Below are positions 1-64,000 of a stretch of 64,000 nucleotides of DNA, piece by piece. The notes beneath the pieces are model-generated. The model was not told the DNA's origin. It worked only from the letters and a program-made list of their open reading frames with translations, and ran no database searches. A program made the position numbers and the translations under genes. The DNA is taken from the NCBI RefSeq assembly GCF_004363005.1, contig NZ_SNYH01000004.1:248001-312000 (forward strand), read 5' to 3'. How positions within the stretch are numbered: the stretch's first letter is position 1; each line of letters starts with the position of its first letter. The DNA comes from Tenacibaculum caenipelagi (GTDB taxonomy: Bacteria; Bacteroidota; Bacteroidia; Flavobacteriales; Flavobacteriaceae).

Positions 1-2
1 AC

Positions 3-575
3 AATGCAAAACTAAAAAGAGAAGAAGCTGAAAATGAACTGAATACTGTTCAAGAAGAATTAAGCTCTTTAAAAAGAAGTTCAAAAAACTTACCAATTTT
101 ATTAGGTCTTTTATTAGGTCTTGCGCTAGGTGCTACATATTATTTTTATGAAAATGGTGGTGCCGACGCATTAAACAACATAAATATAGAGCAAATAAAA
201 AAAGACGAAGCCTCTAGAGTACTAGACAGTATTAACAGAGCTCAAGCAAGAGCTACTAGAAATAACTCCACAGATGATAGTTCCTCTGATATTGATGTTG
301 AAACTACAGCTGATGATGTGGCAAAAAGCACGAGTGGAAAAACAATTTATTCGGTACAAATAGGTGTGCTTTCAGAAAAGCAATACCCATTATTATCTTC
401 AGCAGTAATTCCATCAACAGTTACAGTTGATAATGGTTATTTTAAATACTCATTAGGGTTGTTTACTACTTTAGAGGAAGCTAGAAAATTAAAAGGTGAA
501 TTAGTAAAAATCGGATTTAGTGATGCTTTTGTAGCTTCTTATATAGATGGAGAACGTCAGAAAATACTCAATTAA
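3..575 (+). CDS. Coiled-coil, single-TM protein with C-terminal SPOR-like domain (5' end outside window)
   Basis: The reading frame is open from the first complete codon at position 3, so the gene starts upstream of the window; an internal GTG at 318 is not the real start. The visible 190 residues show a charged, coiled-coil-like N-terminal part (about residues 1-30), one hydrophobic membrane segment (about 32-51), a linker rich in Ser, Asp and Thr, and a C-terminal module of about 75 residues beginning YSVQIG and containing YSLGLFTTLEEA. That pattern fits SPOR-type peptidoglycan-binding domains. I infer a membrane-anchored envelope protein with its C-terminal domain in the periplasm. It ends 9 bases before the next gene, so the two are probably cotranscribed. 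Membrane topology and the SPOR assignment rest on pattern only. Confidence 0.8.
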   Translation, partial: NAKLKREEAENELNTVQEELSSLKRSSKNLPILLGLLLGLALGATYYFYENGGADALNNINIEQIKKDEASRVLDSINRAQARATRNNSTDDSSSDIDVETTADDVAKSTSGKTIYSVQIGVLSEKQYPLLSSAVIPSTVTVDNGYFKYSLGLFTTLEEARKLKGELVKIGFSDAFVASYIDGERQKILN

Positions 576-584
576 TATTCTTTA

Positions 585-2102
585 ATGCAAAACATTATTT
601 ACAAACGAGCACTCATAGTATGTTTACTAATGAGTGTTCATTTTTTTTATGCACAAACGAGTGCAATTCCTGAAAGAAAAACACAAATAGGATTTGGGCA
701 GATAGACTTTTTATCTATAAAAATGCCTGAAGGAGAACAGAATATGGATTATACGGGTCTCCACTACAATTTAAAATTGAACGATTGGAGTTATGCAGGA
801 ATTGGCTTGTACGGTGCAGTTGGAGGTATTCGGGGAGGTTTTTTTACGCTGGGAGTAAATGCAGGCATACAACAAAAAATTACTAATAAACTTTTTATTG
901 ATGCTGGATTTCACTTCGGAGGAGGTGGAGGAAAAAGTGCAAAAGATGGCGGGGGAGCTTTTATCTTGCCTCACCTTAATTTAGGTTATGATTTCAAGTA
1001 CTTCTCAGCTACTGCAGGATATAGTTATGTCGATTTCTTTGACGGAGGTGAAATTAAAAGTAACCAATTTAATGTGGCAGTACAGATTCCGTTATCATTT
1101 GAAGCAGCTAGTTTTAAAGAAAGAGAAAACTCATTTTCAGTTGAAGATTTAAAAACTACATCATGGAATGCCTTAAGTAATAGAATTTCGTTACTAATGC
1201 ACTTAAATAATGCCCATGTAACTAAAGGTTCTTATGAAGGGAATACAATACGTTTGGCTGGATTTGAATTAAATTCATATATAACAGATGATATTTTCTT
1301 TTTTGTAAGAGCAGATGGTGCTTATCACGGTATTAAAGCAGGTTATATGGATGTTTTCTTAGGAGGTGGTTATCATTTATCAATGAATAAAAACCGTACA
1401 AACATCCTTGCTAAATTTGGTGTAGGTGCCGGCGGTGGTGGTGGCGTAGATACTAAAGGAGGTTTTTTAATTTATCCCGATATATCTTTAGAACAAAAAT
1501 TATTTGATAATGTATATGTTTCTATTAACAAAGGATTTATGATGAGTCCAGATTCACATTTCACATCATCTACTTTTGGACTAGGATTGAAGTATTATGT
1601 CGATAGAGATGGTATTTTATCTGATAAACAAGAGTTTTCAAAAGGGAAGTTCAAAGGATTCGAAGCAATTATTAAGCAAGACTTATATTTAGATGCCGCA
1701 AGAGATGGTGGATTTAATCAAAATATGCACCAAATATCACTACAGTTAAATTTCTTTTTAAACAAGTACTTGTATGCAGCAGGACAAACCTCTTTTGCTA
1801 ATTTTGGTGATGCTGGTGCTTATGCTGAAGGAATTGTAGGTTTGGGAGTACAAACCAATGAATTTTTTGGTAATACAACTTCTGTTTTTGCTCAAGTATT
1901 AGGAGGTGCTGCAGGAGGCGGTGGTATTAGTACAGGTCAAGGTTTAATAGTTAAACCAAGTATGGGTATAAATCATAAGATTACTGATAAACTGCATATA
2001 AGAGGCGGTTTAGGATATGTAAAAGCAAGAGGAGGTAATTTAAGTAGTACCTACCTTAATTTAGGTCTTTCGTACCGTTTTTCTTTTTTAAGTGTTAAAT
2101 AA
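585..2102 (+). CDS. Secreted barrel-like outer-membrane protein with three internal repeats
   Basis: A signal peptide (residues 1-24, ending FYAQ) is followed by about 480 residues of alternating short hydrophobic strands and Gly/Asn turns, as in outer-membrane beta-barrels. Three homologous modules are visible, roughly residues 35-172, 195-340 and 357-503. Each carries a glycine cluster (GGGGG at 112-116 and 283-287, GGGG at 444-447), then a phrase of the type GxxIxPxxxL, and a closing strand such as YLNLGLSYRF. The protein ends in strand-like sequence. I cannot name a family. It lies 9 bases after the SPOR-like gene, which suggests a shared envelope role. Substrate and function are unknown; a porin-like or surface role is an inference. 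Confidence 0.75.
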   Translation: MQNIIYKRALIVCLLMSVHFFYAQTSAIPERKTQIGFGQIDFLSIKMPEGEQNMDYTGLHYNLKLNDWSYAGIGLYGAVGGIRGGFFTLGVNAGIQQKITNKLFIDAGFHFGGGGGKSAKDGGGAFILPHLNLGYDFKYFSATAGYSYVDFFDGGEIKSNQFNVAVQIPLSFEAASFKERENSFSVEDLKTTSWNALSNRISLLMHLNNAHVTKGSYEGNTIRLAGFELNSYITDDIFFFVRADGAYHGIKAGYMDVFLGGGYHLSMNKNRTNILAKFGVGAGGGGGVDTKGGFLIYPDISLEQKLFDNVYVSINKGFMMSPDSHFTSSTFGLGLKYYVDRDGILSDKQEFSKGKFKGFEAIIKQDLYLDAARDGGFNQNMHQISLQLNFFLNKYLYAAGQTSFANFGDAGAYAEGIVGLGVQTNEFFGNTTSVFAQVLGGAAGGGGISTGQGLIVKPSMGINHKITDKLHIRGGLGYVKARGGNLSSTYLNLGLSYRFSFLSVK

Positions 2103-2107
2103 AACGA

Positions 2108-2272
2108 TTAAGACTTAGCATAATTTTTAACGGCATAATCCCTCCAATTGGCAATAGACTAGATTAACGGAATTAGAGTTTCACCTAGTTCCGTTAATTT
2201 ATATTCTACCTTTAAAGGAGGTTTATGAGTGTATACTTCCCTCCTATAATTCCCATTGTTAAACTGGTACAA
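2108..2272 (-). pseudogene. Remnant of an HxlR-family transcription regulator
   Basis: Minus-strand translation gives REVYTHKPPLKVEYKLTELG followed by ETLIPLI, a TAG stop (2159-2161), then SIANWRDYAVKNYAKS and a TAA stop (2108-2110). This matches the C-terminal end of HxlR winged-helix regulators, in which a Val-Tyr-Pro-Pro-Val-Glu-Tyr phrase precedes a Leu-Thr-Glu-Leu-Gly helix. Just upstream the similarity moves to another frame (near 2236), so there is a probable frameshift as well as the internal stop. The DNA-binding N-terminal part is absent. Nothing indicates expression. It fills the gap between the barrel gene and recG. Confidence 0.7.
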
Positions 2273-2349
2273 CAAGGCTGTTTTTTACCTTTAAATAAAA
2301 GTTCACAGTGTTGGTTTTATACTATTTTTTTAACCGTTATTGTTATAGT

Positions 2350-4461
2350 TTAGCTAATATTACTCCATATACCACTCGTTTTACAAAGTTTTTCATACAC
2401 ATTAAGTAAACTAGCATTTTCAGGTTTTGATAAGTTAGGGTCTTCTTGTAATAAGTTTATAGCTACCTGACGAGCTTTATGTAGTATTGGGCTATCTTTT
2501 ACAACATCAGCTATTTTAAGATTTAAAACACCGCTTTGTTGTGTTCCCATAATATTTCCAGGACCACGGAGTTTTAAATCTACTTCTGCAATTTTGAATC
2601 CATCTGTAGTTTCTACCATGGTCTGTAAACGAGTTTTTCCGTCAGAAGATAGTTTATAACTCGATAGTAAAATACAATAGCTTTGTTCTGTACCTCGACC
2701 TACTCTACCTCGTAATTGATGTAATTGACTCAAACCAAAACGTTCAGCACTTTCAATAACCATTACAGAAGCATTAGGTACGTTTACCCCTACTTCGATA
2801 ACAGTGGTTGCTACCATAATTTGAGTATCACCTTTTGCAAAGCGTTCCATTTCATAATCTTTATCAGCAGGCTTCATTTGACCGTGAACAATACTTATTT
2901 GATATTTTGGAGAAGGAAACTCTCGAGAAATACTTTCATAACCATCCATTAAATCTTTATAGTCCATTGCTTCTGACTCTTGAATTAATGGATATACAAC
3001 ATAAGCTTGTCGACCTTTGGCTATTTCATCTTTTAAAAATTTGAAAACACCTAAACGATTGCTATCGTAACGATGTACAGTTTTAATTTCTTTACGTCCA
3101 GGAGGCAATTCATCTATAACTGAAATATCCAAATCACCATATACAGACATGGCTAAAGTTCTGGGAATTGGAGTTGCTGTCATCACTAAAATATGAGGAG
3201 GAATAGCTCTTCCGTCAGAAGGGCTCTTTTCCCATAATTTTCTTCGCTGTGCAACACCAAAACGGTGTTGCTCATCGATAATAGCAATACCAAGATTTTT
3301 AAACTGTACTTTATCTTCTAAAATAGCATGGGTGCCAATCAAAATATGTAAAGAACCATCTTCCAATCTTTCATGAATTTCTCTACGCTTTTTTGTTTTG
3401 GTTGAGCCTGTAAGCAATTCTACTTGAATATCAGTGTTTTTTAATAAGTCAACAATTCCGTTGTAGTGTTGTATAGCTAAAATTTCGGTCGGAGCCATAA
3501 TAGTAGCTTGGTGACCATTATCTATCGCTAACAACATTGTTAATAAAGCCACAATTGTTTTACCAGAACCTACATCTCCTTGTAGTAAGCGATTCATATG
3601 AGCTCCGGAGCCTACATCTTTACGAATCTCTTTTAACACTCTCTTTTGAGCTCCAGTTAAGTTAAAAGGTAAATGATTGTTGTAAAAATTGGTGAACTCT
3701 TCTCCTACGTGCTCAAAAACAAACCCTTTTAGCTTTGATTTTCGAATGAGTTTTTTTTGTAACAATTGTATTTGAATAAAAAACAACTCTTCAAATTTCA
3801 ATCGGTATTGTGCTTTGGCTAATAATTCTTGATTTTTTGGAAAGTGAATATTTAAAAGCGACTCTTTTTTACTTAAGAATAGATGCTCTTTAATAAAATA
3901 CTGTGGAAAAGTTTCTTCAATACTACCATACGCTTGCTGAAACAAATTCTGAATCATGCCACGCATAACCTTATTACTTACTCCTTTTGTACTCAGCTTT
4001 TCGGTTGATGGATATACAGGTTGCATAGCCATTTGTAGTTTGCTTTTGTATTCTTTTACCGTTTCCATTTCTGGATGTGGCATGTTAGGAGTTCCGTTAT
4101 ACCAATTTAACTTTCCATAAATTACATACGGCAGGTTTACCTTTAAGCTGTCTTTTATCCATTTTACACCTTTAAACCACACCAACTCCATAGATCCTGC
4201 ATTATCAGAAAAAGTAGCAACTAACCTACTCCCTCTTTTTTGTTTTACAGTTTTTACGTCTGTAATTTTTCCTACAATTTGAACTTCAGCAGAATTTTGC
4301 TGTAATTGATTGATGGTATAAAACTGTGTTTTATCAATATATCGAAACGGAAATAGGTGCAACAAATCTCCGCAAGTTTTAATACCTAGCTCGCTATATA
4401 ACAATTCGGCTCTTGCTACGCTAACACCTTTGATATATGTTACAGGATGGTTTAAATTCAT
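2350..4461 (-). CDS. recG: ATP-dependent DNA helicase RecG
   Basis: RecG unwinds branched DNA and drives fork reversal and Holliday junction migration. The 703-residue product has the usual length. An N-terminal wedge/OB-fold part (about 1-250, beginning with PVTYIKGV) precedes superfamily 2 motor domains: Walker A GDVGSGKT (295-302), the Walker B variant DEQH (396-399), a TATPIPRTLA motif III, and the RecG-specific QLRGRVGRG near residue 590. No key residue is missing. It starts 21 bases downstream of the SH3-like gene on the same strand and may be cotranscribed with it; no clear promoter box of its own was seen. Confidence 0.97.
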   Translation of the reverse strand: MNLNHPVTYIKGVSVARAELLYSELGIKTCGDLLHLFPFRYIDKTQFYTINQLQQNSAEVQIVGKITDVKTVKQKRGSRLVATFSDNAGSMELVWFKGVKWIKDSLKVNLPYVIYGKLNWYNGTPNMPHPEMETVKEYKSKLQMAMQPVYPSTEKLSTKGVSNKVMRGMIQNLFQQAYGSIEETFPQYFIKEHLFLSKKESLLNIHFPKNQELLAKAQYRLKFEELFFIQIQLLQKKLIRKSKLKGFVFEHVGEEFTNFYNNHLPFNLTGAQKRVLKEIRKDVGSGAHMNRLLQGDVGSGKTIVALLTMLLAIDNGHQATIMAPTEILAIQHYNGIVDLLKNTDIQVELLTGSTKTKKRREIHERLEDGSLHILIGTHAILEDKVQFKNLGIAIIDEQHRFGVAQRRKLWEKSPSDGRAIPPHILVMTATPIPRTLAMSVYGDLDISVIDELPPGRKEIKTVHRYDSNRLGVFKFLKDEIAKGRQAYVVYPLIQESEAMDYKDLMDGYESISREFPSPKYQISIVHGQMKPADKDYEMERFAKGDTQIMVATTVIEVGVNVPNASVMVIESAERFGLSQLHQLRGRVGRGTEQSYCILLSSYKLSSDGKTRLQTMVETTDGFKIAEVDLKLRGPGNIMGTQQSGVLNLKIADVVKDSPILHKARQVAINLLQEDPNLSKPENASLLNVYEKLCKTSGIWSNIS

Positions 4462-4482
4462 GAAAATCTGTAGTAATAGGGA

Positions 4483-5286
4483 TTATTTAACATTAAAGAT
4501 TAACTGTGTTCCTTCCCAACTAAATTCTTTTGTTTCTAGAGTTACTTTTGTATGATTACTTTCTTCATCTATTATTTGTCCTCCTTCTCTTTTTAAAATT
4601 ATTTTCCCTTTTTGTCCTCCCAGGTCAGTAGGAAAAACAACATCTTCTTTAAACCAAAATAAACCTGCTTCTGATATACTAGACAGCTCAATTGATTTAA
4701 CTAAAGACTTTCCATTGTTAAACAGATAACAACCACCTCCTTCAACTCCACAAGCTTCGGCTAAATAATCTATATAAATCATGTTTTTTATAGAGCTTAT
4801 TCCTTTATTATCATAAACTTTTATAGAAAATGTCGTGCTTTTTAGTATTGAACTATTTTCTATATACTCATCATTTCCATTAACAACTCTTACCAATACC
4901 TTTGTGTCATTTTTCTCTTTTCTTAGAGTAACTAGGTATACAGAGTCATCTATTTTTTTTGAATCTAGAGCCAATAAACCTCCTAATACAAATCCTTCTT
5001 TGTCTTTATGTTTTACTTTATACCAATGATGTGAAAAACCGTTATACAATTGTTTTTCAGTAGATTTCTCTACAATTGTTACTTCTGAAGCTATTTTTAA
5101 TAAAGAGATTACTTCTGAACCAGTATTTGGTTCTTTTCTTAATTTCACATCGTTACCAAATAAATAGACTTTTTGATTTGTTGTAAATTCAAATTCTCTT
5201 AAAGGTTCAATATAAACTTCTTGTCCATAAACATGTTGTATAGCAGTTCCTAAAAAGACAAATAGAATAATTTTAAACAATTTCAT
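4483..5286 (-). CDS. Secreted SH3-like domain protein
   Basis: A signal peptide (residues 1-21, ending VYGQ) directs export. Residues about 38-105 look like a bacterial SH3 domain: VKLRKEPNTGSEVISLL, then a Trp-Tyr-Lys-Val strand (HHWYKVKH) and KEGFVLGGLLAL. The remaining 160 residues are beta-rich, have no motif I know, and include a CGVEGGGC pair of cysteines that could form a disulfide. Bacterial SH3 domains often bind peptidoglycan or peptides, so an envelope role is likely but not shown. The gene lies upstream of recG on the same strand with a 21-base gap, although no functional link between the two is evident. Confidence 0.75.
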   Translation of the reverse strand: MKLFKIILFVFLGTAIQHVYGQEVYIEPLREFEFTTNQKVYLFGNDVKLRKEPNTGSEVISLLKIASEVTIVEKSTEKQLYNGFSHHWYKVKHKDKEGFVLGGLLALDSKKIDDSVYLVTLRKEKNDTKVLVRVVNGNDEYIENSSILKSTTFSIKVYDNKGISSIKNMIYIDYLAEACGVEGGGCYLFNNGKSLVKSIELSSISEAGLFWFKEDVVFPTDLGGQKGKIILKREGGQIIDEESNHTKVTLETKEFSWEGTQLIFNVK

Positions 5287-5347
5287 ATGTAACTTTTATC
5301 AACTCTTTTTACTTTTAACGAAAATACAAAAAGCCATTAAAATCAAC

Positions 5348-5355
5348 TATCTTTG
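5348..5355 (+). promoter_or_regulatory. -7 box of the RsmB/NOP methyltransferase gene
   Basis: TATCTTTG matches the Bacteroidota primary-sigma -7 consensus TAnnTTTG and lies 18 bases before the ATG at 5374. No good -33 TTTG is seen. Confidence 0.6.
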
Positions 5356-5373
5356 CACTCTTAAATTCATCAA

Positions 5374-6585
5374 ATGAGATTACATAGAAATTTAGTATAC
5401 GCGGTTATTGATAGCTTACGCGATATTTTTAATGAAGAGGTGTATGCAGATAAAGCGGTTGAACAAGCATTAAAAAGAGATAAACGTTGGGGAGCACGTG
5501 ATAGAAAGTTTGTTGCCGAAACTATTTATGATATTGTTCGCTGGAAACGTTTGTATGCAGAAATAGCGAATGTTAAAGTGCCTTATTCTCGTCCTGATTT
5601 ATGGAGAATGTTTGCCGTTTGGTGTGTATTGAAAGGAATTCAATTACCAGACTGGAATCAGATAGAGCCTACACCTACTCGAAGAATTAAAGGGAAATTT
5701 GATGAATTATTAAAAATTAGAAAGTTTAGAGAGTCTATTCCTGATTGGATAGATGAAGTAGGAGTTCAAGAATTAGGAGAGGAAGTTTGGACCAAAGAAA
5801 TAGCTGCATTAAATAAACAAGCAGAGGTTATTTTACGAACAAACACCTTAAATATAACCAAAGAGAAGCTTCAAAAAATGTTAGCTTCAGAAGGAATTGA
5901 TACTGAATTTATCAGAGGGTATGACGATGCTTTAAAATTGGTAGAAAGAGCAAACGTATTTAAAACGGAAGCATTTAAGAAAGGTTTTTTTGAAGTACAA
6001 GACGCTTCATCACAGTTGGTAGCGGCTTATTTAGATGTAGAACCAGGAATGAAAGTGATAGATACCTGCGCTGGTGCTGGAGGTAAAACACTTCACTTAG
6101 CTTCGTTAATGAAAAATAAAGGGCAAATTATAGCGATGGATATTTACGAAAGTAAATTGAAAAAGTTAAAAGTTAGAGCTCGAAGAAATGGAGCACATAA
6201 TATTGATACTCGTGTTATCGATTCTACCAAAGTAATAAAGAAGTTACAAGGAAAAGCTGATAGAGTTTTAATTGATGCCCCATGCTCTGGTTTAGGAGTT
6301 ATTCGTAGAAACCCTGATAGCAAATGGAAGTTACAACCTGAATTTTTAGATAAAATTAGAGGAACACAGCAAGAAGTATTACAACAATATTCTAAAATGG
6401 TAAAACCAGGAGGAAAAATGGTATATGCAACTTGTTCTGTATTACCTTCTGAAAATCAACAACAAGTTGAGTTCTTTTTAGCTTCAGATGCAGGAAAAGA
6501 TTTTTCTTTTGTAAAAGACGAAAAAGTATTGTCTCATAAATCAGGCTATGATGGATTTTATATGGCACTTTTAGAAAGAAAATAA
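5374..6585 (+). CDS. RsmB/NOP-family SAM-dependent RNA cytosine-C5 methyltransferase
   Basis: Enzymes of this family methylate C5 of a cytosine in rRNA or tRNA, using one cysteine for covalent attack and a second for product release. Both are present: Cys354 in ATCS and Cys304 in DAPCSG. The SAM-binding motif I is DTCAGAGGKT (230-239). The N-terminal 140 residues resemble the NusB-like RNA-binding domain of RsmB, with WGARDRKFVAETIYDIVRW. The length of 403 residues is typical of the Bacteroidota members. Which RNA position is modified cannot be told from sequence. It is a single gene with its own -7 box and a strong terminator. Confidence 0.92.
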   Translation: MRLHRNLVYAVIDSLRDIFNEEVYADKAVEQALKRDKRWGARDRKFVAETIYDIVRWKRLYAEIANVKVPYSRPDLWRMFAVWCVLKGIQLPDWNQIEPTPTRRIKGKFDELLKIRKFRESIPDWIDEVGVQELGEEVWTKEIAALNKQAEVILRTNTLNITKEKLQKMLASEGIDTEFIRGYDDALKLVERANVFKTEAFKKGFFEVQDASSQLVAAYLDVEPGMKVIDTCAGAGGKTLHLASLMKNKGQIIAMDIYESKLKKLKVRARRNGAHNIDTRVIDSTKVIKKLQGKADRVLIDAPCSGLGVIRRNPDSKWKLQPEFLDKIRGTQQEVLQQYSKMVKPGGKMVYATCSVLPSENQQQVEFFLASDAGKDFSFVKDEKVLSHKSGYDGFYMALLERK

Positions 6586-6612
6586 GCTTTTACAAAATAT
6601 AAGTAAATAAAG

Positions 6613-6645
6613 AAGGCTCGGGATAATATCTCGAGCCTTCCTTTT
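6613..6645 (+). terminator. Intrinsic terminator after the RsmB/NOP gene
   Basis: AAGGCTCG (6613-6620) pairs with CGAGCCTT (6632-6639). The stem continues inward by a G-U pair and GAT/ATC to a 3-base loop, making 12 pairs, and is followed by CCTTTT. It lies 28 bases after the stop codon. Confidence 0.85.
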
Positions 6646-6808
6646 CAATCAACTATTAAAAACTAACTAATCACCTAAACATTACTTGTTAAGTAATTAT
6701 ATATATGACGATGATTTTTTTAAATCGTTACGCTAGCTAATTAGCTTTAACATTATTTTAAGAGAGGGTAAATAAAGAATTCTTGTTAAGTATTGATTTA
6801 CAGTTTGT

Positions 6809-6840
6809 TTTGCTTTTTGTGTTATTTATAAGTACATTTA
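6809..6840 (+). promoter_or_regulatory. Candidate promoter of the small membrane protein gene
   Basis: TTTG at 6809-6812 and TACATTTA at 6833-6840 are 20 bases apart, close to the Bacteroidota -33/-7 arrangement, with one mismatch in the last base of the -7 box. The ATG follows at 6868. The rest of the 6646-6867 gap shows nothing else. Confidence 0.45.
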
Positions 6841-6867
6841 ACTATAACTAACTAAAAATTATTTTTT

Positions 6868-7299
6868 ATGACAAACTCAAACAAACCTACAACGCTTTTT
6901 TGGATTATAGGTATTGCAGCTTTACTATGGAACGGTTTAGGTGTAATGTCGTACTTAGGTCAAGCCTATATGACCGAAGAAATAAAAGCAGCACTACCAG
7001 AGGCTGAAAGGGCATTATATGAAAATATCCCATCCTGGGTTACTGCAGCATTTGCAATTGCTGTTTTTGGTGGTTTACTTGGAAGTGTATTTTTATTAAT
7101 GAGAAAAAAAGTAGCAAAAACAGCTTTTCTTATTTCTTTAATAGCAATTATTGTTCAAATGTCCTATAATTTATTTATGAGTAGAGTTACTGAAGTATAT
7201 GGGCCTGGAGGAATGATAATGCCAATTATGGTAATAATCATCGGCGCTTTCTTATTGTTGTATTCGAAAAGATCTACAGAGAAAGGTTGGTTGTCGTAA
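6868..7299 (+). CDS. Small four-helix integral membrane protein of unknown function
   Basis: The 143-residue product has four hydrophobic segments (about residues 9-31, 57-77, 84-106 and 114-131). An acidic stretch EEIKAALPEAERALYENIPSW lies between helices 1 and 2. No signal peptide, catalytic motif or binding motif is visible. Similar small proteins occur in Bacteroidota as hypothetical proteins; I do not assign a function. It stands alone between two terminators, with a candidate promoter 28 bases upstream. Confidence 0.75.
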   Translation: MTNSNKPTTLFWIIGIAALLWNGLGVMSYLGQAYMTEEIKAALPEAERALYENIPSWVTAAFAIAVFGGLLGSVFLLMRKKVAKTAFLISLIAIIVQMSYNLFMSRVTEVYGPGGMIMPIMVIIIGAFLLLYSKRSTEKGWLS

Positions 7300-7328
7300 T
7301 TTTGAAGAGATTCAAAAATACAATATAT

Positions 7329-7359
7329 ATGCTGCTTTTGTCTAAGCAGCATTTTTTTA
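7329..7359 (+). terminator. Intrinsic terminator after the small membrane protein gene
   Basis: ATGCTGCTT (7329-7337) pairs perfectly with AAGCAGCAT (7344-7352) around a 6-base loop and is followed by seven T. The oligo-T runs into the stop codon of the convergent MaoC gene. Confidence 0.9.
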
Positions 7360-7818
7360 TTCAAATAATACAAAAATAAACTCAGCAACACATGCTGGCT
7401 TTTCTTGCCCTTTTATTTCAATTACACAGTCAAAAGTTAGTTTCTTACCATTTTGAAATTCTTCTATTTGTTTGATAGAACTTAGTAAACGTAATTTACT
7501 GTTTACAGGAACTGAATTAGGGAAACGAACTTTATTCAATCCATAATTCAAAGCCATTTTTACACTTTTAACTTCAAATAAGTTTGAAATTAACTCAGAA
7601 AGCATAGAAACAGACATAAAACCATGTGCTATTGTTGTTTTTGTTGGCGAATATTTCTTAGCTTTTTCTTCGTCAACATGAATCCATTGCTTGTCGTGAG
7701 TTGCATTAGCAAAATCGTTAATCATCTGCTGTGTTACAGTATACCACTCCCCTACAAGTAACTGTTTCCCTTCAAGTTCTGTTAACTCATTTAAGTTAGA
7801 AAATACTAATTTATTCAT
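7357..7818 (-). CDS. MaoC-like (R)-specific enoyl-CoA hydratase
   Basis: MaoC-type hot-dog enzymes add water to enoyl-CoA or enoyl-thioesters. The 153-residue protein carries the hydratase dyad Asp42 and His47 in the segment FANATHDKQWIHVD, followed by the characteristic IAHGFMSVSM helix (63-71). The single-domain length is normal for bacterial members. It is the last gene of a compact minus-strand run after the DEAD helicase and YadS-like genes (8 bases after the latter). The physiological substrate is unknown; a fatty-acid role is inferred from the family. Confidence 0.88.
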   Translation of the reverse strand: MNKLVFSNLNELTELEGKQLLVGEWYTVTQQMINDFANATHDKQWIHVDEEKAKKYSPTKTTIAHGFMSVSMLSELISNLFEVKSVKMALNYGLNKVRFPNSVPVNSKLRLLSSIKQIEEFQNGKKLTFDCVIEIKGQEKPACVAEFIFVLFE

Positions 7819-7826
7819 TGTGTAAA

Positions 7827-8447
7827 TTATTTACCAAAGACATCCTTTTTAATTCTTGGGAGTTCTAATTTATATTGTACAGCAATAGTTCTTATAATAA
7901 CAATAATACTTGCAGAAATTATAAACTGTATATCTTCATTCATGTGTAGTGGGGTTAAAATGAGGTACATGATTCCACCTGCTAAACAAGCAGAAGCATA
8001 AATTTCTCTATGAAAAATTAACGGAATTTCATTGGTCAACACATCTCTGATAACTCCTCCCATTACAGCAGAAGACATACCCATAACTAGTGCAACAAAC
8101 GGATGTAAATCAAAACTCAGCCCTTTTTGAACTCCTAATAAGGTAAATACACTAATACCAATAGTATCAAATAAAAACATGGTTTTTCTTAAAGGAGCTA
8201 TTTTACTTCTGAATAAAAAAGTAACCACAACAGCGGTAAGTATGGTCCAGATATAATTAATATCACCAATCCAATTTATAGGATGTGCATTAATGAGAAC
8301 ATCTCGTGTCATACCACCTCCAACAGCAGTAACAAATGCAATAATAAGTACTCCAAAAACATCGAACTTCTTTCTAATTGCTACAAGTGCTCCACTAATA
8401 GCAAAAGCAAACGTTCCTGCGATATCTATGGCATAAATTACACTCAT
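7827..8447 (-). CDS. YadS/TRIC-like (UPF0126) membrane protein
   Basis: The 206-residue protein has about seven membrane segments in two homologous halves. Each half contains a glycine motif followed by an Arg-Asp pair: VGGGMTRDVLI in the first and MGGVIRDVLTNEIP in the second. This is the pattern of the UPF0126 family, which shares its fold with trimeric intracellular cation channels; some members are annotated as glycine transporters. Substrate cannot be told from the sequence. The start codon directly abuts the stop of the DEAD helicase gene, which implies cotranscription and possibly translational coupling. Confidence 0.88.
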   Translation of the reverse strand: MSVIYAIDIAGTFAFAISGALVAIRKKFDVFGVLIIAFVTAVGGGMTRDVLINAHPINWIGDINYIWTILTAVVVTFLFRSKIAPLRKTMFLFDTIGISVFTLLGVQKGLSFDLHPFVALVMGMSSAVMGGVIRDVLTNEIPLIFHREIYASACLAGGIMYLILTPLHMNEDIQFIISASIIVIIRTIAVQYKLELPRIKKDVFGK

Positions 8448-9566
8448 TTATATTGATATTTCTGAAAACTGTATTTGTAATTCTTTTTCTATTTCTGTAA
8501 CACGATTTCTCTCATTTTGAAGAATTAATGCTAAAGATACTCCTCTTTTACCAGCTCTGGCTGTTCTACCGCTTCTATGTGTATAATATTCTAACTTTTC
8601 TGGCAATTGATGATGAATTACAAAACCTAAATTTTGAACGTCAATTCCTCTAGCGGCTACATCTGTAGAAACCAATACTTGAAGACTTTCATTTTTAAAA
8701 GCACGCATCACTTTATCACGTTCCTTCTGTTGCATATCGCCTTCTAAAGCTTCAACAGAAAATCCTTCCTCTTTTAATTCTTTGGTTAGTTTTTGAGCTC
8801 CAGCCTTGGTTCTTGAAAAGATAATACCTCTTTCTGTGTGTCTTTTTTCTAAAAACGAAACAATTAAACTAGTCTTTTCTTGAATGGTAGTTTGCGCAAA
8901 TTGATGTGTAATATTGGCATTCACCAATGAGTTTTTATTCACTTCTACTTGTTTTGCTGAAGCACTCATGTATTTTTTAATGATACTTCTAATCTCATCA
9001 GGCATAGTAGCAGAAAACAACCAAGTTTTACGAGTTCCAGAAGTATATTTTAAAATACGATTCAATTCAAGTTTAAATCCCATACTTAGCATTTCGTCAG
9101 CTTCATCAAGTACTAAGGTTTTAATGTTTTTTAAATCTACCTCTCCTCTTTCAATCAAATCGATTAAGCGTCCGGGAGTTGCAACAACTATATGAGTAGT
9201 TCTTTTAAGGTTGTTCATTTGGCGCTCAATTTTTTCTCCTCCGTAAACAGCTTCAATAAAAATTTTATTATCTGTATATTTTGTAAACTTAAATAGCTGT
9301 TTTTTAATTTGTTGCGCCAATTCTCTTGTAGGTGATAAAATCAATGTTTGAATATGGTCTTTAGAGGTGTCTATTTTATGTAAAATAGGTAAACCGTATG
9401 CTGCTGTTTTACCTGTACCTGTTTGTGCTAATCCAATAAAGTCTGAATTGTTTTCTAACAAATAAGGTATAGTTTCTTTTTGTACTTCAGTAGGAGTTGT
9501 TATTCCTAACTCTTTCAATCCTTTAACATATTCTTTTTGTACTCCTAATGCGGTAAATGTTGTCAT
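8448..9566 (-). CDS. DEAD-box RNA helicase
   Basis: This ATP-dependent RNA helicase has all core motifs in order: AQTGTGKT (47-54), PTRELA (79-84), GG (109-110), TPGR (130-133), DEAD (154-157), SAT (185-187), the ARGID motif V and HRSGRTAR motif VI. With 372 residues it is a minimal core lacking the long basic tails of DeaD or RhlE, so its role (ribosome assembly or mRNA decay) is open. It is the first gene of a three-gene minus-strand run and has a perfect -7 box 19 bases upstream, inside the intergenic gap. Confidence 0.93.
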   Translation of the reverse strand: MTTFTALGVQKEYVKGLKELGITTPTEVQKETIPYLLENNSDFIGLAQTGTGKTAAYGLPILHKIDTSKDHIQTLILSPTRELAQQIKKQLFKFTKYTDNKIFIEAVYGGEKIERQMNNLKRTTHIVVATPGRLIDLIERGEVDLKNIKTLVLDEADEMLSMGFKLELNRILKYTSGTRKTWLFSATMPDEIRSIIKKYMSASAKQVEVNKNSLVNANITHQFAQTTIQEKTSLIVSFLEKRHTERGIIFSRTKAGAQKLTKELKEEGFSVEALEGDMQQKERDKVMRAFKNESLQVLVSTDVAARGIDVQNLGFVIHHQLPEKLEYYTHRSGRTARAGKRGVSLALILQNERNRVTEIEKELQIQFSEISI

Positions 9567-9584
9567 TCTATAATTTTATAAGTG

Positions 9585-9592
9585 CAAAGATA
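9585..9592 (-). promoter_or_regulatory. -7 box of the DEAD helicase run
   Basis: On the minus strand this reads TATCTTTG, a perfect TAnnTTTG match. It lies 18 bases before the ATG at 9566, giving a very short leader. Confidence 0.6.
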
Positions 9593-9602
9593 TTGTTTCT
9601 TT

Positions 9603-9989
9603 TTACGGTAATAGTAAGTTTGTTACTTCTTTCGTAATTCTTCTAGGTTTTTTGGTAGTGGCGTCTAATAAACAAAAGGTAGTTTGAGATTTAACTAAAA
9701 GAGTATCGCCTCTATACATCTCGAAGTGACGTACAGATTTTATCCCTTCAGTTTTACCAACCCAGGTTTTAAGAGTTACTTCGTCACCTAAGACAGCTTG
9801 ATTTTTATAATCAACTTCATGACGAATAACAAACCAGACATAATCGAGATTTGTTACATTTTTTGATAGCTCTTTCCAATGAGCATCAGAGATATTTTGC
9901 ATCCATTGTACGTAAACTACATTATTTACGTGGTTATATTCGTCTATTTCGTCTGAAGTTACAATATGTTTTTGTTCAAATAAATTCAT
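9603..9989 (-). CDS. Acyl-CoA thioesterase (4HBT hot-dog family)
   Basis: The 128-residue protein fits the 4-hydroxybenzoyl-CoA thioesterase/YbgC group. The motif DEYNHVNNVVYVQWM (16-30) is the usual catalytic-helix region, in which Asp16 and the His-Val-Asn-Asn turn place the acyl thioester. WFVIRHEVDYKNQAVLGDEV follows as expected. Such enzymes release free fatty acids from CoA or ACP. No neighbour specifies the substrate. It stands divergent from the MATE exporter gene with a 90-base gap that holds no clear -7 box. Confidence 0.88.
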   Translation of the reverse strand: MNLFEQKHIVTSDEIDEYNHVNNVVYVQWMQNISDAHWKELSKNVTNLDYVWFVIRHEVDYKNQAVLGDEVTLKTWVGKTEGIKSVRHFEMYRGDTLLVKSQTTFCLLDATTKKPRRITKEVTNLLLP

Positions 9990-10078
9990 TTAACAAACTT
10001 ACAGGATTGATGTTAATTATTACTTAAATCTAACCTAGTTTTTAATTTTGATAGATAATTCGTATTAATTTAGTCAGC

Positions 10079-11416
10079 ATGAATAGAATCGCTAACGACT
10101 TAGGCACTAAAAGTATTAGTCAACTTCTTTTAAAGCAAGCCATTCCTGCTTCTATAGGTATTTTAGTAATGTCAATTAATATGATAGTTGATACCATTTT
10201 TGTAGGTAGATGGATAGGTGTATTAGCTATTGCAGCAATTACAGTTGTATTGCCTATTGCTTTTTTGATTTCATCTATAGGAATGGGAGTTGGAATTGGA
10301 GGAAGTTCTATCATTTCAAGAGCTTTAGGAGCTCAAAAAGAAGATAAAGCTTTTGAAGTTTTTGGAAACCAGATTTCCATCACTATTGGATTGTCAATTT
10401 TATTTGTGCTATTAGGCACTTTCTTTTGTCAGCCTATTCTACAACTTTTTGGGGCAAATGGAGATATTATTATTCCAGCAACTGAATATTTTCATGTGAT
10501 TGTTTGGGGAGTTCCTTTTTTAGCCTTTGCCATGATGGGTAACCCTGTTATTAGAGCTGTTGGTAAGCCGAACTATGCAATGCTCACCATGATATTACCT
10601 GCTATAGCTAATATTCTTTTGGATGTTGTTTTTATAAAATTCATGAATTTAGGAATGTTTGGAGCTGGATTAGCAACCTCTATTTCGTATGCAGTTAGTG
10701 GATTATTTATTTTATGGTTTTTCCTTTCAAAAAATACGGAACTAAAAATTATTCCTAAATATTTTAAGTTTAATTATTCAATCTTAAAGGAGATTATATC
10801 TTTAGGAGGGGTTACTATTGTACGACAGGGAACCATAAGTGTTTTGGTAATTATTTTAAATTATACTCTTTTTAAATATGGTGGAGAAATATCTATCGCT
10901 ATTTATGGAATTATTAATAGAGTAATGATGTTTGCTCTGTTTCCTGTTCTAGGAGTAACTCAAGGTTTTTTACCTATTGCAGGATACAACTATGGTGCTA
11001 ATGATGCTCAAAGAGTTAAAGAAACTATTAAAACTTCTATTTTATTTGGTACTGCAATAGCTACTCTTATTTTTATAGTAATAATGCTGTTCCCTAACGA
11101 ATTAGTTCATGTTTTTACAGAAGATAAAGAGTTGTTAAATCTCACTCCAAATGCTTTGATTATTGCTTTTTTAGCAACCCCCGTGATTACAACTCAATTA
11201 ATAGGTTCAGCATATTTTCAAGCAGCGGGAAAAGCTTTACCAGCATTACTATTAACCCTATTAAAACAAGGAATTTTTTTAATTCCTTTGGTGTATGTAT
11301 TGCCAAAGTTTTATGGAGTAAATGGTGTGTGGATGTCTTTTCCAATTGCAGATGTTTTATCAACAATAGTTACTTATGTTTATTTAAAAAGAGAAGTAAA
11401 GTATAATCTAATTTAA
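10079..11416 (+). CDS. MATE family efflux transporter
   Basis: The 445-residue product has twelve hydrophobic segments in two homologous halves, as in multidrug and toxic compound extrusion transporters, which export cationic compounds using a sodium or proton gradient. Family-typical phrases include ILVMSINMIVDTIFVGRWIG near residue 30 and GVTQGFLPIAGYNYGA near 305. Both halves begin with amphipathic SLGG/LLKQAIP-type helices. The drug or metabolite exported is not predictable. The gene ends overlapping the convergent DUF2461 gene by 9 bases. Confidence 0.93.
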   Translation: MNRIANDLGTKSISQLLLKQAIPASIGILVMSINMIVDTIFVGRWIGVLAIAAITVVLPIAFLISSIGMGVGIGGSSIISRALGAQKEDKAFEVFGNQISITIGLSILFVLLGTFFCQPILQLFGANGDIIIPATEYFHVIVWGVPFLAFAMMGNPVIRAVGKPNYAMLTMILPAIANILLDVVFIKFMNLGMFGAGLATSISYAVSGLFILWFFLSKNTELKIIPKYFKFNYSILKEIISLGGVTIVRQGTISVLVIILNYTLFKYGGEISIAIYGIINRVMMFALFPVLGVTQGFLPIAGYNYGANDAQRVKETIKTSILFGTAIATLIFIVIMLFPNELVHVFTEDKELLNLTPNALIIAFLATPVITTQLIGSAYFQAAGKALPALLLTLLKQGIFLIPLVYVLPKFYGVNGVWMSFPIADVLSTIVTYVYLKREVKYNLI

Positions 11417-12082
11417 GAGACTTTCTCCATTTAAATTGGTGGTTAAAACATCGCTCATATAATCAAAAAAAGGACGAAGCGCTTTAAAGGCATCATCTAC
11501 TTTTGTTAAAAAATCAGGAGCTAAGACCTCTTTGTCTGAAAATCTTTGAATGGCTATATATCCTTTTTTACGGATTAAGTCAATATCTGGGTGCTCTTTA
11601 TCAAATCCTTTTGGTGCTGTTTTTAGTTCATCTCCTTCAAGTTTACCTCCAAAATATTTTACGTAGTTTTTTTCTTGTAAAATTTCTCTAATTTCTGAAG
11701 CATCCATTTCAAATTCTTTACGAATGCGTAGTAAATCTTCTTTGTTAGGTTCCCAAAAACCACCAGCTAAAAAGCTATCTCCAGGTGAAATGTGTAAATA
11801 ATAACCTCCTCTTAATTCGGGTTTTTTCCTGTGAAAAGAACCACCAAAATGTGTTTTATAAGGTGTTTTATCTTTTGAAAAACGAACATCTCTATAAATT
11901 CTGAATAATTTATGCTTGTCTATTTCATCATGTTTATTAAGATTTTCTTGAATGGTTTTGTACACATTTTTCACATTATTTTGTGCTTTGGTAAAATCTT
12001 TTTTATACTCGGTAAACCAATCACGATTGTTATTCTCTTTTAAATCTTTTAAAAATTGAAATGTTTGTTTTTCTATTTGCAT
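11408..12082 (-). CDS. DUF2461 domain protein
   Basis: The product begins MQIEKQTFQFLKDLKENNNR and carries the family signature phrases NNRDWF, DVRFSKDKTPYKTHFGG and GGYYLHISPGDSFLAGGFW, which mark the DUF2461 (TIGR02453) family. Its biochemical function is not known. I chose the ATG at 12082 instead of an upstream one at 12130, because family members start at this point and the upstream option would run across the ychF terminator hairpin. The 224-residue length agrees with the family. It overlaps the MATE gene tail to tail by 9 bases. Confidence 0.85.
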   Translation of the reverse strand: MQIEKQTFQFLKDLKENNNRDWFTEYKKDFTKAQNNVKNVYKTIQENLNKHDEIDKHKLFRIYRDVRFSKDKTPYKTHFGGSFHRKKPELRGGYYLHISPGDSFLAGGFWEPNKEDLLRIRKEFEMDASEIREILQEKNYVKYFGGKLEGDELKTAPKGFDKEHPDIDLIRKKGYIAIQRFSDKEVLAPDFLTKVDDAFKALRPFFDYMSDVLTTNLNGESLLN

Positions 12083-12110
12083 TTTTAGCGAATTTGAAAT
12101 TCTAAGGTAC

Positions 12111-12141
12111 AAAAAAACTCCACTAGACAATAGCGGAGTTT
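12111..12141 (-). terminator. Intrinsic terminator after ychF
   Basis: On the minus strand AAACTCCGCTA pairs with TAGTGGAGTTT (one G-U pair) around TTGTC and is followed by a T run. It separates ychF from the downstream DUF2461 gene. Confidence 0.75.
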
Positions 12142-12162
12142 GTATTTTATGTTTAGAAAAAT

Positions 12163-13254
12163 TTACACGTTAAATCTAAAGTGCATAATGTCACCATCTT
12201 TAACAATGTACTCCTTTCCTTCTACTCTCATTTTACCAGCTTCTTTTACTTTCGCTTCGCTACCATAGGTTACATAATCTTCATAACCAATAGTCTCTGC
12301 ACGGATAAATCCTTTTTCAAAGTCAGTATGAATAACTCCAGCTGCTTGAGGAGCTGTAGCCCCTACAGGAATAGTCCAAGCCCTAACCTCTTTAACTCCG
12401 GCAGTAAAATAGGTTTGTAAATTCAATAATTTATAAGCCGAACGAACCAAACGAGATACCCCTGCTTCTTCTAAGCCTATATCGGCTAAAAACATTTGAC
12501 GCTCTTCATAGTCTTCTAATTCAGTAATATCAGCTTCTGTACCTACAGCTAACACAATAACTTCAGCATTTTCATGTGACACAGCTTCTTTAACTTTATC
12601 AACATAAGCATTTCCTGAAACTGCTGAGTTTTCATCAACATTACATACATATAAAACAGGTTTTGCTGTGATAAACTGCAAAGGTTTTACAAACTCTTCT
12701 TCCTTTTCAGTAAATTCAATAGAACGTACCGATTTACCTTCTAATAAAGTAGTTTCAACTTTTAATAAAATTTCTAATTCTACTTGCGCTTCTTTATTAC
12801 CAGTTTTAGCAGTTCTTTTTACACGTTCTAAACGTTTTTGAACTGTTTCTAAATCTTTTAACTGAAGTTCAATGTCAATAGTTTCTTTATCACGAATAGG
12901 ATCAACTGAACCATCAACATGTACAATATTGTCATTATCAAAGCAACGTAATACGTGTAAAATAGCATCAGTTTCACGAATATTAGCTAAGAACTGGTTA
13001 CCTAAACCTTCTCCCTTACTAGCTCCTTTTACCAATCCAGCGATATCTACAATTTCTACAGTTGCAGGTAATACCCTTTCTGGGTTTACTAATTCTTCTA
13101 ATTTTTCTAAACGGGTATCAGGTACATTAACTACACCTAAATTTGGCTCTATTGTACAAAACGGAAAATTTGCACTTTGTGCTTTTGCGTTTGATAAACA
13201 GTTAAATAAAGTTGATTTTCCTACATTAGGTAATCCTACAATTCCAGCTTTCAT
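12163..13254 (-). CDS. ychF: Redox-regulated ATPase YchF (OLA1 family)
   Basis: YchF is an Obg-related P-loop NTPase that prefers ATP, associates with ribosomes and affects the oxidative stress response. The 363 residues show the G1 motif GLPNVGKST (6-14), [10 protein letters not shown], the G3 motif [19 protein letters not shown], and a C-terminal TGS-type domain ending in [17 protein letters not shown]. The noncanonical G4 motif (VCNVDE, not NKxD) is characteristic of the family and explains its ATP preference. It has its own promoter box and terminator. Confidence 0.97.
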
Positions 13255-13283
13255 TCTATGTTTTTATTGAAATTTTGCGAGTG

Positions 13284-13291
13284 CAAATATA
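13284..13291 (-). promoter_or_regulatory. -7 box of ychF
   Basis: The minus strand reads TATATTTG, a perfect TAnnTTTG, 29 bases before the ychF ATG. Confidence 0.6.
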
Positions 13292-13436
13292 GTGCTTTGC
13301 TTTCTAAAAATGCTATTTATTTAAAATTCGTGAATTAAGATATTTTTTATGATAACCTAAAAAAATTAACATTTATTTAAGTTAATTGGTGTTTTTCATT
13401 ACATTTAGAGAGTATTAACTAAAAAAAGCTTTTCTC

Positions 13437-16124
13437 ATGACGAAACAGAAACTCTTTATCATTTGTATTTTATTACTAGGAATCCAAGTAATAAATGCGC
13501 AAACACAAATTAAAGGAACAGTAAAAGACATAAATAATGAGCCTTTACCAGGAGCTAATATTATAGAAAAAGGAACAACAAATGGAACTTCTACCGATTT
13601 TAATGGTGAATTTTCGTTGAGTGTTAATCCAAATGGAACATTAATTATTAGTTTTTCAGGCTTTGAAACACAGGAAATTTCAATTGATGGAAAAACTAAT
13701 TTCAATATTGTTTTAAAAGAAGGATTAGAATTGGAGGAAGTTGTTATTGTTGGGTCTAGAAATGCAAGAAGAACGGCGATAGATACGCCTGTACCAGTTG
13801 ATGTAATTGATGTAGGAGATTTAGCAACTAAAAATGGGAAAGTAGAAGTAAATGATATTTTACAATATGCTGCTCCTTCATTTAATGCTACAAAACAATC
13901 AGGTTCTGATGGTGCTGACCATATAGTACCTGCTTCATTAAGAGGTTTAGGTCCAGATCAAACCTTAGTGCTTATTAACGGAAAAAGACGTCATCAATCG
14001 TCATTGGTCAATATTTTCGGAACACGTGGACGTGGTAATTCGGGAACGGATTTAAATGCGATTCCAACAGCTGCTATCAAAAGAATAGAAGTTTTAAGAG
14101 ATGGGGCTTCTGCACAGTATGGTTCTGATGCTATTGCTGGAGTTATCAATATTGTTTTAAAAGACGATACTGACGGTGTTTCTGGAAGTTTAGGATATGG
14201 TGCTTACAGTACAGCTATAGGAAGTGGATGGGCTGAAGCTACTGGAGAAACATTATACAATGTTGAAGGAAAAAACAGATTGGATGGTGAAGACAAGAGC
14301 TTTGACGGTGGAACTTTTAAGTTAGACTTGAACTATGGTGCAAAATTGAATGATAAAGGAGGTTTTGTTAATTTTACCACCGAATTATTGTCAAAAGAAA
14401 GAACATTAAGACCAGGTTTTTCTTGGCGTAAGGGATATGGTAGTGCAGGTATCGACGGATTCAATTTTATGGTAAATGCAAGTTTGCCTATCAATGACAA
14501 TACAGAAGTATATGCTTTTGGAGGAAGAAATTATAGAGATACCGATGCTTATGCTTTCTCAAGAGATAGTTATGCAAATGGAGATAATCGTAGTGTTCCT
14601 AGTATACATCCTAATGGATTCACACCAAGAATTACTTCAAATATTACAGATATTTCAGTTTCTACTGGAATTAAACATAAATTAGGAAATGGTTGGGAAG
14701 TTGATTTTAACAATACCTACGGAGAAAATAAGTTTCATTATTTTATAAAAGACTCTAACAATGCATCATTAAAAGATGCTTCACCTACTGACTTTAATGC
14801 AGGAGGGCATAGTTTATCACAAAACACTACAGGATTAGATTTTACTAAATATCTAGAAGACTTGATGAGTGGTGTTAATTTAGCTTTTGGGTTAGAATAT
14901 AGAACAGAAAACTTTATCATTTTTGCCGGTGAAGAAGCTTCATATGGGTTATATGATGACAATGGAGTTTTAATGACAAATCCAGCGGTTCAACCAGTAG
15001 CTGTAGATAGTAATGGGGATGAGTTACCAGGAGGTTCTCAAGGATTCCCTGGGTATGGTCCAGATAATGAAGTAGATCGATCAAGAAGTAATGTTGGTAT
15101 CTATTTTGATTCTGAATTTAACTTTACAGAGAAGTTTTTAGTAGGAGCAGCGGTTCGTTTCGAAGATTATAGTGATTTTGGTAGCACATTTAACTTTAAG
15201 TTAGCATCAAGATTTAAAGCGAATGACAATTTAACCTTAAGAGGTTCAGTTTCTTCAGGCTTTAGGGCTCCTTCTTTAGCTCAATTATACTACAATTTAA
15301 AATTTACCAACATTGTTAACGGAGAATCACTTCCTTCATTGTTATCGGCCAATAATAGTACAGTAACTAGAGCTTTTGGAATAGAGCAATTAAAAGAAGA
15401 AACAGCTTTCAATGCTAGTTTAGGATTTACGTACAAAATAGGTGGATTTACAGCTACAATAGATGCCTATTCTATTACAGTTGACGATCGTATCATTTTA
15501 ACTGATAATTTTGATGCTTCAGGATTGAATTTAGGAGTTGATGCTGCGCAGTTTTTTGCCAACGGTGTTGATACCAAAACTCAAGGTTTAGATATTGTTT
15601 TAAATTATAAAAAATCGTTTGAAGACCATAGAATTGATGTAGGGTTAGTAGGTAATTTTAATGATACTAAAATAGAAGATATAAAGAATGGAAGTTTAAA
15701 CAGATTTACGTTCTTTAGTCCGTTTTCAGAAGCTTATTTAAAAGCAGCAGCACCAGATCATAAATTTGGATTAAACTTAGGGTATGGTTACAAAAAGTTT
15801 GATGTATCTTTAAACCTAACAAAATTTAGTGAAGTACAATTACAAGATTTTCAATGGGTAGACACACCAGCAACAACTCAGGCAGAAGCAGATGCTTTAT
15901 ACGCTGTGGCAACAGATACTTATGAAAGTAAAATTACCGCCGATTTAAGTTTAAGCTATGCTTTTACAGATAAAATTACCTTTACTATTGGGGGGAACAA
16001 CATTTTTAACGTGTATCCTACTCCACAATTTGATGGGTGGACAGATCAAGGAGGATTGGCAGATTCTGTACAAATGGGATCTGACGGTGCTTACTTCTTT
16101 ACTAGATTAGGTTTTAAACTTTAA
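13437..16124 (+). CDS. TonB-dependent outer-membrane receptor
   Basis: The 895-residue protein imports a large or scarce ligand across the outer membrane with energy from TonB. It has a signal peptide (1-21, ending INAQ), a carboxypeptidase-regulatory-like domain (about 23-100: IKGTVKDINNEPLPGANI), a plug domain (about 113-245: LVLINGKRRHQSSLV, then RIEVLRDGASAQYGSDAIAG), and a large barrel with receptor-like phrases such as LTLRGSVSSGFRAPSLAQLY and a C-terminal aromatic-containing strand (YFFTRLGFKL). No SusD partner or TonB genes lie beside it, so the substrate is unknown. It is a single transcription unit ended by a palindromic terminator. Confidence 0.94.
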   Translation: MTKQKLFIICILLLGIQVINAQTQIKGTVKDINNEPLPGANIIEKGTTNGTSTDFNGEFSLSVNPNGTLIISFSGFETQEISIDGKTNFNIVLKEGLELEEVVIVGSRNARRTAIDTPVPVDVIDVGDLATKNGKVEVNDILQYAAPSFNATKQSGSDGADHIVPASLRGLGPDQTLVLINGKRRHQSSLVNIFGTRGRGNSGTDLNAIPTAAIKRIEVLRDGASAQYGSDAIAGVINIVLKDDTDGVSGSLGYGAYSTAIGSGWAEATGETLYNVEGKNRLDGEDKSFDGGTFKLDLNYGAKLNDKGGFVNFTTELLSKERTLRPGFSWRKGYGSAGIDGFNFMVNASLPINDNTEVYAFGGRNYRDTDAYAFSRDSYANGDNRSVPSIHPNGFTPRITSNITDISVSTGIKHKLGNGWEVDFNNTYGENKFHYFIKDSNNASLKDASPTDFNAGGHSLSQNTTGLDFTKYLEDLMSGVNLAFGLEYRTENFIIFAGEEASYGLYDDNGVLMTNPAVQPVAVDSNGDELPGGSQGFPGYGPDNEVDRSRSNVGIYFDSEFNFTEKFLVGAAVRFEDYSDFGSTFNFKLASRFKANDNLTLRGSVSSGFRAPSLAQLYYNLKFTNIVNGESLPSLLSANNSTVTRAFGIEQLKEETAFNASLGFTYKIGGFTATIDAYSITVDDRIILTDNFDASGLNLGVDAAQFFANGVDTKTQGLDIVLNYKKSFEDHRIDVGLVGNFNDTKIEDIKNGSLNRFTFFSPFSEAYLKAAAPDHKFGLNLGYGYKKFDVSLNLTKFSEVQLQDFQWVDTPATTQAEADALYAVATDTYESKITADLSLSYAFTDKITFTIGGNNIFNVYPTPQFDGWTDQGGLADSVQMGSDGAYFFTRLGFKL

Positions 16125-16140
16125 AAAAGAGATTGTATAA

Positions 16141-16170
16141 AAAAATCCCGAGAATATTCTCGGGATTTTT
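16141..16170. terminator. Bidirectional terminator between the TonB receptor and ferredoxin genes
   Basis: A perfect 30-base palindrome: AAAAATCCCGAGAAT and its exact reverse complement. It has A and T runs on both sides and lies between two convergent genes, so it can serve both strands. Confidence 0.9.
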
Positions 16171-16206
16171 GTTTTTATCTTAATTCTAAAAGTCTAATCT
16201 CTTAGA

Positions 16207-16557
16207 TTATTCGTTATGCATAAAACGTTGTTTTGCCAATAACTCCTCTTCTGTTTCTACATTATCTTCATCAGGAACACAACAATCTACAGGACAAACT
16301 GCCGCACATTGTGGCTCTTCATGAAAACCTTTACATTCAGTACACTTGTCAGCAACGATGTAATAAATTTCATCAGAAATAGGCTCTTGATCTTCATCAG
16401 CATTGGCAGATTTACCGTTTGGTAAAACGATATTTCCTGTTAAATCAGTACCATCAGAATACTTCCAATCATCAGCTCCTTCATAAATAGCTGTGTTTGG
16501 GCATTCAGGTTCACAAGCCCCACAATTTATACATTCATCAGTTATTATAATTGCCAT
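16207..16557 (-). CDS. 4Fe-4S dicluster ferredoxin
   Basis: This small electron carrier binds two [4Fe-4S] clusters. The first cluster motif is [12 protein letters not shown] (Cys9, 12, 15, 19). The second group has Cys72, 75, 84 and 88, in [18 protein letters not shown], followed by a further Cys pair (92-93). A 40-residue acidic insertion separates the two halves, and the C-terminus is acidic, giving 116 residues. It is divergent from acyl-CoA reductase, with promoter boxes that nearly touch, which suggests joint control. Its redox partner is not shown by the sequence. Confidence 0.94.
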
Positions 16558-16578
16558 AATTAATCTCTTTCAGTTTTG

Positions 16579-16586
16579 TAACTTTG
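16579..16586 (+). promoter_or_regulatory. -7 box of the acyl-CoA reductase gene
   Basis: TAACTTTG is a perfect TAnnTTTG 41 bases before the ATG at 16628. It lies 6 bases from the divergent ferredoxin box. Confidence 0.55.
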
Positions 16587-16592
16587 CACACG

Positions 16593-16600
16593 CAAAAATA
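16593..16600 (-). promoter_or_regulatory. -7 box of the ferredoxin gene
   Basis: The minus strand reads TATTTTTG, a perfect TAnnTTTG, 35 bases before the ferredoxin ATG. Confidence 0.55.
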
Positions 16601-16627
16601 GTTCCAATTTAATTTAGAACCAAATAA

Positions 16628-17689
16628 ATGGATAGTATAAAAAGTAGAATTAACGCTTTTCATAAACTAGGAGAATTTTTAAGCCAGTTTTCTCAAGAAA
16701 AAATCGAGAGAAAAGAGCATCTAGAACACAATGAGTTATTTTTTGATGGTTTTAAGCATCAGCTTAAAATAGCTGAAGAAAATAATTCTTGGTTTACAAG
16801 AGAAAACCTACTGTTTTCAATAGAAAGTTGGGCAAAAGCACTTACGTCAGATAATTTAACTCAGTGGACTTCTAAAGAAAACTTGGGAGAAAATGAAACT
16901 AAATTAGTTGCTGTTATTATGGCAGGGAATATTCCTTTGGTAGGGTTTCACGATTTTTTATCGGTATTAATCTCTGGACATTCTGTTTTAGTTAAACAAT
17001 CGTCTAATGACAAGCATTTATTACCTTTTTTAGCAAAGTATTTGGAGTATGTTGAACCTGAATTGAAAGGAAAAATCACATTTACAGAAGAAAAACTTGC
17101 TGGTTTTGATGCGGTGATAGCTACTGGAAGTAACAATACAGCGCGTTATTTTGAATACTATTTTAAAGACAAACCAAGCATCATCAGAAAAAATAGAAAT
17201 TCTGTAGCTGTTTTGACAGGAAATGAATCAGAAGAACAATTACAAAATTTAAGCGAAGATGTTTTTCGTTATTTCGGGTTAGGTTGTCGTTCGGTATCAA
17301 AATTATTCATTCCTAAAAACTACAATTTTGATGCTTTTTTTAATGGAATGTATCAACGTCATGAAATTATCAACAATGTTAAATACGCTAATAATTACGA
17401 TTACAACAAAGCGGTATATTTAATGAGTGAGTTTGATATTTTAGAGAATGGGTTTTTGATGATTAAAGAAGATGAGAGCTATGCCTCTCCTATCGCTTCA
17501 GTTTTTTATGAGTATTATGATAATACTGATGATTTAAAAATTAAACTTTGGGAAGATAGGAATAAAATTCAGTGTGTGGTAGCAGACAATTTTATCGAAA
17601 ATGAAATTGAGTTCGGACAAACACAACAACCGAAACTATGGGACTACGCAGATGGGGTAAATACGCTAGAATTTTTATCAAAAATTTAA
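16628..17689 (+). CDS. Acyl-CoA reductase (LuxC-like)
   Basis: Enzymes of this family, related to aldehyde dehydrogenases, reduce an acyl-CoA or acyl-enzyme to the aldehyde with NADPH. The 353-residue product shows the nucleotide-fold phrases VAVIMAGNIPLVGFHDFL and IATGSNNTARYFEYYF, and the probable nucleophile Cys220 in FRYFGLGCRSVSKLF. There are no lux genes or fatty-aldehyde partners nearby. It leads a plus-strand series acyl-CoA reductase, serC, serA, DUF1015, which I recall as a recurring order in Flavobacteriia; its metabolic role there is not established. The gene is separated from serC by 53 bases that contain the serC promoter box. Confidence 0.87.
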   Translation: MDSIKSRINAFHKLGEFLSQFSQEKIERKEHLEHNELFFDGFKHQLKIAEENNSWFTRENLLFSIESWAKALTSDNLTQWTSKENLGENETKLVAVIMAGNIPLVGFHDFLSVLISGHSVLVKQSSNDKHLLPFLAKYLEYVEPELKGKITFTEEKLAGFDAVIATGSNNTARYFEYYFKDKPSIIRKNRNSVAVLTGNESEEQLQNLSEDVFRYFGLGCRSVSKLFIPKNYNFDAFFNGMYQRHEIINNVKYANNYDYNKAVYLMSEFDILENGFLMIKEDESYASPIASVFYEYYDNTDDLKIKLWEDRNKIQCVVADNFIENEIEFGQTQQPKLWDYADGVNTLEFLSKI

Positions 17690-17704
17690 AACAGAGTCTC
17701 TATA

Positions 17705-17712
17705 TAAATTTG
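17705..17712 (+). promoter_or_regulatory. -7 box of serC
   Basis: TAAATTTG matches TAnnTTTG and lies 30 bases before the serC ATG at 17743. Confidence 0.55.
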
Positions 17713-17742
17713 CACCTTTGTGTAACCAAACACAACTAATAG

Positions 17743-18807
17743 ATGAAAAAACATAACTTTAGTGCAGGTCCTTGTATTTTACCTGAAGAAGTGCTTCAAA
17801 AAGCGTCTGAAGCAGTTGTTAATTTTAATAATGATAACCTATCTTTAATTGAAATATCACATAGAAGTCAGCCTTTTGTAGATGTAATAGAGAAAGCGAG
17901 AAGTTTAGCTTTAGAATTACTAGGATTAGAAAACAAAGGTTACAAAGCATTATTTTTACAAGGAGGTGCAAGTATGCAATTTTTAATGGTTGCCTACAAT
18001 TTATTGAATAAAAAAGCAGCATATTTAAATACCGGAACTTGGAGTAGTAATGCGATTAAAGAAGCTAAACTATTTGGTGAATTAGTAGAAGTTGCTTCTT
18101 CAAAAGATAAAAACTTCAACTACATTCCGAAAGGATATCAAATTCCGACCGATGTAGATTATTTTCATTGTACAAGTAATAACACAATCTATGGAACACA
18201 AATGAAAAGTTTTCCTGAAACTTCAGTTCCGATGATATGTGATATGAGTTCAGATATTTTTTCTCGTCAATTAGATTTTTCAAAATTTGATTTGATTTAC
18301 GCGGGTGCTCAAAAAAATATGGGACCAGCAGGTACAACTTTAGTTGTGGTGAAAGAAGAAATTTTAGGTAAAGTAGAACGTCAAATACCTTCGATGTTAA
18401 ATTATCAAGTGTTTATTGATAAAGACAGCATGTTTAATACACCTCCTGTATTTCCAGTATATACTTCTATGCTGACTTTAGAATGGTTAAAAGATTTAGG
18501 AGGAATCGAATTTATCGAGAAAGTAAACGAGAAGAAATCAGCTTTACTATATAATGAGATAGATAGAAATCCTTTATTTAAAGGTGTGGCTTCCATAGAA
18601 GATCGCAGCCATATGAATGCGACATTTGCCTTAGTAGATGATAACCTGCAAACTAAGTTTGATAGTATGTGGCAAGAAGCCAATATTAACGGATTGCATG
18701 GTCATAGAAGTGTAGGTGGCTACCGTGCAAGCATGTATAACGCATTACCGTTGTATAGTGTTCAAGCCTTGGTAGATGTGATGCAAGAATTAGAAAGAAT
18801 AAGTTAG
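17743..18807 (+). CDS. serC: Phosphoserine aminotransferase SerC
   Basis: SerC converts 3-phosphohydroxypyruvate and glutamate to phosphoserine, the second step of serine synthesis, and can also act in pyridoxal phosphate synthesis. It begins with the family phrase NFSAGPCILPEEVL. The PLP-binding lysine is Lys191 in YAGAQKNMGPAGT. LFLQGGASMQF and HMNATF are also typical, and the C-terminal GHRSVGGYRASMYNALP is the SerC signature. At 354 residues it is full length. It is followed after 95 bases by serA; the gap contains a dispersed palindromic repeat. Confidence 0.97.
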   Translation: MKKHNFSAGPCILPEEVLQKASEAVVNFNNDNLSLIEISHRSQPFVDVIEKARSLALELLGLENKGYKALFLQGGASMQFLMVAYNLLNKKAAYLNTGTWSSNAIKEAKLFGELVEVASSKDKNFNYIPKGYQIPTDVDYFHCTSNNTIYGTQMKSFPETSVPMICDMSSDIFSRQLDFSKFDLIYAGAQKNMGPAGTTLVVVKEEILGKVERQIPSMLNYQVFIDKDSMFNTPPVFPVYTSMLTLEWLKDLGGIEFIEKVNEKKSALLYNEIDRNPLFKGVASIEDRSHMNATFALVDDNLQTKFDSMWQEANINGLHGHRSVGGYRASMYNALPLYSVQALVDVMQELERIS

Positions 18808-18814
18808 ATACAAC

Positions 18815-18885
18815 GTCATTCCGAAAGAAATGAAGGAATCTTATTAATCAAAAGATTGCCAAGTCATTTCATTCTTCTCAATGAC
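18815..18885. repeat. Imperfect palindromic intergenic repeat between serC and serA
   Basis: The element starts GTCATTCCGAAAGAAATGAA and ends in AATGAC, with an inner AATCTT/AAGATT stem. Its first 27 bases align with the reverse complement of 43740-43766 (about 20 matches). It resembles the short palindromic spacers common in flavobacterial genomes. Confidence 0.6.
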
Positions 18886-18902
18886 ATACTATTAAGATAG
18901 AA

Positions 18903-19856
18903 ATGAAAATATTAGTAAACGATGGAATTTCCGTTAGCGGGATAGAAGCTTTAGATAAAGCAGGATTTGAAGTGATAAATACTAAAGTTGCACAAGAGCA
19001 GCTTGAAAACTATATAAATGAACATAATATTGACGCTATTATTGTAAGAAGCGCTACTCAAGTACGTCAAGAATTGATTGAAGCTTGCCCGAGTATTAAA
19101 TTAATTGCTCGTGCAGGTGTTGGTATGGATAATATAGATGTTGATTATGCTACGGAAAATGGAGTACATGTAATTAACACGCAAGAAGCGTCAGCCCCTT
19201 CTGTAGCAGAACTTGTGTTCGCGCACTTATTAGGAATGGTACGTTTTTTACATCAATCAAACCGAGAGATGCCGTTAGAAGGTGATTTGCATTTTAATGC
19301 CTTAAAAAAGCAATATTCTCAAGGAGTTGAGTTACGAGGTAAAACCTTAGGTATTATTGGTTTTGGACATATTGGGCAAGAAGTTGCAAAAATGGCTTTA
19401 GGATTGGGTATGAAAATAATAGCGATGGATACAGAAGTAGAGAATGCTATAATAACAATTCCTTTTTTCGATGGGCAATCGGTTAATTTTTCTATACAAA
19501 CGCAGCCATTAAATGATGTCCTATCAAAGTCAGATTTTATTACGTTGCATTTACCAGCCCAAGGAGAGTATGTTTTAGAAGCAGCACAATTTAAGAAAAT
19601 GAAAGATGGTGTAGGTATTATTAATACTTCTCGTGGAGGCGTTTTAAATGAAGTAGATTTGGTTAATGCTATTGAAAGTGGTAAGGTAAAATATGCAGGA
19701 TTAGATGTTTATGAAAGTCAACCAACTCCAGAAATTCAATTGTTGATGAATCCTGAAATTTCAATGACACCTCATATAGGAGCATCTACCATCGAAGCAC
19801 AAGAAAGAATTGGAATTGAGTTAGCTAATAAAATTATAAAACTGCTAAGCGAATAA
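18903..19856 (+). CDS. serA: D-3-phosphoglycerate dehydrogenase (short form)
   Basis: This enzyme oxidises 3-phosphoglycerate with NAD to 3-phosphohydroxypyruvate, the first step of serine synthesis. The NAD fold has GIIGFGHIGQEVA. The catalytic residues lie in NTSRGG (Arg), GLDVYESQP (Glu) and TPHIGAST (His). With 317 residues it lacks the C-terminal ACT domain of the E. coli enzyme, so feedback control by serine through that domain is not expected. The loop after the NAD-binding strand (NAIITIPFFDGQSVNFSIQT) is longer than usual. Neighbouring serC supports serine rather than another 2-hydroxyacid as the pathway. DUF1015 follows after 3 bases. Confidence 0.92.
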   Translation: MKILVNDGISVSGIEALDKAGFEVINTKVAQEQLENYINEHNIDAIIVRSATQVRQELIEACPSIKLIARAGVGMDNIDVDYATENGVHVINTQEASAPSVAELVFAHLLGMVRFLHQSNREMPLEGDLHFNALKKQYSQGVELRGKTLGIIGFGHIGQEVAKMALGLGMKIIAMDTEVENAIITIPFFDGQSVNFSIQTQPLNDVLSKSDFITLHLPAQGEYVLEAAQFKKMKDGVGIINTSRGGVLNEVDLVNAIESGKVKYAGLDVYESQPTPEIQLLMNPEISMTPHIGASTIEAQERIGIELANKIIKLLSE

Positions 19857-19859
19857 TTC

Positions 19860-21098
19860 ATGGCAATTGTAAAACCATTTAAAGCTGTAAGAGCTACACG
19901 AGATAAAGTTGCGTTAGTTTCCTCTAAATCGTATGAGATTTATACTCCTGCGGAAATTGGGGCTAAACTTGATTTTAATCCGTACACATTTTTACACGTT
20001 ATTAATCCGGGATATAAATATCACAAGCAAGATGTAACGGGGGAGCAACGCTTTAAATTGGTACACAATCGTTACTTAGAATTTAAAGAGAACGAAGTTT
20101 TTAAACAAGACAAAGCTCCTGCATACTATATATATCAAAAAAGAACTCCTACAGATAACTTTTGTGGAATTATTGCAGCAACTTCGGTTGAAGATTATCA
20201 TAATAATGTGATAAAAAAACATGAAGATACTTTAAGAGAACGCGAGTTATTGTTTGAAAACTACTTAAAGAATACAGGTTTTAATGCAGAACCAGTACTT
20301 CTCACCTATCCTGATAATGAAGTGATAAATTCTATCATAAAAAAATATCAGAACCAACGAGCAGAATACGAGTTTTCTACTTCAGATAAAGATTTACACT
20401 TTTTATGGGTCGTTAGCGATAATAATGACATTGAAATAATTTCTAATGCTTTTGAACAGGTAAACACTTTGTATATAGCAGATGGTCATCACCGATCAAC
20501 ATCTTCTTGTTTATTAGCTCAAAACTTAGCTAAAAATAACCCAACCCATACAGGTACAGAAGATTATAACTTTTTTATGAGTTATTTGTTATCTGAAAGT
20601 CAATTAAAAATATATGAGTTCAATCGATTTATTAGAGATTTAAATGGTTTAACCCCAGAAGAGCTTTTGATAGAATTGGATGCACATTTCAGAATTGAAA
20701 ACCGCGGACAAGAATTGTATAAACCTAAAGAAAAACACCATTTTAGTATGTATTTAAATGGGGAGTTTTATGCTTTGTACTTACGTAAATCAATTTACAA
20801 TTTTACAGATTGTTTAAGTGAATTAGATGCTTACATTTTATACACAACAGTATTGCAACCTATTTTAGGAATAGATGACATAAGAAATGCTTCTAAAATT
20901 GTGTATTCTCAAAACAAATCAGACGGATTAGAACTAAAAACAAAAGTTGACAGCGGAGAATTTAAAGTGTCTTTTGGAATGTTACCTACTAATATTTCAG
21001 AATTAAAAACAATTGTTGACGCTGGCCTAATGATGCCTCCAAAGACTACATATATAGAGCCTAAATTGCGTAGTGCTTTGACCATTTATGAATTTTAA
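19860..21098 (+). CDS. DUF1015 family protein
   Basis: The 412-residue protein begins IVKPFKAVRATRDK and carries the family motif IADGHHRSTSS near residue 205, together with YIYQKRTPTDNFCGIIAATS. These are hallmarks of DUF1015, a family often found beside serine-synthesis genes and whose biochemical activity is not established. No signal peptide or membrane segment is seen. It follows serA by 3 bases, so cotranslation from one mRNA is very likely, and a role tied to serine metabolism is a reasonable inference from context only. Confidence 0.9.
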   Translation: MAIVKPFKAVRATRDKVALVSSKSYEIYTPAEIGAKLDFNPYTFLHVINPGYKYHKQDVTGEQRFKLVHNRYLEFKENEVFKQDKAPAYYIYQKRTPTDNFCGIIAATSVEDYHNNVIKKHEDTLRERELLFENYLKNTGFNAEPVLLTYPDNEVINSIIKKYQNQRAEYEFSTSDKDLHFLWVVSDNNDIEIISNAFEQVNTLYIADGHHRSTSSCLLAQNLAKNNPTHTGTEDYNFFMSYLLSESQLKIYEFNRFIRDLNGLTPEELLIELDAHFRIENRGQELYKPKEKHHFSMYLNGEFYALYLRKSIYNFTDCLSELDAYILYTTVLQPILGIDDIRNASKIVYSQNKSDGLELKTKVDSGEFKVSFGMLPTNISELKTIVDAGLMMPPKTTYIEPKLRSALTIYEF

Positions 21099-21125
21099 TG
21101 TGGAAAATTTGCACAGACAGTTATT

Positions 21126-21794
21126 ATGATGATAGGAATTAAAGAGAATATTCAAAAAGTTAAATCTAGTTTACCTGATAATGTAACCTTAGTAGCGGTT
21201 TCTAAAACTAAACCTATTGCAGATATACAAGAGGCTTACGATGCTGGCCAACGAATATTCGGTGAAAATAAGATTCAAGAAATGGTTGCTAAATACGATG
21301 TATTGCCTAAAGACATTCAATGGCACATGATAGGGCACTTACAACGTAATAAAGTAAAGTACATGGCGCATTTTGTTGATTTAATTCACGGTGTAGATAG
21401 TTTTAAAACCTTGGAGGAGATAAATAAACAAGCAAAAAAACATGATAGAGTTATCAATTGTTTATTGCAAGCTCATATTGCCAAAGAAGACACCAAATTT
21501 GGATTGACTTTTGTTGAAATAGAAGAAATTTTAGCTTCAAATGAATTAAAAGAATTAAAAAACATCAAAATTGTTGGGTTAATGGGAATGGCAACATTTA
21601 CCGATAACGAAGAACAATTACAAGAGGAATTTTCATCCTTAGCTAGTTTTTTTAATAAAAAGCAAGAGAATTATCCAGCTTTACAAATACTTTCAATGGG
21701 AATGAGTGGTGATTATAAATTAGCCATTAAAAAAGGGAGTACCATGGTACGAATAGGGAGCTCAATTTTTGGAGTTAGAAATTATATTGCTTAG
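21126..21794 (+). CDS. YggS-family PLP homeostasis protein
   Basis: This single-domain TIM-barrel protein binds pyridoxal 5'-phosphate and helps control free PLP and amino-acid balance. The PLP lysine is Lys27 in LVAVSKTKP. Other family phrases are FGENKIQEM, WHMIGHLQRNK, GLMGMATF and LSMGMSGDYKLAI, followed by MVRIGSSIFG. Its length of 222 residues is normal. The start has two adjacent ATG codons (21126 and 21129) and either may be used. It lies 27 bases after DUF1015, in the same run as the PLP enzyme SerC. Confidence 0.95.
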   Translation: MMIGIKENIQKVKSSLPDNVTLVAVSKTKPIADIQEAYDAGQRIFGENKIQEMVAKYDVLPKDIQWHMIGHLQRNKVKYMAHFVDLIHGVDSFKTLEEINKQAKKHDRVINCLLQAHIAKEDTKFGLTFVEIEEILASNELKELKNIKIVGLMGMATFTDNEEQLQEEFSSLASFFNKKQENYPALQILSMGMSGDYKLAIKKGSTMVRIGSSIFGVRNYIA

Positions 21795-21827
21795 ATTTAC
21801 ATATATCAGCTAAAAAAGGAAAGAGAT

Positions 21828-22925
21828 TTGTACGCTATTTTAGACATAGAAACTACAGGAGGAAAATATAACGAGGAAGGAATTACTGAGATTGCAATTT
21901 ATAAATTTGATGGACATCGAGTCGTAGATCAGTTTATTAGTTTAGTAAATCCTGAAAGAGAAATTCAAGAATTTGTTGTCAAACTAACAGGAATTAACAA
22001 TAAAATGCTTCGTAATGCTCCTAAATTTTACGAGATAGCCAAAAGAATAATTGAAATTACCGAAGGCTGCTTTATCATTGCACACAATGCTAGTTTTGAT
22101 TATCGCATTTTACGTACAGAATTTGATAGACTAGGCTATAAATATAAGCGCAATACACTTTGTACTGTTGCCTTGAGTAAAAAGCTAATTCCTGAGGCTC
22201 CTTCCCACAGTTTAGGAAAGTTATGTAGATTTTTAGGTATTCCAATGTCTGATCGCCATAGAGCTACAGGAGATGCATTGGCCACTATTCAATTATTTAA
22301 GCTGTTATTGGAGAAAGATGTTGAGAAGAACATTATTCAACAATCAATAAAATATTTTGATAACCGTCAAGAAAAGCACCGAATTCAAAGAATATTAGAT
22401 AGTCTTCCTGAAAATCAAGGTATTTATTATATACATAATAATGAAGGAAACATTATTTATATTGATAGAGGAAAGAATATAAAACAAGAAGTAACCAAGT
22501 TATTCTTAAAGGAAACCCGCAAAGCTTTAAAAATAATAAAAAGGGTAACAAAAGTAACCTATGAAGAAACGGGGAATGTACTTTTCACAAGGTTAAAGTA
22601 CCATTTAGAACTGGATAGAGTTAAGCCAAAGTTCAATATCATTCGAAAAAGAAAGATTACTGATAAAGACTTTAATCATGGCCATATGGTTATTGTAGAT
22701 AAAGGCCGTACTCCAGATGAAAATGCCGTTATTTTAATTGAAAATAATGAAGTTGTTGGCTATACATATACAAACTTAGCTTTTCAAGAAAATCAAATAT
22801 CAATTTTAAAATCGATGTTAACTTCTGTAGAAAACAAAGAATTGGCAAAAACTATTATTAAAAACTACTTGATTAGAAATAAAGTCTCTAAAATTGTACG
22901 ATTACAAGTTGAAAATAATTTGTAA
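21828..22925 (+). CDS. DnaQ-type exonuclease fused to a degenerate GIY-YIG domain
   Basis: Residues 1-165 form a DEDDh 3'-5' exonuclease: DIETTG (5-10), HNASFDYRIL and HRATGDALAT, like the proofreading subunit of DNA polymerase III. After a linker, residues about 195-285 resemble a GIY-YIG nuclease domain (GIYYIHNNEGNIIYIDRGKN). The position where UvrC/Cho enzymes have a catalytic Arg (NLxxR) reads NIKQEV, so this domain may not cut DNA. Similar fusions exist among DnaQ/Cho-like proteins. The start is TTG; no upstream ATG is in frame within the gap, and RNA features such as AAAGGAAAG precede it. Role in repair or proofreading is inferred. Confidence 0.87.
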   Translation: MYAILDIETTGGKYNEEGITEIAIYKFDGHRVVDQFISLVNPEREIQEFVVKLTGINNKMLRNAPKFYEIAKRIIEITEGCFIIAHNASFDYRILRTEFDRLGYKYKRNTLCTVALSKKLIPEAPSHSLGKLCRFLGIPMSDRHRATGDALATIQLFKLLLEKDVEKNIIQQSIKYFDNRQEKHRIQRILDSLPENQGIYYIHNNEGNIIYIDRGKNIKQEVTKLFLKETRKALKIIKRVTKVTYEETGNVLFTRLKYHLELDRVKPKFNIIRKRKITDKDFNHGHMVIVDKGRTPDENAVILIENNEVVGYTYTNLAFQENQISILKSMLTSVENKELAKTIIKNYLIRNKVSKIVRLQVENNL

Positions 22926-22956
22926 TATTGTTTAAATCACCTATAAACTCATTCTT

Positions 22957-23772
22957 TTGGGTACAAAATCACAAAATTGGAAAGATAAACTGCATGAAGT
23001 AATTTACGAAGCAGATACGTCGGCTGGCAAATTATTTGACATCATATTATTATTTGCAATTTTAGCAAGTATAGTATTAGTAATGCTTGAAAGTGTTGAA
23101 AGTTTTGACACAAAATATCATATGTTTATATATGTGTCGGAATGGGTAATTACGATACTTTTTTCAATAGAATATATACTCAGAATTATTTCAATTAGTA
23201 AGCCTACGAAATACATTTTTAGCTTTTACGGTATTATCGATTTTCTATCGACAATTCCTATGTATTTAACCTTCTTTTTTGTAGGGGCACATAGTAGTCT
23301 TATTGCCTTGAGAGCTCTGCGCTTGCTTAGAATATTTAGAATTCTTAAAGTTTCAAGATATATTGGAGAGTCAAATCAGTTGATAAAAGCATTAAAAGCA
23401 AGCAGAGCTAAAATTGGAGTATTTCTTTATTTTGTATTGATTATTTGTATCATTTTAGGTTCTGTAATGTATTTTATTGAAGGTGCAGAAAATGGTTTTA
23501 CCAGTATTCCTAGAAGTATTTATTGGTCTATTGTAACTCTTACTACTGTTGGATATGGTGATATTGCTCCTCAAACGCCTTTAGGGCAATTTATAGCAAG
23601 TATTACGGTAATTATTGGTTATGCCATTATTGCTATTCCGACAGGGATAGTAAGTTCAGAAATGACAAGAAAAAAAGTAGATCTCAATACACAATCTTGT
23701 CCTAATTGTTCATACGAAGGGCATAAAGATGACGCAGAATTTTGCTATCATTGCGGCACAAAACTTAATTAA
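22957..23772 (+). CDS. Voltage-gated-type potassium channel with C-terminal zinc ribbon
   Basis: The 271-residue protein has six membrane segments. S4 (119-134) carries arginines in RALRLLRIFRILKVSR, the pore helix precedes the selectivity filter TVGYGD (197-202), and S6 is rich in Ile and Ala. This indicates a potassium-selective, voltage-sensing channel. Unusually for the family, the C-terminus is a short zinc ribbon with Cys248, 251, 263 and 266 (CPNC...CYHC). The start is TTG at 22957; the first in-frame ATG would remove most of S1. It directly abuts miaA. Physiological gating is not known. Confidence 0.9.
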   Translation: MGTKSQNWKDKLHEVIYEADTSAGKLFDIILLFAILASIVLVMLESVESFDTKYHMFIYVSEWVITILFSIEYILRIISISKPTKYIFSFYGIIDFLSTIPMYLTFFFVGAHSSLIALRALRLLRIFRILKVSRYIGESNQLIKALKASRAKIGVFLYFVLIICIILGSVMYFIEGAENGFTSIPRSIYWSIVTLTTVGYGDIAPQTPLGQFIASITVIIGYAIIAIPTGIVSSEMTRKKVDLNTQSCPNCSYEGHKDDAEFCYHCGTKLN

Positions 23773-24681
23773 ATGTCACAAGAAAATACGTTAATTACTA
23801 TTGTTGGAGCTACAGCTATTGGAAAAACGGCGTTAAGCATTAAACTAGCCCAACATTTTAACTGTGATATCATTTCATGTGATTCTCGTCAATTCTATAA
23901 AGAAATGGCTATAGGAACGGCTGTTCCTGATACTAATGAATTGGCTGCTGCACCACATCATTTTATTCAAAATCGTAGCATTTTTGAGGATTATTCTGTT
24001 GGTCAGTTTGAAAAAGACGCTTTGGCAAAATTAGAGGAATTATTTACTAAAAATCCCATTCAAATTATGGTTGGGGGTAGTGGATTGTACGTAGATGCCG
24101 TATTAAAAGGGTTGGATGATTTTCCTGATGTAGATTCACAGATAAGAATTGATTTAACCTCAGAACTTGAAAATAAAGGTATAGAACATCTTCAACAACA
24201 ATTAAAAGAATTAGATGAAGAAACCTACAATACCATTGCTATTGACAATCCACATCGACTAATTCGTGCGTTGGAAATTTGTATTGGAACAGGAAAAACG
24301 TATGCCTCTTTTAAAAACAAGCCAAAAATGCCACGTAATTTTCAGTCTATAAAAATAGGATTAAAAGCAGATAGAGAAATTATGTACGATCGTATCAATC
24401 GTCGTGTTGATATTATGATTGAAAACGGTTTAATTGAAGAAGCTCAACAATTACATCAGTATAAAGAGTTAAATGCATTACAAACGGTAGGCTATAGAGA
24501 ATTGTTTGAATATTTTGATAGAAGTTTTACTAAAGAATTTGCCATAGAAGAAATTAAAAAGAATTCTAGAAGGTTTGCCAAACGACAAGGTACTTGGTTT
24601 CGTAAAGATTCAGAAATCATTTGGTTTGATTTTCAAGAAGATGTAAAAAACATCATTACAACTATTGAAAATAAACTTTAA
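23773..24681 (+). CDS. miaA: tRNA dimethylallyltransferase MiaA
   Basis: MiaA transfers a dimethylallyl group to N6 of A37 in tRNAs that read codons starting with U. The P-loop is GATAIGKT (11-18), with Ile replacing the usual Ser of the GxTxxGKT pattern. DSRQFYKEMAIGTA, GGSGLYVDAVLKG and QTVGYRELFEYF are standard family motifs, and the tail has the expected RRFAKRQGTWFR. The length of 302 residues is typical. It begins at the base after the channel gene's stop codon, so the two are cotranscribed. Confidence 0.97.
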   Translation: MSQENTLITIVGATAIGKTALSIKLAQHFNCDIISCDSRQFYKEMAIGTAVPDTNELAAAPHHFIQNRSIFEDYSVGQFEKDALAKLEELFTKNPIQIMVGGSGLYVDAVLKGLDDFPDVDSQIRIDLTSELENKGIEHLQQQLKELDEETYNTIAIDNPHRLIRALEICIGTGKTYASFKNKPKMPRNFQSIKIGLKADREIMYDRINRRVDIMIENGLIEEAQQLHQYKELNALQTVGYRELFEYFDRSFTKEFAIEEIKKNSRRFAKRQGTWFRKDSEIIWFDFQEDVKNIITTIENKL

Positions 24682-24693
24682 CGAATTTTAAGG

Positions 24694-24722
24694 TTTGTAC
24701 ATGAACCACTTTTTTATATTTG
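24694..24722 (+). promoter_or_regulatory. Promoter of the OmpH/Skp-like gene
   Basis: TTTG at 24694-24697 and a perfect TATATTTG at 24715-24722 are 17 bases apart. Transcription would begin near 24729, which supports the ATG at 24740 rather than a TTG at 24695. Confidence 0.65.
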
Positions 24723-24739
24723 TCAAAAAACAGAAATAT

Positions 24740-25243
24740 ATGAAACTAAAAATCACTTTTATACTAGCTTTATTTTTTATCGGATTTACCAGTGCGCAAA
24801 CTAAAGTTGGTACTGTAAATAGCGAATTGATTATTGGTAAAATGCCACAAATGAAGGGAGTTTTACAAAGAGTAGAAAACTATGGGAAACAATTAGATTC
24901 AAGTTTTCAAGTAAAAGCTACAGAGTATAAAGAAAAAGTGAATTCTTTTAAAGCTGAAGAAAAGTTAATGACGGATGATGACAAAAAAGCTCGAATTCAA
25001 GAATTAAGAACACTTGAACAAGAAATGGGAAAGTTTCGTCAAAATGGAACAGCTATGATGCAATTACAAAAAGAGCAAAATATGCGCCCATTATATAAAA
25101 AATTAAGCGAAGTGATTGCTGAAGTTGCAAAAGCTAATGGATATACTCAAATTTTAACCACTACAGGAAACGAATTTGGATATATTGATGAGCGCTTTGA
25201 TATTACTCAATTAGTGTTAGATAAACTAGGAATTAAAGAGTAA
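24740..25243 (+). CDS. OmpH/Skp-family periplasmic chaperone
   Basis: Skp-like proteins are periplasmic trimeric holdases that carry unfolded outer-membrane proteins. The product is 167 residues: a signal peptide (1-19, ending TSAQ), a beta-strand core phrase KVGTVNSELIIGKMPQMKGV, a long charged helical hairpin (about 45-115), then LSEVIAEVAKANGYTQILTT, typical of the OmpH family. The upstream TTG at 24695 lies within the promoter, so I chose the ATG at 24740. The gene is 58 bases after miaA and has its own promoter. It is followed by DUF1853 after 7 bases. Confidence 0.9.
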   Translation: MKLKITFILALFFIGFTSAQTKVGTVNSELIIGKMPQMKGVLQRVENYGKQLDSSFQVKATEYKEKVNSFKAEEKLMTDDDKKARIQELRTLEQEMGKFRQNGTAMMQLQKEQNMRPLYKKLSEVIAEVAKANGYTQILTTTGNEFGYIDERFDITQLVLDKLGIKE

Positions 25244-25250
25244 CTCTTTT

Positions 25251-26066
25251 ATGTACCACAAACAAAAAGACTTACAATTACAATACGAAGGATTTTCACA
25301 AACACCTTTTCTATGGTATGGAAAAGGTGTTTTTAATTTAGAACAATTTGCCATTTCACCTACACTTATAAGTTCTTTTAATGAAGATATCACGCAAAAA
25401 TTACGTTTGGGTAAATTGGTAGAAAGATTTGTTTCTTTTGAATTACAGCACGATAATGACATAACTATTCTTGCTGAAAATATTCAAATTCAACAAGAAA
25501 AACTCACATTGGGAGAGTTAGATTGTATATTAAAACAAAACACACATCTTATTCACCTAGAAATTATTTATAAATTTTATTTGTACGATGCTTCAGTAGG
25601 AAATTCGGAAATAGATCATTGGATAGGACCTAATCGACGAGATTCTTTTATTCAAAAATTAAACAAATTACAAGAAAAACAATTACCACTACTCTACTCT
25701 AGTCAATGCAAAAAGCATTTAGACCAATTAGGGTTAGATGTTTCTGAAATAGTCCAAAAAGTATATTTTAAAGCTCAATTGTTTGTTCCTCTACAAGATA
25801 TAAATAAAGAGTTTCCTTTAGTAAATAACGAGTGTATTTATGGTTTTTATATCTACTCGAAAGAGTTATCGCGATTTTCAGATTGTAAATTCTATATTCC
25901 TAATAAACATAACTGGTTGGTAACCCCATACCCTAAAGTTGATTGGTTAAACTTTAATGCATTTCAAAACAAGCTTCAGCAATTTTTAGATGAAGAAAAT
26001 GCACCGCTATGCTGGCTCAAAAAGCCTAACGGTGAATTACTTAAATTTTTTGTGGTTTGGTGGTAA
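25251..26066 (+). CDS. DUF1853 family protein
   Basis: The 271-residue product has the family phrases LGKLVERFVSFEL, LGELDCILKQ and DHWIGPNRRDSFIQKL, and a C-terminal Trp-rich section that ends with CWLKKPNGELLKFFVVWW. LGELDCIL followed by IHLEI resembles the acidic residues of PD-(D/E)xK nuclease-like folds, but activity is unproven for DUF1853. No signal peptide. It follows the Skp-like gene by 7 bases and overlaps the convergent EamA gene by 26 bases at its end. Confidence 0.82.
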   Translation: MYHKQKDLQLQYEGFSQTPFLWYGKGVFNLEQFAISPTLISSFNEDITQKLRLGKLVERFVSFELQHDNDITILAENIQIQQEKLTLGELDCILKQNTHLIHLEIIYKFYLYDASVGNSEIDHWIGPNRRDSFIQKLNKLQEKQLPLLYSSQCKKHLDQLGLDVSEIVQKVYFKAQLFVPLQDINKEFPLVNNECIYGFYIYSKELSRFSDCKFYIPNKHNWLVTPYPKVDWLNFNAFQNKLQQFLDEENAPLCWLKKPNGELLKFFVVWW

Positions 26067-26964
26067 CCTTTAATTTTGAGACTCTTTTTCTTGAAGTAAT
26101 AAAATATACTCCAGATAGCAAAACTATAGAAGCAACAATAGATTGAGCTGTTAAGGTTTCATCTAAAAAATACCATCCTAAAAATAATGCTACAACAGGA
26201 TTAACATAGGCTGATGTAGATACTTTTTCGGCAGATACCACTTTCAATAAATAATTAAAAGCAGTAAAAGCTACAATACTTCCAAAGGCAATTAATAAAA
26301 CCATCGAACCTTGAGCTTTCAGTGACCAGTTTATAGGAGAAGACCATGTTTCATTTAATAAAAACGAACCAGCAAAAAGAAAACTCCCTGCAATAAGCAT
26401 TTGATATCCTGTACTTACAAAAAAGTTTTTAGGAAGTTTAGCTTTTGCTACAAATACACTACCATAACTCCAACTTAAAATACATGAAAAAATCATAAAA
26501 ATACCTATGAGCATATCTTTTGAAGTAGTAATCTCATTTTGACTTACCAATAAATACATTCCTATAACTCCTAAAACAACCCCAACAATTGATTTCTTTT
26601 GCATTTTTTTTCCATCAATCAACCGTAAGAGTAATAATACAAATAAAGGCTGTGTCGCGGCTAATAAAGCACCAAAACCACTATCAACATATTTCAATGC
26701 CCAAACGAACATTCCATTACCATATACCAAAAACAGAAATCCCGCAATAGCAGAATTTAATAATTGTTTTTTAGTTATTTTAATGGGAACTTTTAAAAAC
26801 TTTGCAATTAGTATAATTAATGCTCCTGATATTGAAAAACGGATAGCAGCTAACAATAATGGTGAAACCTCTGTAACAACAATTTTATTTAACAAATAAG
26901 TTGATCCCCAAATAATATAGATTGCAATAAAAGCAGTTATAATGAGCGGTTTTGATTCTTTCAT
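26041..26964 (-). CDS. EamA-family (DMT) transporter
   Basis: Ten hydrophobic segments form two EamA repeats, each about 140 residues, as in drug/metabolite exporters of the RhaT/YdcZ type. Typical features are IYIIWGSTYLLNKI in helix 1, AIRFSISGALI, and YVNPVVALFLGWYFLDETL before the last helices. I chose the ATG at 26964, which starts MKESKPLIITAF; an upstream ATG would add 21 polar, unlikely residues. The substrate is unknown. It overlaps the DUF1853 gene tail to tail. Confidence 0.9.
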   Translation of the reverse strand: MKESKPLIITAFIAIYIIWGSTYLLNKIVVTEVSPLLLAAIRFSISGALIILIAKFLKVPIKITKKQLLNSAIAGFLFLVYGNGMFVWALKYVDSGFGALLAATQPLFVLLLLRLIDGKKMQKKSIVGVVLGVIGMYLLVSQNEITTSKDMLIGIFMIFSCILSWSYGSVFVAKAKLPKNFFVSTGYQMLIAGSFLFAGSFLLNETWSSPINWSLKAQGSMVLLIAFGSIVAFTAFNYLLKVVSAEKVSTSAYVNPVVALFLGWYFLDETLTAQSIVASIVLLSGVYFITSRKRVSKLKVTTKPQKI

Positions 26965-27026
26965 TTCATCGTGTTCTAATGAGCTAAAAATACAATAAAA
27001 CCTTTTGCATGTTCTTGAAAAAAACA

Positions 27027-27062
27027 AAAAAATCGTTTAATAATATTATTAAACGATTTTTT
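27027..27062 (-). terminator. Terminator after the DJ-1/PfpI gene
   Basis: A perfect 36-base palindrome with arms of the form AAAAAATCGTTTAATAAT and flanking A/T runs. It lies between the DJ-1/PfpI gene and the downstream EamA gene on the minus strand and separates their transcription. Confidence 0.85.
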
Positions 27063-27080
27063 AAATTTATTATTAGGCAA

Positions 27081-27755
27081 TTATAATTTTGCTAATAATT
27101 TTTCTGCTACTAATTCTGATGATGCTGGATTTTGTCCTGTAATTAAATTACCATCTTCAATCACATATTCTTGCCAATCTTCTGCTTTGCTATAAATTCC
27201 TCCCTTATTTTTCAGCTCATCTTCCACTAAAAATGGCACAATTGAAGTTAATTGTACTGCATCTTCTTCTGTATTAGAAAAACCAGTTACTTTTTTACCT
27301 TTAACTAAAGATTCTCCTTTTAATTTAGCATCTTTTAGTACTATCGGTGCATGACATACAGCTCCTACTGGTTTATTATTAGAGTAAAAAGACTCAATTA
27401 AAGCTATAGAATCTTTATTTTCAGCTAAATCCCATAAAGGTCCATGTCCACCAGGATAAAAAATAGCATCATAATCAGCTTCTTTAACATCGCTTAGCTT
27501 TGTAGTGTTTGCTAAGATGGTTTGAAGTTCTTTATCTTCATTAAAACGAAGTGTCGCTGGTGTTTGAAAATCTGGTTCGTTACTTTTTGGGTCAATTGGT
27601 GGCTGTCCTCCTTTTGGCGATGCTAAAACAACTTCCACTCCTTTATCTTTTAAAAAATAATAAGGTGCTGCAAATTCTTCTATCCAAAATCCTGTTTTTT
27701 CTCCTGTATCTCCTAGTTCTTCATGACTAGTAAGTACAAATATTACTTTTTTCAT
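27081..27755 (-). CDS. DJ-1/PfpI superfamily protein (Hsp31-like)
   Basis: This class I glutamine amidotransferase-like fold includes chaperones and glyoxalase III-type enzymes that remove methylglyoxal. The nucleophile elbow is GAVCHAPIVL with Cys134 followed by His135. FWIEEFAAPYYFL contributes the conserved acidic residue, and IFYPGGHGPLWDL is a family motif. The 224-residue length fits the Hsp31-like branch. It is a single gene with a perfect -7 box and its own terminator. Whether it acts as chaperone, deglycase or glyoxalase cannot be decided here. Confidence 0.9.
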   Translation of the reverse strand: MKKVIFVLTSHEELGDTGEKTGFWIEEFAAPYYFLKDKGVEVVLASPKGGQPPIDPKSNEPDFQTPATLRFNEDKELQTILANTTKLSDVKEADYDAIFYPGGHGPLWDLAENKDSIALIESFYSNNKPVGAVCHAPIVLKDAKLKGESLVKGKKVTGFSNTEEDAVQLTSIVPFLVEDELKNKGGIYSKAEDWQEYVIEDGNLITGQNPASSELVAEKLLAKL

Positions 27756-27780
27756 ATTATTTCTGTTTTTTAAGTTACTT

Positions 27781-27788
27781 CAAAATTA
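27781..27788 (-). promoter_or_regulatory. -7 box of the DJ-1/PfpI gene
   Basis: The minus strand reads TAATTTTG, matching TAnnTTTG, 25 bases before the ATG at 27755. Confidence 0.55.
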
Positions 27789-27833
27789 GTGTATGAAAAT
27801 TGCAAAAAAATTGATGTATGGTAATAAAGAACT

Positions 27834-28403
27834 TTATAAGGTTTCTTTTCGTATTCTGCTTAAACTTTCTGTTGTTATTCCTAAGTAAGATGCTAAATGA
27901 TAATTTTTAATTTGCTGCTCTATGTTTGGATAAGTTTGCAAAAATAGATGATACCTCTCTTTAGCAGACAATACTAAGTTATTTAAAATCCTTTTTTGAA
28001 ATCGGACAGTTGAACGTTCTAACTTTTTTCTAAAAAAATGCTCTATTTTAGGTACTTTTTCATAGATGTTATCCAAATCATTTTTAGCTACTTTTAGCAC
28101 AATAGCATCTGTAATGCATTCAATGGTTAGTACAGATTCAGATTCAGAAAAATAACCTATATAATCACTAATCCACCAATCGTGAATTGCAAACTGTATG
28201 GTATGCTCTTTTCCTTTAGCATCCATAAAGAACGTTCGTAAGCAACCTTTTACTACATAGTATTGATAATATACTTTTTCGTTAGTATGCAATATAGTAT
28301 CCCCTTTTTTATAAGTTACTTCCGAAAAAATATTCTCAACCACTTTTAATTCTTCATCTTCTAACAGAAGATCTTTAAATACATTACTAACAGATGTACT
28401 CAT
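27834..28403 (-). CDS. Crp/Fnr-family transcription regulator
   Basis: The 189-residue protein has a cyclic nucleotide-binding beta-barrel (about 20-115; KGDTILHTNEKVYYQYYVVKG and FAIHDWWISDYIGYF) and a C-terminal helix-turn-helix (LASYLGITTESLSRIR). The helix-turn-helix is short, as in many flavobacterial members whose effector is not known. No Fnr-type cysteine cluster is seen. It starts 9 bases after the methyltransferase gene on the same strand, so it is probably expressed from that promoter. The DJ-1/PfpI gene lies immediately downstream and is a candidate target by position only. Confidence 0.88.
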   Translation of the reverse strand: MSTSVSNVFKDLLLEDEELKVVENIFSEVTYKKGDTILHTNEKVYYQYYVVKGCLRTFFMDAKGKEHTIQFAIHDWWISDYIGYFSESESVLTIECITDAIVLKVAKNDLDNIYEKVPKIEHFFRKKLERSTVRFQKRILNNLVLSAKERYHLFLQTYPNIEQQIKNYHLASYLGITTESLSRIRKETL

Positions 28404-28412
28404 TGCAAAATA

Positions 28413-29567
28413 TTATAGTAGGCTTTCTAAATAATGTTGGTCTATTTGATAAGTATCTTTTAATTCTGAAATTTTAGTCTCAATACGTTCTGAGTCTACT
28501 TTTTTAGAAGATTTTGCACCAATTAGCATTACATTTTTACGTGTATGTTCATTGCTAATGAATTCAAATACTTTGGTGTTGTATTGGTGTTTTTCAAGAA
28601 TTAAAGCACGAATGGTATCAGTTACCATTTCAAACTGACGCTCTTTAAAAATTCCATATTTTAATAAGGGACTCTCCTGTTCTTTTCCTTTTACTTGCTG
28701 ACGAATTTGTTTATGACAACACGGAGCACAGATAATCAATTCTGCTTTAGAAACCAATCCTTTGTATATAGCATCATCTGTAGCAGTGTCACACGCGTGC
28801 AAAGCAATTAAAATATCAATTTTATCATTGTCATATTCCTGAATGGGTTGTGCTACAAACAATAAACCTTTAAAATCACATTTTTTTGCAATATCATTAC
28901 AATAATTCACTAAGTTTTCTCGTAACTCAATACCTGTCACACTAGCAGTATATCCTTTTTGATTTACTAAATAATCGTACAAGGCAAAAGTTAAATATCC
29001 TTTTCCTGACCCCATATCTACAATATTGATATGATTAGGCAATTTAACCGATTGTATTTGGGCTTCAATAATTTCTAAATACTTGTTAATTTGACGGTAT
29101 TTATCTGCCATTTTAGGAATTACCTTTCCTTCTTTATCTGTTACTCCTAAATGATATAAGTATTCGCTGTTTTCGGCTCTTTTTTCTTTAGGCTTATCGT
29201 GGGTTTCTGGTAATTTATTTTTAAAACTAGGTTGTGTAGTTTTATAACTTACTTTTTTCTTTTTAGAAATAAAAACCAACAAATCGTTTTCTAACGTAAA
29301 CAATATTGCAGCCCTAAATTTTTCTGAAAGTAGATGAGTTAGTTCTTCAATACTTTCTTCAAATGAATAGTTTTTTGTCTGGTCATTTGTTTTATATCGA
29401 TATAAAAATTGAAAACACACGTCTCCTTTTAATGTTATTTGACGAACGTATACATTCGACAAATCATCACTTTTACGAATGGGCTTACTTAAAGTTAATT
29501 TTACAAAATCATTTTTTTGTATGCTATTTTGAAACTCAGTAAACAGTTGATGCAAGGCTTCTTTCAT
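28413..29567 (-). CDS. Class I SAM-dependent methyltransferase
   Basis: The N-terminal 140 residues are uncharacterised. A Rossmann-type methyltransferase follows with motif I DMGSGKGYLTFALYDYL near residue 185 and the motif LIALHACDTATDDAIYKGL, then CAPCCHKQIRQQ. This CCH-containing segment is shared by the Methyltransf_32 and TRM13-like groups, some of which modify RNA. The substrate is unknown. The gene diverges from the amidohydrolase gene, and the upstream spacer has no clear -7 box. It is followed closely by the Crp-like regulator. Confidence 0.83.
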   Translation of the reverse strand: MKEALHQLFTEFQNSIQKNDFVKLTLSKPIRKSDDLSNVYVRQITLKGDVCFQFLYRYKTNDQTKNYSFEESIEELTHLLSEKFRAAILFTLENDLLVFISKKKKVSYKTTQPSFKNKLPETHDKPKEKRAENSEYLYHLGVTDKEGKVIPKMADKYRQINKYLEIIEAQIQSVKLPNHINIVDMGSGKGYLTFALYDYLVNQKGYTASVTGIELRENLVNYCNDIAKKCDFKGLLFVAQPIQEYDNDKIDILIALHACDTATDDAIYKGLVSKAELIICAPCCHKQIRQQVKGKEQESPLLKYGIFKERQFEMVTDTIRALILEKHQYNTKVFEFISNEHTRKNVMLIGAKSSKKVDSERIETKISELKDTYQIDQHYLESLL

Positions 29568-29663
29568 AATACAAAAATAGGCAATCGATTATTAATATTT
29601 CCCTCATTTCTTATCATCTGTAACATTTTTTATACTAAAACGTCTACAAGAAAACTAAACTGC

Positions 29664-31085
29664 ATGAAATATCTAAAAATTAGTAATTTACTATTATTGT
29701 TAGCAGTATCTTTTTTCTTATTTAACTGTACAAAAAGTAATAAAACTAAAAATGAAAAAGAAAGCAATACCTACGTTATAAAAAACGTCAATGTAATACC
29801 AATGACAGAAGATAATAATGTAATTGGAAATGCTACAGTGCTAATTCACAATAACAAAATAGAGTCTATAAATGATTCTATTCCTCCTGAGGCAACAATT
29901 ATAGATGGAAAAGATAAGTGGCTTATTCCTGGACTAATTGATATGCATGTACATACGCTAAGCAATGGTAGCTTTTCTCAAGGACATGCAACTAGAGGTT
30001 CAACAGTAAATTTTAACACTCAGAATTTAATGACTCCATACATAGCCAATGGAGTGACTACTGTATTTGAGTTAAGTGGAAGACTTGGGCACTTTTCACA
30101 AAGAGATAAAATAATGGATAAAAGCGTTATTGGTCCTCGTATGGCAATTGCTGCTGTAATTGATGGTGAGGGCAATGAAATAAAAGCTACGACTCCTATA
30201 GAAGGACGACAATCGGTTAGAAACGCTAAAGGTTTAGGTTATAGGTTTATAAAGGTTTATACTTGGCTAAACGAAGAAACTTTTAAAGCTGTTATTGATG
30301 AAGCTGAGAAACAAAATATGAAAGTTGTTGGACACATTCCTACAGCTTTTGATGGGAAACCTGCTGAAAATTTATTTGTGCCACATTTCGGACTAATAGC
30401 GCATGCCGAAGAATTATCGAAACAGACTAATGATTTCAGTTATGAAAAAGCCCAAGAATTTGCTCGCTTAGCTAAAGAAAATAACACTTGGTTAATTCCG
30501 AATTTATCCAACATGGTCTGGATTTCAAAACAAGCTAAATCATCAGAAAGTATTCAAAACCTACAAAGTTTAAAGTATGTACATCCATTGATGCAGAGTA
30601 AGTGGTTAAACTCGAATCGTTTTTATGGAGCTTCTCCCAAATTAATTGAATTTTATGATAAACAAAAAGATTTTCATAAACAGATTGTTAAAGCTTTTAA
30701 AGAAGAAGGTGTGCCAATGCTTGCAGGAACAGATGCTGGTATTTCTGGAATTGTTTGGGGATTTTCTCTTCATGATGAATTAGAACTATTAGTAGAAGCA
30801 GGCTTAACACCTGAAGAGGCCTTAACTTCTGCAACTAGATTACCTGCTGAATGGTTAGAGATAGGTGATAAAATTGGAACTGTAGAAGTTGGAAAGTTTG
30901 CTGATTTAATTTTATTAGATAAAAATCCTTTAGAAAAAATTGGAAACACGCGTTCAGTTTCGGGAATTTTCGTCGATGGAAAATGGTTAAATAAAAATGT
31001 AATTAACTCTATGCTTCAAAAAGTAGAACAATGGAACAACGCTAATAAAGAAAAGTATCAGTGGAAAAACAGAAAGAATTTATAA
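29664..31085 (+). CDS. Lipoprotein amidohydrolase (imidazolonepropionase-like)
   Basis: The product is a metal-dependent hydrolase of the amidohydrolase superfamily. The start at 29664 gives a lipoprotein signal with the lipobox ending FLFNC (Cys22), so the enzyme is likely anchored in the envelope; an ATG at 29517 would hide this signal and overlap the divergent gene. Metal-binding motifs are DMHVHT, the HIPT region with its His, HAEE, and the Asp in AGTDAG. The C-terminal TRLPAEWLEIGDKIGTVEVG fits the composite beta domain. Substrate unknown (many relatives cleave peptides or cyclic amides). It ends in a terminator-like hairpin. Confidence 0.9.
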   Translation: MKYLKISNLLLLLAVSFFLFNCTKSNKTKNEKESNTYVIKNVNVIPMTEDNNVIGNATVLIHNNKIESINDSIPPEATIIDGKDKWLIPGLIDMHVHTLSNGSFSQGHATRGSTVNFNTQNLMTPYIANGVTTVFELSGRLGHFSQRDKIMDKSVIGPRMAIAAVIDGEGNEIKATTPIEGRQSVRNAKGLGYRFIKVYTWLNEETFKAVIDEAEKQNMKVVGHIPTAFDGKPAENLFVPHFGLIAHAEELSKQTNDFSYEKAQEFARLAKENNTWLIPNLSNMVWISKQAKSSESIQNLQSLKYVHPLMQSKWLNSNRFYGASPKLIEFYDKQKDFHKQIVKAFKEEGVPMLAGTDAGISGIVWGFSLHDELELLVEAGLTPEEALTSATRLPAEWLEIGDKIGTVEVGKFADLILLDKNPLEKIGNTRSVSGIFVDGKWLNKNVINSMLQKVEQWNNANKEKYQWKNRKNL

Positions 31086-31128
31086 ATTTGAACTAAGTAA
31101 AAGTTCTATAAAAATTTATTACCAATAT

Positions 31129-31168
31129 AAACCGAATTGATATCCTAATTTGATTGTCAATTCGGTTT
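31129..31168 (+). terminator. Terminator-like hairpin after the amidohydrolase gene
   Basis: AAACCGAATTGA (31129-31140) pairs perfectly with TCAATTCGGTTT (31157-31168) around a 16-base loop. The T run after it is weak. Confidence 0.6.
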
Positions 31169-31237
31169 GTACATTTATAATTAATAACATTTTAGGAAAC
31201 TCTTATAAAATATAAAAACTAATCAAAAATTCGAAAA

Positions 31238-31681
31238 ATGAAAGAAACCATAAATAAACTAAATCAATTGCTAAAATTTGGAACTGAGTATATTTCTACA
31301 TTTTCAGAAGCTGAATTGACTCACAAATCCAACCCTAAAAAGTGGTCTAAAAAAGAAATTTTAGGACATTTAATAGATTCAGGGATTAATAACCTTCAAA
31401 GATTTACAGAAATTCAGTTTCAAAATAAGCCATACAGAATAAGAAAATACAATCAAGATGAATTGGTTAAGGCAAATGATTATCAAAATTCCGAAACTAA
31501 AGAAATTCTAGAGTTTTGGAAGTCGATTAATAATCGAATTCTTTATGTAATAAAGCAGCAGACCGAAGAAACGTTAGCTTTTAAAATAAAATTAGAAAAA
31601 GAAAATTTCTCCGACTTAAGGTTTTTAATGAACGATTATGTCGATCATATGGAACATCATTTGAATCAAATAAAGAGTTAA
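31238..31681 (+). CDS. DinB-like metal-binding protein
   Basis: The 147-residue protein looks like a four-helix DinB/YfiT-type fold. The likely metal ligands are His in KKWSKKEILGHLIDSG (helix 2) and the pair in YVDHMEHHLNQI near the C-terminus. Members of this superfamily include thiol-transferases that use bacillithiol or mycothiol; that this one does is only an inference, though bshA for bacillithiol synthesis is in the same window. It begins a tightly spaced run of five small enzymes (31238-33359). Confidence 0.82.
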   Translation: MKETINKLNQLLKFGTEYISTFSEAELTHKSNPKKWSKKEILGHLIDSGINNLQRFTEIQFQNKPYRIRKYNQDELVKANDYQNSETKEILEFWKSINNRILYVIKQQTEETLAFKIKLEKENFSDLRFLMNDYVDHMEHHLNQIKS

Positions 31682-31691
31682 TATTGTTAAC

Positions 31692-32108
31692 ATGAAACAA
31701 TCTATAGTTCATATTGCCTTAGTTGTAAAAGATTATGATGAGGCCATTGAATTTTATACCGAAAAATTAAATTTTAATCTGATAGAAGACACCTATCAAC
31801 CAGAACAAAACAAAAGATGGGTTGTTATAGCTCCACCCAACTCTACCGGAACAACAATTTTGTTGGCTAAAGCTTCAAAATCAGAGCAAGAAAAATTTAT
31901 AGGAAATCAAACTGGTGGAAGAGTCTTTCTATTTTTAAATACTGATGATTTTTGGCGAGATTATAATGAAATGATCTCTAAAGGAGTCGAATTTGTTAGA
32001 GAACCTAAAAATGCAGATTATGGAACAGTTGCTGTGTTTAAAGATTTATATGGAAATTTGTGGGATTTATTGGAGTTAAACCCTGACCATCCAATTAGAA
32101 ATAAATAA
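31692..32108 (+). CDS. VOC-family (glyoxalase/dioxygenase-like) protein
   Basis: The 138-residue protein has the paired beta-alpha-beta-beta-beta modules of the vicinal oxygen chelate fold. It starts with IVHIALVVKDYDEAIEFYTE and ends with AVFKDLYGNLWDLLEL, which carry a His near the start and a Glu near the end as possible metal ligands. The activity could be isomerase, glutathione/bacillithiol transferase or resistance; nothing decides among these. It starts 10 bases after the DinB-like gene. Confidence 0.85.
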   Translation: MKQSIVHIALVVKDYDEAIEFYTEKLNFNLIEDTYQPEQNKRWVVIAPPNSTGTTILLAKASKSEQEKFIGNQTGGRVFLFLNTDDFWRDYNEMISKGVEFVREPKNADYGTVAVFKDLYGNLWDLLELNPDHPIRNK

Positions 32109-32127
32109 TAACTTACTAGAATATCAC

Positions 32128-32574
32128 ATGAAAATTTTTGAAGAAAATAAAAATGAATTTCTTATTTCAACTGATAAGAATAAATTAGACATTTCTATGA
32201 TTCATGATTTTTTAACAAATGAATCAGGCTGGAGTGATGGAATACCATTAGAAAGGGTAAAAAAGTCAATAGATAACTCGTTAAATTTTGGAATTTATAC
32301 AGAAGGTAAGCAAATAGGATTTGCAAGAGTTATATCCGATTTTTCAACCATTGCTTATTTGGGTGATGTTTTTATTCAAAATGAATATAGAGGTTTTGGA
32401 TTAAGTAAGTGGTTAATGGAAGTAATTACAGGGCATGAAGAATTACAAGGCTTAAGACGATGGATTCTATTAACAGACACTGCTGAATGGCTTTATGAAA
32501 AGTACGGATTCAACAAGCTCCCTAACCCAGAAGTTTATATGGAAAAGTTTAATCCTAATGTTTATGTAAACTAA
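32128..32574 (+). CDS. GNAT-family N-acetyltransferase
   Basis: The 148-residue product has the acetyl-CoA-binding turn of GNAT enzymes in the phrase FIQNEYRGFGLSKWLMEVI, preceded by the beta-strand IAYLGDVFI, and the C-terminal phrase YEKYGFNKLPNPEVYMEKF. The N-terminal half (LTNESGWSDGIPLERVKKSI) is typical of a group of small GNATs with unknown acceptors. It is the third gene of the five-gene run. Confidence 0.87.
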   Translation: MKIFEENKNEFLISTDKNKLDISMIHDFLTNESGWSDGIPLERVKKSIDNSLNFGIYTEGKQIGFARVISDFSTIAYLGDVFIQNEYRGFGLSKWLMEVITGHEELQGLRRWILLTDTAEWLYEKYGFNKLPNPEVYMEKFNPNVYVN

Positions 32575-32605
32575 AGGGAATAGATAATATTAAAAAAATA
32601 AAGAA

Positions 32606-33061
32606 TTGATATACGAAGTAGATAAAATCGATAAAACAGAATACAAAGAAGTAGTAGATATTTGGGAAGCTTCTGTTAGGGCAACACATCACTTTTTAAA
32701 AGAAGAAGATATAGAATACTTTAAACCGCTAATTTTAAATCATTATTTAGATGCTGTTGATTTGAAATGTGTTAGGAATAGTAATAAAAACATTATCGGA
32801 TTTCTTGGAGTAGCTAATCAAAACATAGAAATGCTATTTATTCATCCAAAATACCGAGGTAAAAAAATAGGAAAAACCTTATTAGATTATTCTACGGAAA
32901 ACTTAAGTGCTACCAAAGTTGATGTGAATGAACAGAATGAGCAAGCAGTAGGATTTTACCAGTATTATGGGTTCGAAACAATAAGTCGTTCAGAATTAGA
33001 TGCATCTGGTAAACCTTACCCAATACTACACATGGAATTGAAAAATAATTTAAAAAAATAG
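32606..33061 (+). CDS. GNAT-family N-acetyltransferase (second copy type)
   Basis: This 151-residue GNAT has the acetyl-CoA motif HPKYRGKKIGKTLLDYS and the C-terminal phrase NEQNEQAVGFYQYYGFETISR, close to the YjaB/YhhY type. It is clearly different from the preceding GNAT, not a recent duplicate. The start is TTG at 32606; no ATG lies before the first helix in frame. The acceptor is unknown. It follows the third gene by 31 bases and precedes the YciI gene by 7 bases. Confidence 0.86.
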   Translation: MIYEVDKIDKTEYKEVVDIWEASVRATHHFLKEEDIEYFKPLILNHYLDAVDLKCVRNSNKNIIGFLGVANQNIEMLFIHPKYRGKKIGKTLLDYSTENLSATKVDVNEQNEQAVGFYQYYGFETISRSELDASGKPYPILHMELKNNLKK

Positions 33062-33068
33062 AATCAGA

Positions 33069-33359
33069 ATGTTTATTATTAATCTAACATATAAAGTTCA
33101 ACTAGAAAAAGTAGATAATTATTTAAACGAGCATATTGAGTTTTTAAATGAACAATATGAGCTAGGTCATTTTGTAGCTTCAGGACGTAAAGTACCGAGA
33201 ACTGGAGGAGTAATTCTATCTAATGTTAACAGCAAACCTGAGTTAGAAGGAATTATTGAAAAAGATCCTTTTAAAATAAATAATCTAGCAGATTATGAGT
33301 TGATAGAATTTGTTCCAACTAAAACAAGCGAACAATTAAGTTTTTTATTGGAATCATAA
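33069..33359 (+). CDS. YciI-like protein
   Basis: A 96-residue ferredoxin-like fold protein of the YciI family. It shows the expected His (LNEHIEFLNEQYELGHF) and the phrase ASGRKVPRTGGVIL, and ends with an acidic, Phe-containing strand. YciI proteins have a conserved His-Asp pair of unclear enzymatic role; some relatives act in chlorocatechol or dehydratase-like chemistry. It closes the five-gene run and is followed by a strong terminator. Confidence 0.85.
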   Translation: MFIINLTYKVQLEKVDNYLNEHIEFLNEQYELGHFVASGRKVPRTGGVILSNVNSKPELEGIIEKDPFKINNLADYELIEFVPTKTSEQLSFLLES

Positions 33360-33388
33360 GATAAAAATAAAAACTTATCACTTTTGAT

Positions 33389-33427
33389 AATCAGCTAATT
33401 AAACCATTTTAATTAGCTGATTTTTTT
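33389..33427 (+). terminator. Intrinsic terminator after the five-gene enzyme run
   Basis: A perfect 15-base stem, AATCAGCTAATTAAA with TTTAATTAGCTGATT, closes on a 4-base loop (33404-33407). It is followed by a T run. Confidence 0.92.
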
Positions 33428-33490
33428 AAAAATTAAACTTTTTTCCATGAGTGAAGTCTTAAAGCTATAACTATTTTAAGATCCTCATAT

Positions 33491-34696
33491 ATGAAATCAA
33501 GTGCTTTTTTGTGTTTATTTTTAATTACCTGTTTTTTTTCGTGTTCAAAGGAAGAAGCTGAATATACTCCTGTAGGTCAAAGTTCAGTTTTAAACTTACC
33601 AAAAGTTCCTTTCAATTATTCCAATCCAAATTTTCCTAATTCTTTTAATAGTTTCGTTATGGATGTATTAGATAATACACCAACTAACAACCCTACTACT
33701 GATGCTGGAGCTACATTGGGAAGAGTTTTATTTTATGATAAAAATATGTCTGCAAACAACACAGTTTCATGCGCTTCGTGTCATATCCAAAATAAAGGTT
33801 TTTCTGATGACAGAAAACTTAGTGTTGGTTTTGATGGAGGTTTAACAGGACGAAACTCTATGGGATTAGCGAATGCTCGTTTTGGAGAAAATGGAAAGTT
33901 TTTTTGGGATCATAGAGCAGCAACATTGGAAGAACAAGTATTGATGCCTATTCAAGACGAAATAGAAATGGGAATGAATTTAGATGATTTGATAGTTAAA
34001 TTATCTGCTTTAGAATATTATCCAGCTCTATTTACTGAAGCTTTTGGTTCTTCTGAAATTACTTCAGATAAAATTTCTAAGGCACTTGCACAGTTTGTAA
34101 GGTCTATGGTTTCTTACCAAACGAAATATGACGAGGGATTAGCTCAAACAGGTAACTTATTTGATAATTTCCCTAATTTCACTGCTCAAGAAAATCTTGG
34201 AAAATCTATTTTCAATGGTTCTTTTAGAGCTGAACCAGGAGGTAACTGTGCCATTTGTCATATGAATAATGGAGCAATTCCAGTAAACCCTACTTCAAAT
34301 CTTCAAAATTTAGCAATATTTACTATGGTTGCCTCTCCAAGAAATAATGGAATAGATCCAGATGGTAATGTAGCCGATACAGGAATTGGTGGTGCTACTG
34401 GCGCTATTAATGCTACAGGTGCATTTAAAGCTCCTTCTCTTCGTAATATAGAATTAACTGCTCCTTATATGCACGATGGAAGATTAGCAACTCTTGAAGA
34501 TGTAGTTGAGCATTACAGTACTGGTGTATTAGGTCACCCACAATTATCAGCTCCTGCTTTAGTAGACGCAAATGGAAATCCTATTCATTTAAATTTATCG
34601 CAAATAGAAAAAGATGCATTAGTTGCTTTTCTTAAAACTTTAACCGATTATGAGTTTATTACAGATGAAAAGTATGCAAATCCTTTTAATGACTAA
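33491..34696 (+). CDS. Lipoprotein di-haem cytochrome c peroxidase (MauG family)
   Basis: The protein has two c-type haem sites, CASCH (94-98) and CAICH (253-257), separated by about 155 residues as in bacterial cytochrome c peroxidases, which reduce hydrogen peroxide, and in MauG-like enzymes, which oxidise proteins. Residues 1-18 form a lipoprotein signal with the lipobox ending FFSC. APYMHDGRLATLEDVVEHYS near the C-terminus is a family signature. The 401-residue length is typical. The next gene is also a lipoprotein. Substrate remains open. Confidence 0.93.
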   Translation: MKSSAFLCLFLITCFFSCSKEEAEYTPVGQSSVLNLPKVPFNYSNPNFPNSFNSFVMDVLDNTPTNNPTTDAGATLGRVLFYDKNMSANNTVSCASCHIQNKGFSDDRKLSVGFDGGLTGRNSMGLANARFGENGKFFWDHRAATLEEQVLMPIQDEIEMGMNLDDLIVKLSALEYYPALFTEAFGSSEITSDKISKALAQFVRSMVSYQTKYDEGLAQTGNLFDNFPNFTAQENLGKSIFNGSFRAEPGGNCAICHMNNGAIPVNPTSNLQNLAIFTMVASPRNNGIDPDGNVADTGIGGATGAINATGAFKAPSLRNIELTAPYMHDGRLATLEDVVEHYSTGVLGHPQLSAPALVDANGNPIHLNLSQIEKDALVAFLKTLTDYEFITDEKYANPFND

Positions 34697-34703
34697 TCAA
34701 TTT

Positions 34704-35576
34704 ATGTATATGAAATTTCAATCTGTATTAGGCTTAATAAAGAAATTTTCCTTTTTATTCTTTTTTATCATCATTTCTTGTTCTGTTAATAATTCTTCGG
34801 AATCAGATATTGAAAATGAAATTGAGGAAACTGAATTTAAAGTAATGTCCTATAATATTTCTGGAGGTACATTTTCTACCTATAAAGATTCAATTATATC
34901 GTTAATAAAGAAGAATGCCCCAGATATTTTAGGAGTACAAGAATTGAGTGGTTCTATTAAATCTGAGTTTTTATCTTTCTTAGGATCGAGCTATTCTATT
35001 ATAGAAACGTTTCCTTCAAACGTGAATATTAACACTCACAATATTATATACAACAATCGATTATTCAATGTTACAAATTTTGGATATTTTGAAACTGAAA
35101 CTTGTGGTCCAAGACGCTTTATAAATTGGACGTTGTTGAAAAGGAAAGACAATAATGAAGAATATTACATCTATAACAATCATCTGTGCAATTCAGATTT
35201 AGAGCTAAGAAAACAGCATTTAATTGATTTAGTAAATCTAATGGTTGAACATAAAGCTCAATTTGGAGGTGATTACAAAGCTATAATCACAGGTGATTTT
35301 AATTCAGGACTGGATACTGAGTTTATTCAATTTATACTAGGGAAAGAAAGTCTTACTATTGATCTTGATACTTATATAAATCCAGTAAATATAATTGATA
35401 CTTGGAGAGAAATAAACCCAACAATTACAAAACCATCTCAAGGAGAAATTTCGGTAGATTGGATATTTTCTACTCCTAATATTGAAATTATAAGTTCATC
35501 AGTAGACATGACAGGAACAAATACTCAAAATGAATTTCCATCAGACCATTCTCCAGTTATTACAGTGTTTAAATAA
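34704..35576 (+). CDS. Lipoprotein endonuclease/exonuclease/phosphatase-fold protein
   Basis: The EEP-fold has the metal and catalytic residues of a nuclease or phosphoesterase: VMSYNI, DILGVQEL (Glu), TGDFNSG (Asp, Asn) and SDHSPVI (Asp, His) near the C-terminus. The start chosen at 34704 (or 34710) gives a short signal with a lipobox ending IIISC; an earlier ATG at 34650 would overlap the upstream gene by 47 bases. Extracellular DNA, RNA or phosphodiesters are all possible substrates. It follows the di-haem peroxidase by 7 bases and is probably cotranscribed with it. Confidence 0.87.
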   Translation: MYMKFQSVLGLIKKFSFLFFFIIISCSVNNSSESDIENEIEETEFKVMSYNISGGTFSTYKDSIISLIKKNAPDILGVQELSGSIKSEFLSFLGSSYSIIETFPSNVNINTHNIIYNNRLFNVTNFGYFETETCGPRRFINWTLLKRKDNNEEYYIYNNHLCNSDLELRKQHLIDLVNLMVEHKAQFGGDYKAIITGDFNSGLDTEFIQFILGKESLTIDLDTYINPVNIIDTWREINPTITKPSQGEISVDWIFSTPNIEIISSSVDMTGTNTQNEFPSDHSPVITVFK

Positions 35577-35668
35577 CTAATTACTTATTGCATATTTTAA
35601 CAAAAAAACATCTAATTATAGATTTAAATATAGGAAGCTGAATAAGCATTACTTACAACAGACCAATT

Positions 35669-37402
35669 TTATTTTTTACAATATTCTCTACTATAAGATT
35701 TCAATAAGAGATATAATTTTTCTGGGTTAAAAGGTTTACTCATAAAACCATTCATTTTATGGAGCTTTGTTTTCCTTTTTATATCAGTTTGCGCAAATGC
35801 TGTAAGTGCTATAATTGGAATATTCGCTTTCTGCTTATTAGGTAAGGCTCTAATAATTTTAGTTGTTTCATACCCGTTAAGTTCTGGCATCTGCAAATCC
35901 ATTAAAATTAGGTCAAAATCAAAATCTTTATAAATAGCTAATACCTCTTTTCCGCTTTCAGCAATTTTATATTTCACATTCCATTTTAAAAAGAATCGCT
36001 TTAAAATAAGCGTATTTAATTTATTGTCTTCTGCAACCAATACATTGATAGTTATAGGTTCATAGTCTGGTTGCATTTTAATCATTTCTGGTTCAAAAAC
36101 ATTAAGCCTATTGCTAATTTTATATTCTATAACAAATGAAAAAGTAGATCCTTTTTTTAGTTGACTTTTAACTTTTAAATCGCTTCCCTGCAAATTCAGT
36201 AATTTTTTGCTAATAGATAATCCTAGACCAGTACCACCGTATTTTACAGATGTTTTAGAATTAGCTTGTATAAAACTTTCAAAAATTGATTCTTGCTCTT
36301 TTTTAGATATACCAATACCTGTATCTATTACTTTAAATTTAAGTTTAACTTTATTTTTCTTTATCCCTAAATTTTTAACACTTAAGGTTATACTTCCTGT
36401 TTCTGTAAACTTCAACGAATTACTTAATAAATTCTTTATTATTTGTGTCAACTTTAGTTTGTCTCCAATAATATTATTTGGGATATCGTTTTTTTGAATT
36501 AATTTAAACACCAACCCCTTCTCTTCAGATCTTAAAGTAAAATGGGTTTTAATGTTTTCTAAAAAATAATTTAGACTAAAATCGTCCTCTATAATTTTTA
36601 CTTTTCCAGATTTTATTTTATCAAAATCCAATAAATCATTAATCAATCCTAACAAATGTTCTCCTGAATACTTTAATGCTTTGAGGTTTTCTATCTGTTC
36701 TGGCAAATGATCTTCCATCAATAAGATATTTGTTAAACCAGTAACTGCATTTAAAGGCGTTCTTATTTCATGGGACATTGTTGATAAAAATTCATCTTTT
36801 GACTTACTTGCTTTTTGTAGTTCAATTTCGGTTACTTTTAAATTAGTTATATCGGTTATGGTTCCTATAAAACCTGATGGCTCTCCTTCTCTATTGACAA
36901 TTAGTTTGGATTTCAATTCAAACCACATCAATCCGCCATCTTTTTCATGCTTAAAAATTAATTTTATATGCTTTTTCTTTAAAGAGAACATGTTGTTAAT
37001 TATTCTCTTTCCTTCAATACCATCTCTTTTAAGAAACTCTTTAAAATTTTTTCCAATAGATTCTTCTATTGATATTCCTGAATACTCTACCCAAGCACTA
37101 TTTAAGAATGTAAAGTTACCTTTTAAATCAGTTTTAAAAATAACACCTGAAACATTATCTACTATATTTTCTAATTGGGTTTTGGTATGGTCTCTTTCAA
37201 GGGTTAATTTCTTGTTTGCAGCAAACAGTTCCTTTGAGTTTTGTTCAAGAATGTTCTCAATATGCTTTATATCTTTATCAAAGCTTTTATAAGCATCATT
37301 AACCATATTTATAAACTCAAAAAACCTTGGATTTTCTAAAAAATCCAGTCCAGCTTTTTTTAGCTGTCTGTTTAATAACCTATGATACTCATTTTTTACC
37401 AT
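35669..37402 (-). CDS. Hybrid histidine kinase with PAS and receiver domains
   Basis: The 577-residue protein is cytoplasmic: a helical N-terminus with coiled coil (1-75), PAS domain (about 76-190), HisKA with phosphoacceptor His211 in MSHEIRTPLN, an ATPase domain (N box IIKNLLSNSLKF, DTGIGI, GTGLGLSIS), and a receiver with phosphoacceptor Asp502 in LILMDLQMP and Lys556. No transmembrane segment is seen. Its start overlaps the end of the FIST gene by 7 bases (ATGGTAA), which argues that the FIST protein supplies the sensory input. No response regulator with an output domain lies next to it, so the phosphorelay target is elsewhere. Confidence 0.94.
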   Translation of the reverse strand: MVKNEYHRLLNRQLKKAGLDFLENPRFFEFINMVNDAYKSFDKDIKHIENILEQNSKELFAANKKLTLERDHTKTQLENIVDNVSGVIFKTDLKGNFTFLNSAWVEYSGISIEESIGKNFKEFLKRDGIEGKRIINNMFSLKKKHIKLIFKHEKDGGLMWFELKSKLIVNREGEPSGFIGTITDITNLKVTEIELQKASKSKDEFLSTMSHEIRTPLNAVTGLTNILLMEDHLPEQIENLKALKYSGEHLLGLINDLLDFDKIKSGKVKIIEDDFSLNYFLENIKTHFTLRSEEKGLVFKLIQKNDIPNNIIGDKLKLTQIIKNLLSNSLKFTETGSITLSVKNLGIKKNKVKLKFKVIDTGIGISKKEQESIFESFIQANSKTSVKYGGTGLGLSISKKLLNLQGSDLKVKSQLKKGSTFSFVIEYKISNRLNVFEPEMIKMQPDYEPITINVLVAEDNKLNTLILKRFFLKWNVKYKIAESGKEVLAIYKDFDFDLILMDLQMPELNGYETTKIIRALPNKQKANIPIIALTAFAQTDIKRKTKLHKMNGFMSKPFNPEKLYLLLKSYSREYCKK

Positions 37403-38523
37403 TCTGAAAGCGTTGTTATTGTCATGGTTTGATTATGAAGCTCACAAGGAGAGAACTCTCCAAATGGAGCTATTTCGCCATATGAATAAAAACCTGTTAC
37501 ACAAGGTTTTTCTCCTAAAACGTCACGTACTACTTCTACTTCCTCTTCAACTAATTGCTTTAATACTAACCTTCTACCAACACAACTTATTAGTATTGCT
37601 AATTCTGAACTATTTTTAAATTCTTTATTGGCTAATTTTGCTGAATCTCCAGCTCCGTCAATTAATCGATCTACATTGGCTTTCATCAAACGAACATAAA
37701 CTCCTTCAGGAATATTACCCGCAAAGGTTAAACTTTGTGTTTCTTCATCTACAGCTAAAATTGTTCTTACTATGGGTTCTGAATTCTCATTTATTCTCAT
37801 ACTCAAAGGAAACAATAACCCCGAGCTTGGTAAGTTATCTGCTTGATCTCCCAAGAAGGATTTATACAGCTTTAAAGCTGGTAAGCCATCTAATTCAAAA
37901 AGTTGATTTTTAGAAGATTTTGTGACCTGTCTTTCTAAACCAAAGCTATCCCAACCACCTTTAGAACTGAAACCAATTTTTAAACCTTCTCCATAAAACC
38001 CTATAGCCACAATGGTCTTGTCTACGATCTTATCATCATTAATCACAAACGTTTTTGTAAATTCTGCTCCATCTGCAGCCAAGCCTCCAGTAATACTTAT
38101 ATTTGGCAATTTCAATTTTAAACCCGAAACCAGATCTGCTCCGTTGACATTTAAACCATCGCTCAAAATAAAGACATGTTTTAAATCCTTACTATAAAGC
38201 TTATCAGCCAGTTTTTGACCTGCTTTATAACTGTCTTCCATAGCTTTAATTTTGACAAACTCCTTTTTGTAGGTTATTTTTTCTAATTGAATTGCTGTAA
38301 TTGATATAGTGCTATCTTTTACTGTAATATCTGATATTTCTCCAGCAGTAGAGCACCCCATTATACCTGCTTTAGGGTAGTTCTTATTTAGAAAGTTTAC
38401 TACTTCTTTTTTGTTATGGTATTGAGGAGAAACAAAAAGAAGGAAAATATCTACATCTATATTTATTATAGAAAGCATTTCTTTCCAGTTATTCTCTGCT
38501 AAGGAAATTTGCTGGATTTTCAT
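37396..38523 (-). CDS. FIST-domain sensor protein
   Basis: FIST proteins are signalling proteins thought to bind small ligands such as amino acids. The 375-residue product has the FIST N-terminal part with MGCSTAGEI and GLNVNGADLVSG, and the C-terminal FIST_C part with SCVGRRLVLKQLV and GFYSYGEIAPFG, which are family hallmarks. No membrane segment or DNA-binding domain is seen. The overlap with the hybrid kinase gene makes it a probable partner of that kinase. Ligand is unknown. Confidence 0.93.
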   Translation of the reverse strand: MKIQQISLAENNWKEMLSIINIDVDIFLLFVSPQYHNKKEVVNFLNKNYPKAGIMGCSTAGEISDITVKDSTISITAIQLEKITYKKEFVKIKAMEDSYKAGQKLADKLYSKDLKHVFILSDGLNVNGADLVSGLKLKLPNISITGGLAADGAEFTKTFVINDDKIVDKTIVAIGFYGEGLKIGFSSKGGWDSFGLERQVTKSSKNQLFELDGLPALKLYKSFLGDQADNLPSSGLLFPLSMRINENSEPIVRTILAVDEETQSLTFAGNIPEGVYVRLMKANVDRLIDGAGDSAKLANKEFKNSSELAILISCVGRRLVLKQLVEEEVEVVRDVLGEKPCVTGFYSYGEIAPFGEFSPCELHNQTMTITTLSEW

Positions 38524-38640
38524 AACTAAGTAATTTTTAACAACTTAAATATAATGATATAAACGTATCTTCAACATATTTTACCGAATTATTTTAAAAC
38601 TTCAACACCAAAAACATCATAAAAAAATAATTAACTAACT

Positions 38641-38690
38641 CGAATTGTATCGGAATGCCTGGTTTGTAGATAGAAGAAAATGACATATTT
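38641..38690. repeat. Degenerate copy of a flavobacterial intergenic repeat (tentative)
   Basis: Between the FIST gene and hisIE, CGGAATG and AAATGACA resemble the termini of the palindromic repeat at 18815-18885 in the opposite orientation. The match is weak. The remainder of the 38524-38753 gap shows nothing else. Confidence 0.3.
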
Positions 38691-38753
38691 AGCTCTTCAG
38701 AAAACGTACAAAATAAAAACAGCTATATCTATGTTATAATTAGACACTTATTT

Positions 38754-39338
38754 TTAACTACGTCCTTTCAACACACTTTCTATATCTACTAAGGCAAAAC
38801 CTTTGGCTTTTAGTAAAATTAAATAGTGATATAGTAAATCGGCTGCTTCGTTTTTAAATAACTCGTCATTATTGTCTTTCGCTTCAATAACTACTTCTAC
38901 AGCCTCCTCTCCTACTTTTTGTGCTACTTTATTAATACCTCTTTTAAAAAGCTTATTAGTGTAAGAAGTTTCAACATCATTATCTATTCTATCAGAAATA
39001 ATGCTTTCTAATTCATATAAAAAACCTTTAGAAGTTTCTTCGGCAAAACAAGAAGTTGTTCCTTTATGACAGGTTGGCCCCTCAGGAGTTGCCTTAATCA
39101 ATAACGTATCGTTATCACAATCTATTTGAATGTCATTTACCCATAAAAAATTCCCTGACTCTTCTCCTTTTGTCCATAACCTATTTTTAGTTCTACTGAA
39201 GAACGTAACCTTACCTTCTTTTTGTGTTTTAGCTAATGCTTCTTCATTCATATAACCTAACATCAACACTTGTAAAGTAATATTATTTTGAATTACGACT
39301 GGAACTAGTCCGTTTCCTTTTGTAAAATCTATGTTCAT
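38754..39338 (-). CDS. hisI: Bifunctional phosphoribosyl-AMP cyclohydrolase / phosphoribosyl-ATP pyrophosphatase
   Basis: HisIE carries out steps 2 and 3 of histidine synthesis. The HisI part (1-105) has [31 protein letters not shown], then [21 protein letters not shown] with metal-binding cysteines and aspartates. The HisE part (about 110-194) has the alpha-helical pyrophosphatase phrase [14 protein letters not shown] and [13 protein letters not shown]. Total 194 residues. It overlaps hisF by 4 bases (ATGA) and is the last gene of the operon. Confidence 0.97.
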
Positions 39339-40087
39339 CGTATAGGTATGTTTTGAGTTTTTAATTTGTTTTTTAGTGTAGGTATGGGGATTTCACCAAA
39401 GTGAAAAATACTAGCAGCTAATCCTGCACTGGCTTGGGTTTTGGTAAACACTTCTGTGAAGTGCTCTACTTTTCCAGCACCACCAGAAGCAATTACAGGA
39501 ATATTTACAGATGAACTCACTGCTTTAGTTACTTCAATATCAAATCCGTTTTTTGTTCCGTCACTATTCATAGAAGTTAATAGAATTTCACCAGCACCTA
39601 ATTTTTCAACTTCTTTAGCCCAATTCACAGTTTCAAGTGTGGTTTCAAAAGTTCCTCCTTTTGTAAACACTTTCCATTCTCCGTTTACATTTTTAGTATC
39701 AATGGCAACTACAACAAATTGACTTCCGAATCGATTTTTTAAATCAGTGATTAACTGTGGATTTTTTACTGCGGAAGAATTGATGCTTATCTTGTCTGCA
39801 CCAGCTTGTATAAGTGCTACTGCATCTTCAACAGTACTAATGCCTCCACCAACTGTAAATGGAATATTGATTTCTTTGGCTATTTTTTCTACCAGTGTTA
39901 CGAATGTTTTTCTATTTTCTAAGGTAGCAGTAATGTCTAAAAATACCAATTCGTCAGCTCCTTCTTTTACATACTGTTTGGCTAGCTCAACAGGATCTCC
40001 AGCATCTTTTATATCTACAAAGTTAACCCCTTTTACAGTTCTCCCATTTTTAATATCTAAACAAGGTATAATTCTCTTTTTTAACAT
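39335..40087 (-). CDS. hisF: Imidazole glycerol phosphate synthase cyclase subunit
   Basis: HisF uses ammonia from HisH to close the imidazole ring in step 5. This TIM barrel begins [20 protein letters not shown] with Asp11 as the first catalytic residue, and has the second, Asp130, in VVVAIDTKN. Phosphate loops [10 protein letters not shown] and [10 protein letters not shown] are present. It is 250 residues long. It follows hisA by 13 bases and overlaps hisI by 4 bases. Confidence 0.98.
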
Positions 40088-40100
40088 GTCTTTGAACTTA

Positions 40101-40817
40101 TTAGCTTACAAATTGTTGTAATTCTTTTAAACTGATATTCCCTTCGTAGATAGCTTTGCCTACAATGGTACCTTCGCAGCCTATTTCTTTTAACCGAAAC
40201 AAATCATTGATATTAGAAACACCTCCACTTGCAATTAAGTTGATAGCTGTTTTACTTAAAATGTCTAAGTATAAATCTACAGAAGCTCCTTGCAACATCC
40301 CATCTTTGTCTACGTCAGTACATATACAGTTTGTTACCGATTTTAACTCGTATTGTTTGATAAAATCTACAACATTGAGTTCTGTAGTCTCTAACCAACC
40401 ATGAGTAGCTATCTTTCTATCTTTACAATCGGCACCAAGGATAATTTTATTACGTCCATATTGAGTGATCCACTCCATAAAAACCTCAGGATTTTTAACT
40501 GCGATACTTCCTCCTGTTATTTGATTAGCTCCACTTTCAAATGCAATGCGTGCATCATCTTTTGATTTTAAACCACCTCCAAAATCGATTTTTAGATTGG
40601 TTTTAGTTGCTATTTGTTCTAATACTTTATGATTTATAATACGATTGGATTTTGCTCCATCTAAATCGACTAAATGCAAGTATTGTATTCCGTTTGCCTC
40701 AAATTCTTTCGCCACTTCTAAAGGGTTTTCATTGTATATTTTTTGTGTTGCATAGTCGCCTTTGGTCAACCGAACACACTTTCCTTCTATAATATCTATT
40801 GCTGGTATAATTCTCAT
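40101..40817 (-). CDS. hisA: Phosphoribosylformimino-5-aminoimidazole carboxamide ribotide isomerase
   Basis: HisA isomerises ProFAR to PRFAR in step 4. The TIM barrel begins [20 protein letters not shown] with catalytic Asp8, and has the second Asp in [14 protein letters not shown]. Phosphate loops DFGGGLKS and LIASGGVSN are conserved. The 238-residue length is normal. It lies 19 bases after hisH and 13 before hisF. Confidence 0.98.
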
Positions 40818-40836
40818 TTTTTCAATCTTTTATTTA

Positions 40837-41418
40837 CTATAGCTCCAAGAAGTTTTTCAATAATTGTTCTCCTACATCTGCTGATTTCTCTGGGTGAAAT
40901 TGCATAGCGTAAAAATTATCTTTCTGTATAATTGAACTAAAAGGAACGATATAGTTGCAAATAGCCAAAGTATTATCATATGGTTCTGCATAATAACCAT
41001 GAACATAATACACATCATCTTCTAGTTTTATGTTTTTTAATATTTCTGAAGATTTAAGTTCTGAAAAATTATTCCACCCAATGTGAGGTACTTTGTCCTT
41101 TGGAGGAAATTGCTTTGTCTGTGTATCAAAAATCTCTAAACAGACAGTATTCCCCTCTTCAGAGGATCTACACATCAATTGTAAGCCCAAACAAATTCCT
41201 AAAACAGGTTGTTTTAAAGAAACAATTAGTTCGTCTAATTTTCGCTCTTTTAAATATTCCATAGCAGAACTAGCTTCTCCTACTCCAGGAAATATTACTT
41301 TGCTAGCTGCCTTAATTTCATTTGGATTATCAGTAATAATACTTTCATACCCTAAACGATTTACTGCATTTTGTACCGATCGGATATTTCCTGCATTGTA
41401 TTTTATAATAGCTATCAT
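40837..41418 (-). CDS. hisH: Imidazole glycerol phosphate synthase glutaminase subunit
   Basis: HisH releases ammonia from glutamine for HisF. The class I amidotransferase has the nucleophile Cys in VLGICLGLQLM and the His-Glu pair in AMQFHPEKS; FPGVGEASSAM forms the oxyanion region. I chose the ATG at 41418 (MIAIIKYNAGN) over a TTG three codons upstream. It has 193 residues. The 82-base gap to hisB contains AT-rich, repeat-like spacer. Confidence 0.97.
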   Translation of the reverse strand: MIAIIKYNAGNIRSVQNAVNRLGYESIITDNPNEIKAASKVIFPGVGEASSAMEYLKERKLDELIVSLKQPVLGICLGLQLMCRSSEEGNTVCLEIFDTQTKQFPPKDKVPHIGWNNFSELKSSEILKNIKLEDDVYYVHGYYAEPYDNTLAICNYIVPFSSIIQKDNFYAMQFHPEKSADVGEQLLKNFLEL

Positions 41419-41500
41419 GTTTTTCAATTATCATTTAAATTATCAGTTACCTGTTATTCTCTTTAACCATTGTTTACCGATAATTGATTATTGTTCATTG

Positions 41501-42634
41501 TTATAAAACTCCTTTTGTTGATGGTAAAATCATCTTGTCAACATCTCTTTTTACCGCTACTTTTATGGCTTTAGCAAAAGCTTTAAAAATGGCTTCTATT
41601 TTGTGGTGTTCGTTTGTTCCTTCTGCTTTGATATTTAAATTACACTTAGCCCCATCGGTGAATGATTTAAAAAAATGAAAAAACATTTCTGTTGGCATTT
41701 TTCCTATCATTTCTCTTTTAAAATCGGCCTCCCAAACTAACCAGTTTCTTCCTCCAAAATCAATAGCTACTTGTGCTAAGCAATCATCCATAGGTAAACA
41801 AAATCCGTAACGCTCTATTCCTAATTTATTACCAAGAGCTTTGTTAAAAACTTCTCCTAAAGCAATGGCTGTATCTTCAATGGTGTGGTGTTCATCTACT
41901 TCTAAATCTCCACTTACCTTAATGTCTACATCCATTTGACCATGGCGTGCAATTTGATCTAACATATGATCGAAAAAGGCAATACCTGTGTCAATCGTAC
42001 TTTTTCCTGTTCCGTCTAAATTTAAATCGATTTTAATTTGAGTTTCATTCGTGTTACGTTCAATAGTTACTGAACGTTCTTCTAATTTTAAAAACTCATA
42101 AATAACATTCCAATCATTACTTTCTAAGGCGATATATTCCTCTAATTCTGCTCTTTTTACTGTAATTTCATCAGAACCTAAATAAGTTTCGTCGTTAATG
42201 TAAATAGCTTTACTTCCTAGATTTTTTGCCAATTCAACATCGGTTAATCGATCTCCAATTACAAAGGAATTTTGTAAATCATATTCGTCAGAAAAATAGT
42301 TGGTTAACAATCCTGTATTGGGCTTTCTGGTAGGTTGATTGTCTTTAGCAAAAGTTCTATCAATAATTTCTTCAGCAAATGCAATTCCCTCATCTTTAAA
42401 TGTCTTCATGACAAAATTGTGTACTGGCCAAAAGATATTTTCTGGATACACTTCCGTTCCCAGTCCATCTTGATTGGTTACTAAAACCAGTTCAAAATCT
42501 AGTTCTTTTGCTATTTTTCCTAAACCTTGAAAAACTTTTGGATAAAACTCTAATTTTTCAAAAGAATCTACTTGCTCATCTGTAGGCTCTTTGATTAGGG
42601 TTCCATCTCTATCTATAAATAATACTTTTTTCAT
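41501..42634 (-). CDS. hisB: Bifunctional histidinol-phosphatase / imidazoleglycerol-phosphate dehydratase
   Basis: HisB carries out steps 6 and 8. The N-terminal HAD phosphatase (1-165) has [11 protein letters not shown] with nucleophile Asp8 and general acid Asp10, and [10 protein letters not shown]. The C-terminal dehydratase (about 185-377) has [32 protein letters not shown] and the mirrored [12 protein letters not shown] and [16 protein letters not shown] motifs that bind manganese. At 377 residues it is the fused form. It lies 11 bases after hisC. Confidence 0.98.
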
Positions 42635-42645
42635 TTTTTTTAATT

Positions 42646-43710
42646 TTAAAAAGAGCTCTCAACATTGCTCGAAGCAACATCTATAAATTGTAAAGCTCTT
42701 AACAACCTTTTATTCTCTATTTCACTACCTATAGTAATTCGTAAACAGTTGTTTACTAAGTTACTTCTATTTCTTGTGATAATCTTCTGATTTACAAGTT
42801 GGTTATATACTTCATTAGCATTTGACACTTCAATCAAAAGAAAGTTTGCTTCAGATGGGTATATTTTTTTCACGAGTTCAATTTCTTGTAATTGTTTCTC
42901 CAGTTTCTCCTTTTGATCTATAATGATGTTCTTTTCTATTTCAAACTGAGCCAAATTATTTAGTTTATTAAGTATTACTTCTTGATTTAAAGTGCTGATA
43001 TTATAGGGAGGTTTTACTTTATTATATACTTCTATGATTTTTGAATCTGCATAGGCTACTCCTACTCTAACTCCTGCTAAACCCCAAGCTTTACTAAAGG
43101 TTTGACTGATGATTAGGTTTGGATAATTGCTTAGTAGTGATATATAAGATTCCTTCGTACTGAAATCAATATAGGCTTCATCAATAATTACAATTCCTTT
43201 AAATTTCCTAAGAATGTACTGTATAACTTTATCTTCAAAACAGTTACCTGTTGGATTGTTAGGTGAACAAATGAAGATTAACTTTAAGTTTTCATCACCT
43301 AAATACGTTTCTAGACTATTTATATCAATCTGAAAGTCTTCAGTTAAAGGTAATTCTATTAACGATACATCGTTAATAGCCGCAGAAACACTATACATTC
43401 CATATGAAGGAATAAAAGTTAACGCTTTATCTTTTCCTGGCTCACAAAAAATACGAAATGCTAAATCGATGATTTCATCACTTCCGTTTCCTATAAAAAT
43501 CTGATTTTTATCAACACTCTTAATTTCTGATAATAGCTCTTTAATCTTTATTTGCTGTGGATCTGGATAACGATTTAAAGTCCCATATGGATTTTCGTTT
43601 GCATCCAAATACACTTCTGCCTCTCCTTTAAATTCATCCCTAGCAGAAGAATAAGCCTTTAGTTTCTGAATATTAGGACGTATAATCTTGTTTAAATTGA
43701 ATTCATTCAT
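42646..43710 (-). CDS. hisC: Histidinol-phosphate aminotransferase
   Basis: HisC transaminates imidazole acetol phosphate to histidinol phosphate in step 7. Family phrases are [49 protein letters not shown] and the PLP lysine motif [18 protein letters not shown]. It is 354 residues long. The 58-base gap to hisD contains a short palindromic repeat copy but there is no terminator, so cotranscription is expected. Confidence 0.98.
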
Positions 43711-43739
43711 CGTTAATTATTTTGAGGTTTTCTTAATTA

Positions 43740-43766
43740 AGATTTCTCACATTCGTTCGAAATGAC
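43740..43766 (-). repeat. Flavobacterial intergenic repeat copy inside the his operon
   Basis: On the minus strand this reads GTCATTTCGAACGAATGTGA and then GAAATCT. It aligns over 27 bases with 18815-18841 (about 20 matches). It sits in the hisD-hisC gap. Confidence 0.6.
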
Positions 43767-43768
43767 TC

Positions 43769-45055
43769 TTAGTTATTTAACTCTTTTAATCTTACTGTAA
43801 TTGCATTTTTGTGCGCTTGTAAGCCTTCTGCCTCTGCCATTATCTCAATAGATTTACCTATGGCAGTAATTCCTTCTTTAGTTACTTCTTGAAAAGTGAT
43901 TTTCTTTACAAAACTGTCTAATGAAACTCCACTGTAGTTTTTCGCATAACCGTTGGTAGGTAACGTGTGATTCGTTCCACTGGCATAATCACCTGCACTT
44001 TCACAACTATAATTACCTAAAAACACTGAGCCTGCATTTATTATTCCTCCAACATATTCGGATGCTTTTTCGGATGCTATAATTAAGTGTTCAGGAGCAT
44101 ATTCATTGCTAAATTGAATACATTTTTCAGAAGAATTTAAAACAACTGTGAAACTGTTTTTTATAGCTTTTTTAGCCAATTCTCTTCTTGGTAATTCTTC
44201 TAATTGTTTGTTGACTTCTGCTGCTACATTTTGAGCAACTTTATCAGAAGTCGTAACTAATATTGCTTGACTGTCGGCTCCGTGTTCTGCTTGTGATAAT
44301 AAATCGGCAGCAACAAAGACTGGATTTGATGTTTCATCAGCAATAACCAATACTTCACTAGGACCTGCAGGCATGTCGATAGCTACACCTTGTTGTTGTA
44401 TTAATTCTTTTGCTTTGGTAACAAACTGATTCCCTGGACCCAAAATTTTATATACATTCGGAATTGTTTCTGTTCCGTATGCCATGGCACCTATTGCCTG
44501 AGCTCCTCCAGCTTTAAAAATTTGAGTTATTCCTACTAAAGAAGCGGTGTATAAAATAGCAGGATTAATAGCTCCTTCTTTGTTAGGTGGCGTACATAAA
44601 ATAATCTCTTTACATCCAGCTATTTTTGCGGGAACCCCTAACATTAAAATAGTTGAAAACAAAGGTGCTGAACCTCCTGGAATATATAAACCAACCTTTT
44701 CTATGGCTACATTTTTTCTCCAACAAGTAACACCTCTTGTTGTTGTTATTTTTTTAGGAGCTTCTTTTTGTGAATTGTGAAATGTTTCAATGTTACTTTT
44801 GGCTAATTGAATAGCTTGTTGTAACTCTTCTGAAACCAATTTTTTAGCTTCTGCTATTTCTTCTTCTGTAACTTTAAAAGAGTTTAAAGAAACATTGTCT
44901 AATAACTGGGCATATTTTGTTAATGCCTTGTCTTTATTAAGTTTTACATCGTTCAAGATAGTTCGTACGGTTTCTTGTAAGCTGTTTTCATTAATTACTG
45001 CTCTTTTACACAATGAACTCCAAGTTTGCTTTGCTGGATTATTTATAATTTTCAT
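43769..45055 (-). CDS. hisD: Histidinol dehydrogenase
   Basis: HisD oxidises histidinol to histidine in two NAD-dependent steps (9 and 10) with a zinc ion. The motifs VGLYIPGGSAPLFSTILML, FKAGGAQAIGAMAYGT, DMPAGPSEVLVIAD and QAEHGADSQAIL are diagnostic, and the C-terminus has TNHTLPTNGYAKNYSGVS with zinc ligands. I chose the ATG at 45055 (MKIINNP); an ATG at 45085 would add ten basic residues. The enzyme then has 428 residues, as usual. The gap of 87 bases to hisG holds a spacer without a clear element. Confidence 0.97.
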   Translation of the reverse strand: MKIINNPAKQTWSSLCKRAVINENSLQETVRTILNDVKLNKDKALTKYAQLLDNVSLNSFKVTEEEIAEAKKLVSEELQQAIQLAKSNIETFHNSQKEAPKKITTTRGVTCWRKNVAIEKVGLYIPGGSAPLFSTILMLGVPAKIAGCKEIILCTPPNKEGAINPAILYTASLVGITQIFKAGGAQAIGAMAYGTETIPNVYKILGPGNQFVTKAKELIQQQGVAIDMPAGPSEVLVIADETSNPVFVAADLLSQAEHGADSQAILVTTSDKVAQNVAAEVNKQLEELPRRELAKKAIKNSFTVVLNSSEKCIQFSNEYAPEHLIIASEKASEYVGGIINAGSVFLGNYSCESAGDYASGTNHTLPTNGYAKNYSGVSLDSFVKKITFQEVTKEGITAIGKSIEIMAEAEGLQAHKNAITVRLKELNN

Positions 45056-45142
45056 CTGTTTATTTTTATTGTTTTTAACTGTCATGCCTTGACTGTTCTC
45101 TACTCAGGTACGGGGATTAAATCCTTGGCTATCACCCTGCGA

Positions 45143-46000
45143 TTAAACAACCATTTTTTCTATAGGACATACCAAAATACCTTCTGCTCCATTATTTTTT
45201 AACTCATCTATGATTTCCCAAAACTCATTTTTATTCAATACAGAGTGTACCGAGCTCCAACCTTTTTGAGCTAAGGGTAATACAGTCGGACTACGCATTC
45301 CAGGTAAAATATTGATGATTTTTTCCAATTTTTCATTCGGAGCATTTAACAACACATATCTTGACTGTCTTCCTTTTAAAACAGATTGAATTCTGAATTG
45401 TAACTTGTCTAAAATTTCTTGTTGTTTATATTCAATTTCAGGAGAAACTGCCAATACTGCTTCTGATGCCAATAAAATTTCCACTTCTTTTAAGTTGTTT
45501 TTGAAAAGTGTTGAACCACTTGAAACAATATCACAAATCCCATCTGCTAGTCCAATATTTGGTGCTATTTCAACAGAACCGTTAATGATATGTAGTTGTG
45601 CTTGAATATTGTTCTTGGTAAGAAAGTTTTGAACGGTATTCGGATAAGAAGTAGCTATTCTTTTGTTTTGGAAATAACTAATTCCGTTATAATTTTCTCC
45701 TTTAGGGATGGCTAAAGAAACTTTACATTTTGAAAAACCTAGTTTTTCTATAAACTTGATTTCATTTCCTTTTTCTATTAATAAATTCTCACCAATGATG
45801 GCAGCATCTACAACTCCGTCTTTTAGGTATTGCGGAATATCTCCGTTTCTTAAATAAAAGATTTCCAAAGGAAAATTACTTGCCGAGGCCTTTAGTTGGT
45901 CTTTTCCATTATCGATAGAAATACCACAGTCTTTTAATATCTGTAAGGAATCTTGATTAAGTCTTCCTGATTTTTGTATGGCTATTTTTAATTTACTCAT
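45143..46000 (-). CDS. hisG: ATP phosphoribosyltransferase (long form)
   Basis: HisG starts histidine synthesis by joining ATP and PRPP. The 285-residue product is the long form with its own C-terminal regulatory domain (about 215-285, LPGMRSPTVLPLAQKGWSSV), so it does not need HisZ and is expected to be inhibited by histidine. The catalytic part has IAIQKSGRLNQDSL, VVDAAIIGENLL and ADGICDIVSSGSTL. It is the first structural gene after the leader peptide and attenuator; a segment 17-29 bases upstream of its ATG can pair with the terminator loop. Confidence 0.97.
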   Translation of the reverse strand: MSKLKIAIQKSGRLNQDSLQILKDCGISIDNGKDQLKASASNFPLEIFYLRNGDIPQYLKDGVVDAAIIGENLLIEKGNEIKFIEKLGFSKCKVSLAIPKGENYNGISYFQNKRIATSYPNTVQNFLTKNNIQAQLHIINGSVEIAPNIGLADGICDIVSSGSTLFKNNLKEVEILLASEAVLAVSPEIEYKQQEILDKLQFRIQSVLKGRQSRYVLLNAPNEKLEKIINILPGMRSPTVLPLAQKGWSSVHSVLNKNEFWEIIDELKNNGAEGILVCPIEKMVV

Positions 46001-46016
46001 GTTGTTTTTTGAATGG

Positions 46017-46029
46017 GTTTGAGTAAATC
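46017..46029 (-). other. 13-nt segment upstream of hisG complementary to the his terminator loop
   Basis: On the minus strand this is GATTTACTCAAAC, the exact reverse complement of the RNA segment from 46093 to 46081 (GTTTGAGTAAATC), which covers half of the terminator 5' arm and its loop. It lies 17-29 bases before the hisG ATG. Its role is not known. Confidence 0.7.
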
Positions 46030-46066
46030 GTTTTTCGAGAAGATAATTCCTGGCGCCTTAGGAAAT

Positions 46067-46099
46067 AAAAAAACCCGTTTGATTTACTCAAACGGGTTT
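46067..46099 (-). terminator. his operon attenuator (intrinsic terminator)
   Basis: In the minus-strand transcript AAACCCGTTTGA pairs perfectly with TCAAACGGGTTT around GTAAA and is followed by seven U. It lies between the histidine-rich leader peptide and hisG, so it would stop transcription when histidine is plentiful. Confidence 0.9.
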
Positions 46100-46113
46100 A
46101 AAAAATATCTTGA

Positions 46114-46182
46114 TTTTATTCAATACATTTTCAGCTCGCCTGAGTGCAAGTATGAAAATGATGATGATGTAATTGAATAAAA
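46114..46182 (-). promoter_or_regulatory. Leader hairpin arms flanking the histidine codons
   Basis: TTTTATTCAAT inside the leader reading frame (46182-46172 in the transcript) is complementary to ATTGAATAAAA (46124-46114). The pairing would enclose the histidine codons and would be opened by a translating ribosome. It is a candidate 1:2 stem of a classical attenuator. Confidence 0.6.
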
Positions 46183-46187
46183 CTCAT
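46131..46187 (-). CDS. hisL: Histidine-rich leader peptide of the his operon
   Basis: The 18-residue reading frame reads MSFIQLHHHHFHTCTQAS followed by TGA. Five of six residues at positions 7-12 are histidine, four of them consecutive. It begins 13-20 bases after a promoter-like -33/-7 pair and lies directly before an intrinsic terminator and hisG. In other bacteria such peptides sense charged tRNA-His by ribosome stalling. The peptide itself has no expected function. The composition and position together leave little doubt. Confidence 0.92.
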   Translation of the reverse strand: MSFIQLHHHHFHTCTQAS

Positions 46188-46206
46188 GTCTTTTGTTTTG
46201 TTGTTA

Positions 46207-46239
46207 CAAAGATTGGTTATTTATTTTTAATTATGCAAA
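46207..46239 (-). promoter_or_regulatory. Promoter of the his operon
   Basis: On the minus strand TTTG (46239-46236) is followed after 21 bases by AATCTTTG (46214-46207), one mismatch from TAnnTTTG. Transcription would start just upstream of the leader ATG at 46187. Confidence 0.55.
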
Positions 46240-46258
46240 CTTTTTTTGTAAAAAAACA

Positions 46259-46284
46259 AAAAACTACCCATATGGGTAGTTTTT
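46259..46284 (-). terminator. Terminator after typA
   Basis: A perfect palindrome, AAAAACTACCCAT with its reverse complement, and a T-rich continuation on the minus strand. It lies 20 bases after the typA stop. Confidence 0.88.
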
Positions 46285-46303
46285 AATATATATTCTTAAA
46301 ATT

Positions 46304-48073
46304 CTATCTGAAATCTATTTTACGCATACGTAAGCTTTCAGGAGTTACTTCTAAATACTCATCAGCTCTGATATACTCCATACACTCTTCTAAAGAAAAA
46401 TCAATTTTTGGAGCAATTTTAACACTATCATCATTACCTGAAGAACGTACGTTAGTTAACTTCTTTCCTTTAATTAAGTTTACAGCCATATCATCAGCTT
46501 TTGCGTTTTCACCAACAACCTGTCCTTTGTAAATCTCTTGGTTCGGATCGATAAAGAAACGTCCTCTATCTTGTAAACGGTCAATAGCATAAGCAGTAGC
46601 TTTTCCTGTTTCAGAAGAAACAATAGCTCCTTTTAACTCTTCAGCAAATTCTCCTTTATATGGACCATATTCGCTAAATCTGTGGTTAATAATTGCTTGA
46701 CCAGCTGTAGCTGTTAATATTTTATTACGTAAACCAATTAATCCTCTAGATGGAATTGTAAATTCTAAGTGTTGTAAGTCACCTTTAGGCTCCATTACTA
46801 ATAAGTCTCCTTTTCTTAAAGAAACTAAGTTAATAGCTTTTGAAGCTACATCTTCAGGAACATCAATAGATAATGTTTCGTATGGTTCACACTTAACTCC
46901 GTCAATTTCTTTTAAAATTACTTGCGGGCGACCAACTTGTAATTCATAACCTTCACGACGCATTGTTTCAATTAAAACTGATAAGTGTAATACTCCACGT
47001 CCAAAAACGTTGAATTTATCTTCAGTATCAGTTTCATCAACACGTAACGCTAAGTTTTTCTCCATCTCTTTAAATAAACGATCACGCAAGTGACGAGAAG
47101 TTACATACTTACCCTCTTTACCAAAGAATGGAGAATTGTTAATAGTAAATAACATACTCATTGTAGGTTGATCTACCTCAATTCTTGGTAACGCTTCTGG
47201 GTTCTCTAAATCGGCAATGGTATCACCAATTTCAAAATCTTCTAATCCAGTAACCGCACAAATATCACCACTACGTACTTTATCCGTTTCAGCTTTACCC
47301 ATTCCTTCAAAAACGTGTAATTCTTTAATACGTACTTTTTGAGTAGTTCCATCTGCTTTACAAAGCATATAGTCTTTGTTCTTTTCTAAATCTCCACGAT
47401 ATACACGACCAATAGCAATTCTTCCTTTAAATGAAGAATAATCTAATGAGGTAATTTGCATTTGAGGTGATCCTTCACGGTATGGTGCCTCAGGAATTGT
47501 TTCGATTACAGCATCTAATAAATCTAAAATATCTTCTTTCGGATCTTGCCAGTCAGTACTCATCCATCCATTTTTAGCAGAACCGTAAATAGTTGTAAAA
47601 TCTAACTGCTCTTCAGTAGCTTCTAAAGCAAACATTAAATCGAATACTTTTTCGTGTACTAAATCAGGAGTACAGTTTTCTTTATCAACCTTATTTACAA
47701 CTACGATAGGTGTTAAGCCTAATTCGATTGCCTTTCCTAATACGAAACGTGTTTGTGGCATTGGTCCTTCAAAAGCATCAACCAATAATAAAACACCGTC
47801 TGCCATTTTTAATACACGCTCTACTTCTCCACCAAAATCGGCGTGACCAGGAGTATCGATTACATTGATTTTTACACCCTTGTAATTTACCGATACGTTT
47901 TTAGAAAGAATGGTAATTCCTCTTTCACGCTCTAAATCATTGTTATCTAATAATAAATCAGTACGTTCTTTACGCTCATCTAAAATTTTAGCTTGATCTA
48001 TGATTTTATCAACCAAGGTAGTCTTTCCGTGGTCAACGTGTGCTATAATAGCAATGTTTCTTATTGATTGCAT
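46304..48073 (-). CDS. typA: Ribosome-associated GTPase TypA/BipA
   Basis: TypA is an EF-G-like GTPase that helps 50S subunit assembly at low temperature and under stress. The 589-residue protein shows G1 AHVDHGKTTL (11-20), DTPGHADFGGEVERVL (G3), NKVDKE (G4) and the C-terminal BipA domain phrases RGLIGLRNKILTATAGQAI and RDRGRFFIDPNQEIYKGQVVGE-like sequence. Length is slightly below the E. coli protein, as is normal for Bacteroidota. It is a single gene with a perfect -7 box and its own terminator. Confidence 0.97.
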   Translation of the reverse strand: MQSIRNIAIIAHVDHGKTTLVDKIIDQAKILDERKERTDLLLDNNDLERERGITILSKNVSVNYKGVKINVIDTPGHADFGGEVERVLKMADGVLLLVDAFEGPMPQTRFVLGKAIELGLTPIVVVNKVDKENCTPDLVHEKVFDLMFALEATEEQLDFTTIYGSAKNGWMSTDWQDPKEDILDLLDAVIETIPEAPYREGSPQMQITSLDYSSFKGRIAIGRVYRGDLEKNKDYMLCKADGTTQKVRIKELHVFEGMGKAETDKVRSGDICAVTGLEDFEIGDTIADLENPEALPRIEVDQPTMSMLFTINNSPFFGKEGKYVTSRHLRDRLFKEMEKNLALRVDETDTEDKFNVFGRGVLHLSVLIETMRREGYELQVGRPQVILKEIDGVKCEPYETLSIDVPEDVASKAINLVSLRKGDLLVMEPKGDLQHLEFTIPSRGLIGLRNKILTATAGQAIINHRFSEYGPYKGEFAEELKGAIVSSETGKATAYAIDRLQDRGRFFIDPNQEIYKGQVVGENAKADDMAVNLIKGKKLTNVRSSGNDDSVKIAPKIDFSLEECMEYIRADEYLEVTPESLRMRKIDFR

Positions 48074-48093
48074 TCTTGCTTATTTTGAAGCTG

Positions 48094-48101
48094 CAAAAGT
48101 A
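48094..48101 (-). promoter_or_regulatory. -7 box of typA
   Basis: The minus strand reads TACTTTTG, a perfect TAnnTTTG, 20 bases before the ATG at 48073. The rest of the gap to 48298 holds AT-rich spacer with repeated ATGAATTA words and a weak 6-bp hairpin (48215-48230). Confidence 0.6.
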
Positions 48102-48298
48102 GTGTTTTATTATTTATGAATTACGAATTTTTAATTATGAATTACTTTTAATGAATTTAAAGTACAATAAGCTCTCTTTTTTATGCTCCACATTCACACT
48201 TTTCCTTGTCTTAGAACAGCCTTAGCTGTTTTATGAATTTCTAAAATATGATTTTATTTAGAGAGAAAAAACGTAAGTAATTGATATTTAGCAAAGAA

Positions 48299-48607
48299 TT
48301 ATTTTGCTTCTGAATCGTCTAATTCTTCATCATCTGCTTTGAAAGCACTAGGTAAAATATCTGGAATCAACTTTATGAGTAAAGGCAAAAGTAAAGCTCC
48401 TCCAGGTAACATAAATACTGTAAAAGCAGGTATTGCTTTACAAATATCGAGCATCTGTTCCTTTACTTTTGCCTTTTCTTCATCTGTTAATGATGTAGTA
48501 AGTGATTTTCTTAAAAGAAAAACCAACTCCTTGCTTTCTTTGAGTTCTTTGGCTAATCTTTTTTTATTTTTTTGAATAGCTTCTTTTATTTCGTCAACCG
48601 TATTCAT
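48299..48607 (-). CDS. LETM1-like domain protein
   Basis: The 102-residue protein has a charged helical N-terminus and then FTVFMLPGGALLLPLLIKLI followed by PDILPSAF. This matches the conserved core of LETM1, a mitochondrial inner-membrane cation/proton antiport-related protein, whose motif reads similarly up to Leu-Pro-Ser-x-Phe. Only this core is present, without the Leu-zipper and EF-hand parts. The one hydrophobic segment suggests membrane attachment. Its start codon overlaps the proline dehydrogenase stop (TAATG), so translation of the two is coupled. Function in bacteria is unknown. Confidence 0.85.
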   Translation of the reverse strand: MNTVDEIKEAIQKNKKRLAKELKESKELVFLLRKSLTTSLTDEEKAKVKEQMLDICKAIPAFTVFMLPGGALLLPLLIKLIPDILPSAFKADDEELDDSEAK

Positions 48608-49770
48608 TACAGCTTACGACGAGCTTTTTCAGTTTTTAATAAATTTAATTCTCTAGAGGTTTGTCCTGCTACAGAAGTATTTTCTTCTGCTCTACGGATT
48701 AAGTATGGCATAACATCACGTACAGGTCCGAAAGGAACGTATTTTGCAACATTATATCCTTCTTTAGCTAAGTTAAAGCTGATATGATCACTCATACCGT
48801 ATAATTGTCCAAACCACATACGTTTGTCATCTACTGCAATATTGTGCTCTTTAGCTAAATCCATTAATAGATATGAACTTTCTTCGTTATGAGTTCCAGC
48901 AAAAATAGCCATGTTTTTATGCTCCATCATATAACGAACAGCTTCATTATAATTATCATCTGTAGCTTGTTTATCAACACAAATTGGAGACTCATATCCT
49001 TTCTCATTAGCTCTCTCACGCTCTTTCTCCATGTATGCACCACGAACTACTTTCATCCCGATATGATACCCTTTTTGGTGAGCTCTTTGGTGTAAGTCTC
49101 TCAAGTAATCCATACGATCGTGACGGTACATTTGTAAAGTATTAAAAACGATGGCTTTTTCTTTGTTATAGATTTCCATCAATTCTTCAATTAAATCGTC
49201 AGCAGCATCTTGCATCCAACTTTCCTCTGCATCAATTAATAAAGGAACATCTTTAGCAGCAGCAGCTTTACATACCGTATGAAAACGTTTTACTACTCTA
49301 TTCCATTCTACTTTTTCTTCCGAGGTTAATTCTTCACCTTCAGTTAGTTTTTGATATAAAGCAAAACGTCCAAAACCAGTAGGTTTAAAAACAGCATAAG
49401 GTATAGCCGCTTTTTCTTCAGCAAAATCAATGGTTTTTAAAGTCATCTTTAAGGCATCATCAAACTGAGCTTCATCTTCTTTTCCTTCAACTGAATAATC
49501 TAAAATACTGTGAACCTTCCCTTTTTCATACATCTTTTCGATGTTAGGTAAACAATCATCTTCAGTAACTCCACCACAAAAATGATCAAAAACTGTTGAA
49601 CGAATTAAACCTTCAACTGGTAAATGAGCTTTTAAAGCAAAGTTAGTTACCGCCGTACCAATACGAACCATTGGTTGGCTTTGAATCATTTTAAATAAAA
49701 AATAGGCACGTTCTAGCTCTGAATCAGATTTTAATTTAAAAGCAGTTTCGGTGTTGTCAAAAAGTCTCAT
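48607..49770 (-). CDS. Proline dehydrogenase
   Basis: This flavoenzyme oxidises proline to pyrroline-5-carboxylate. It is the stand-alone form (387 residues), without the aldehyde dehydrogenase part of PutA. The FAD/substrate TIM barrel has KPTGFGRFALYQKL, LLIDAEESWMQDAADDL, TLQMYRHDRMDYL, GMKVVRGAYMEKER and the C-terminal YLIRRAEENTSV, in which the two arginines bind the proline carboxylate. It has a perfect -7 box and is coupled to the LETM1-like gene. P5C dehydrogenase is not in the window. Confidence 0.95.
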   Translation of the reverse strand: MRLFDNTETAFKLKSDSELERAYFLFKMIQSQPMVRIGTAVTNFALKAHLPVEGLIRSTVFDHFCGGVTEDDCLPNIEKMYEKGKVHSILDYSVEGKEDEAQFDDALKMTLKTIDFAEEKAAIPYAVFKPTGFGRFALYQKLTEGEELTSEEKVEWNRVVKRFHTVCKAAAAKDVPLLIDAEESWMQDAADDLIEELMEIYNKEKAIVFNTLQMYRHDRMDYLRDLHQRAHQKGYHIGMKVVRGAYMEKERERANEKGYESPICVDKQATDDNYNEAVRYMMEHKNMAIFAGTHNEESSYLLMDLAKEHNIAVDDKRMWFGQLYGMSDHISFNLAKEGYNVAKYVPFGPVRDVMPYLIRRAEENTSVAGQTSRELNLLKTEKARRKL

Positions 49771-49803
49771 TATCGAGGTTATATTTATATCTTATTTTAG
49801 AGA

Positions 49804-49811
49804 CAAATATA
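49804..49811 (-). promoter_or_regulatory. -7 box of the proline dehydrogenase gene
   Basis: The minus strand reads TATATTTG, matching TAnnTTTG, 33 bases before the ATG at 49770. It is back to back with the aroB promoter. Confidence 0.6.
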
Positions 49812-49859
49812 AATGAGTAGAGTGAGATATTTTAATTTTTTCTATTTAATTTCGCCTTA

Positions 49860-49867
49860 TATTTTTG
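49860..49867 (+). promoter_or_regulatory. -7 box of aroB
   Basis: TATTTTTG matches TAnnTTTG and ends 6 bases before the ATG at 49874, so the mRNA is predicted to be leaderless or nearly so. It shows that a TTG at 49865 cannot be the start. Confidence 0.55.
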
Positions 49868-49873
49868 TTTACA

Positions 49874-50932
49874 ATGACTACAATTAACGCAACAACATAT
49901 TCTATTCATTTTGATGAAAAAGCTTATCATGAATTAGCTTCTTTAGTTTCTAAAAATAACTATTCTTCTATCTTCGTTTTGGTTGATGATAATACGTTAG
50001 AACACTGTTATCCTCGATTTATGCAATTATTTGCTACAGACAAACCTATCGAAGTGATTCAAATTGAAGCTGGAGAGATTCATAAGAATATTGAAACTTG
50101 TATGGGAGTTTGGAATGTGATGACAGAATTAGGTGCTGATAGAAAAAGTTTACTGATTACTTTAGGAGGCGGTGTAATTACTGATTTAGGTGGTTTTGTG
50201 GCATCTACTTTTAAACGTGGAATTGATTTTGTAAACATCCCAACGACTTTATTAAGTATGGTTGACGCTTCTGTTGGAGGAAAGACTGGTGTTGATTTAG
50301 GTGTGCTGAAAAACCAAATAGGTGTGTTTGCAAATCCAGAAATGATAATTATTGATGCCGAATATTTGCATACAGTTTCTACTCGTGAAATTCGCTCAGG
50401 TACTGCAGAAATTATTAAATATGGAATGACACATGATATTGAACTTTTTAATGAAATTAGAGGTAACGATCAAGTAAATATTGTTGATTTAATTCATCGT
50501 TCAATTGAAATAAAGAATGAAGTTGTTCTAGAAGATCCTAAAGAACAAGGTGTTAGAAAGGTGTTAAATTGGGGACATACCATTGGGCACGGTGTAGAAT
50601 CATACTTTTTAGAAAGTCCTGAAAAAGAAGCCATAACTCATGGAGAAGCTATTGCTATTGGGATGGTATGTGAGGCCTATTTATCTTCTAAAATTCTAGA
50701 TTTTCCGAAGAAAAAAGTGCTAGAAATAAAAGAAGCAATCATTAACATTTACGGTAAAGTAGCTATAAATGAAGACGATATTCAACCTATTATAGCGTTA
50801 ATGAAACATGATAAAAAGAATATTAATGGTGAAATTAATTTTGTACTTCTAAATGACTACGAAGATTTTAAAATTAATTGCAAAGCTTCTGAGGATCTAA
50901 TTCAAGAAAGTATAGCTTTTTATAACTCTTAA
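49874..50932 (+). CDS. aroB: 3-dehydroquinate synthase
   Basis: AroB forms dehydroquinate from DAHP in the second step of the shikimate pathway, using NAD and zinc. The Rossmann part has the motifs ITLGGGVITDLGGFVAST and PTTLLSMVDASVGGKTGVD, followed by RSGTAEIIKYGMTHD. The zinc ligands are in the helical part: the Glu of GTAEIIK, His in NWGHTIGHGVE and the final His in THGEAIAIGM. The chosen start at 49874 gives 352 residues, the normal length. It is convergent with bshA and overlaps it by 4 bases. Confidence 0.96.
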   Translation: MTTINATTYSIHFDEKAYHELASLVSKNNYSSIFVLVDDNTLEHCYPRFMQLFATDKPIEVIQIEAGEIHKNIETCMGVWNVMTELGADRKSLLITLGGGVITDLGGFVASTFKRGIDFVNIPTTLLSMVDASVGGKTGVDLGVLKNQIGVFANPEMIIIDAEYLHTVSTREIRSGTAEIIKYGMTHDIELFNEIRGNDQVNIVDLIHRSIEIKNEVVLEDPKEQGVRKVLNWGHTIGHGVESYFLESPEKEAITHGEAIAIGMVCEAYLSSKILDFPKKKVLEIKEAIINIYGKVAINEDDIQPIIALMKHDKKNINGEINFVLLNDYEDFKINCKASEDLIQESIAFYNS

Positions 50933-52062
50933 ATAGCCTTTACATAGCAGCTTTTATAAATCTCTTCATATACAGGTAAAATGTTTTCTAAAGAGAATGA
51001 TTTGATGTGCTCTTTTGCATTTTCTTTAAACTGATTCAAAATAGCGTCGTCTTTTAAGATACTGATGGCGTTGTTTGCCATATCTTTAACATCACCTAAT
51101 TCACTTAAAAAGCCTGTAACTCCTTGTATATTCACTTCTGGTAATCCTCCAGTATTTGTAGAAATGACAGGGGTGCTTGCTGCCATAGCCTCCAAAGCAG
51201 CTAACCCGAAGCTTTCTGTTTCAGAAGGCAGTATAAATACGTCGGTGTAGCATAAAATTTTGGCTACTTCTGTACTATTCCCCATAAATAGTACTTTGTC
51301 TTCTATTTGTAGTTCTTTTACTAAAATTTCAGCTTTCAAACGCTCAGGTCCATCACCAACCATTAATAATTTTGAAGGTATTTCTTTTTGAACTTCATTG
51401 AAAATTTTAATAACATCATCGGTACGTTTTACAGGACGAAAATTACTGATATGCGTTAAAATTCGTTCGTAAGGTTGTGCTAAGGCTATACGTTTGCATT
51501 CTGCTTGAGAAGCTTTATCATATTTTTTACCATCAATAAAATTATAGACTACTTTTATGTCTTTTTCAATATTAAATAAGCGAAGTGTATCTTTTTTTAG
51601 GCTATTCGAAACTGCCGTAACTTCATCTGATTTATTAATACTGAATTCTACTGCAGTTTTATAAGTTGGATGACTTCCTACTAAAGTAATATCAGTACCA
51701 TGTAATGTCGTAACTACTTTTATATTGATATCTTTATCCTCCAACATTTTTTTTGCCATATAAGCGGCATATGCGTGCGGAATAGCATAATGAACATGTA
51801 ATACTTCAAGCTCATATTTTTCTACTACTTCCACCATTTTACTTGATAACGCTAATTCGTAGGGTTGGTATTGAAATAATGGATACTCTTCTAAAACAAC
51901 TTCGTGAAAATGTAATCTATGAGAGAAAAAATCTAATCGAACAGGTTGATTGTAAGTTATAAAATGTACTTCATGGCCTTTATCAGCAAGCGCCATTCCT
52001 AATTCAGTTGCTACAACTCCACTTCCACCAAAGGTTGGATAACATACAATTCCTATTCTCAT
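50929..52062 (-). CDS. bshA: N-acetyl-alpha-D-glucosaminyl L-malate synthase BshA
   Basis: BshA is the GT4 glycosyltransferase that starts bacillithiol synthesis by joining UDP-GlcNAc and L-malate. It begins MRIGIVCYPTFGGSGVVATE, which is diagnostic, and has HVHYAIPHAYAAY, TTLHGTDITLVG, HISNFRPVKR and the UDP-binding LPSETESFGLAALEAMA. The 377-residue length is typical. BshB and BshC genes are not in the window. Bacillithiol is the probable low-molecular-weight thiol of the organism, which makes the DinB-like and VOC proteins candidate users. Confidence 0.96.
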   Translation of the reverse strand: MRIGIVCYPTFGGSGVVATELGMALADKGHEVHFITYNQPVRLDFFSHRLHFHEVVLEEYPLFQYQPYELALSSKMVEVVEKYELEVLHVHYAIPHAYAAYMAKKMLEDKDINIKVVTTLHGTDITLVGSHPTYKTAVEFSINKSDEVTAVSNSLKKDTLRLFNIEKDIKVVYNFIDGKKYDKASQAECKRIALAQPYERILTHISNFRPVKRTDDVIKIFNEVQKEIPSKLLMVGDGPERLKAEILVKELQIEDKVLFMGNSTEVAKILCYTDVFILPSETESFGLAALEAMAASTPVISTNTGGLPEVNIQGVTGFLSELGDVKDMANNAISILKDDAILNQFKENAKEHIKSFSLENILPVYEEIYKSCYVKAI

Positions 52063-52141
52063 ATTTACTGTTTAATTATTTTACTATAGTTACTGACGTA
52101 AATTTAAGATATTACTTACGTTTTTTTGTGAATAAAAACAT

Positions 52142-52168
52142 AAAAAAATCCCGCTTAGTAGCGGGATT
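52142..52168 (-). terminator. Terminator after the transketolase subunit gene
   Basis: On the minus strand AATCCCGCT pairs with AGCGGGATT around ACTA and is followed by seven T. Confidence 0.9.
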
Positions 52169-52187
52169 ATATTTATTGAGAATAAAA

Positions 52188-53033
52188 TTAATAGTCTCCT
52201 AATGTTTCAGGGTTTTGAGCTAAAGCTACTTCTAACTGTTCATCGTTAGGTGCTTTACCATGCCACGCATGTGTATGCATCATGTAATCTACTCCATTAC
52301 CCATCTCAGTATGTAATAATACACAAACAGGCTTTCCTTTTCCTGTACGAGATTTTGCATCAGCCATCCCGTTTAAAATAGCTTCTATATTATTTCCTTC
52401 TTTAATCTCTACTACATCCCAACCAAAAGCTTCAAATTTAGCTTTTAAGCTTCCCATTGGTAATACTTCATCTGTAGCACCGTCAATTTGCTTTTCGTTT
52501 AAATCTACTGTAGAAATTAAATTATCAACTTTTTTTCCAGCAGCATACATCGCAGCTTCCCAAATTTGACCTTCTTGTAACTCTCCATCTCCATGTAATG
52601 AATATACAATTTTGTCATCACCTTCTAACTTTTTTGCTTGAGCGGCTCCAATAGCAACACTCATACCCTGACCTAGTGATCCTGAAGCAATACGTATACC
52701 TGGTAAATGCTCATGTGTAGTTGGGTGACCTTGTAAACGAGAATCTAACTTTCTAAAAGTTGCCAACTCAGCTACAGGAAAAAATCCGCTGTGTGCTAAT
52801 ACACTATAATATACTGGTGAAATATGTCCGTTTGATAAGAAAAATAAGTCTTCATTTTTACCATTCATGGTAAATTCAGTAGAATAGTCCATTATTTCTT
52901 GATACAAACATGTAAAGAATTCAGCACATCCTAAAGACCCTCCAGGGTGTCCTGAATTTACAGCATGTACCATGCGAACGATATCTCTACGAACTTGTTG
53001 TGTAAACTCTTGTAATTGTTGTGTTGTTGGCAT
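52188..53033 (-). CDS. Transketolase N-terminal subunit
   Basis: This is the thiamine-diphosphate pyrophosphate-binding half of a split transketolase, which transfers two-carbon units in the pentose phosphate pathway. Conserved phrases are HAVNSGHPGGSLGCAEFFTCLY, LSNGHISPVYYSVLA, GSLGQGMSVAIGAAQAKKL and the ThDP motif GDGELQEGQIWEAAMYA. At 281 residues it is the normal size of the N-terminal chain. The pyrimidine-binding C-terminal chain is not adjacent: a terminator and the bshA gene follow. The partner must be encoded elsewhere. Confidence 0.94.
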   Translation of the reverse strand: MPTTQQLQEFTQQVRRDIVRMVHAVNSGHPGGSLGCAEFFTCLYQEIMDYSTEFTMNGKNEDLFFLSNGHISPVYYSVLAHSGFFPVAELATFRKLDSRLQGHPTTHEHLPGIRIASGSLGQGMSVAIGAAQAKKLEGDDKIVYSLHGDGELQEGQIWEAAMYAAGKKVDNLISTVDLNEKQIDGATDEVLPMGSLKAKFEAFGWDVVEIKEGNNIEAILNGMADAKSRTGKGKPVCVLLHTEMGNGVDYMMHTHAWHGKAPNDEQLEVALAQNPETLGDY

Positions 53034-53054
53034 TATTATTTTGTTTTATGCCCA

Positions 53055-53062
53055 CAAATGTA
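53055..53062 (-). promoter_or_regulatory. -7 box of the transketolase subunit gene
   Basis: The minus strand reads TACATTTG, a perfect TAnnTTTG, 21 bases before the ATG at 53033. Confidence 0.6.
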
Positions 53063-53323
53063 ATTGATTATGAAAAAATGAGCAATTACTTTTTACTTAA
53101 AAAAGAAAAAGGGTTCATTATAAGTTAAGTTTTCTTTTTCGTTGAATTTCCCCGTCTTAATAAATAGTTTCTGAACCCTTTTATTTACGTGGTTCAAAGA
53201 ACTAATATCTTTACTTTACAGACAAACAATTGTAGTCGGTTTTTATAAAAAGAGGGTATAACAAAACTTTAAAACATTTAATTTCAAGGAAATAAAAAAA
53301 CTTATGTAGTGCTTAAATTTTGA

Positions 53324-53331
53324 TATTTTTG
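53324..53331 (+). promoter_or_regulatory. -7 box of the TPR/AraC gene
   Basis: TATTTTTG matches TAnnTTTG and lies 20 bases before the ATG at 53352. This supports that start over a TTG at 53346. Confidence 0.5.
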
Positions 53332-53351
53332 TCTCTTTAATTAAATTGACT

Positions 53352-55052
53352 ATGCCCTTTTTTATAAAAAGAATACTTTTTTTATTGGTTATTTTAGGAA
53401 TAAATCTAAAAATAACGAGCCAAAACATTACCGAAACAGATTCTTTAACACATAAAAGTTTTCAAGAGCTTACAGATTTATTTTACGTAAATAAACCAGA
53501 TAGTTTAAAGGCTGTGATATATGCAAAAGCTGTATTTAAAAAAGCTATTAAAGAAAAAGACACTTTACGAATGTTGACAGGAAAATATTACTTGGCGGAT
53601 ATTTTAAATAATGAAGCGATTTATCTAAACTTTTGTGATTCACTGATAAATCTTACAAAAAACTACCCTACTAAAAATTATCCCTCCATATTACATTATA
53701 AGAAGTCTACTTTTTATATTCATAAAGGAGAAAACAGCAAAGCTTTAAAAGAGATAACACAAGGTAAACAAACTTTAATAAAAAATGACAGTCTAAAACA
53801 TCTATTACTTATTCAATTAGCACTAATTGAAAGTTCTATAGGTGAACTCGAAAAAGCCTTAACTCACTACAAGAAGGCTTATTTTTTTGCAAAACAAAAA
53901 AAGTATTTTAAATTAAAACACGGTAGATTTTCAACACTCCCTTTAAATATTGCTTCTGTATATAATAAGCTTAATAAAGATGACTCAGCTTATTTTTATA
54001 TTAATGAAGGGATAGAATTATATAAAGAAATTAAAGATAGCTTAAGTCTTGGATACTCATTATATATGTTAGGGAGACTTGAAGCTAAAAGAAAAAATTA
54101 TGAAGAATCAATTAAATCATATAAAAAAAGCATACCAACAATTATAAATGACGAAAATTATAAAATATTAATTGGTATTTATATTAAAGTAGCTATTTTA
54201 TATGATTCAATCAACTCCCCACAAGAATCGTTAAAATTTCACTTAAAAGCGGATTCCTTATATAGTTTGAGAAAGTTTCATGCGCCTATGCTGGAAAAAA
54301 CGTACAGTCATTTATATAAACTCAACAAAAAGAGTAATAATCTAAAAAAACAATTATTATACTTAAATAAACTATTAGAAGTAAAAGAATTTAAACTAAA
54401 AGAAAAAAGTAAAATAAGTAAAACACTCTCAGAAAAATACGATATACCTAACTTACTATCAGAAAAGAAAAAAATTATTAAAAAACTTGAGACAGAAGTT
54501 CTGAAATCTAGGAGGAATAGAATTATTTATATTTCTTTATTAGTATTATCATTAGCTTTAATTGGGAATCAAATCAAAAGAAAAAGAACTTTTAAGAAAC
54601 GATTTTTATCCTTAGTAAACCAAAAAGAGCCTACAGTAGAAAGAGAAACACAAACTATAATACAAACTACCAATAAACATGAGCTTTCTGATAAAACTGT
54701 TGACATAATTATGAGAGGTCTTGAAGCTTTTGAGAAAAATACAGATTTTTTAAACTCAAAAATCAATTTACAACTATTAGCAGATAGACTAGAAACTAAT
54801 ACTAGCTACTTATCAAAAGTAATCAATCAATATAAAAAGAATTCTTTTTCTAACTATATCAATCAACTTAGAATTGAATATACTGTAGAGAAACTTAAAA
54901 ATGATACTCTATGGAGAAAATATACTATTAAAGCACTTGCAAATGAAGTAGGTTTTAAAAATTCGGAATCATTTTCTAAAGCTTTTTATAAGTTTACAGG
55001 TATAAAGCCTTCTTATTTCATTAAAGAATTAGATAAAGTTGAAACTGATTAA
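53352..55052 (+). CDS. TPR-repeat membrane protein with AraC-type DNA-binding domain
   Basis: The 566-residue protein has an N-terminal signal/anchor segment (1-22), about 330 residues of helical pairs with TPR-like phrases (YYLADILNNEAIYL, SIKSYKKSIPTI), a membrane segment near 390-410 followed by basic residues, a linker, and a C-terminal AraC helix-turn-helix pair (about 455-560: LQLLADRLETNTSYLSKVIN, then IKALANEVGFKNSESFSKAF). This architecture, with the sensor domain outside and the DNA-binding domain in the cytoplasm, is common in Bacteroidota regulators. It faces the tandem unknown genes at 55077-57113, and they are candidate targets by position only. Confidence 0.9.
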   Translation: MPFFIKRILFLLVILGINLKITSQNITETDSLTHKSFQELTDLFYVNKPDSLKAVIYAKAVFKKAIKEKDTLRMLTGKYYLADILNNEAIYLNFCDSLINLTKNYPTKNYPSILHYKKSTFYIHKGENSKALKEITQGKQTLIKNDSLKHLLLIQLALIESSIGELEKALTHYKKAYFFAKQKKYFKLKHGRFSTLPLNIASVYNKLNKDDSAYFYINEGIELYKEIKDSLSLGYSLYMLGRLEAKRKNYEESIKSYKKSIPTIINDENYKILIGIYIKVAILYDSINSPQESLKFHLKADSLYSLRKFHAPMLEKTYSHLYKLNKKSNNLKKQLLYLNKLLEVKEFKLKEKSKISKTLSEKYDIPNLLSEKKKIIKKLETEVLKSRRNRIIYISLLVLSLALIGNQIKRKRTFKKRFLSLVNQKEPTVERETQTIIQTTNKHELSDKTVDIIMRGLEAFEKNTDFLNSKINLQLLADRLETNTSYLSKVINQYKKNSFSNYINQLRIEYTVEKLKNDTLWRKYTIKALANEVGFKNSESFSKAFYKFTGIKPSYFIKELDKVETD

Positions 55053-55076
55053 AAAGGTTCTTAAATACTATAATAT

Positions 55077-55985
55077 TTACGTAAGTAAATTTTTTACTTC
55101 TTGATATTGCATTCCAAAAACATAATTCTGATTTTTGGGTACTACTAATTGTATGGTAATACTTTGATCTTTTTCCAAGATATAATTGATACTAGAGGCG
55201 TTAATTTTTTGATAAAAAGGAAAAATCACCTGATTTGGTATTGATTTTAACATTGTAATAATGTCTTCGTTATAATGTCCAGAAATATGTATTTCTATAA
55301 TCATATCAGAAACTACTGTTATATACGAGTTGATATATTTTAAAATTCCTGTGTTAGTATTAAATACGTCATCCCAAGATATAATTGAATTATCCCAATT
55401 TTCTGGAGTTTGATATGCATACAGGAAAGCAGTTGATGAAAACCAATTACCAAAAGATATTCTTTGACTCGTAGATTGACTAAAAGCTATCGTTGTTGTA
55501 ATAACAGCATCTATTACTTGTCTATTAAAATTCTCTAAAGAATTATTTACTACTAATTGTGGAAATTGAGGATAAACGGGAATACTTATGGGTTGATTAT
55601 CCGATTCAACTATTAATTTTGATTTTTGCGAGTTTTCTACCGCTTCTATAACTGTTGTAAGCTCAGGAGTATATTTGGGTATGGAATACGGAATTATCCA
55701 ATTCGTCGCATTTTTATAATTATTCAATCCTATTTCTATAGACAAAGGCTTTTCTTTCTGCGCTTCTAGAATTAATCCATAAACCTCACTAAAATAATTT
55801 AACGGTATAGTACTATCAAAAAATTCACTACCTGTAGGAATAGTATCAAGAAGTTTTGCAAAATCAGTTTCGCTATTGGGTAAATTGGGTAAGGTTGCAT
55901 AAAAAGTAAAATTATCTAACAATGCATTAAATAATTTTGCTAACCCATTTAACACTAAATAATCATAACTCTCGGGGGACTTCAT
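55077..55985 (-). CDS. Unknown protein, paralogue of the upstream gene (302 aa)
   Basis: I do not recognise a family. The 302-residue protein has no signal peptide, cysteine or transmembrane segment and is rich in Ile, Asn and Ser. It is homologous to its upstream neighbour (56067-57113): NNYKNATNWI with SNYTNSNNWI, KYTPEL with VYTPSF, FGNWFSS with GGWFFSG, WDDVFNT with WDKLFGP, FPFYQK with WPFYTS, and DQSITIQLVV followed by YVFGM with DKSISVIITS followed by QIFGM. It lacks the neighbour's extended N- and C-termini. It is the second gene of a two-gene operon, after a strong intercistronic hairpin, and is convergent with the AraC-type regulator gene. Structural or toxin-like roles are possible but have no direct support. 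Confidence 0.75.
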   Translation of the reverse strand: MKSPESYDYLVLNGLAKLFNALLDNFTFYATLPNLPNSETDFAKLLDTIPTGSEFFDSTIPLNYFSEVYGLILEAQKEKPLSIEIGLNNYKNATNWIIPYSIPKYTPELTTVIEAVENSQKSKLIVESDNQPISIPVYPQFPQLVVNNSLENFNRQVIDAVITTTIAFSQSTSQRISFGNWFSSTAFLYAYQTPENWDNSIISWDDVFNTNTGILKYINSYITVVSDMIIEIHISGHYNEDIITMLKSIPNQVIFPFYQKINASSINYILEKDQSITIQLVVPKNQNYVFGMQYQEVKNLLT

Positions 55986-56027
55986 TACATATGAATTTAA
56001 GTTAATTATTAATACAGAAAGGTTAAA

Positions 56028-56054
56028 TAGAGCACATGTAGTCCATGTGCTCTA
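56028..56054 (-). terminator. Intercistronic hairpin between the two unknown paralogues
   Basis: TAGAGCACATG (56028-56038) pairs perfectly with CATGTGCTCTA (56044-56054), an 11-bp stem on a 5-base loop. In the minus transcript it is followed only by UUUAACC, so it is a weak terminator at best. It lies 13 bases after the stop of the first gene and 43 bases before the second start. Confidence 0.65.
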
Positions 56055-56066
56055 ATACCAATAAGA

Positions 56067-57113
56067 TTAAATTAATCTTGAAGGTGCTTTTAAAACATGA
56101 TTGTCACTACCTCCTGTTACTGCTCTATCTGTAGGAATTACTCCCATACCAAAAATTTGTAAGTTTCCTGGGGCAGATGTAATTATTACAGAAATTGATT
56201 TATCATCATTAAATCTATAGCTAGAAGTAGCCTTTGATGAAGATCCAGATGTATAGAATGGCCATACATTAGTTTCTGTACTTTTTTGAATTTCTTCAAA
56301 GTCAGATTGACTATAAGTTGCCCATGATCTTACAGTAATTGTATAACCAGACACAAGTAAAACTTGATTCGCTACTCTTTGTAAAGACCCAGATGGCCCA
56401 AATAATTTATCCCAATCTTCATCTGATTGAAATTGATCTGGGTTTTGGTACATGTCTGTAAAATATCCTGAGAAAAACCATCCTCCAGCTCTAACAGGTA
56501 TAAAAGCATATTTATTAAAATGCATATCTACCGTAATTCTGCTTGCTGAAGCTATTTCGTTTAACGATTTTGAAACACTATTTTCTTTTTTTCCCCAGAA
56601 ACCTACTCCTGAAGAACCATTACTTTGTGCCCAAGAATTCTCTATATTATCATTTGATGTCGCTGAATCAAAAGATATTGTCGCTGTAGAACCTTTTTCT
56701 ACCAATTGTTCTAACTCTTTAAAACTAGGGGTATAAACAGGGTTGGTTCCCATGTTACCTCCAATCCAATTGTTTGAATTTGTATAATTACTCATGGCTA
56801 TTTTATACAAGAAGGTATTAGTATCTTCTGTTTTACTTAGCATGGTAGCGTAATTACCACTTAAGGTATTCAAAGGGTTTCCTTCATATAATACGCCTAC
56901 TGATTTTGGGGGAACACCATCAAAATAGTTATATAACTCTGGAGCTGAACTTTGTACAGGTAATACACCTTGTATCATTTGAAAACTTTTATTACTTAAA
57001 TTTAATGATTGACAAAGTGTGTTGTACATCCCATTAGTTGGAGATACCATATTTGCTTCTCCAGCCTTTTTAGTTAGTCTACCGTTTGATGGCTTTGCTA
57101 TATTTGTTGCCAT
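56067..57113 (-). CDS. Unknown protein, paralogue of the downstream gene (348 aa)
   Basis: I do not recognise a family. The 348-residue protein has a polar N-terminus (1-28), no signal peptide or membrane segment, one cysteine, and a composition rich in Ser, Asn, Gly and Thr. It is clearly homologous to the downstream 302-residue protein over about residues 29-325 and adds a C-terminal tail (326-348) and an insertion around residues 155-185. Aromatic motifs GGWFFSGYF (210-218), WDKLFGP (234-240) and VWPFYTSG (283-290) are probably structural. It is first in the pair and has a 5' UTR hairpin but no TAnnTTTG box. A high-abundance structural or secreted-by-lysis protein is one idea; nothing in the sequence decides. 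Confidence 0.75.
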   Translation of the reverse strand: MATNIAKPSNGRLTKKAGEANMVSPTNGMYNTLCQSLNLSNKSFQMIQGVLPVQSSAPELYNYFDGVPPKSVGVLYEGNPLNTLSGNYATMLSKTEDTNTFLYKIAMSNYTNSNNWIGGNMGTNPVYTPSFKELEQLVEKGSTATISFDSATSNDNIENSWAQSNGSSGVGFWGKKENSVSKSLNEIASASRITVDMHFNKYAFIPVRAGGWFFSGYFTDMYQNPDQFQSDEDWDKLFGPSGSLQRVANQVLLVSGYTITVRSWATYSQSDFEEIQKSTETNVWPFYTSGSSSKATSSYRFNDDKSISVIITSAPGNLQIFGMGVIPTDRAVTGGSDNHVLKAPSRLI

Positions 57114-57433
57114 AATGATTTAGTTTTAAGTTTAGTTTTACCTACTCTATTTAGGCTTTTCGGTATACGCCTAAAAACTAAAATTATTCAACAGGTGATC
57201 AAGCTATTAAATTAAAGAATGAAATATGAAATTGCGCGCTAATCATAAAACAATCAATATATTATAAAATAAATTTTAGTTTTACTTTCACTAAGTTATA
57301 TAAATAACAGGCTTGTATCTTTATAAAAACCTTAAACGTAGATTATTAATATATTAAGGATGACTACTAAGGTATAAAAGTTAACAAAAAAGAAACATAA
57401 AGTATTAAAATATAGTGTTTTACGTATTTTAAA
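57114..57433. other. Upstream region of the unknown tandem genes
   Basis: This 320-base AT-rich gap holds no protein-like reading frame. No TAnnTTTG box is present on the minus strand, unlike most promoters in this window. A hairpin, TTTAGGC/GCCTAAA (57160-57166 and 57179-57185, loop 12 bases), would lie in the 5' UTR about 47 bases before the ATG. I infer control by an alternative sigma factor or an activator. Confidence 0.5.
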
Positions 57434-58693
57434 TTAAGTTTTTTGCTTTTTCTTTTTTGCTGCAGGAAATAATACATTGTTTAAAATCAAACGGTATCCT
57501 GGTGAGGTTGGATGTAAATCTAATTCAGTTTTAGGATCCCCTACTCTATGCTGATAGTCTTCAGGATCATGACCTCCATAAAAAGTAAACATTCCTTTTC
57601 CTTTGGTTCCATGAATGTATCGAGCTTCTTTATTTGTTTTGTTTTCTCCTAGGATTACAATCGTAGATTTTATCGTATTTGAATCAAATGAAGTAGTTTG
57701 TCCCATAAAACCTTTAACTAGCATTGTATGGTTTTGAGTTAACATAGTTGGTACTTGATCCCATTTTGCGGAAAATTCTTTTAATGTAAAATAATCGACC
57801 TCTTTTTTTATTCTTCTTTTACGGGTCATATCTATCGTAGAAAACTCATAAGTCGTTGGATTTCGAATCAATTCAAAATTCTTAAAAGCAAAGGTTTTAT
57901 TAAAATTTATCTTAGACTGATAATTGGGTTCAGAAGCATCACCATCAAACATACCTTCACAAATATCTACTCCATCAGCAGCTAAAGCAATATCAAAACT
58001 ATCAGTTGCAGAGCACATAGCAAACATAAATCCACCACCTATCACATAATCTCGAATTTTTTTAGCGACATCTCCTTTTTCTTCTGAAACCTTGCTGTAT
58101 CCTAATTTAGCGGCTAATGCCTCAGCATCTTTCTTTTGTTGAATATACCAAGGTGCTGTTCTAAAAGCACCATAAAAGCGTCCGTATTGTCCTGTGAAAT
58201 CCTCATGGTGTAAGTGTAACCATTCATATAAAAGTAACTTCTCATTTAAGACCTCTTTATCATACACCACATCAAATGGTATTTCAGCATAGGTTAACAC
58301 CATGGTCACAGCATCATCCCAAGGCATTTTGTCTTTAGGAGAATATACTGCTATTTTCGGTGCTTTCTCTAAGGTAACAGCTTCCTGATTTTTAGAAGGT
58401 GAAGAGATTTCTTCTAAAATTAATTGTGATCTTGCATCAGAAATGATTTGATAGGATACTCCACGAATTTTACATTCTTTTTCTACCATCTCATTATTTT
58501 CTATTAAAAAAGCTCCTCCATCATAATTTAATAACCATTTGGCTTTTAATCCATTTTGTAAAGCATAGTATATAATACCATAAGCTTTTAAATGGTTTTT
58601 TTGATTATCGTGGCTCATCGGTACATAAATAAAGGATGCCCAAAGTGAGTTTGAAAACAAGAAAAATGTTAATATGTATAGAAATTGCTTCAT
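57434..58693 (-). CDS. Secreted protein commonly labelled asparagine synthetase B-like
   Basis: A signal peptide (1-20, ending NSLWAS) shows export. The 419-residue protein belongs to a Bacteroidota family that is often annotated as asparagine synthetase B, but neither the N-terminal Cys glutaminase motif nor the ATP pyrophosphatase motif of that enzyme is visible. A possible nucleophile elbow is GGGFMFAMCSATDSFD, which resembles class I amidotransferase-like folds. HHEDFTGQYGRFYGAFRTA and TFYGGHDPEDYQHRVGDP are conserved-looking segments. I start at the ATG at 58693, which gives a proper signal peptide. Function unknown. dnaB lies upstream by 72 bases. Confidence 0.8.
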   Translation of the reverse strand: MKQFLYILTFFLFSNSLWASFIYVPMSHDNQKNHLKAYGIIYYALQNGLKAKWLLNYDGGAFLIENNEMVEKECKIRGVSYQIISDARSQLILEEISSPSKNQEAVTLEKAPKIAVYSPKDKMPWDDAVTMVLTYAEIPFDVVYDKEVLNEKLLLYEWLHLHHEDFTGQYGRFYGAFRTAPWYIQQKKDAEALAAKLGYSKVSEEKGDVAKKIRDYVIGGGFMFAMCSATDSFDIALAADGVDICEGMFDGDASEPNYQSKINFNKTFAFKNFELIRNPTTYEFSTIDMTRKRRIKKEVDYFTLKEFSAKWDQVPTMLTQNHTMLVKGFMGQTTSFDSNTIKSTIVILGENKTNKEARYIHGTKGKGMFTFYGGHDPEDYQHRVGDPKTELDLHPTSPGYRLILNNVLFPAAKKKKQKT

Positions 58694-58765
58694 TTTAAAA
58701 ACTAAAATACACAATTACTAGTTAGCAATTGTGTATTCTATCATATTTTAAGTTTTATTTAAAGA

Positions 58766-60280
58766 TTAAAACGGAACATCATCATCACTTGGACCAAAAG
58801 CATCTTCTGGTGAAGCAAAATTACTAGATGATACTTCATCGTTAAATCCTGAATTCATACTTGATTGGAATTCACTGCTAAAACCTTCTTCTAAATCTGA
58901 GAACTTTGCTAAGTGTCCTGTAAACTTCAAACGAATATTGTCTAATCCACCATTACGGTGTTTTGCAACAATAAACTCTCCCTGTCCTTCACATGGTGAA
59001 TGATCATCATCATCCCATTCTGTCATACCGTAATACTCTGGTCTAAATATAAAAGATACAATATCTGCATCTTGCTCAATCGCTCCAGATTCACGAAGGT
59101 CAGATAATAGCGGACGTTTACTTCCTCCACGAGTCTCTACCGAACGTGACAATTGTGATAAAGCTATTACAGGAATATTTAATTCTTTACCTAGAGCTTT
59201 TAAGTTACGTGAAATAGTAGAAATTTCTTGTTCACGGTTACCTCCTGCTCCTCCAGCTGTCATTAACTGTAAATAGTCAATAATTAATATTTTTACTCCA
59301 TGCTGTGATACCAAACGACGTGCTTTTGCACGTAAATCGAAAATAGATAAGGCAGGTGTATCATCAATAAAAATAGGAGCATCTGAAAGTTTTTTAACTT
59401 TTACATTTAATTGTTCCCATTCGTGAGGCTCTAAGTTTCCTTTACGAAGTTTTTCTGATGTCAATCCTGTCTCAGAAGAAATCATACGGGTTATTAACTG
59501 TACAGATGACATCTCTAATGAAAATACAGCTACAGCATGATTAAAATCGATTGCCATGTTTTTTGCCATCGATATTACGAAGGCAGTTTTACCCATACCA
59601 GGACGCGCTGCAATGATAATTAAATCGGAAGGTTGCCATCCTGAAGTTAAAGCATCTAGTTTTGTAAACCCAGTTGCTAAACCACTCATTCCTTCCTTTG
59701 TAGAAATTTCTTGGATTTTATTAATCGATTGTTGAACAAGTGAATCTGCTCTTTCTGCTCCTTTCTTTAGGTTACCTTGAGTAACTTCAAATAATTTTCC
59801 TTCAGCGTCATCTAACAAATCAAAAACATCTACAGTTTCATCATAGGCATTTTCGATAATTTCAGAGGAAATTGTAATTAACTTACGTTGAATGAATTTT
59901 TCTAATATAATTCTAGAATGAAATTCAATATGGGCAGAAGAGGCTACTTTTTGGGTTAAACCTATTAAATAAAAATCTCCACCAGCTATATCTAATTTTC
60001 CATTCTTTTTTAATTGATTAGAAACAGATAATAAATCAATTGGCTCAGAATTTTGAAAAAGCATATAAATTGCATCGTAAATTTCTTGATGCCTCTTATC
60101 ATAAAAAGCTTCTGGGTGCAAAATATCTATTACCTCGTCAATCCCCTTCTTATCAATCATCATGGCACCTAAAACAGCTTCTTCTAACTCTAAAGCCTGC
60201 GGCGGCAATTTTCCTTTTTCTAAGCTAATAATTCTAGCTTTATCTATTTTTGTTCCTTTGAGAGGCTGAGTTCTTTCCAT
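58766..60280 (-). CDS. dnaB: Replicative DNA helicase DnaB
   Basis: DnaB is the hexameric helicase that unwinds DNA at the replication fork. The N-terminal domain (about 27-130, with PPQALELEEAVLGAMM) precedes the RecA-like domain with Walker A ARPGMGKT (225-232), the Walker B segment ILIIDYLQLM and the H4 motif VIALSQLSRSVE. The 504 residues are contiguous: no intein is present at the P-loop. The acidic, Ser-rich C-terminal tail is longer than in E. coli. A perfect -7 box lies 6 bases upstream of the ATG, which predicts a leaderless or near-leaderless mRNA. Confidence 0.97.
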   Translation of the reverse strand: MERTQPLKGTKIDKARIISLEKGKLPPQALELEEAVLGAMMIDKKGIDEVIDILHPEAFYDKRHQEIYDAIYMLFQNSEPIDLLSVSNQLKKNGKLDIAGGDFYLIGLTQKVASSAHIEFHSRIILEKFIQRKLITISSEIIENAYDETVDVFDLLDDAEGKLFEVTQGNLKKGAERADSLVQQSINKIQEISTKEGMSGLATGFTKLDALTSGWQPSDLIIIAARPGMGKTAFVISMAKNMAIDFNHAVAVFSLEMSSVQLITRMISSETGLTSEKLRKGNLEPHEWEQLNVKVKKLSDAPIFIDDTPALSIFDLRAKARRLVSQHGVKILIIDYLQLMTAGGAGGNREQEISTISRNLKALGKELNIPVIALSQLSRSVETRGGSKRPLLSDLRESGAIEQDADIVSFIFRPEYYGMTEWDDDDHSPCEGQGEFIVAKHRNGGLDNIRLKFTGHLAKFSDLEEGFSSEFQSSMNSGFNDEVSSSNFASPEDAFGPSDDDVPF

Positions 60281-60285
60281 AATCG

Positions 60286-60293
60286 CAAATGTA
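60286..60293 (-). promoter_or_regulatory. -7 box of dnaB
   Basis: The minus strand reads TACATTTG, a perfect TAnnTTTG, ending only 5 bases before the ATG at 60280. Confidence 0.6.
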
Positions 60294-60395
60294 ATTTTTT
60301 AAGATGATATTTATAGCGGATCACCTCAAATTTCTTTATGCACAAATTTTGTAAACAAAGTTGTTCTTAACTTGTTGATAACGTTATAACTTTCT

Positions 60396-60403
60396 TATTT
60401 TTG
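60396..60403 (+). promoter_or_regulatory. -7 box of the DUF3810 gene
   Basis: TATTTTTG matches TAnnTTTG and ends 5 bases before the ATG at 60409, again predicting an almost leaderless mRNA. Confidence 0.55.
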
Positions 60404-60408
60404 AAGGC

Positions 60409-61482
60409 ATGCAGCATCAAAAAAAATATTTATTCATTGCTTTAATGTTACCTTTTCAGGTCATTTTAGTAAAATTATTAGGTCAAAATCCGCAATGGAT
60501 TGAGCACTATTATAGTAATGGTATTTATTTATATATATCAAGATTTTTTCGATTTGTTTTAGGATGGATTCCTTTCTCTTTTGGGGATTCATTAGGTTTC
60601 TTTTTTCTATTTATATTTATGAAATCTTTACTTCAATTAACGAAAAGCAGATTTAAAAACTTCCTTCCTAAGTTAGTAAAATTTATGGCAATTTTGTCAA
60701 TTATTTATTTTTGTTTTTATGCTTTTTGGGGATTGAATTATTTTAGAGAACCTTTAGCTAAAAATCTAGAACTTGAGCAAGCAACATACACAACAGAAGA
60801 ATTGGTTTCTACTACGAAACTAATTATTAATGAATTAAATAATATTCATCTAGAAATTACAAAAAATGATTCAGTACAAATAGTTATTCCCTACTCACAA
60901 AAAGAAATATATAAACTTGCCCCTAATGGATTTAAAAAGTTATCAGAAATTTATCCTCAGTTAAATTATCAAACAACCTCTATTAAAAGTTCATTGGTTA
61001 GTTTATTTCAATCTTATAATGGAACATCTGGTTATCTTAATCCTATAACAGGAGAAGCTCAAGTAAATAGTAGGATTCCTAAAACAAGTTTTCCTTCAAC
61101 CACATGCCATGAAATGGCACATCAAATAGGTTGGGCAGCTGAAAATGATGCTAATTTTGTTGGTTTTTTGGCCTCTATAGCCAATGATGATTTGTATTTT
61201 AAGTATTCTGGATACCGAATGGCATATAATTACTGTATAGGTCAAGTTTATAAAAGAGATAAAGAACTTGGAAAACAACTAAAAAAAACTGTGCATAAAG
61301 GAATTTACAAGGATTATAAAGCTAGTTACCTACATTGGAAACAATTTAAAAACCCAATTGAGCCCTATTTAAAAAAAGGATATAATTCGTATTTAAAGGC
61401 TAATAATCAATCTAACGGAATTCAATCTTATAGTTATGTTGTCGATTTATTGATAGCTTATTTTAAGAAGAAAAGCTCTTAA
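60409..61482 (+). CDS. DUF3810 membrane protein with HExxH motif
   Basis: The 357-residue protein has three N-terminal membrane segments (about 8-25, 45-70 and 85-110) and a soluble C-terminal part. Its HEMAH (HExxH) within TTCHEMAHQIGWAAENDANF is the classical zinc-metallopeptidase helix, and a possible third ligand lies in the downstream AENDAN segment. FGDSLGFFFLF and GLNYFREPLAKNLEL match the DUF3810 family, whose substrates are not known. It probably cleaves envelope proteins or peptidoglycan precursors, but that is inferred. It is divergent from dnaB. Confidence 0.88.
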   Translation: MQHQKKYLFIALMLPFQVILVKLLGQNPQWIEHYYSNGIYLYISRFFRFVLGWIPFSFGDSLGFFFLFIFMKSLLQLTKSRFKNFLPKLVKFMAILSIIYFCFYAFWGLNYFREPLAKNLELEQATYTTEELVSTTKLIINELNNIHLEITKNDSVQIVIPYSQKEIYKLAPNGFKKLSEIYPQLNYQTTSIKSSLVSLFQSYNGTSGYLNPITGEAQVNSRIPKTSFPSTTCHEMAHQIGWAAENDANFVGFLASIANDDLYFKYSGYRMAYNYCIGQVYKRDKELGKQLKKTVHKGIYKDYKASYLHWKQFKNPIEPYLKKGYNSYLKANNQSNGIQSYSYVVDLLIAYFKKKSS

Positions 61483-61525
61483 AAATTTCATCGTCTTCCA
61501 ATTGATAAAATACAATTGAAATGGC

Positions 61526-61533
61526 TATTTTTG
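61526..61533 (+). promoter_or_regulatory. -7 box of pepT
   Basis: TATTTTTG matches TAnnTTTG and lies 19 bases before the pepT ATG at 61553. Confidence 0.55.
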
Positions 61534-61552
61534 AGGCTTTAAAAATACTACG

Positions 61553-62791
61553 ATGAACAAACAACATATAATCGACCGATTTATTAAGTATGTAACTATT
61601 GATACTGAAAGTGATCCTAACAATTCTGCTTTTCCTAGTACAGAAAAACAATGGGACTTGGCTAAAGTTCTTGAGAATGAATTGAAAGAAATAGGAATGG
61701 AAGATGTTGAATTAGATGAAAACTGCTATTTAATGGCAACCTTACCTAGTAATTTAGATTACGAAGTACCAACTATTGGTTTTGTTGCTCATATTGATAC
61801 AAGTCCTGATTTTACAGGTGCAAATGTTAAACCTCAGGTTCATGAAAATTACGATGGTAAAGACATTTTATTAAACAAAGAAGAAAACATCGTTTTATCT
61901 CCTGATTATTTTGAAGATTTATTACAATATAAAGGACAAACCATTATTACTACTGATGGTACTACTTTATTAGGTGCAGATGATAAAGCTGGAGTAACAG
62001 AAATTGTTTCTGCAATGGAATATTTAATTCAGCACCCTGAAATTAAACACGGAAAAATACGTATTTGTTTTACACCTGACGAAGAAGTAGGAAAAGGTGC
62101 TCATATGTTTGATGTTGAAAAGTTTGGAGCAGAATGGGCATATACTATGGATGGAAGCCAAATTGGTGAGCTAGAATACGAAAACTTCAATGCAGCAGGA
62201 GCAAAAGTTACCGTCAATGGTAAAATTGTACACCCAGGATATGCTAAAGGAAAAATGATTAACTCTATGTTAATTGCCAGTGAATACATTAATGCATTAC
62301 CAGAAGATGAAGTTCCTGAAAAAACAACGGGCTATGAAGGTTTCTTCCACTTACATCATATGGAAGGTGAAGTAGAAAAAACAACATTGCACTATATTAT
62401 TAGAGATCATGACATGGATCAATTTAATAATCGTAAAAAAGCAATGCTAGATTTAGCAGAGGTTTTAAATGCTAAAAATGGGCAAAAGTTAGTTTCTGTT
62501 GATATAAAAGACCAGTACTTTAATATGAAGGAAAAAGTAACTCCAGTAATGCATATTGTTGATATTGCCGAAGAAGTAATGAAAGACATGGGTATTACCC
62601 CTTTAATTAAACCTATTCGAGGTGGTACAGATGGTTCTCAATTATCATACAAAGGACTACCATGTCCTAACATTTTTGCTGGTGGACATAATTTTCATGG
62701 ACGTTACGAGTATGTTCCTGCAGAAAGTATTATGAAAGCTAGTGAAGTAATTGTTGGCATTGCTCAAAAGGTAGCTGTAAAATTCAATTAA
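61553..62791 (+). CDS. pepT: Peptidase T (tripeptidase)
   Basis: PepT removes the N-terminal residue of tripeptides using two zinc ions. The M20 fold has metal ligands His80 in GFVAHIDTSPD, Asp143 in GADDKAG, Glu177-Glu178 in DEEVGKG, and later His and Asp residues including the tail GGHNFHGRYEYVP. The dimerisation domain is about 200-310. At 412 residues it has family length. It is a single gene with its own promoter box and terminator. Confidence 0.96.
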   Translation: MNKQHIIDRFIKYVTIDTESDPNNSAFPSTEKQWDLAKVLENELKEIGMEDVELDENCYLMATLPSNLDYEVPTIGFVAHIDTSPDFTGANVKPQVHENYDGKDILLNKEENIVLSPDYFEDLLQYKGQTIITTDGTTLLGADDKAGVTEIVSAMEYLIQHPEIKHGKIRICFTPDEEVGKGAHMFDVEKFGAEWAYTMDGSQIGELEYENFNAAGAKVTVNGKIVHPGYAKGKMINSMLIASEYINALPEDEVPEKTTGYEGFFHLHHMEGEVEKTTLHYIIRDHDMDQFNNRKKAMLDLAEVLNAKNGQKLVSVDIKDQYFNMKEKVTPVMHIVDIAEEVMKDMGITPLIKPIRGGTDGSQLSYKGLPCPNIFAGGHNFHGRYEYVPAESIMKASEVIVGIAQKVAVKFN

Positions 62792-62814
62792 AATTATAAA
62801 CTTTTTACAAGATC

Positions 62815-62849
62815 AAAACTCTAGCTTTCGCTAGAGTTTTTTTTTCTAT
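62815..62849 (+). terminator. Intrinsic terminator after pepT
   Basis: AAAACTCTAGC (62815-62825) pairs perfectly with GCTAGAGTTTT (62830-62840) on a TTTC loop and continues into a run of T. The remaining gap to lysA is AT-rich with no other feature than the lysA promoter. Confidence 0.95.
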
Positions 62850-63026
62850 GATATTATCTTACCCCTCAAAGAGAATATCATAATTATTGAAATAAATCCC
62901 CTTAACTTTATTTCGTCGCAAATATGACCATTTTTAAAGCTTTTTATCATAGGAAAACCCCTGTTTTAGCTCAATATTAATCCTAATTTTACAAAAAATA
63001 AAAATTTGTAAATTTCTTCTATTTTA

Positions 63027-63057
63027 TTTTTTTTATCTACTACCCTATCTAATTTTG
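63027..63057 (+). promoter_or_regulatory. Promoter of lysA
   Basis: TTTT at 63027-63030 (one mismatch from TTTG) and a perfect TAATTTTG at 63050-63057 are 19 bases apart. The lysA ATG follows at 63077. Confidence 0.6.
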
Positions 63058-63076
63058 CCGTCAAATATTTAAGTAA

Positions 63077-64000
63077 ATGAATAGGCTAAACCTTTTAAAG
63101 CTGGCTGATGAGTATCAGTCTCCTTTGTATGTTTATGATACAGAAAAAATTATTTCACAGTACAAAAAAATTACATCAGCATTTTCTAAAGTAAAAAATG
63201 TTAAAATTAACTATGCTGTTAAAGCATTGTCTAATATTAATATTTTAAAAGTATTTAATAAGCTTAATAGCGGTTTAGATACTGTGTCTATTCAAGAAGT
63301 CAAACTTGGACTATTAGCGGGATTTGACCCTCAAGAAATAATCTACACTCCTAATGGTGTGTCTTTACAAGAAATAGAAGATGTTGCTAAATTGGGAGTG
63401 CAAATTAATATTGATAATTTATCTATATTAGAATTATTTGGACAAAAGCATCCTAAAATACCTGTATGTATTCGTATCAATCCTCATGTGATGGCTGGTG
63501 GGAATAGCAAAATTTCAGTAGGACATATCGATTCTAAATTTGGAATTTCTATCCATCAAGTACCACATATAAAAAGAGTTGTTGAAAACACAGGAATGCA
63601 TATAAATGGTATACATATGCATACTGGGTCTGATATTTTAGATATTGACACTTTTTTAAGGGCCTCAGAAATTTTATTTGATGTTGCAAGACAGTTCGAA
63701 GATATTGATTTTATAGATTTTGGTAGCGGATTTAAAGTTCCTTATAAAAAAGATGATATTTCTACTGATATAAATGAATTAGGAGAAAAATTATCTGTAA
63801 GATTCAATGAGTTCTGCAAAAACTACGGAAAAGATGTTACCTTAATGTTTGAACCTGGTAAGTTTTTAGTAAGTGAAGCTGGATATTTTTTAGCCAAGGT
63901 TAATGTTATTAAACAAACTACTTCAACCGTTTTTGCTGGGATAGATAGCGGTTTGAATCATCTTATTCGTCCAATGTTTTACAATTCGTATCATCATATC
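63077..64000 (+). CDS. lysA: Diaminopimelate decarboxylase (3' end outside window)
   Basis: LysA decarboxylates meso-diaminopimelate to lysine, the last step of lysine synthesis, with PLP. The frame is open from 63077 to the window edge (308 codons). The PLP lysine is Lys49 in INYAVKAL. Other fold-III markers are GLDTVSIQEVKLGLLAGF, KFGISIHQVPH, MHTGSDILD, DFGSGFKVPY (phosphate loop) and MFEPGKFLVSEAG. The final part with the catalytic Cys-Glu region lies beyond the window. Arginine or other decarboxylases are excluded by these phrases. Confidence 0.94.
   Translation, partial: MNRLNLLKLADEYQSPLYVYDTEKIISQYKKITSAFSKVKNVKINYAVKALSNINILKVFNKLNSGLDTVSIQEVKLGLLAGFDPQEIIYTPNGVSLQEIEDVAKLGVQINIDNLSILELFGQKHPKIPVCIRINPHVMAGGNSKISVGHIDSKFGISIHQVPHIKRVVENTGMHINGIHMHTGSDILDIDTFLRASEILFDVARQFEDIDFIDFGSGFKVPYKKDDISTDINELGEKLSVRFNEFCKNYGKDVTLMFEPGKFLVSEAGYFLAKVNVIKQTTSTVFAGIDSGLNHLIRPMFYNSYHHI

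Follow-up and report, generated by a model that had tools for sequence, protein, structure and literature searches.

Comparative analysis of a predicted histidine attenuator upstream of flavobacterial hisG and of a third pairing partner for its terminator strand

The enterobacterial hisL leader (Rfam RF00514) combines a leader peptide with His codons, an antiterminator that depends on ribosome stalling, and an intrinsic terminator before hisG, and the leader described here shares all of these. To our knowledge, no element after the terminator of the E. coli his leader pairs with that terminator. His leader peptides have been reported in some Firmicutes (PMC9413887, PMC2965389), and a transcriptome study of F. 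psychrophilum pointed strongly to leader attenuation ahead of operons for amino acids, the hisG and pheA 5' elements of that species being found in other Flavobacteriaceae genera without Rfam hits (PMC9723704). The structured hisG 5' element of F. psychrophilum is very probably the same element as the one described here, although the parts of that account available to us give neither its anatomy nor the element termed region 5 below (PMC9723704). Because leader attenuation and a conserved hisG 5' element have already been suggested there for flavobacteria, the attenuator itself is known in kind; it is here followed across the class. A sequence-only reading of this DNA had pointed to such attenuation outside the proteobacteria. 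The comparison supports it here, but in view of the reports on Firmicutes and F. psychrophilum it is not new there.

Control at two levels is known for the B. subtilis trp (TRAP) and tlrB leaders (PMC12288461). In the former, in contrast to the his leader, the sensor is the TRAP protein rather than a stalled ribosome, and the RNA parts are different. The tlrB leader likewise employs a leader peptide, with both transcription and translation attenuation (PMC12288461), but it senses tylosin instead of an amino acid and belongs to another phylum. In S. meliloti, the terminated attenuator RNA rnTrpL works in trans on the mRNA of a different trp operon (PMC7298713), whereas here the sole exact match lies in the attenuator's own operon.

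The window, namely the entire stretch of 64,000 nucleotides that was analysed, carries a his operon on the minus strand with hisG as its first gene. On the basis of gene names read from the ORFs, the operon runs to a hisIE-like ORF at 38754. The closest named relatives of its hisG are from Tenacibaculum, with 93% identity to Tenacibaculum sp. L6. The leader sits between hisG and the end of a GTPase gene (48073-46304, minus strand), which we take to be typA-like. All of the elements that the sequence-only reading had named are present at 46001-46240 on the minus strand, a strand which that reading had left unspecified, and their coordinates are listed in Table 1 together with those of region 5.

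Table 1. Features of the his leader and of the start of hisG, in window coordinates
Feature	Position	Strand	Details
Promoter, Bacteroidota -33/-7 type	46239-46207	minus	predicted; TTTG (46239-46236), N21, AATCTTTG (46214-46207)
Leader peptide ORF	46187-46131	minus	MSFIQLHHHHFHTCTQAS + TGA; HHHH 46169-46158, fifth His 46154-46152
Leader stem P1	46186-46172 with 46124-46111	minus	predicted fold; encloses His codons and region 2
Hairpin inside P1	46160-46153/46133-46126 and 46150-46146/46139-46135	minus	predicted fold
Region 2	46145-46137	minus	ACTCAGGCG; antiterminator 5' strand, within last leader codons
Region 3	46099-46081	minus	terminator 5' arm 46099-46088, loop GTAAA 46087-46083, first two 3'-arm bases
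Region 4 and U tract	46082-46067	minus	terminator 3' arm 46082-46071; U tract 46073-46067
Region 5	46029-46017	minus	GATTTACTCAAAC, 13 nt; exact complement of GTTTGAGTAAATC (46093-46081)
Alternative helix, region 5 with hisG start	46029-46020 with 45999-45990	minus	predicted fold; clade-limited
hisG	46000-45143	minus	first operon gene

The promoter-like pair noted earlier stands in altered form. Matches of the sigma-70 type occur at the level of chance (5 found, 4.6 expected), and a -33/-7 pair, following what we take to be the Bacteroidota consensus, fits better. When relaxed, this motif pair precedes 79 of 171 related leaders, as compared to 3.3 in letter shuffles. Directly upstream of the his promoter, at 46259-46284, is a strong hairpin with T runs that looks like the terminator of the typA-like gene. 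It matches the Phe_leader family of Rfam below threshold; indeed, the Rfam matches in the window (PyrR, Phe_leader and others) all fall below the gathering score and were judged to be chance.

The reading frame of the leader comprises 18 codons followed by a stop codon, as first read (ATG AGT TTT ATT CAA TTA CAT CAT CAT CAT TTT CAT ACT TGC ACT CAG GCG AGC TGA). The stem proposed around its His codons is recovered as P1 in the predicted fold of 46220-46065, which has an energy of -38.3 kcal/mol versus -18.9 (sd 3.2) for shuffles (z -6.0), the terminator being included in this value. The terminator with seven U is likewise in place before hisG, with 12 pairs and a 5-nt loop at 46099-46071 and seven T at its end. 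The antiterminator, originally given as ACTCAGG with TTTGAGT, is real and proves to be longer: region 2 pairs with CGTTTGAGT (46094-46086) in a helix of nine pairs, two of which are G-U. Region 3 is thus common to the pairings with regions 2, 4, and 5. Between the terminator and region 5, at 46067-46044, lies a small hairpin, TTTCC..GGAA, with the palindrome GGCGCC in its loop. A hairpin also occupies this place in some Tenacibaculum relatives, one of which (L010) has the loop palindrome GGTACC. As a conserved feature such a hairpin was rejected, with z<-2 in just 12 of 89 spacers and a z of -0.2 for the window itself.

For comparison, 220 upstream regions were assembled: the window, 79 named loci (the best 80 of 560, less L013), and 60 family, 40 class, and 40 order sequences chosen by hand. 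By grouping, 156 of these belong to Flavobacteriaceae, 28 to other families of the order, and 36 to other orders. Conservation of the His codons among relatives, set beforehand as the test on which the attenuator could fall, was found nearly throughout. A short ORF with at least three His in seven residues is present in 217 of the 220 regions (156/156 in the family, 27/28 in other families of the order, 34/36 in other orders) and, in a separate count, in 79 of 80 loci; three regions (L145, L161, L243) lack one by this rule. The His codons are CAT in 851 cases and CAC in 111. The leader peptide mostly ends in QA followed by R, S, N, or K, and the codons for this tail constitute region 2. In two leaders shortened by an earlier stop (L080, L098), the pairing letters of region 2 are largely kept.

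The covariation that was to be sought in homologous leaders is also observed, the antiterminator letters changing together with those of the terminator arm. Matched letters of regions 3 and 2 include CGTTTG/CAAGCG, CGTCTGA/TCAGGCG, and, in other orders, GGCTTACC/GGTAAGTC. The 2:3 pairing has a median energy of -13.0 kcal/mol and a median z of -3.0, with z<-2 in 165 of 202 leaders, and 3:4 pairing holds in 351 of 351 alignment cells. An intrinsic terminator lies between leader and hisG in 204 of the 220 regions by the rule used, which misses L080 and L025 (by eye, L080 has one); 11 of the 16 regions without it are from other orders. For P1, the mean pairing energies are -7.4 with its own partner, -5.1 with swapped partners, and -3.9 with shuffled ones. 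Since the own partner falls within the best 5% of swaps for just 37 of 172, the comparative support for a P1 stem is moderate.

A His-run leader ORF, an intrinsic terminator, and a mutually exclusive antiterminator placed in the last leader codons are thus found together, and they support the his leader as a ribosome-mediated transcription attenuator that would respond to histidine. When His-tRNA is scarce, the ribosome would stall on the His run and leave region 2 free to pair with region 3, whereby no terminator would form and RNA polymerase would read into hisG. When histidine is plentiful, the ribosome would reach the stop codon and cover region 2, 3:4 would form, and transcription would end. 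The same outcome is predicted for an untranslated leader, in which region 2 would be held in the P1 hairpin. On the basis of the codon positions and the size of a ribosome footprint, a stall on any one of the first four His codons should free region 2, and a ribosome at the stop codon should cover it.

The comparison provides support for His attenuation across a Bacteroidota class that lies beyond the reach of the Rfam his leader model. RF00514 is not among the window matches at E up to 1, and no Rfam family exceeds its gathering cut-off in 20 loci. In none of 39 relatives' genomes does RF00514 pass the cut-off (controls, 1 of 14). Weak matches to it occur in 35 of the 39, one of them at a his leader (G379) with 28.4 bits versus a cut-off of 49.

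The classical ribosome-stalling model advanced at the outset is accordingly supported in its leader, antiterminator, and terminator, but it was incomplete, for a third partner of the terminator strand had been missed. This partner, region 5, is located downstream of the terminator and ends 16 nt before the hisG start. Its complement takes in the terminator 5' arm and loop, together with the first two 3'-arm bases. Across the genome of the window, the 13-mer is present solely at region 5 and, on the reversed strand, in the terminator; being confined to the his leader, it gives no second target for the terminator loop, a candidate that was dropped.

In 78 sequences with a terminator (the window and named loci), the pairing of a locus's own arm and loop with its own spacer has a mean energy of -14.4 kcal/mol, as compared to -5.7 with shuffled spacers. 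The own terminator beats all terminators with a different loop in 59 of the 78 rows; in the other 19 the swap test failed. When 41 sequences that have loops of 5 nt and spacers no longer than 75 nt are aligned, 95.7% of 507 cells are paired in 3:5, and 20-48% when the strands are slid. Two loop columns contain UA 25, CG 7, AU 5 and AU 31, CG 5, UA 1, respectively, with two unpaired each. On a hisG tree, which was built by a quick method and has weak support (stars on 11 of 78 inner branches), the terminator loop changes at least 14 times among 69 rows, and these changes are mostly matched by region 5. With the region 5 letters written facing the loop, matched examples are GCAAA/CGTTT in T. piscium, GCTAA/CGATT in Psychroserpens burtonensis, and TTA/AAT in a Dokdonia; in a Bizionia, ACCAA/TGGCT retains four of five pairs. 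Loop changes in two sister species (L031, L041) have no compensating change in region 5, and some rows, L018 and L074 among them, depart from the matching. Tree-based paired tests of single loop positions yield two to three supported independent pairs each, all in the expected direction or tied and none against, numbers far too few for significance. In T. piscium (L007:2410-2512), one and the same substitution relative to near relatives is seen in the loop of the terminator, in region 5, and at the hisG start (ATGAGCAAA).

The wobble pairs bear on the nature of the molecule. Among 44 distinct stretch pairs, with G-U and A-C scored alike when the 3:5 register was chosen, G-U occurs at 51 of 306 terminator G/T positions and the mirror A-C at 7 of 222 terminator A/C positions (Fisher p 3.5e-7, relatedness ignored). 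This excess fits pairing of the sense RNA and argues against both a site in the DNA and a simple inverted repeat.

Region 5 ends a median of 15 nt from the hisG ATG (quartiles 13-18) and lies a median of 21 nt from the U tract (quartiles 18-34). The spacing is not strict: 9 of 126 sequences have 30-46 nt between the end of region 5 and the start codon. Given the tight distance to the start codon and the looser one to the U tract, region 5 seems to be placed by the start, which favours control of hisG translation. Furthermore, RNA polymerase reaches region 5 only once the choice between terminating and reading on has been made, so region 5 cannot influence this choice in cis.

Scored at z<-3 and with all misses counted, including the 16 of 220 regions without a terminator by rule, region 5 is present in 126 of the 220. 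These comprise 106 of the 156 Flavobacteriaceae, 17 of the 28 that belong to other families of the order (f2 10/11, f76 3/4, f65 1/1, f68 3/6, others 0/6), and 3 of the 36 assigned to other orders. It falls short of this threshold in 50 of the Flavobacteriaceae and in 33 of the 36 from other orders, 11 of the 36 having no terminator by rule against which region 5 could be scored. The f65 sequence, L229, carries an unrelated terminator, CCTGCCGAA-gtgt-TTTGGCAGG, and a region 5 that fits it, CAAACACTTAGGC (-15.2 kcal/mol, z -5.6). The three that pass under the label of other orders are L152, L167, and L177; the last is marginal (z -3.1), and the first two have, by eye, Flavobacteriales-like leaders and are perhaps misbinned contigs. 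A short spacer as the reason for lacking region 5 holds only in part: the U tract lies 40 nt or less from the ATG in 20 of 47 family misses with a terminator, and the remaining ones have spacer room, yet no region 5. The pairing was sought in other attenuators as well, and it is found in 0 of 16 pheA loci with a terminator (lowest z -2.4) and 0 of 10 ilvD attenuators, which speaks against a general attenuator feature, although the pheA spacers are short and give little power in this respect.

In the preferred reading, a second, putative tier of control acts on translation through the terminator strand. In mRNA that has read through, region 3 and the terminator loop would pair with region 5, thus covering the hisG ribosome-binding region and lowering hisG translation. 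The Bacteroidota hosts of region 5 make little use of Shine-Dalgarno pairing. Regions 2 and 5 share the target GTTTGAG in region 3, such that 2:3 and 3:5 are mutually exclusive; the latter is thus a conserved helix beside the hisG start that is incompatible with the antiterminator, as expected of a dual attenuator. By virtue of this competition, a stalled leader ribosome would keep off both termination and the 3:5 block, and once histidine returns, his mRNA already made would be silenced via 3:5. The helix might form in cis, making a pseudoknot with the terminator hairpin, or terminated leader RNA might supply region 3 in trans. Energies computed in cis count against this reading. For 133 sequences whose spacers have 40 nt or more, region 5 being present in some and absent in others, plain cis folds give means of -25.6 kcal/mol for the terminator state and -14.3 kcal/mol with region 4 masked, and 3:5 wins in 2 of 11 that were inspected (L082, L127). 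An estimate for a pseudoknot that keeps the lower stem, made with a rough penalty, comes out close to neutral, with a median of +0.9 and values under zero for 27 of 127. The effect of this tier, its sign, and its action in cis or trans are all putative. For the reading as a whole, in which ribosome-mediated attenuation by histidine is joined by a tier acting on translation, the pairings and covariation come from comparison and the function and effect are proposed; it is put forward tentatively, with the chances for and against it nearly balanced.

The same pairing may instead serve an sRNA. In this alternative, which we regard as unlikely, the loop and 5' arm of the terminated leader RNA would bind region 5 of the his mRNA and repress hisG or destabilise the message. 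With the cost of opening paid, the apical part of the hairpin is predicted to bind region 5 on a second molecule favourably for 123 of 127 sequences that have region 5 and for 1 of 30 that lack it. In one clade, region 5 mirrors both hairpin arms by eye, as antisense hairpins do. There is also a precedent in S. meliloti, where rnTrpL, the terminated trp leader, destabilises trpDC mRNA (PMC7298713). A cis arrangement, however, predicts identical covariation, and the genome, with no further exact copy of the 13-mer, shows no sign of another target. The specific proposal that terminated his leader RNA, released at plentiful histidine, shuts the hisG ribosome-binding region in trans, and possibly in cis too, is rather improbable by our reckoning. 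If it were true, a single stalled-ribosome decision would set both transcription and translation via one RNA strand in much of an order. An activating role is a still less probable proposition; here region 5 would sequester the start codon of hisG until region 3, as an anti-sequester, paired with region 5 and set the codon free. The predicted fold for the window does show region 5 paired to the hisG start, the group with GTAAA loops and ATGAG starts has a region 5:start median z of -3.8 (n=35), own starts outrank swapped ones overall (mean rank 0.25, below 0.05 in 53 of 126), and in L007 the loop, region 5, and hisG start bear the identical change. Sequences with ATGAC starts, on the other hand, mostly keep region 5, yet its pairing to the start is poor in them; mean ranks for the individual start types are 0.39-0.96, apart from L045, a single case with 0.04. 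For this reason sequestration was rejected as the common function and kept as clade-limited. Activation would, moreover, need 3:5 under starvation, while region 2 holds region 3. For the window's clade, including the window itself, pairing of an unoccupied region 5 with the hisG start also counts against the preferred reading, since it would repress in the very state meant to be on, and this complicates the sign of the 3:5 effect there.

It is very unlikely, in our judgment, that the 3:5 duplex of the read-through mRNA is instead a cleavage or protection signal that separates the leader from the hisG message. A double-strand nuclease could make use of a conserved helix that reaches 13 bp, but such a signal does not need a fairly fixed distance to the start codon combined with a looser one to the terminator. 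That the leader is a classical attenuator and nothing else, with region 5 arising by chance or as an inverted repeat at the DNA level (a protein site or a template-switch product), appears highly improbable. Template switching can maintain inverted repeats, and many relatives do carry the attenuator without region 5. Against this explanation stand the matched changes over at least 14 loop changes, the asymmetry between G-U and A-C pairs (its Fisher value ignoring relatedness), the slid and shuffled controls, and the lack of region 5 in the pheA and ilvD leaders examined.

What the translational-tier reading adds is a conserved third partner for the terminator strand, located beside the hisG start. 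In the literature covered on leader attenuation in Bacteroidetes and Flavobacteria and on attenuator-derived trans RNAs, as far as its accessible text goes and with most subscription journals outside its scope, no account of such a third partner was found. If the proposed step is true, amino-acid attenuators can hold a built-in second brake on mRNA that escapes termination.

Other attenuators were encountered among these genomes. A Phe-rich leader precedes pheA in 17 of 18 loci examined, and the window's genome has a pheA attenuator of its own (L199) with the leader MLQNVWQGFYFYFYFFSKRRDFVSYC and the terminator AAAGTCTCGA/TCGAGGCTTT. Upstream of ilvD in relatives (L206, L207, L209, L212, and L216) are Ile/Val-rich leaders (for example MRNQVLNIISIIIVIVIIAT), with a terminator, ACCTTCC/GGAAGGT, positioned ~200 nt before ilvD; the ilvD of the window's genome (L200) has no such attenuator by the rule used. 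Finally, short and mutually similar hairpin repeats such as AAAGATACCCACTTTCGTGGG are seen by eye directly before the hisG start in L018, L037, L044, L047, L059, and L076, and these probably represent a mobile intergenic repeat of flavobacteria.
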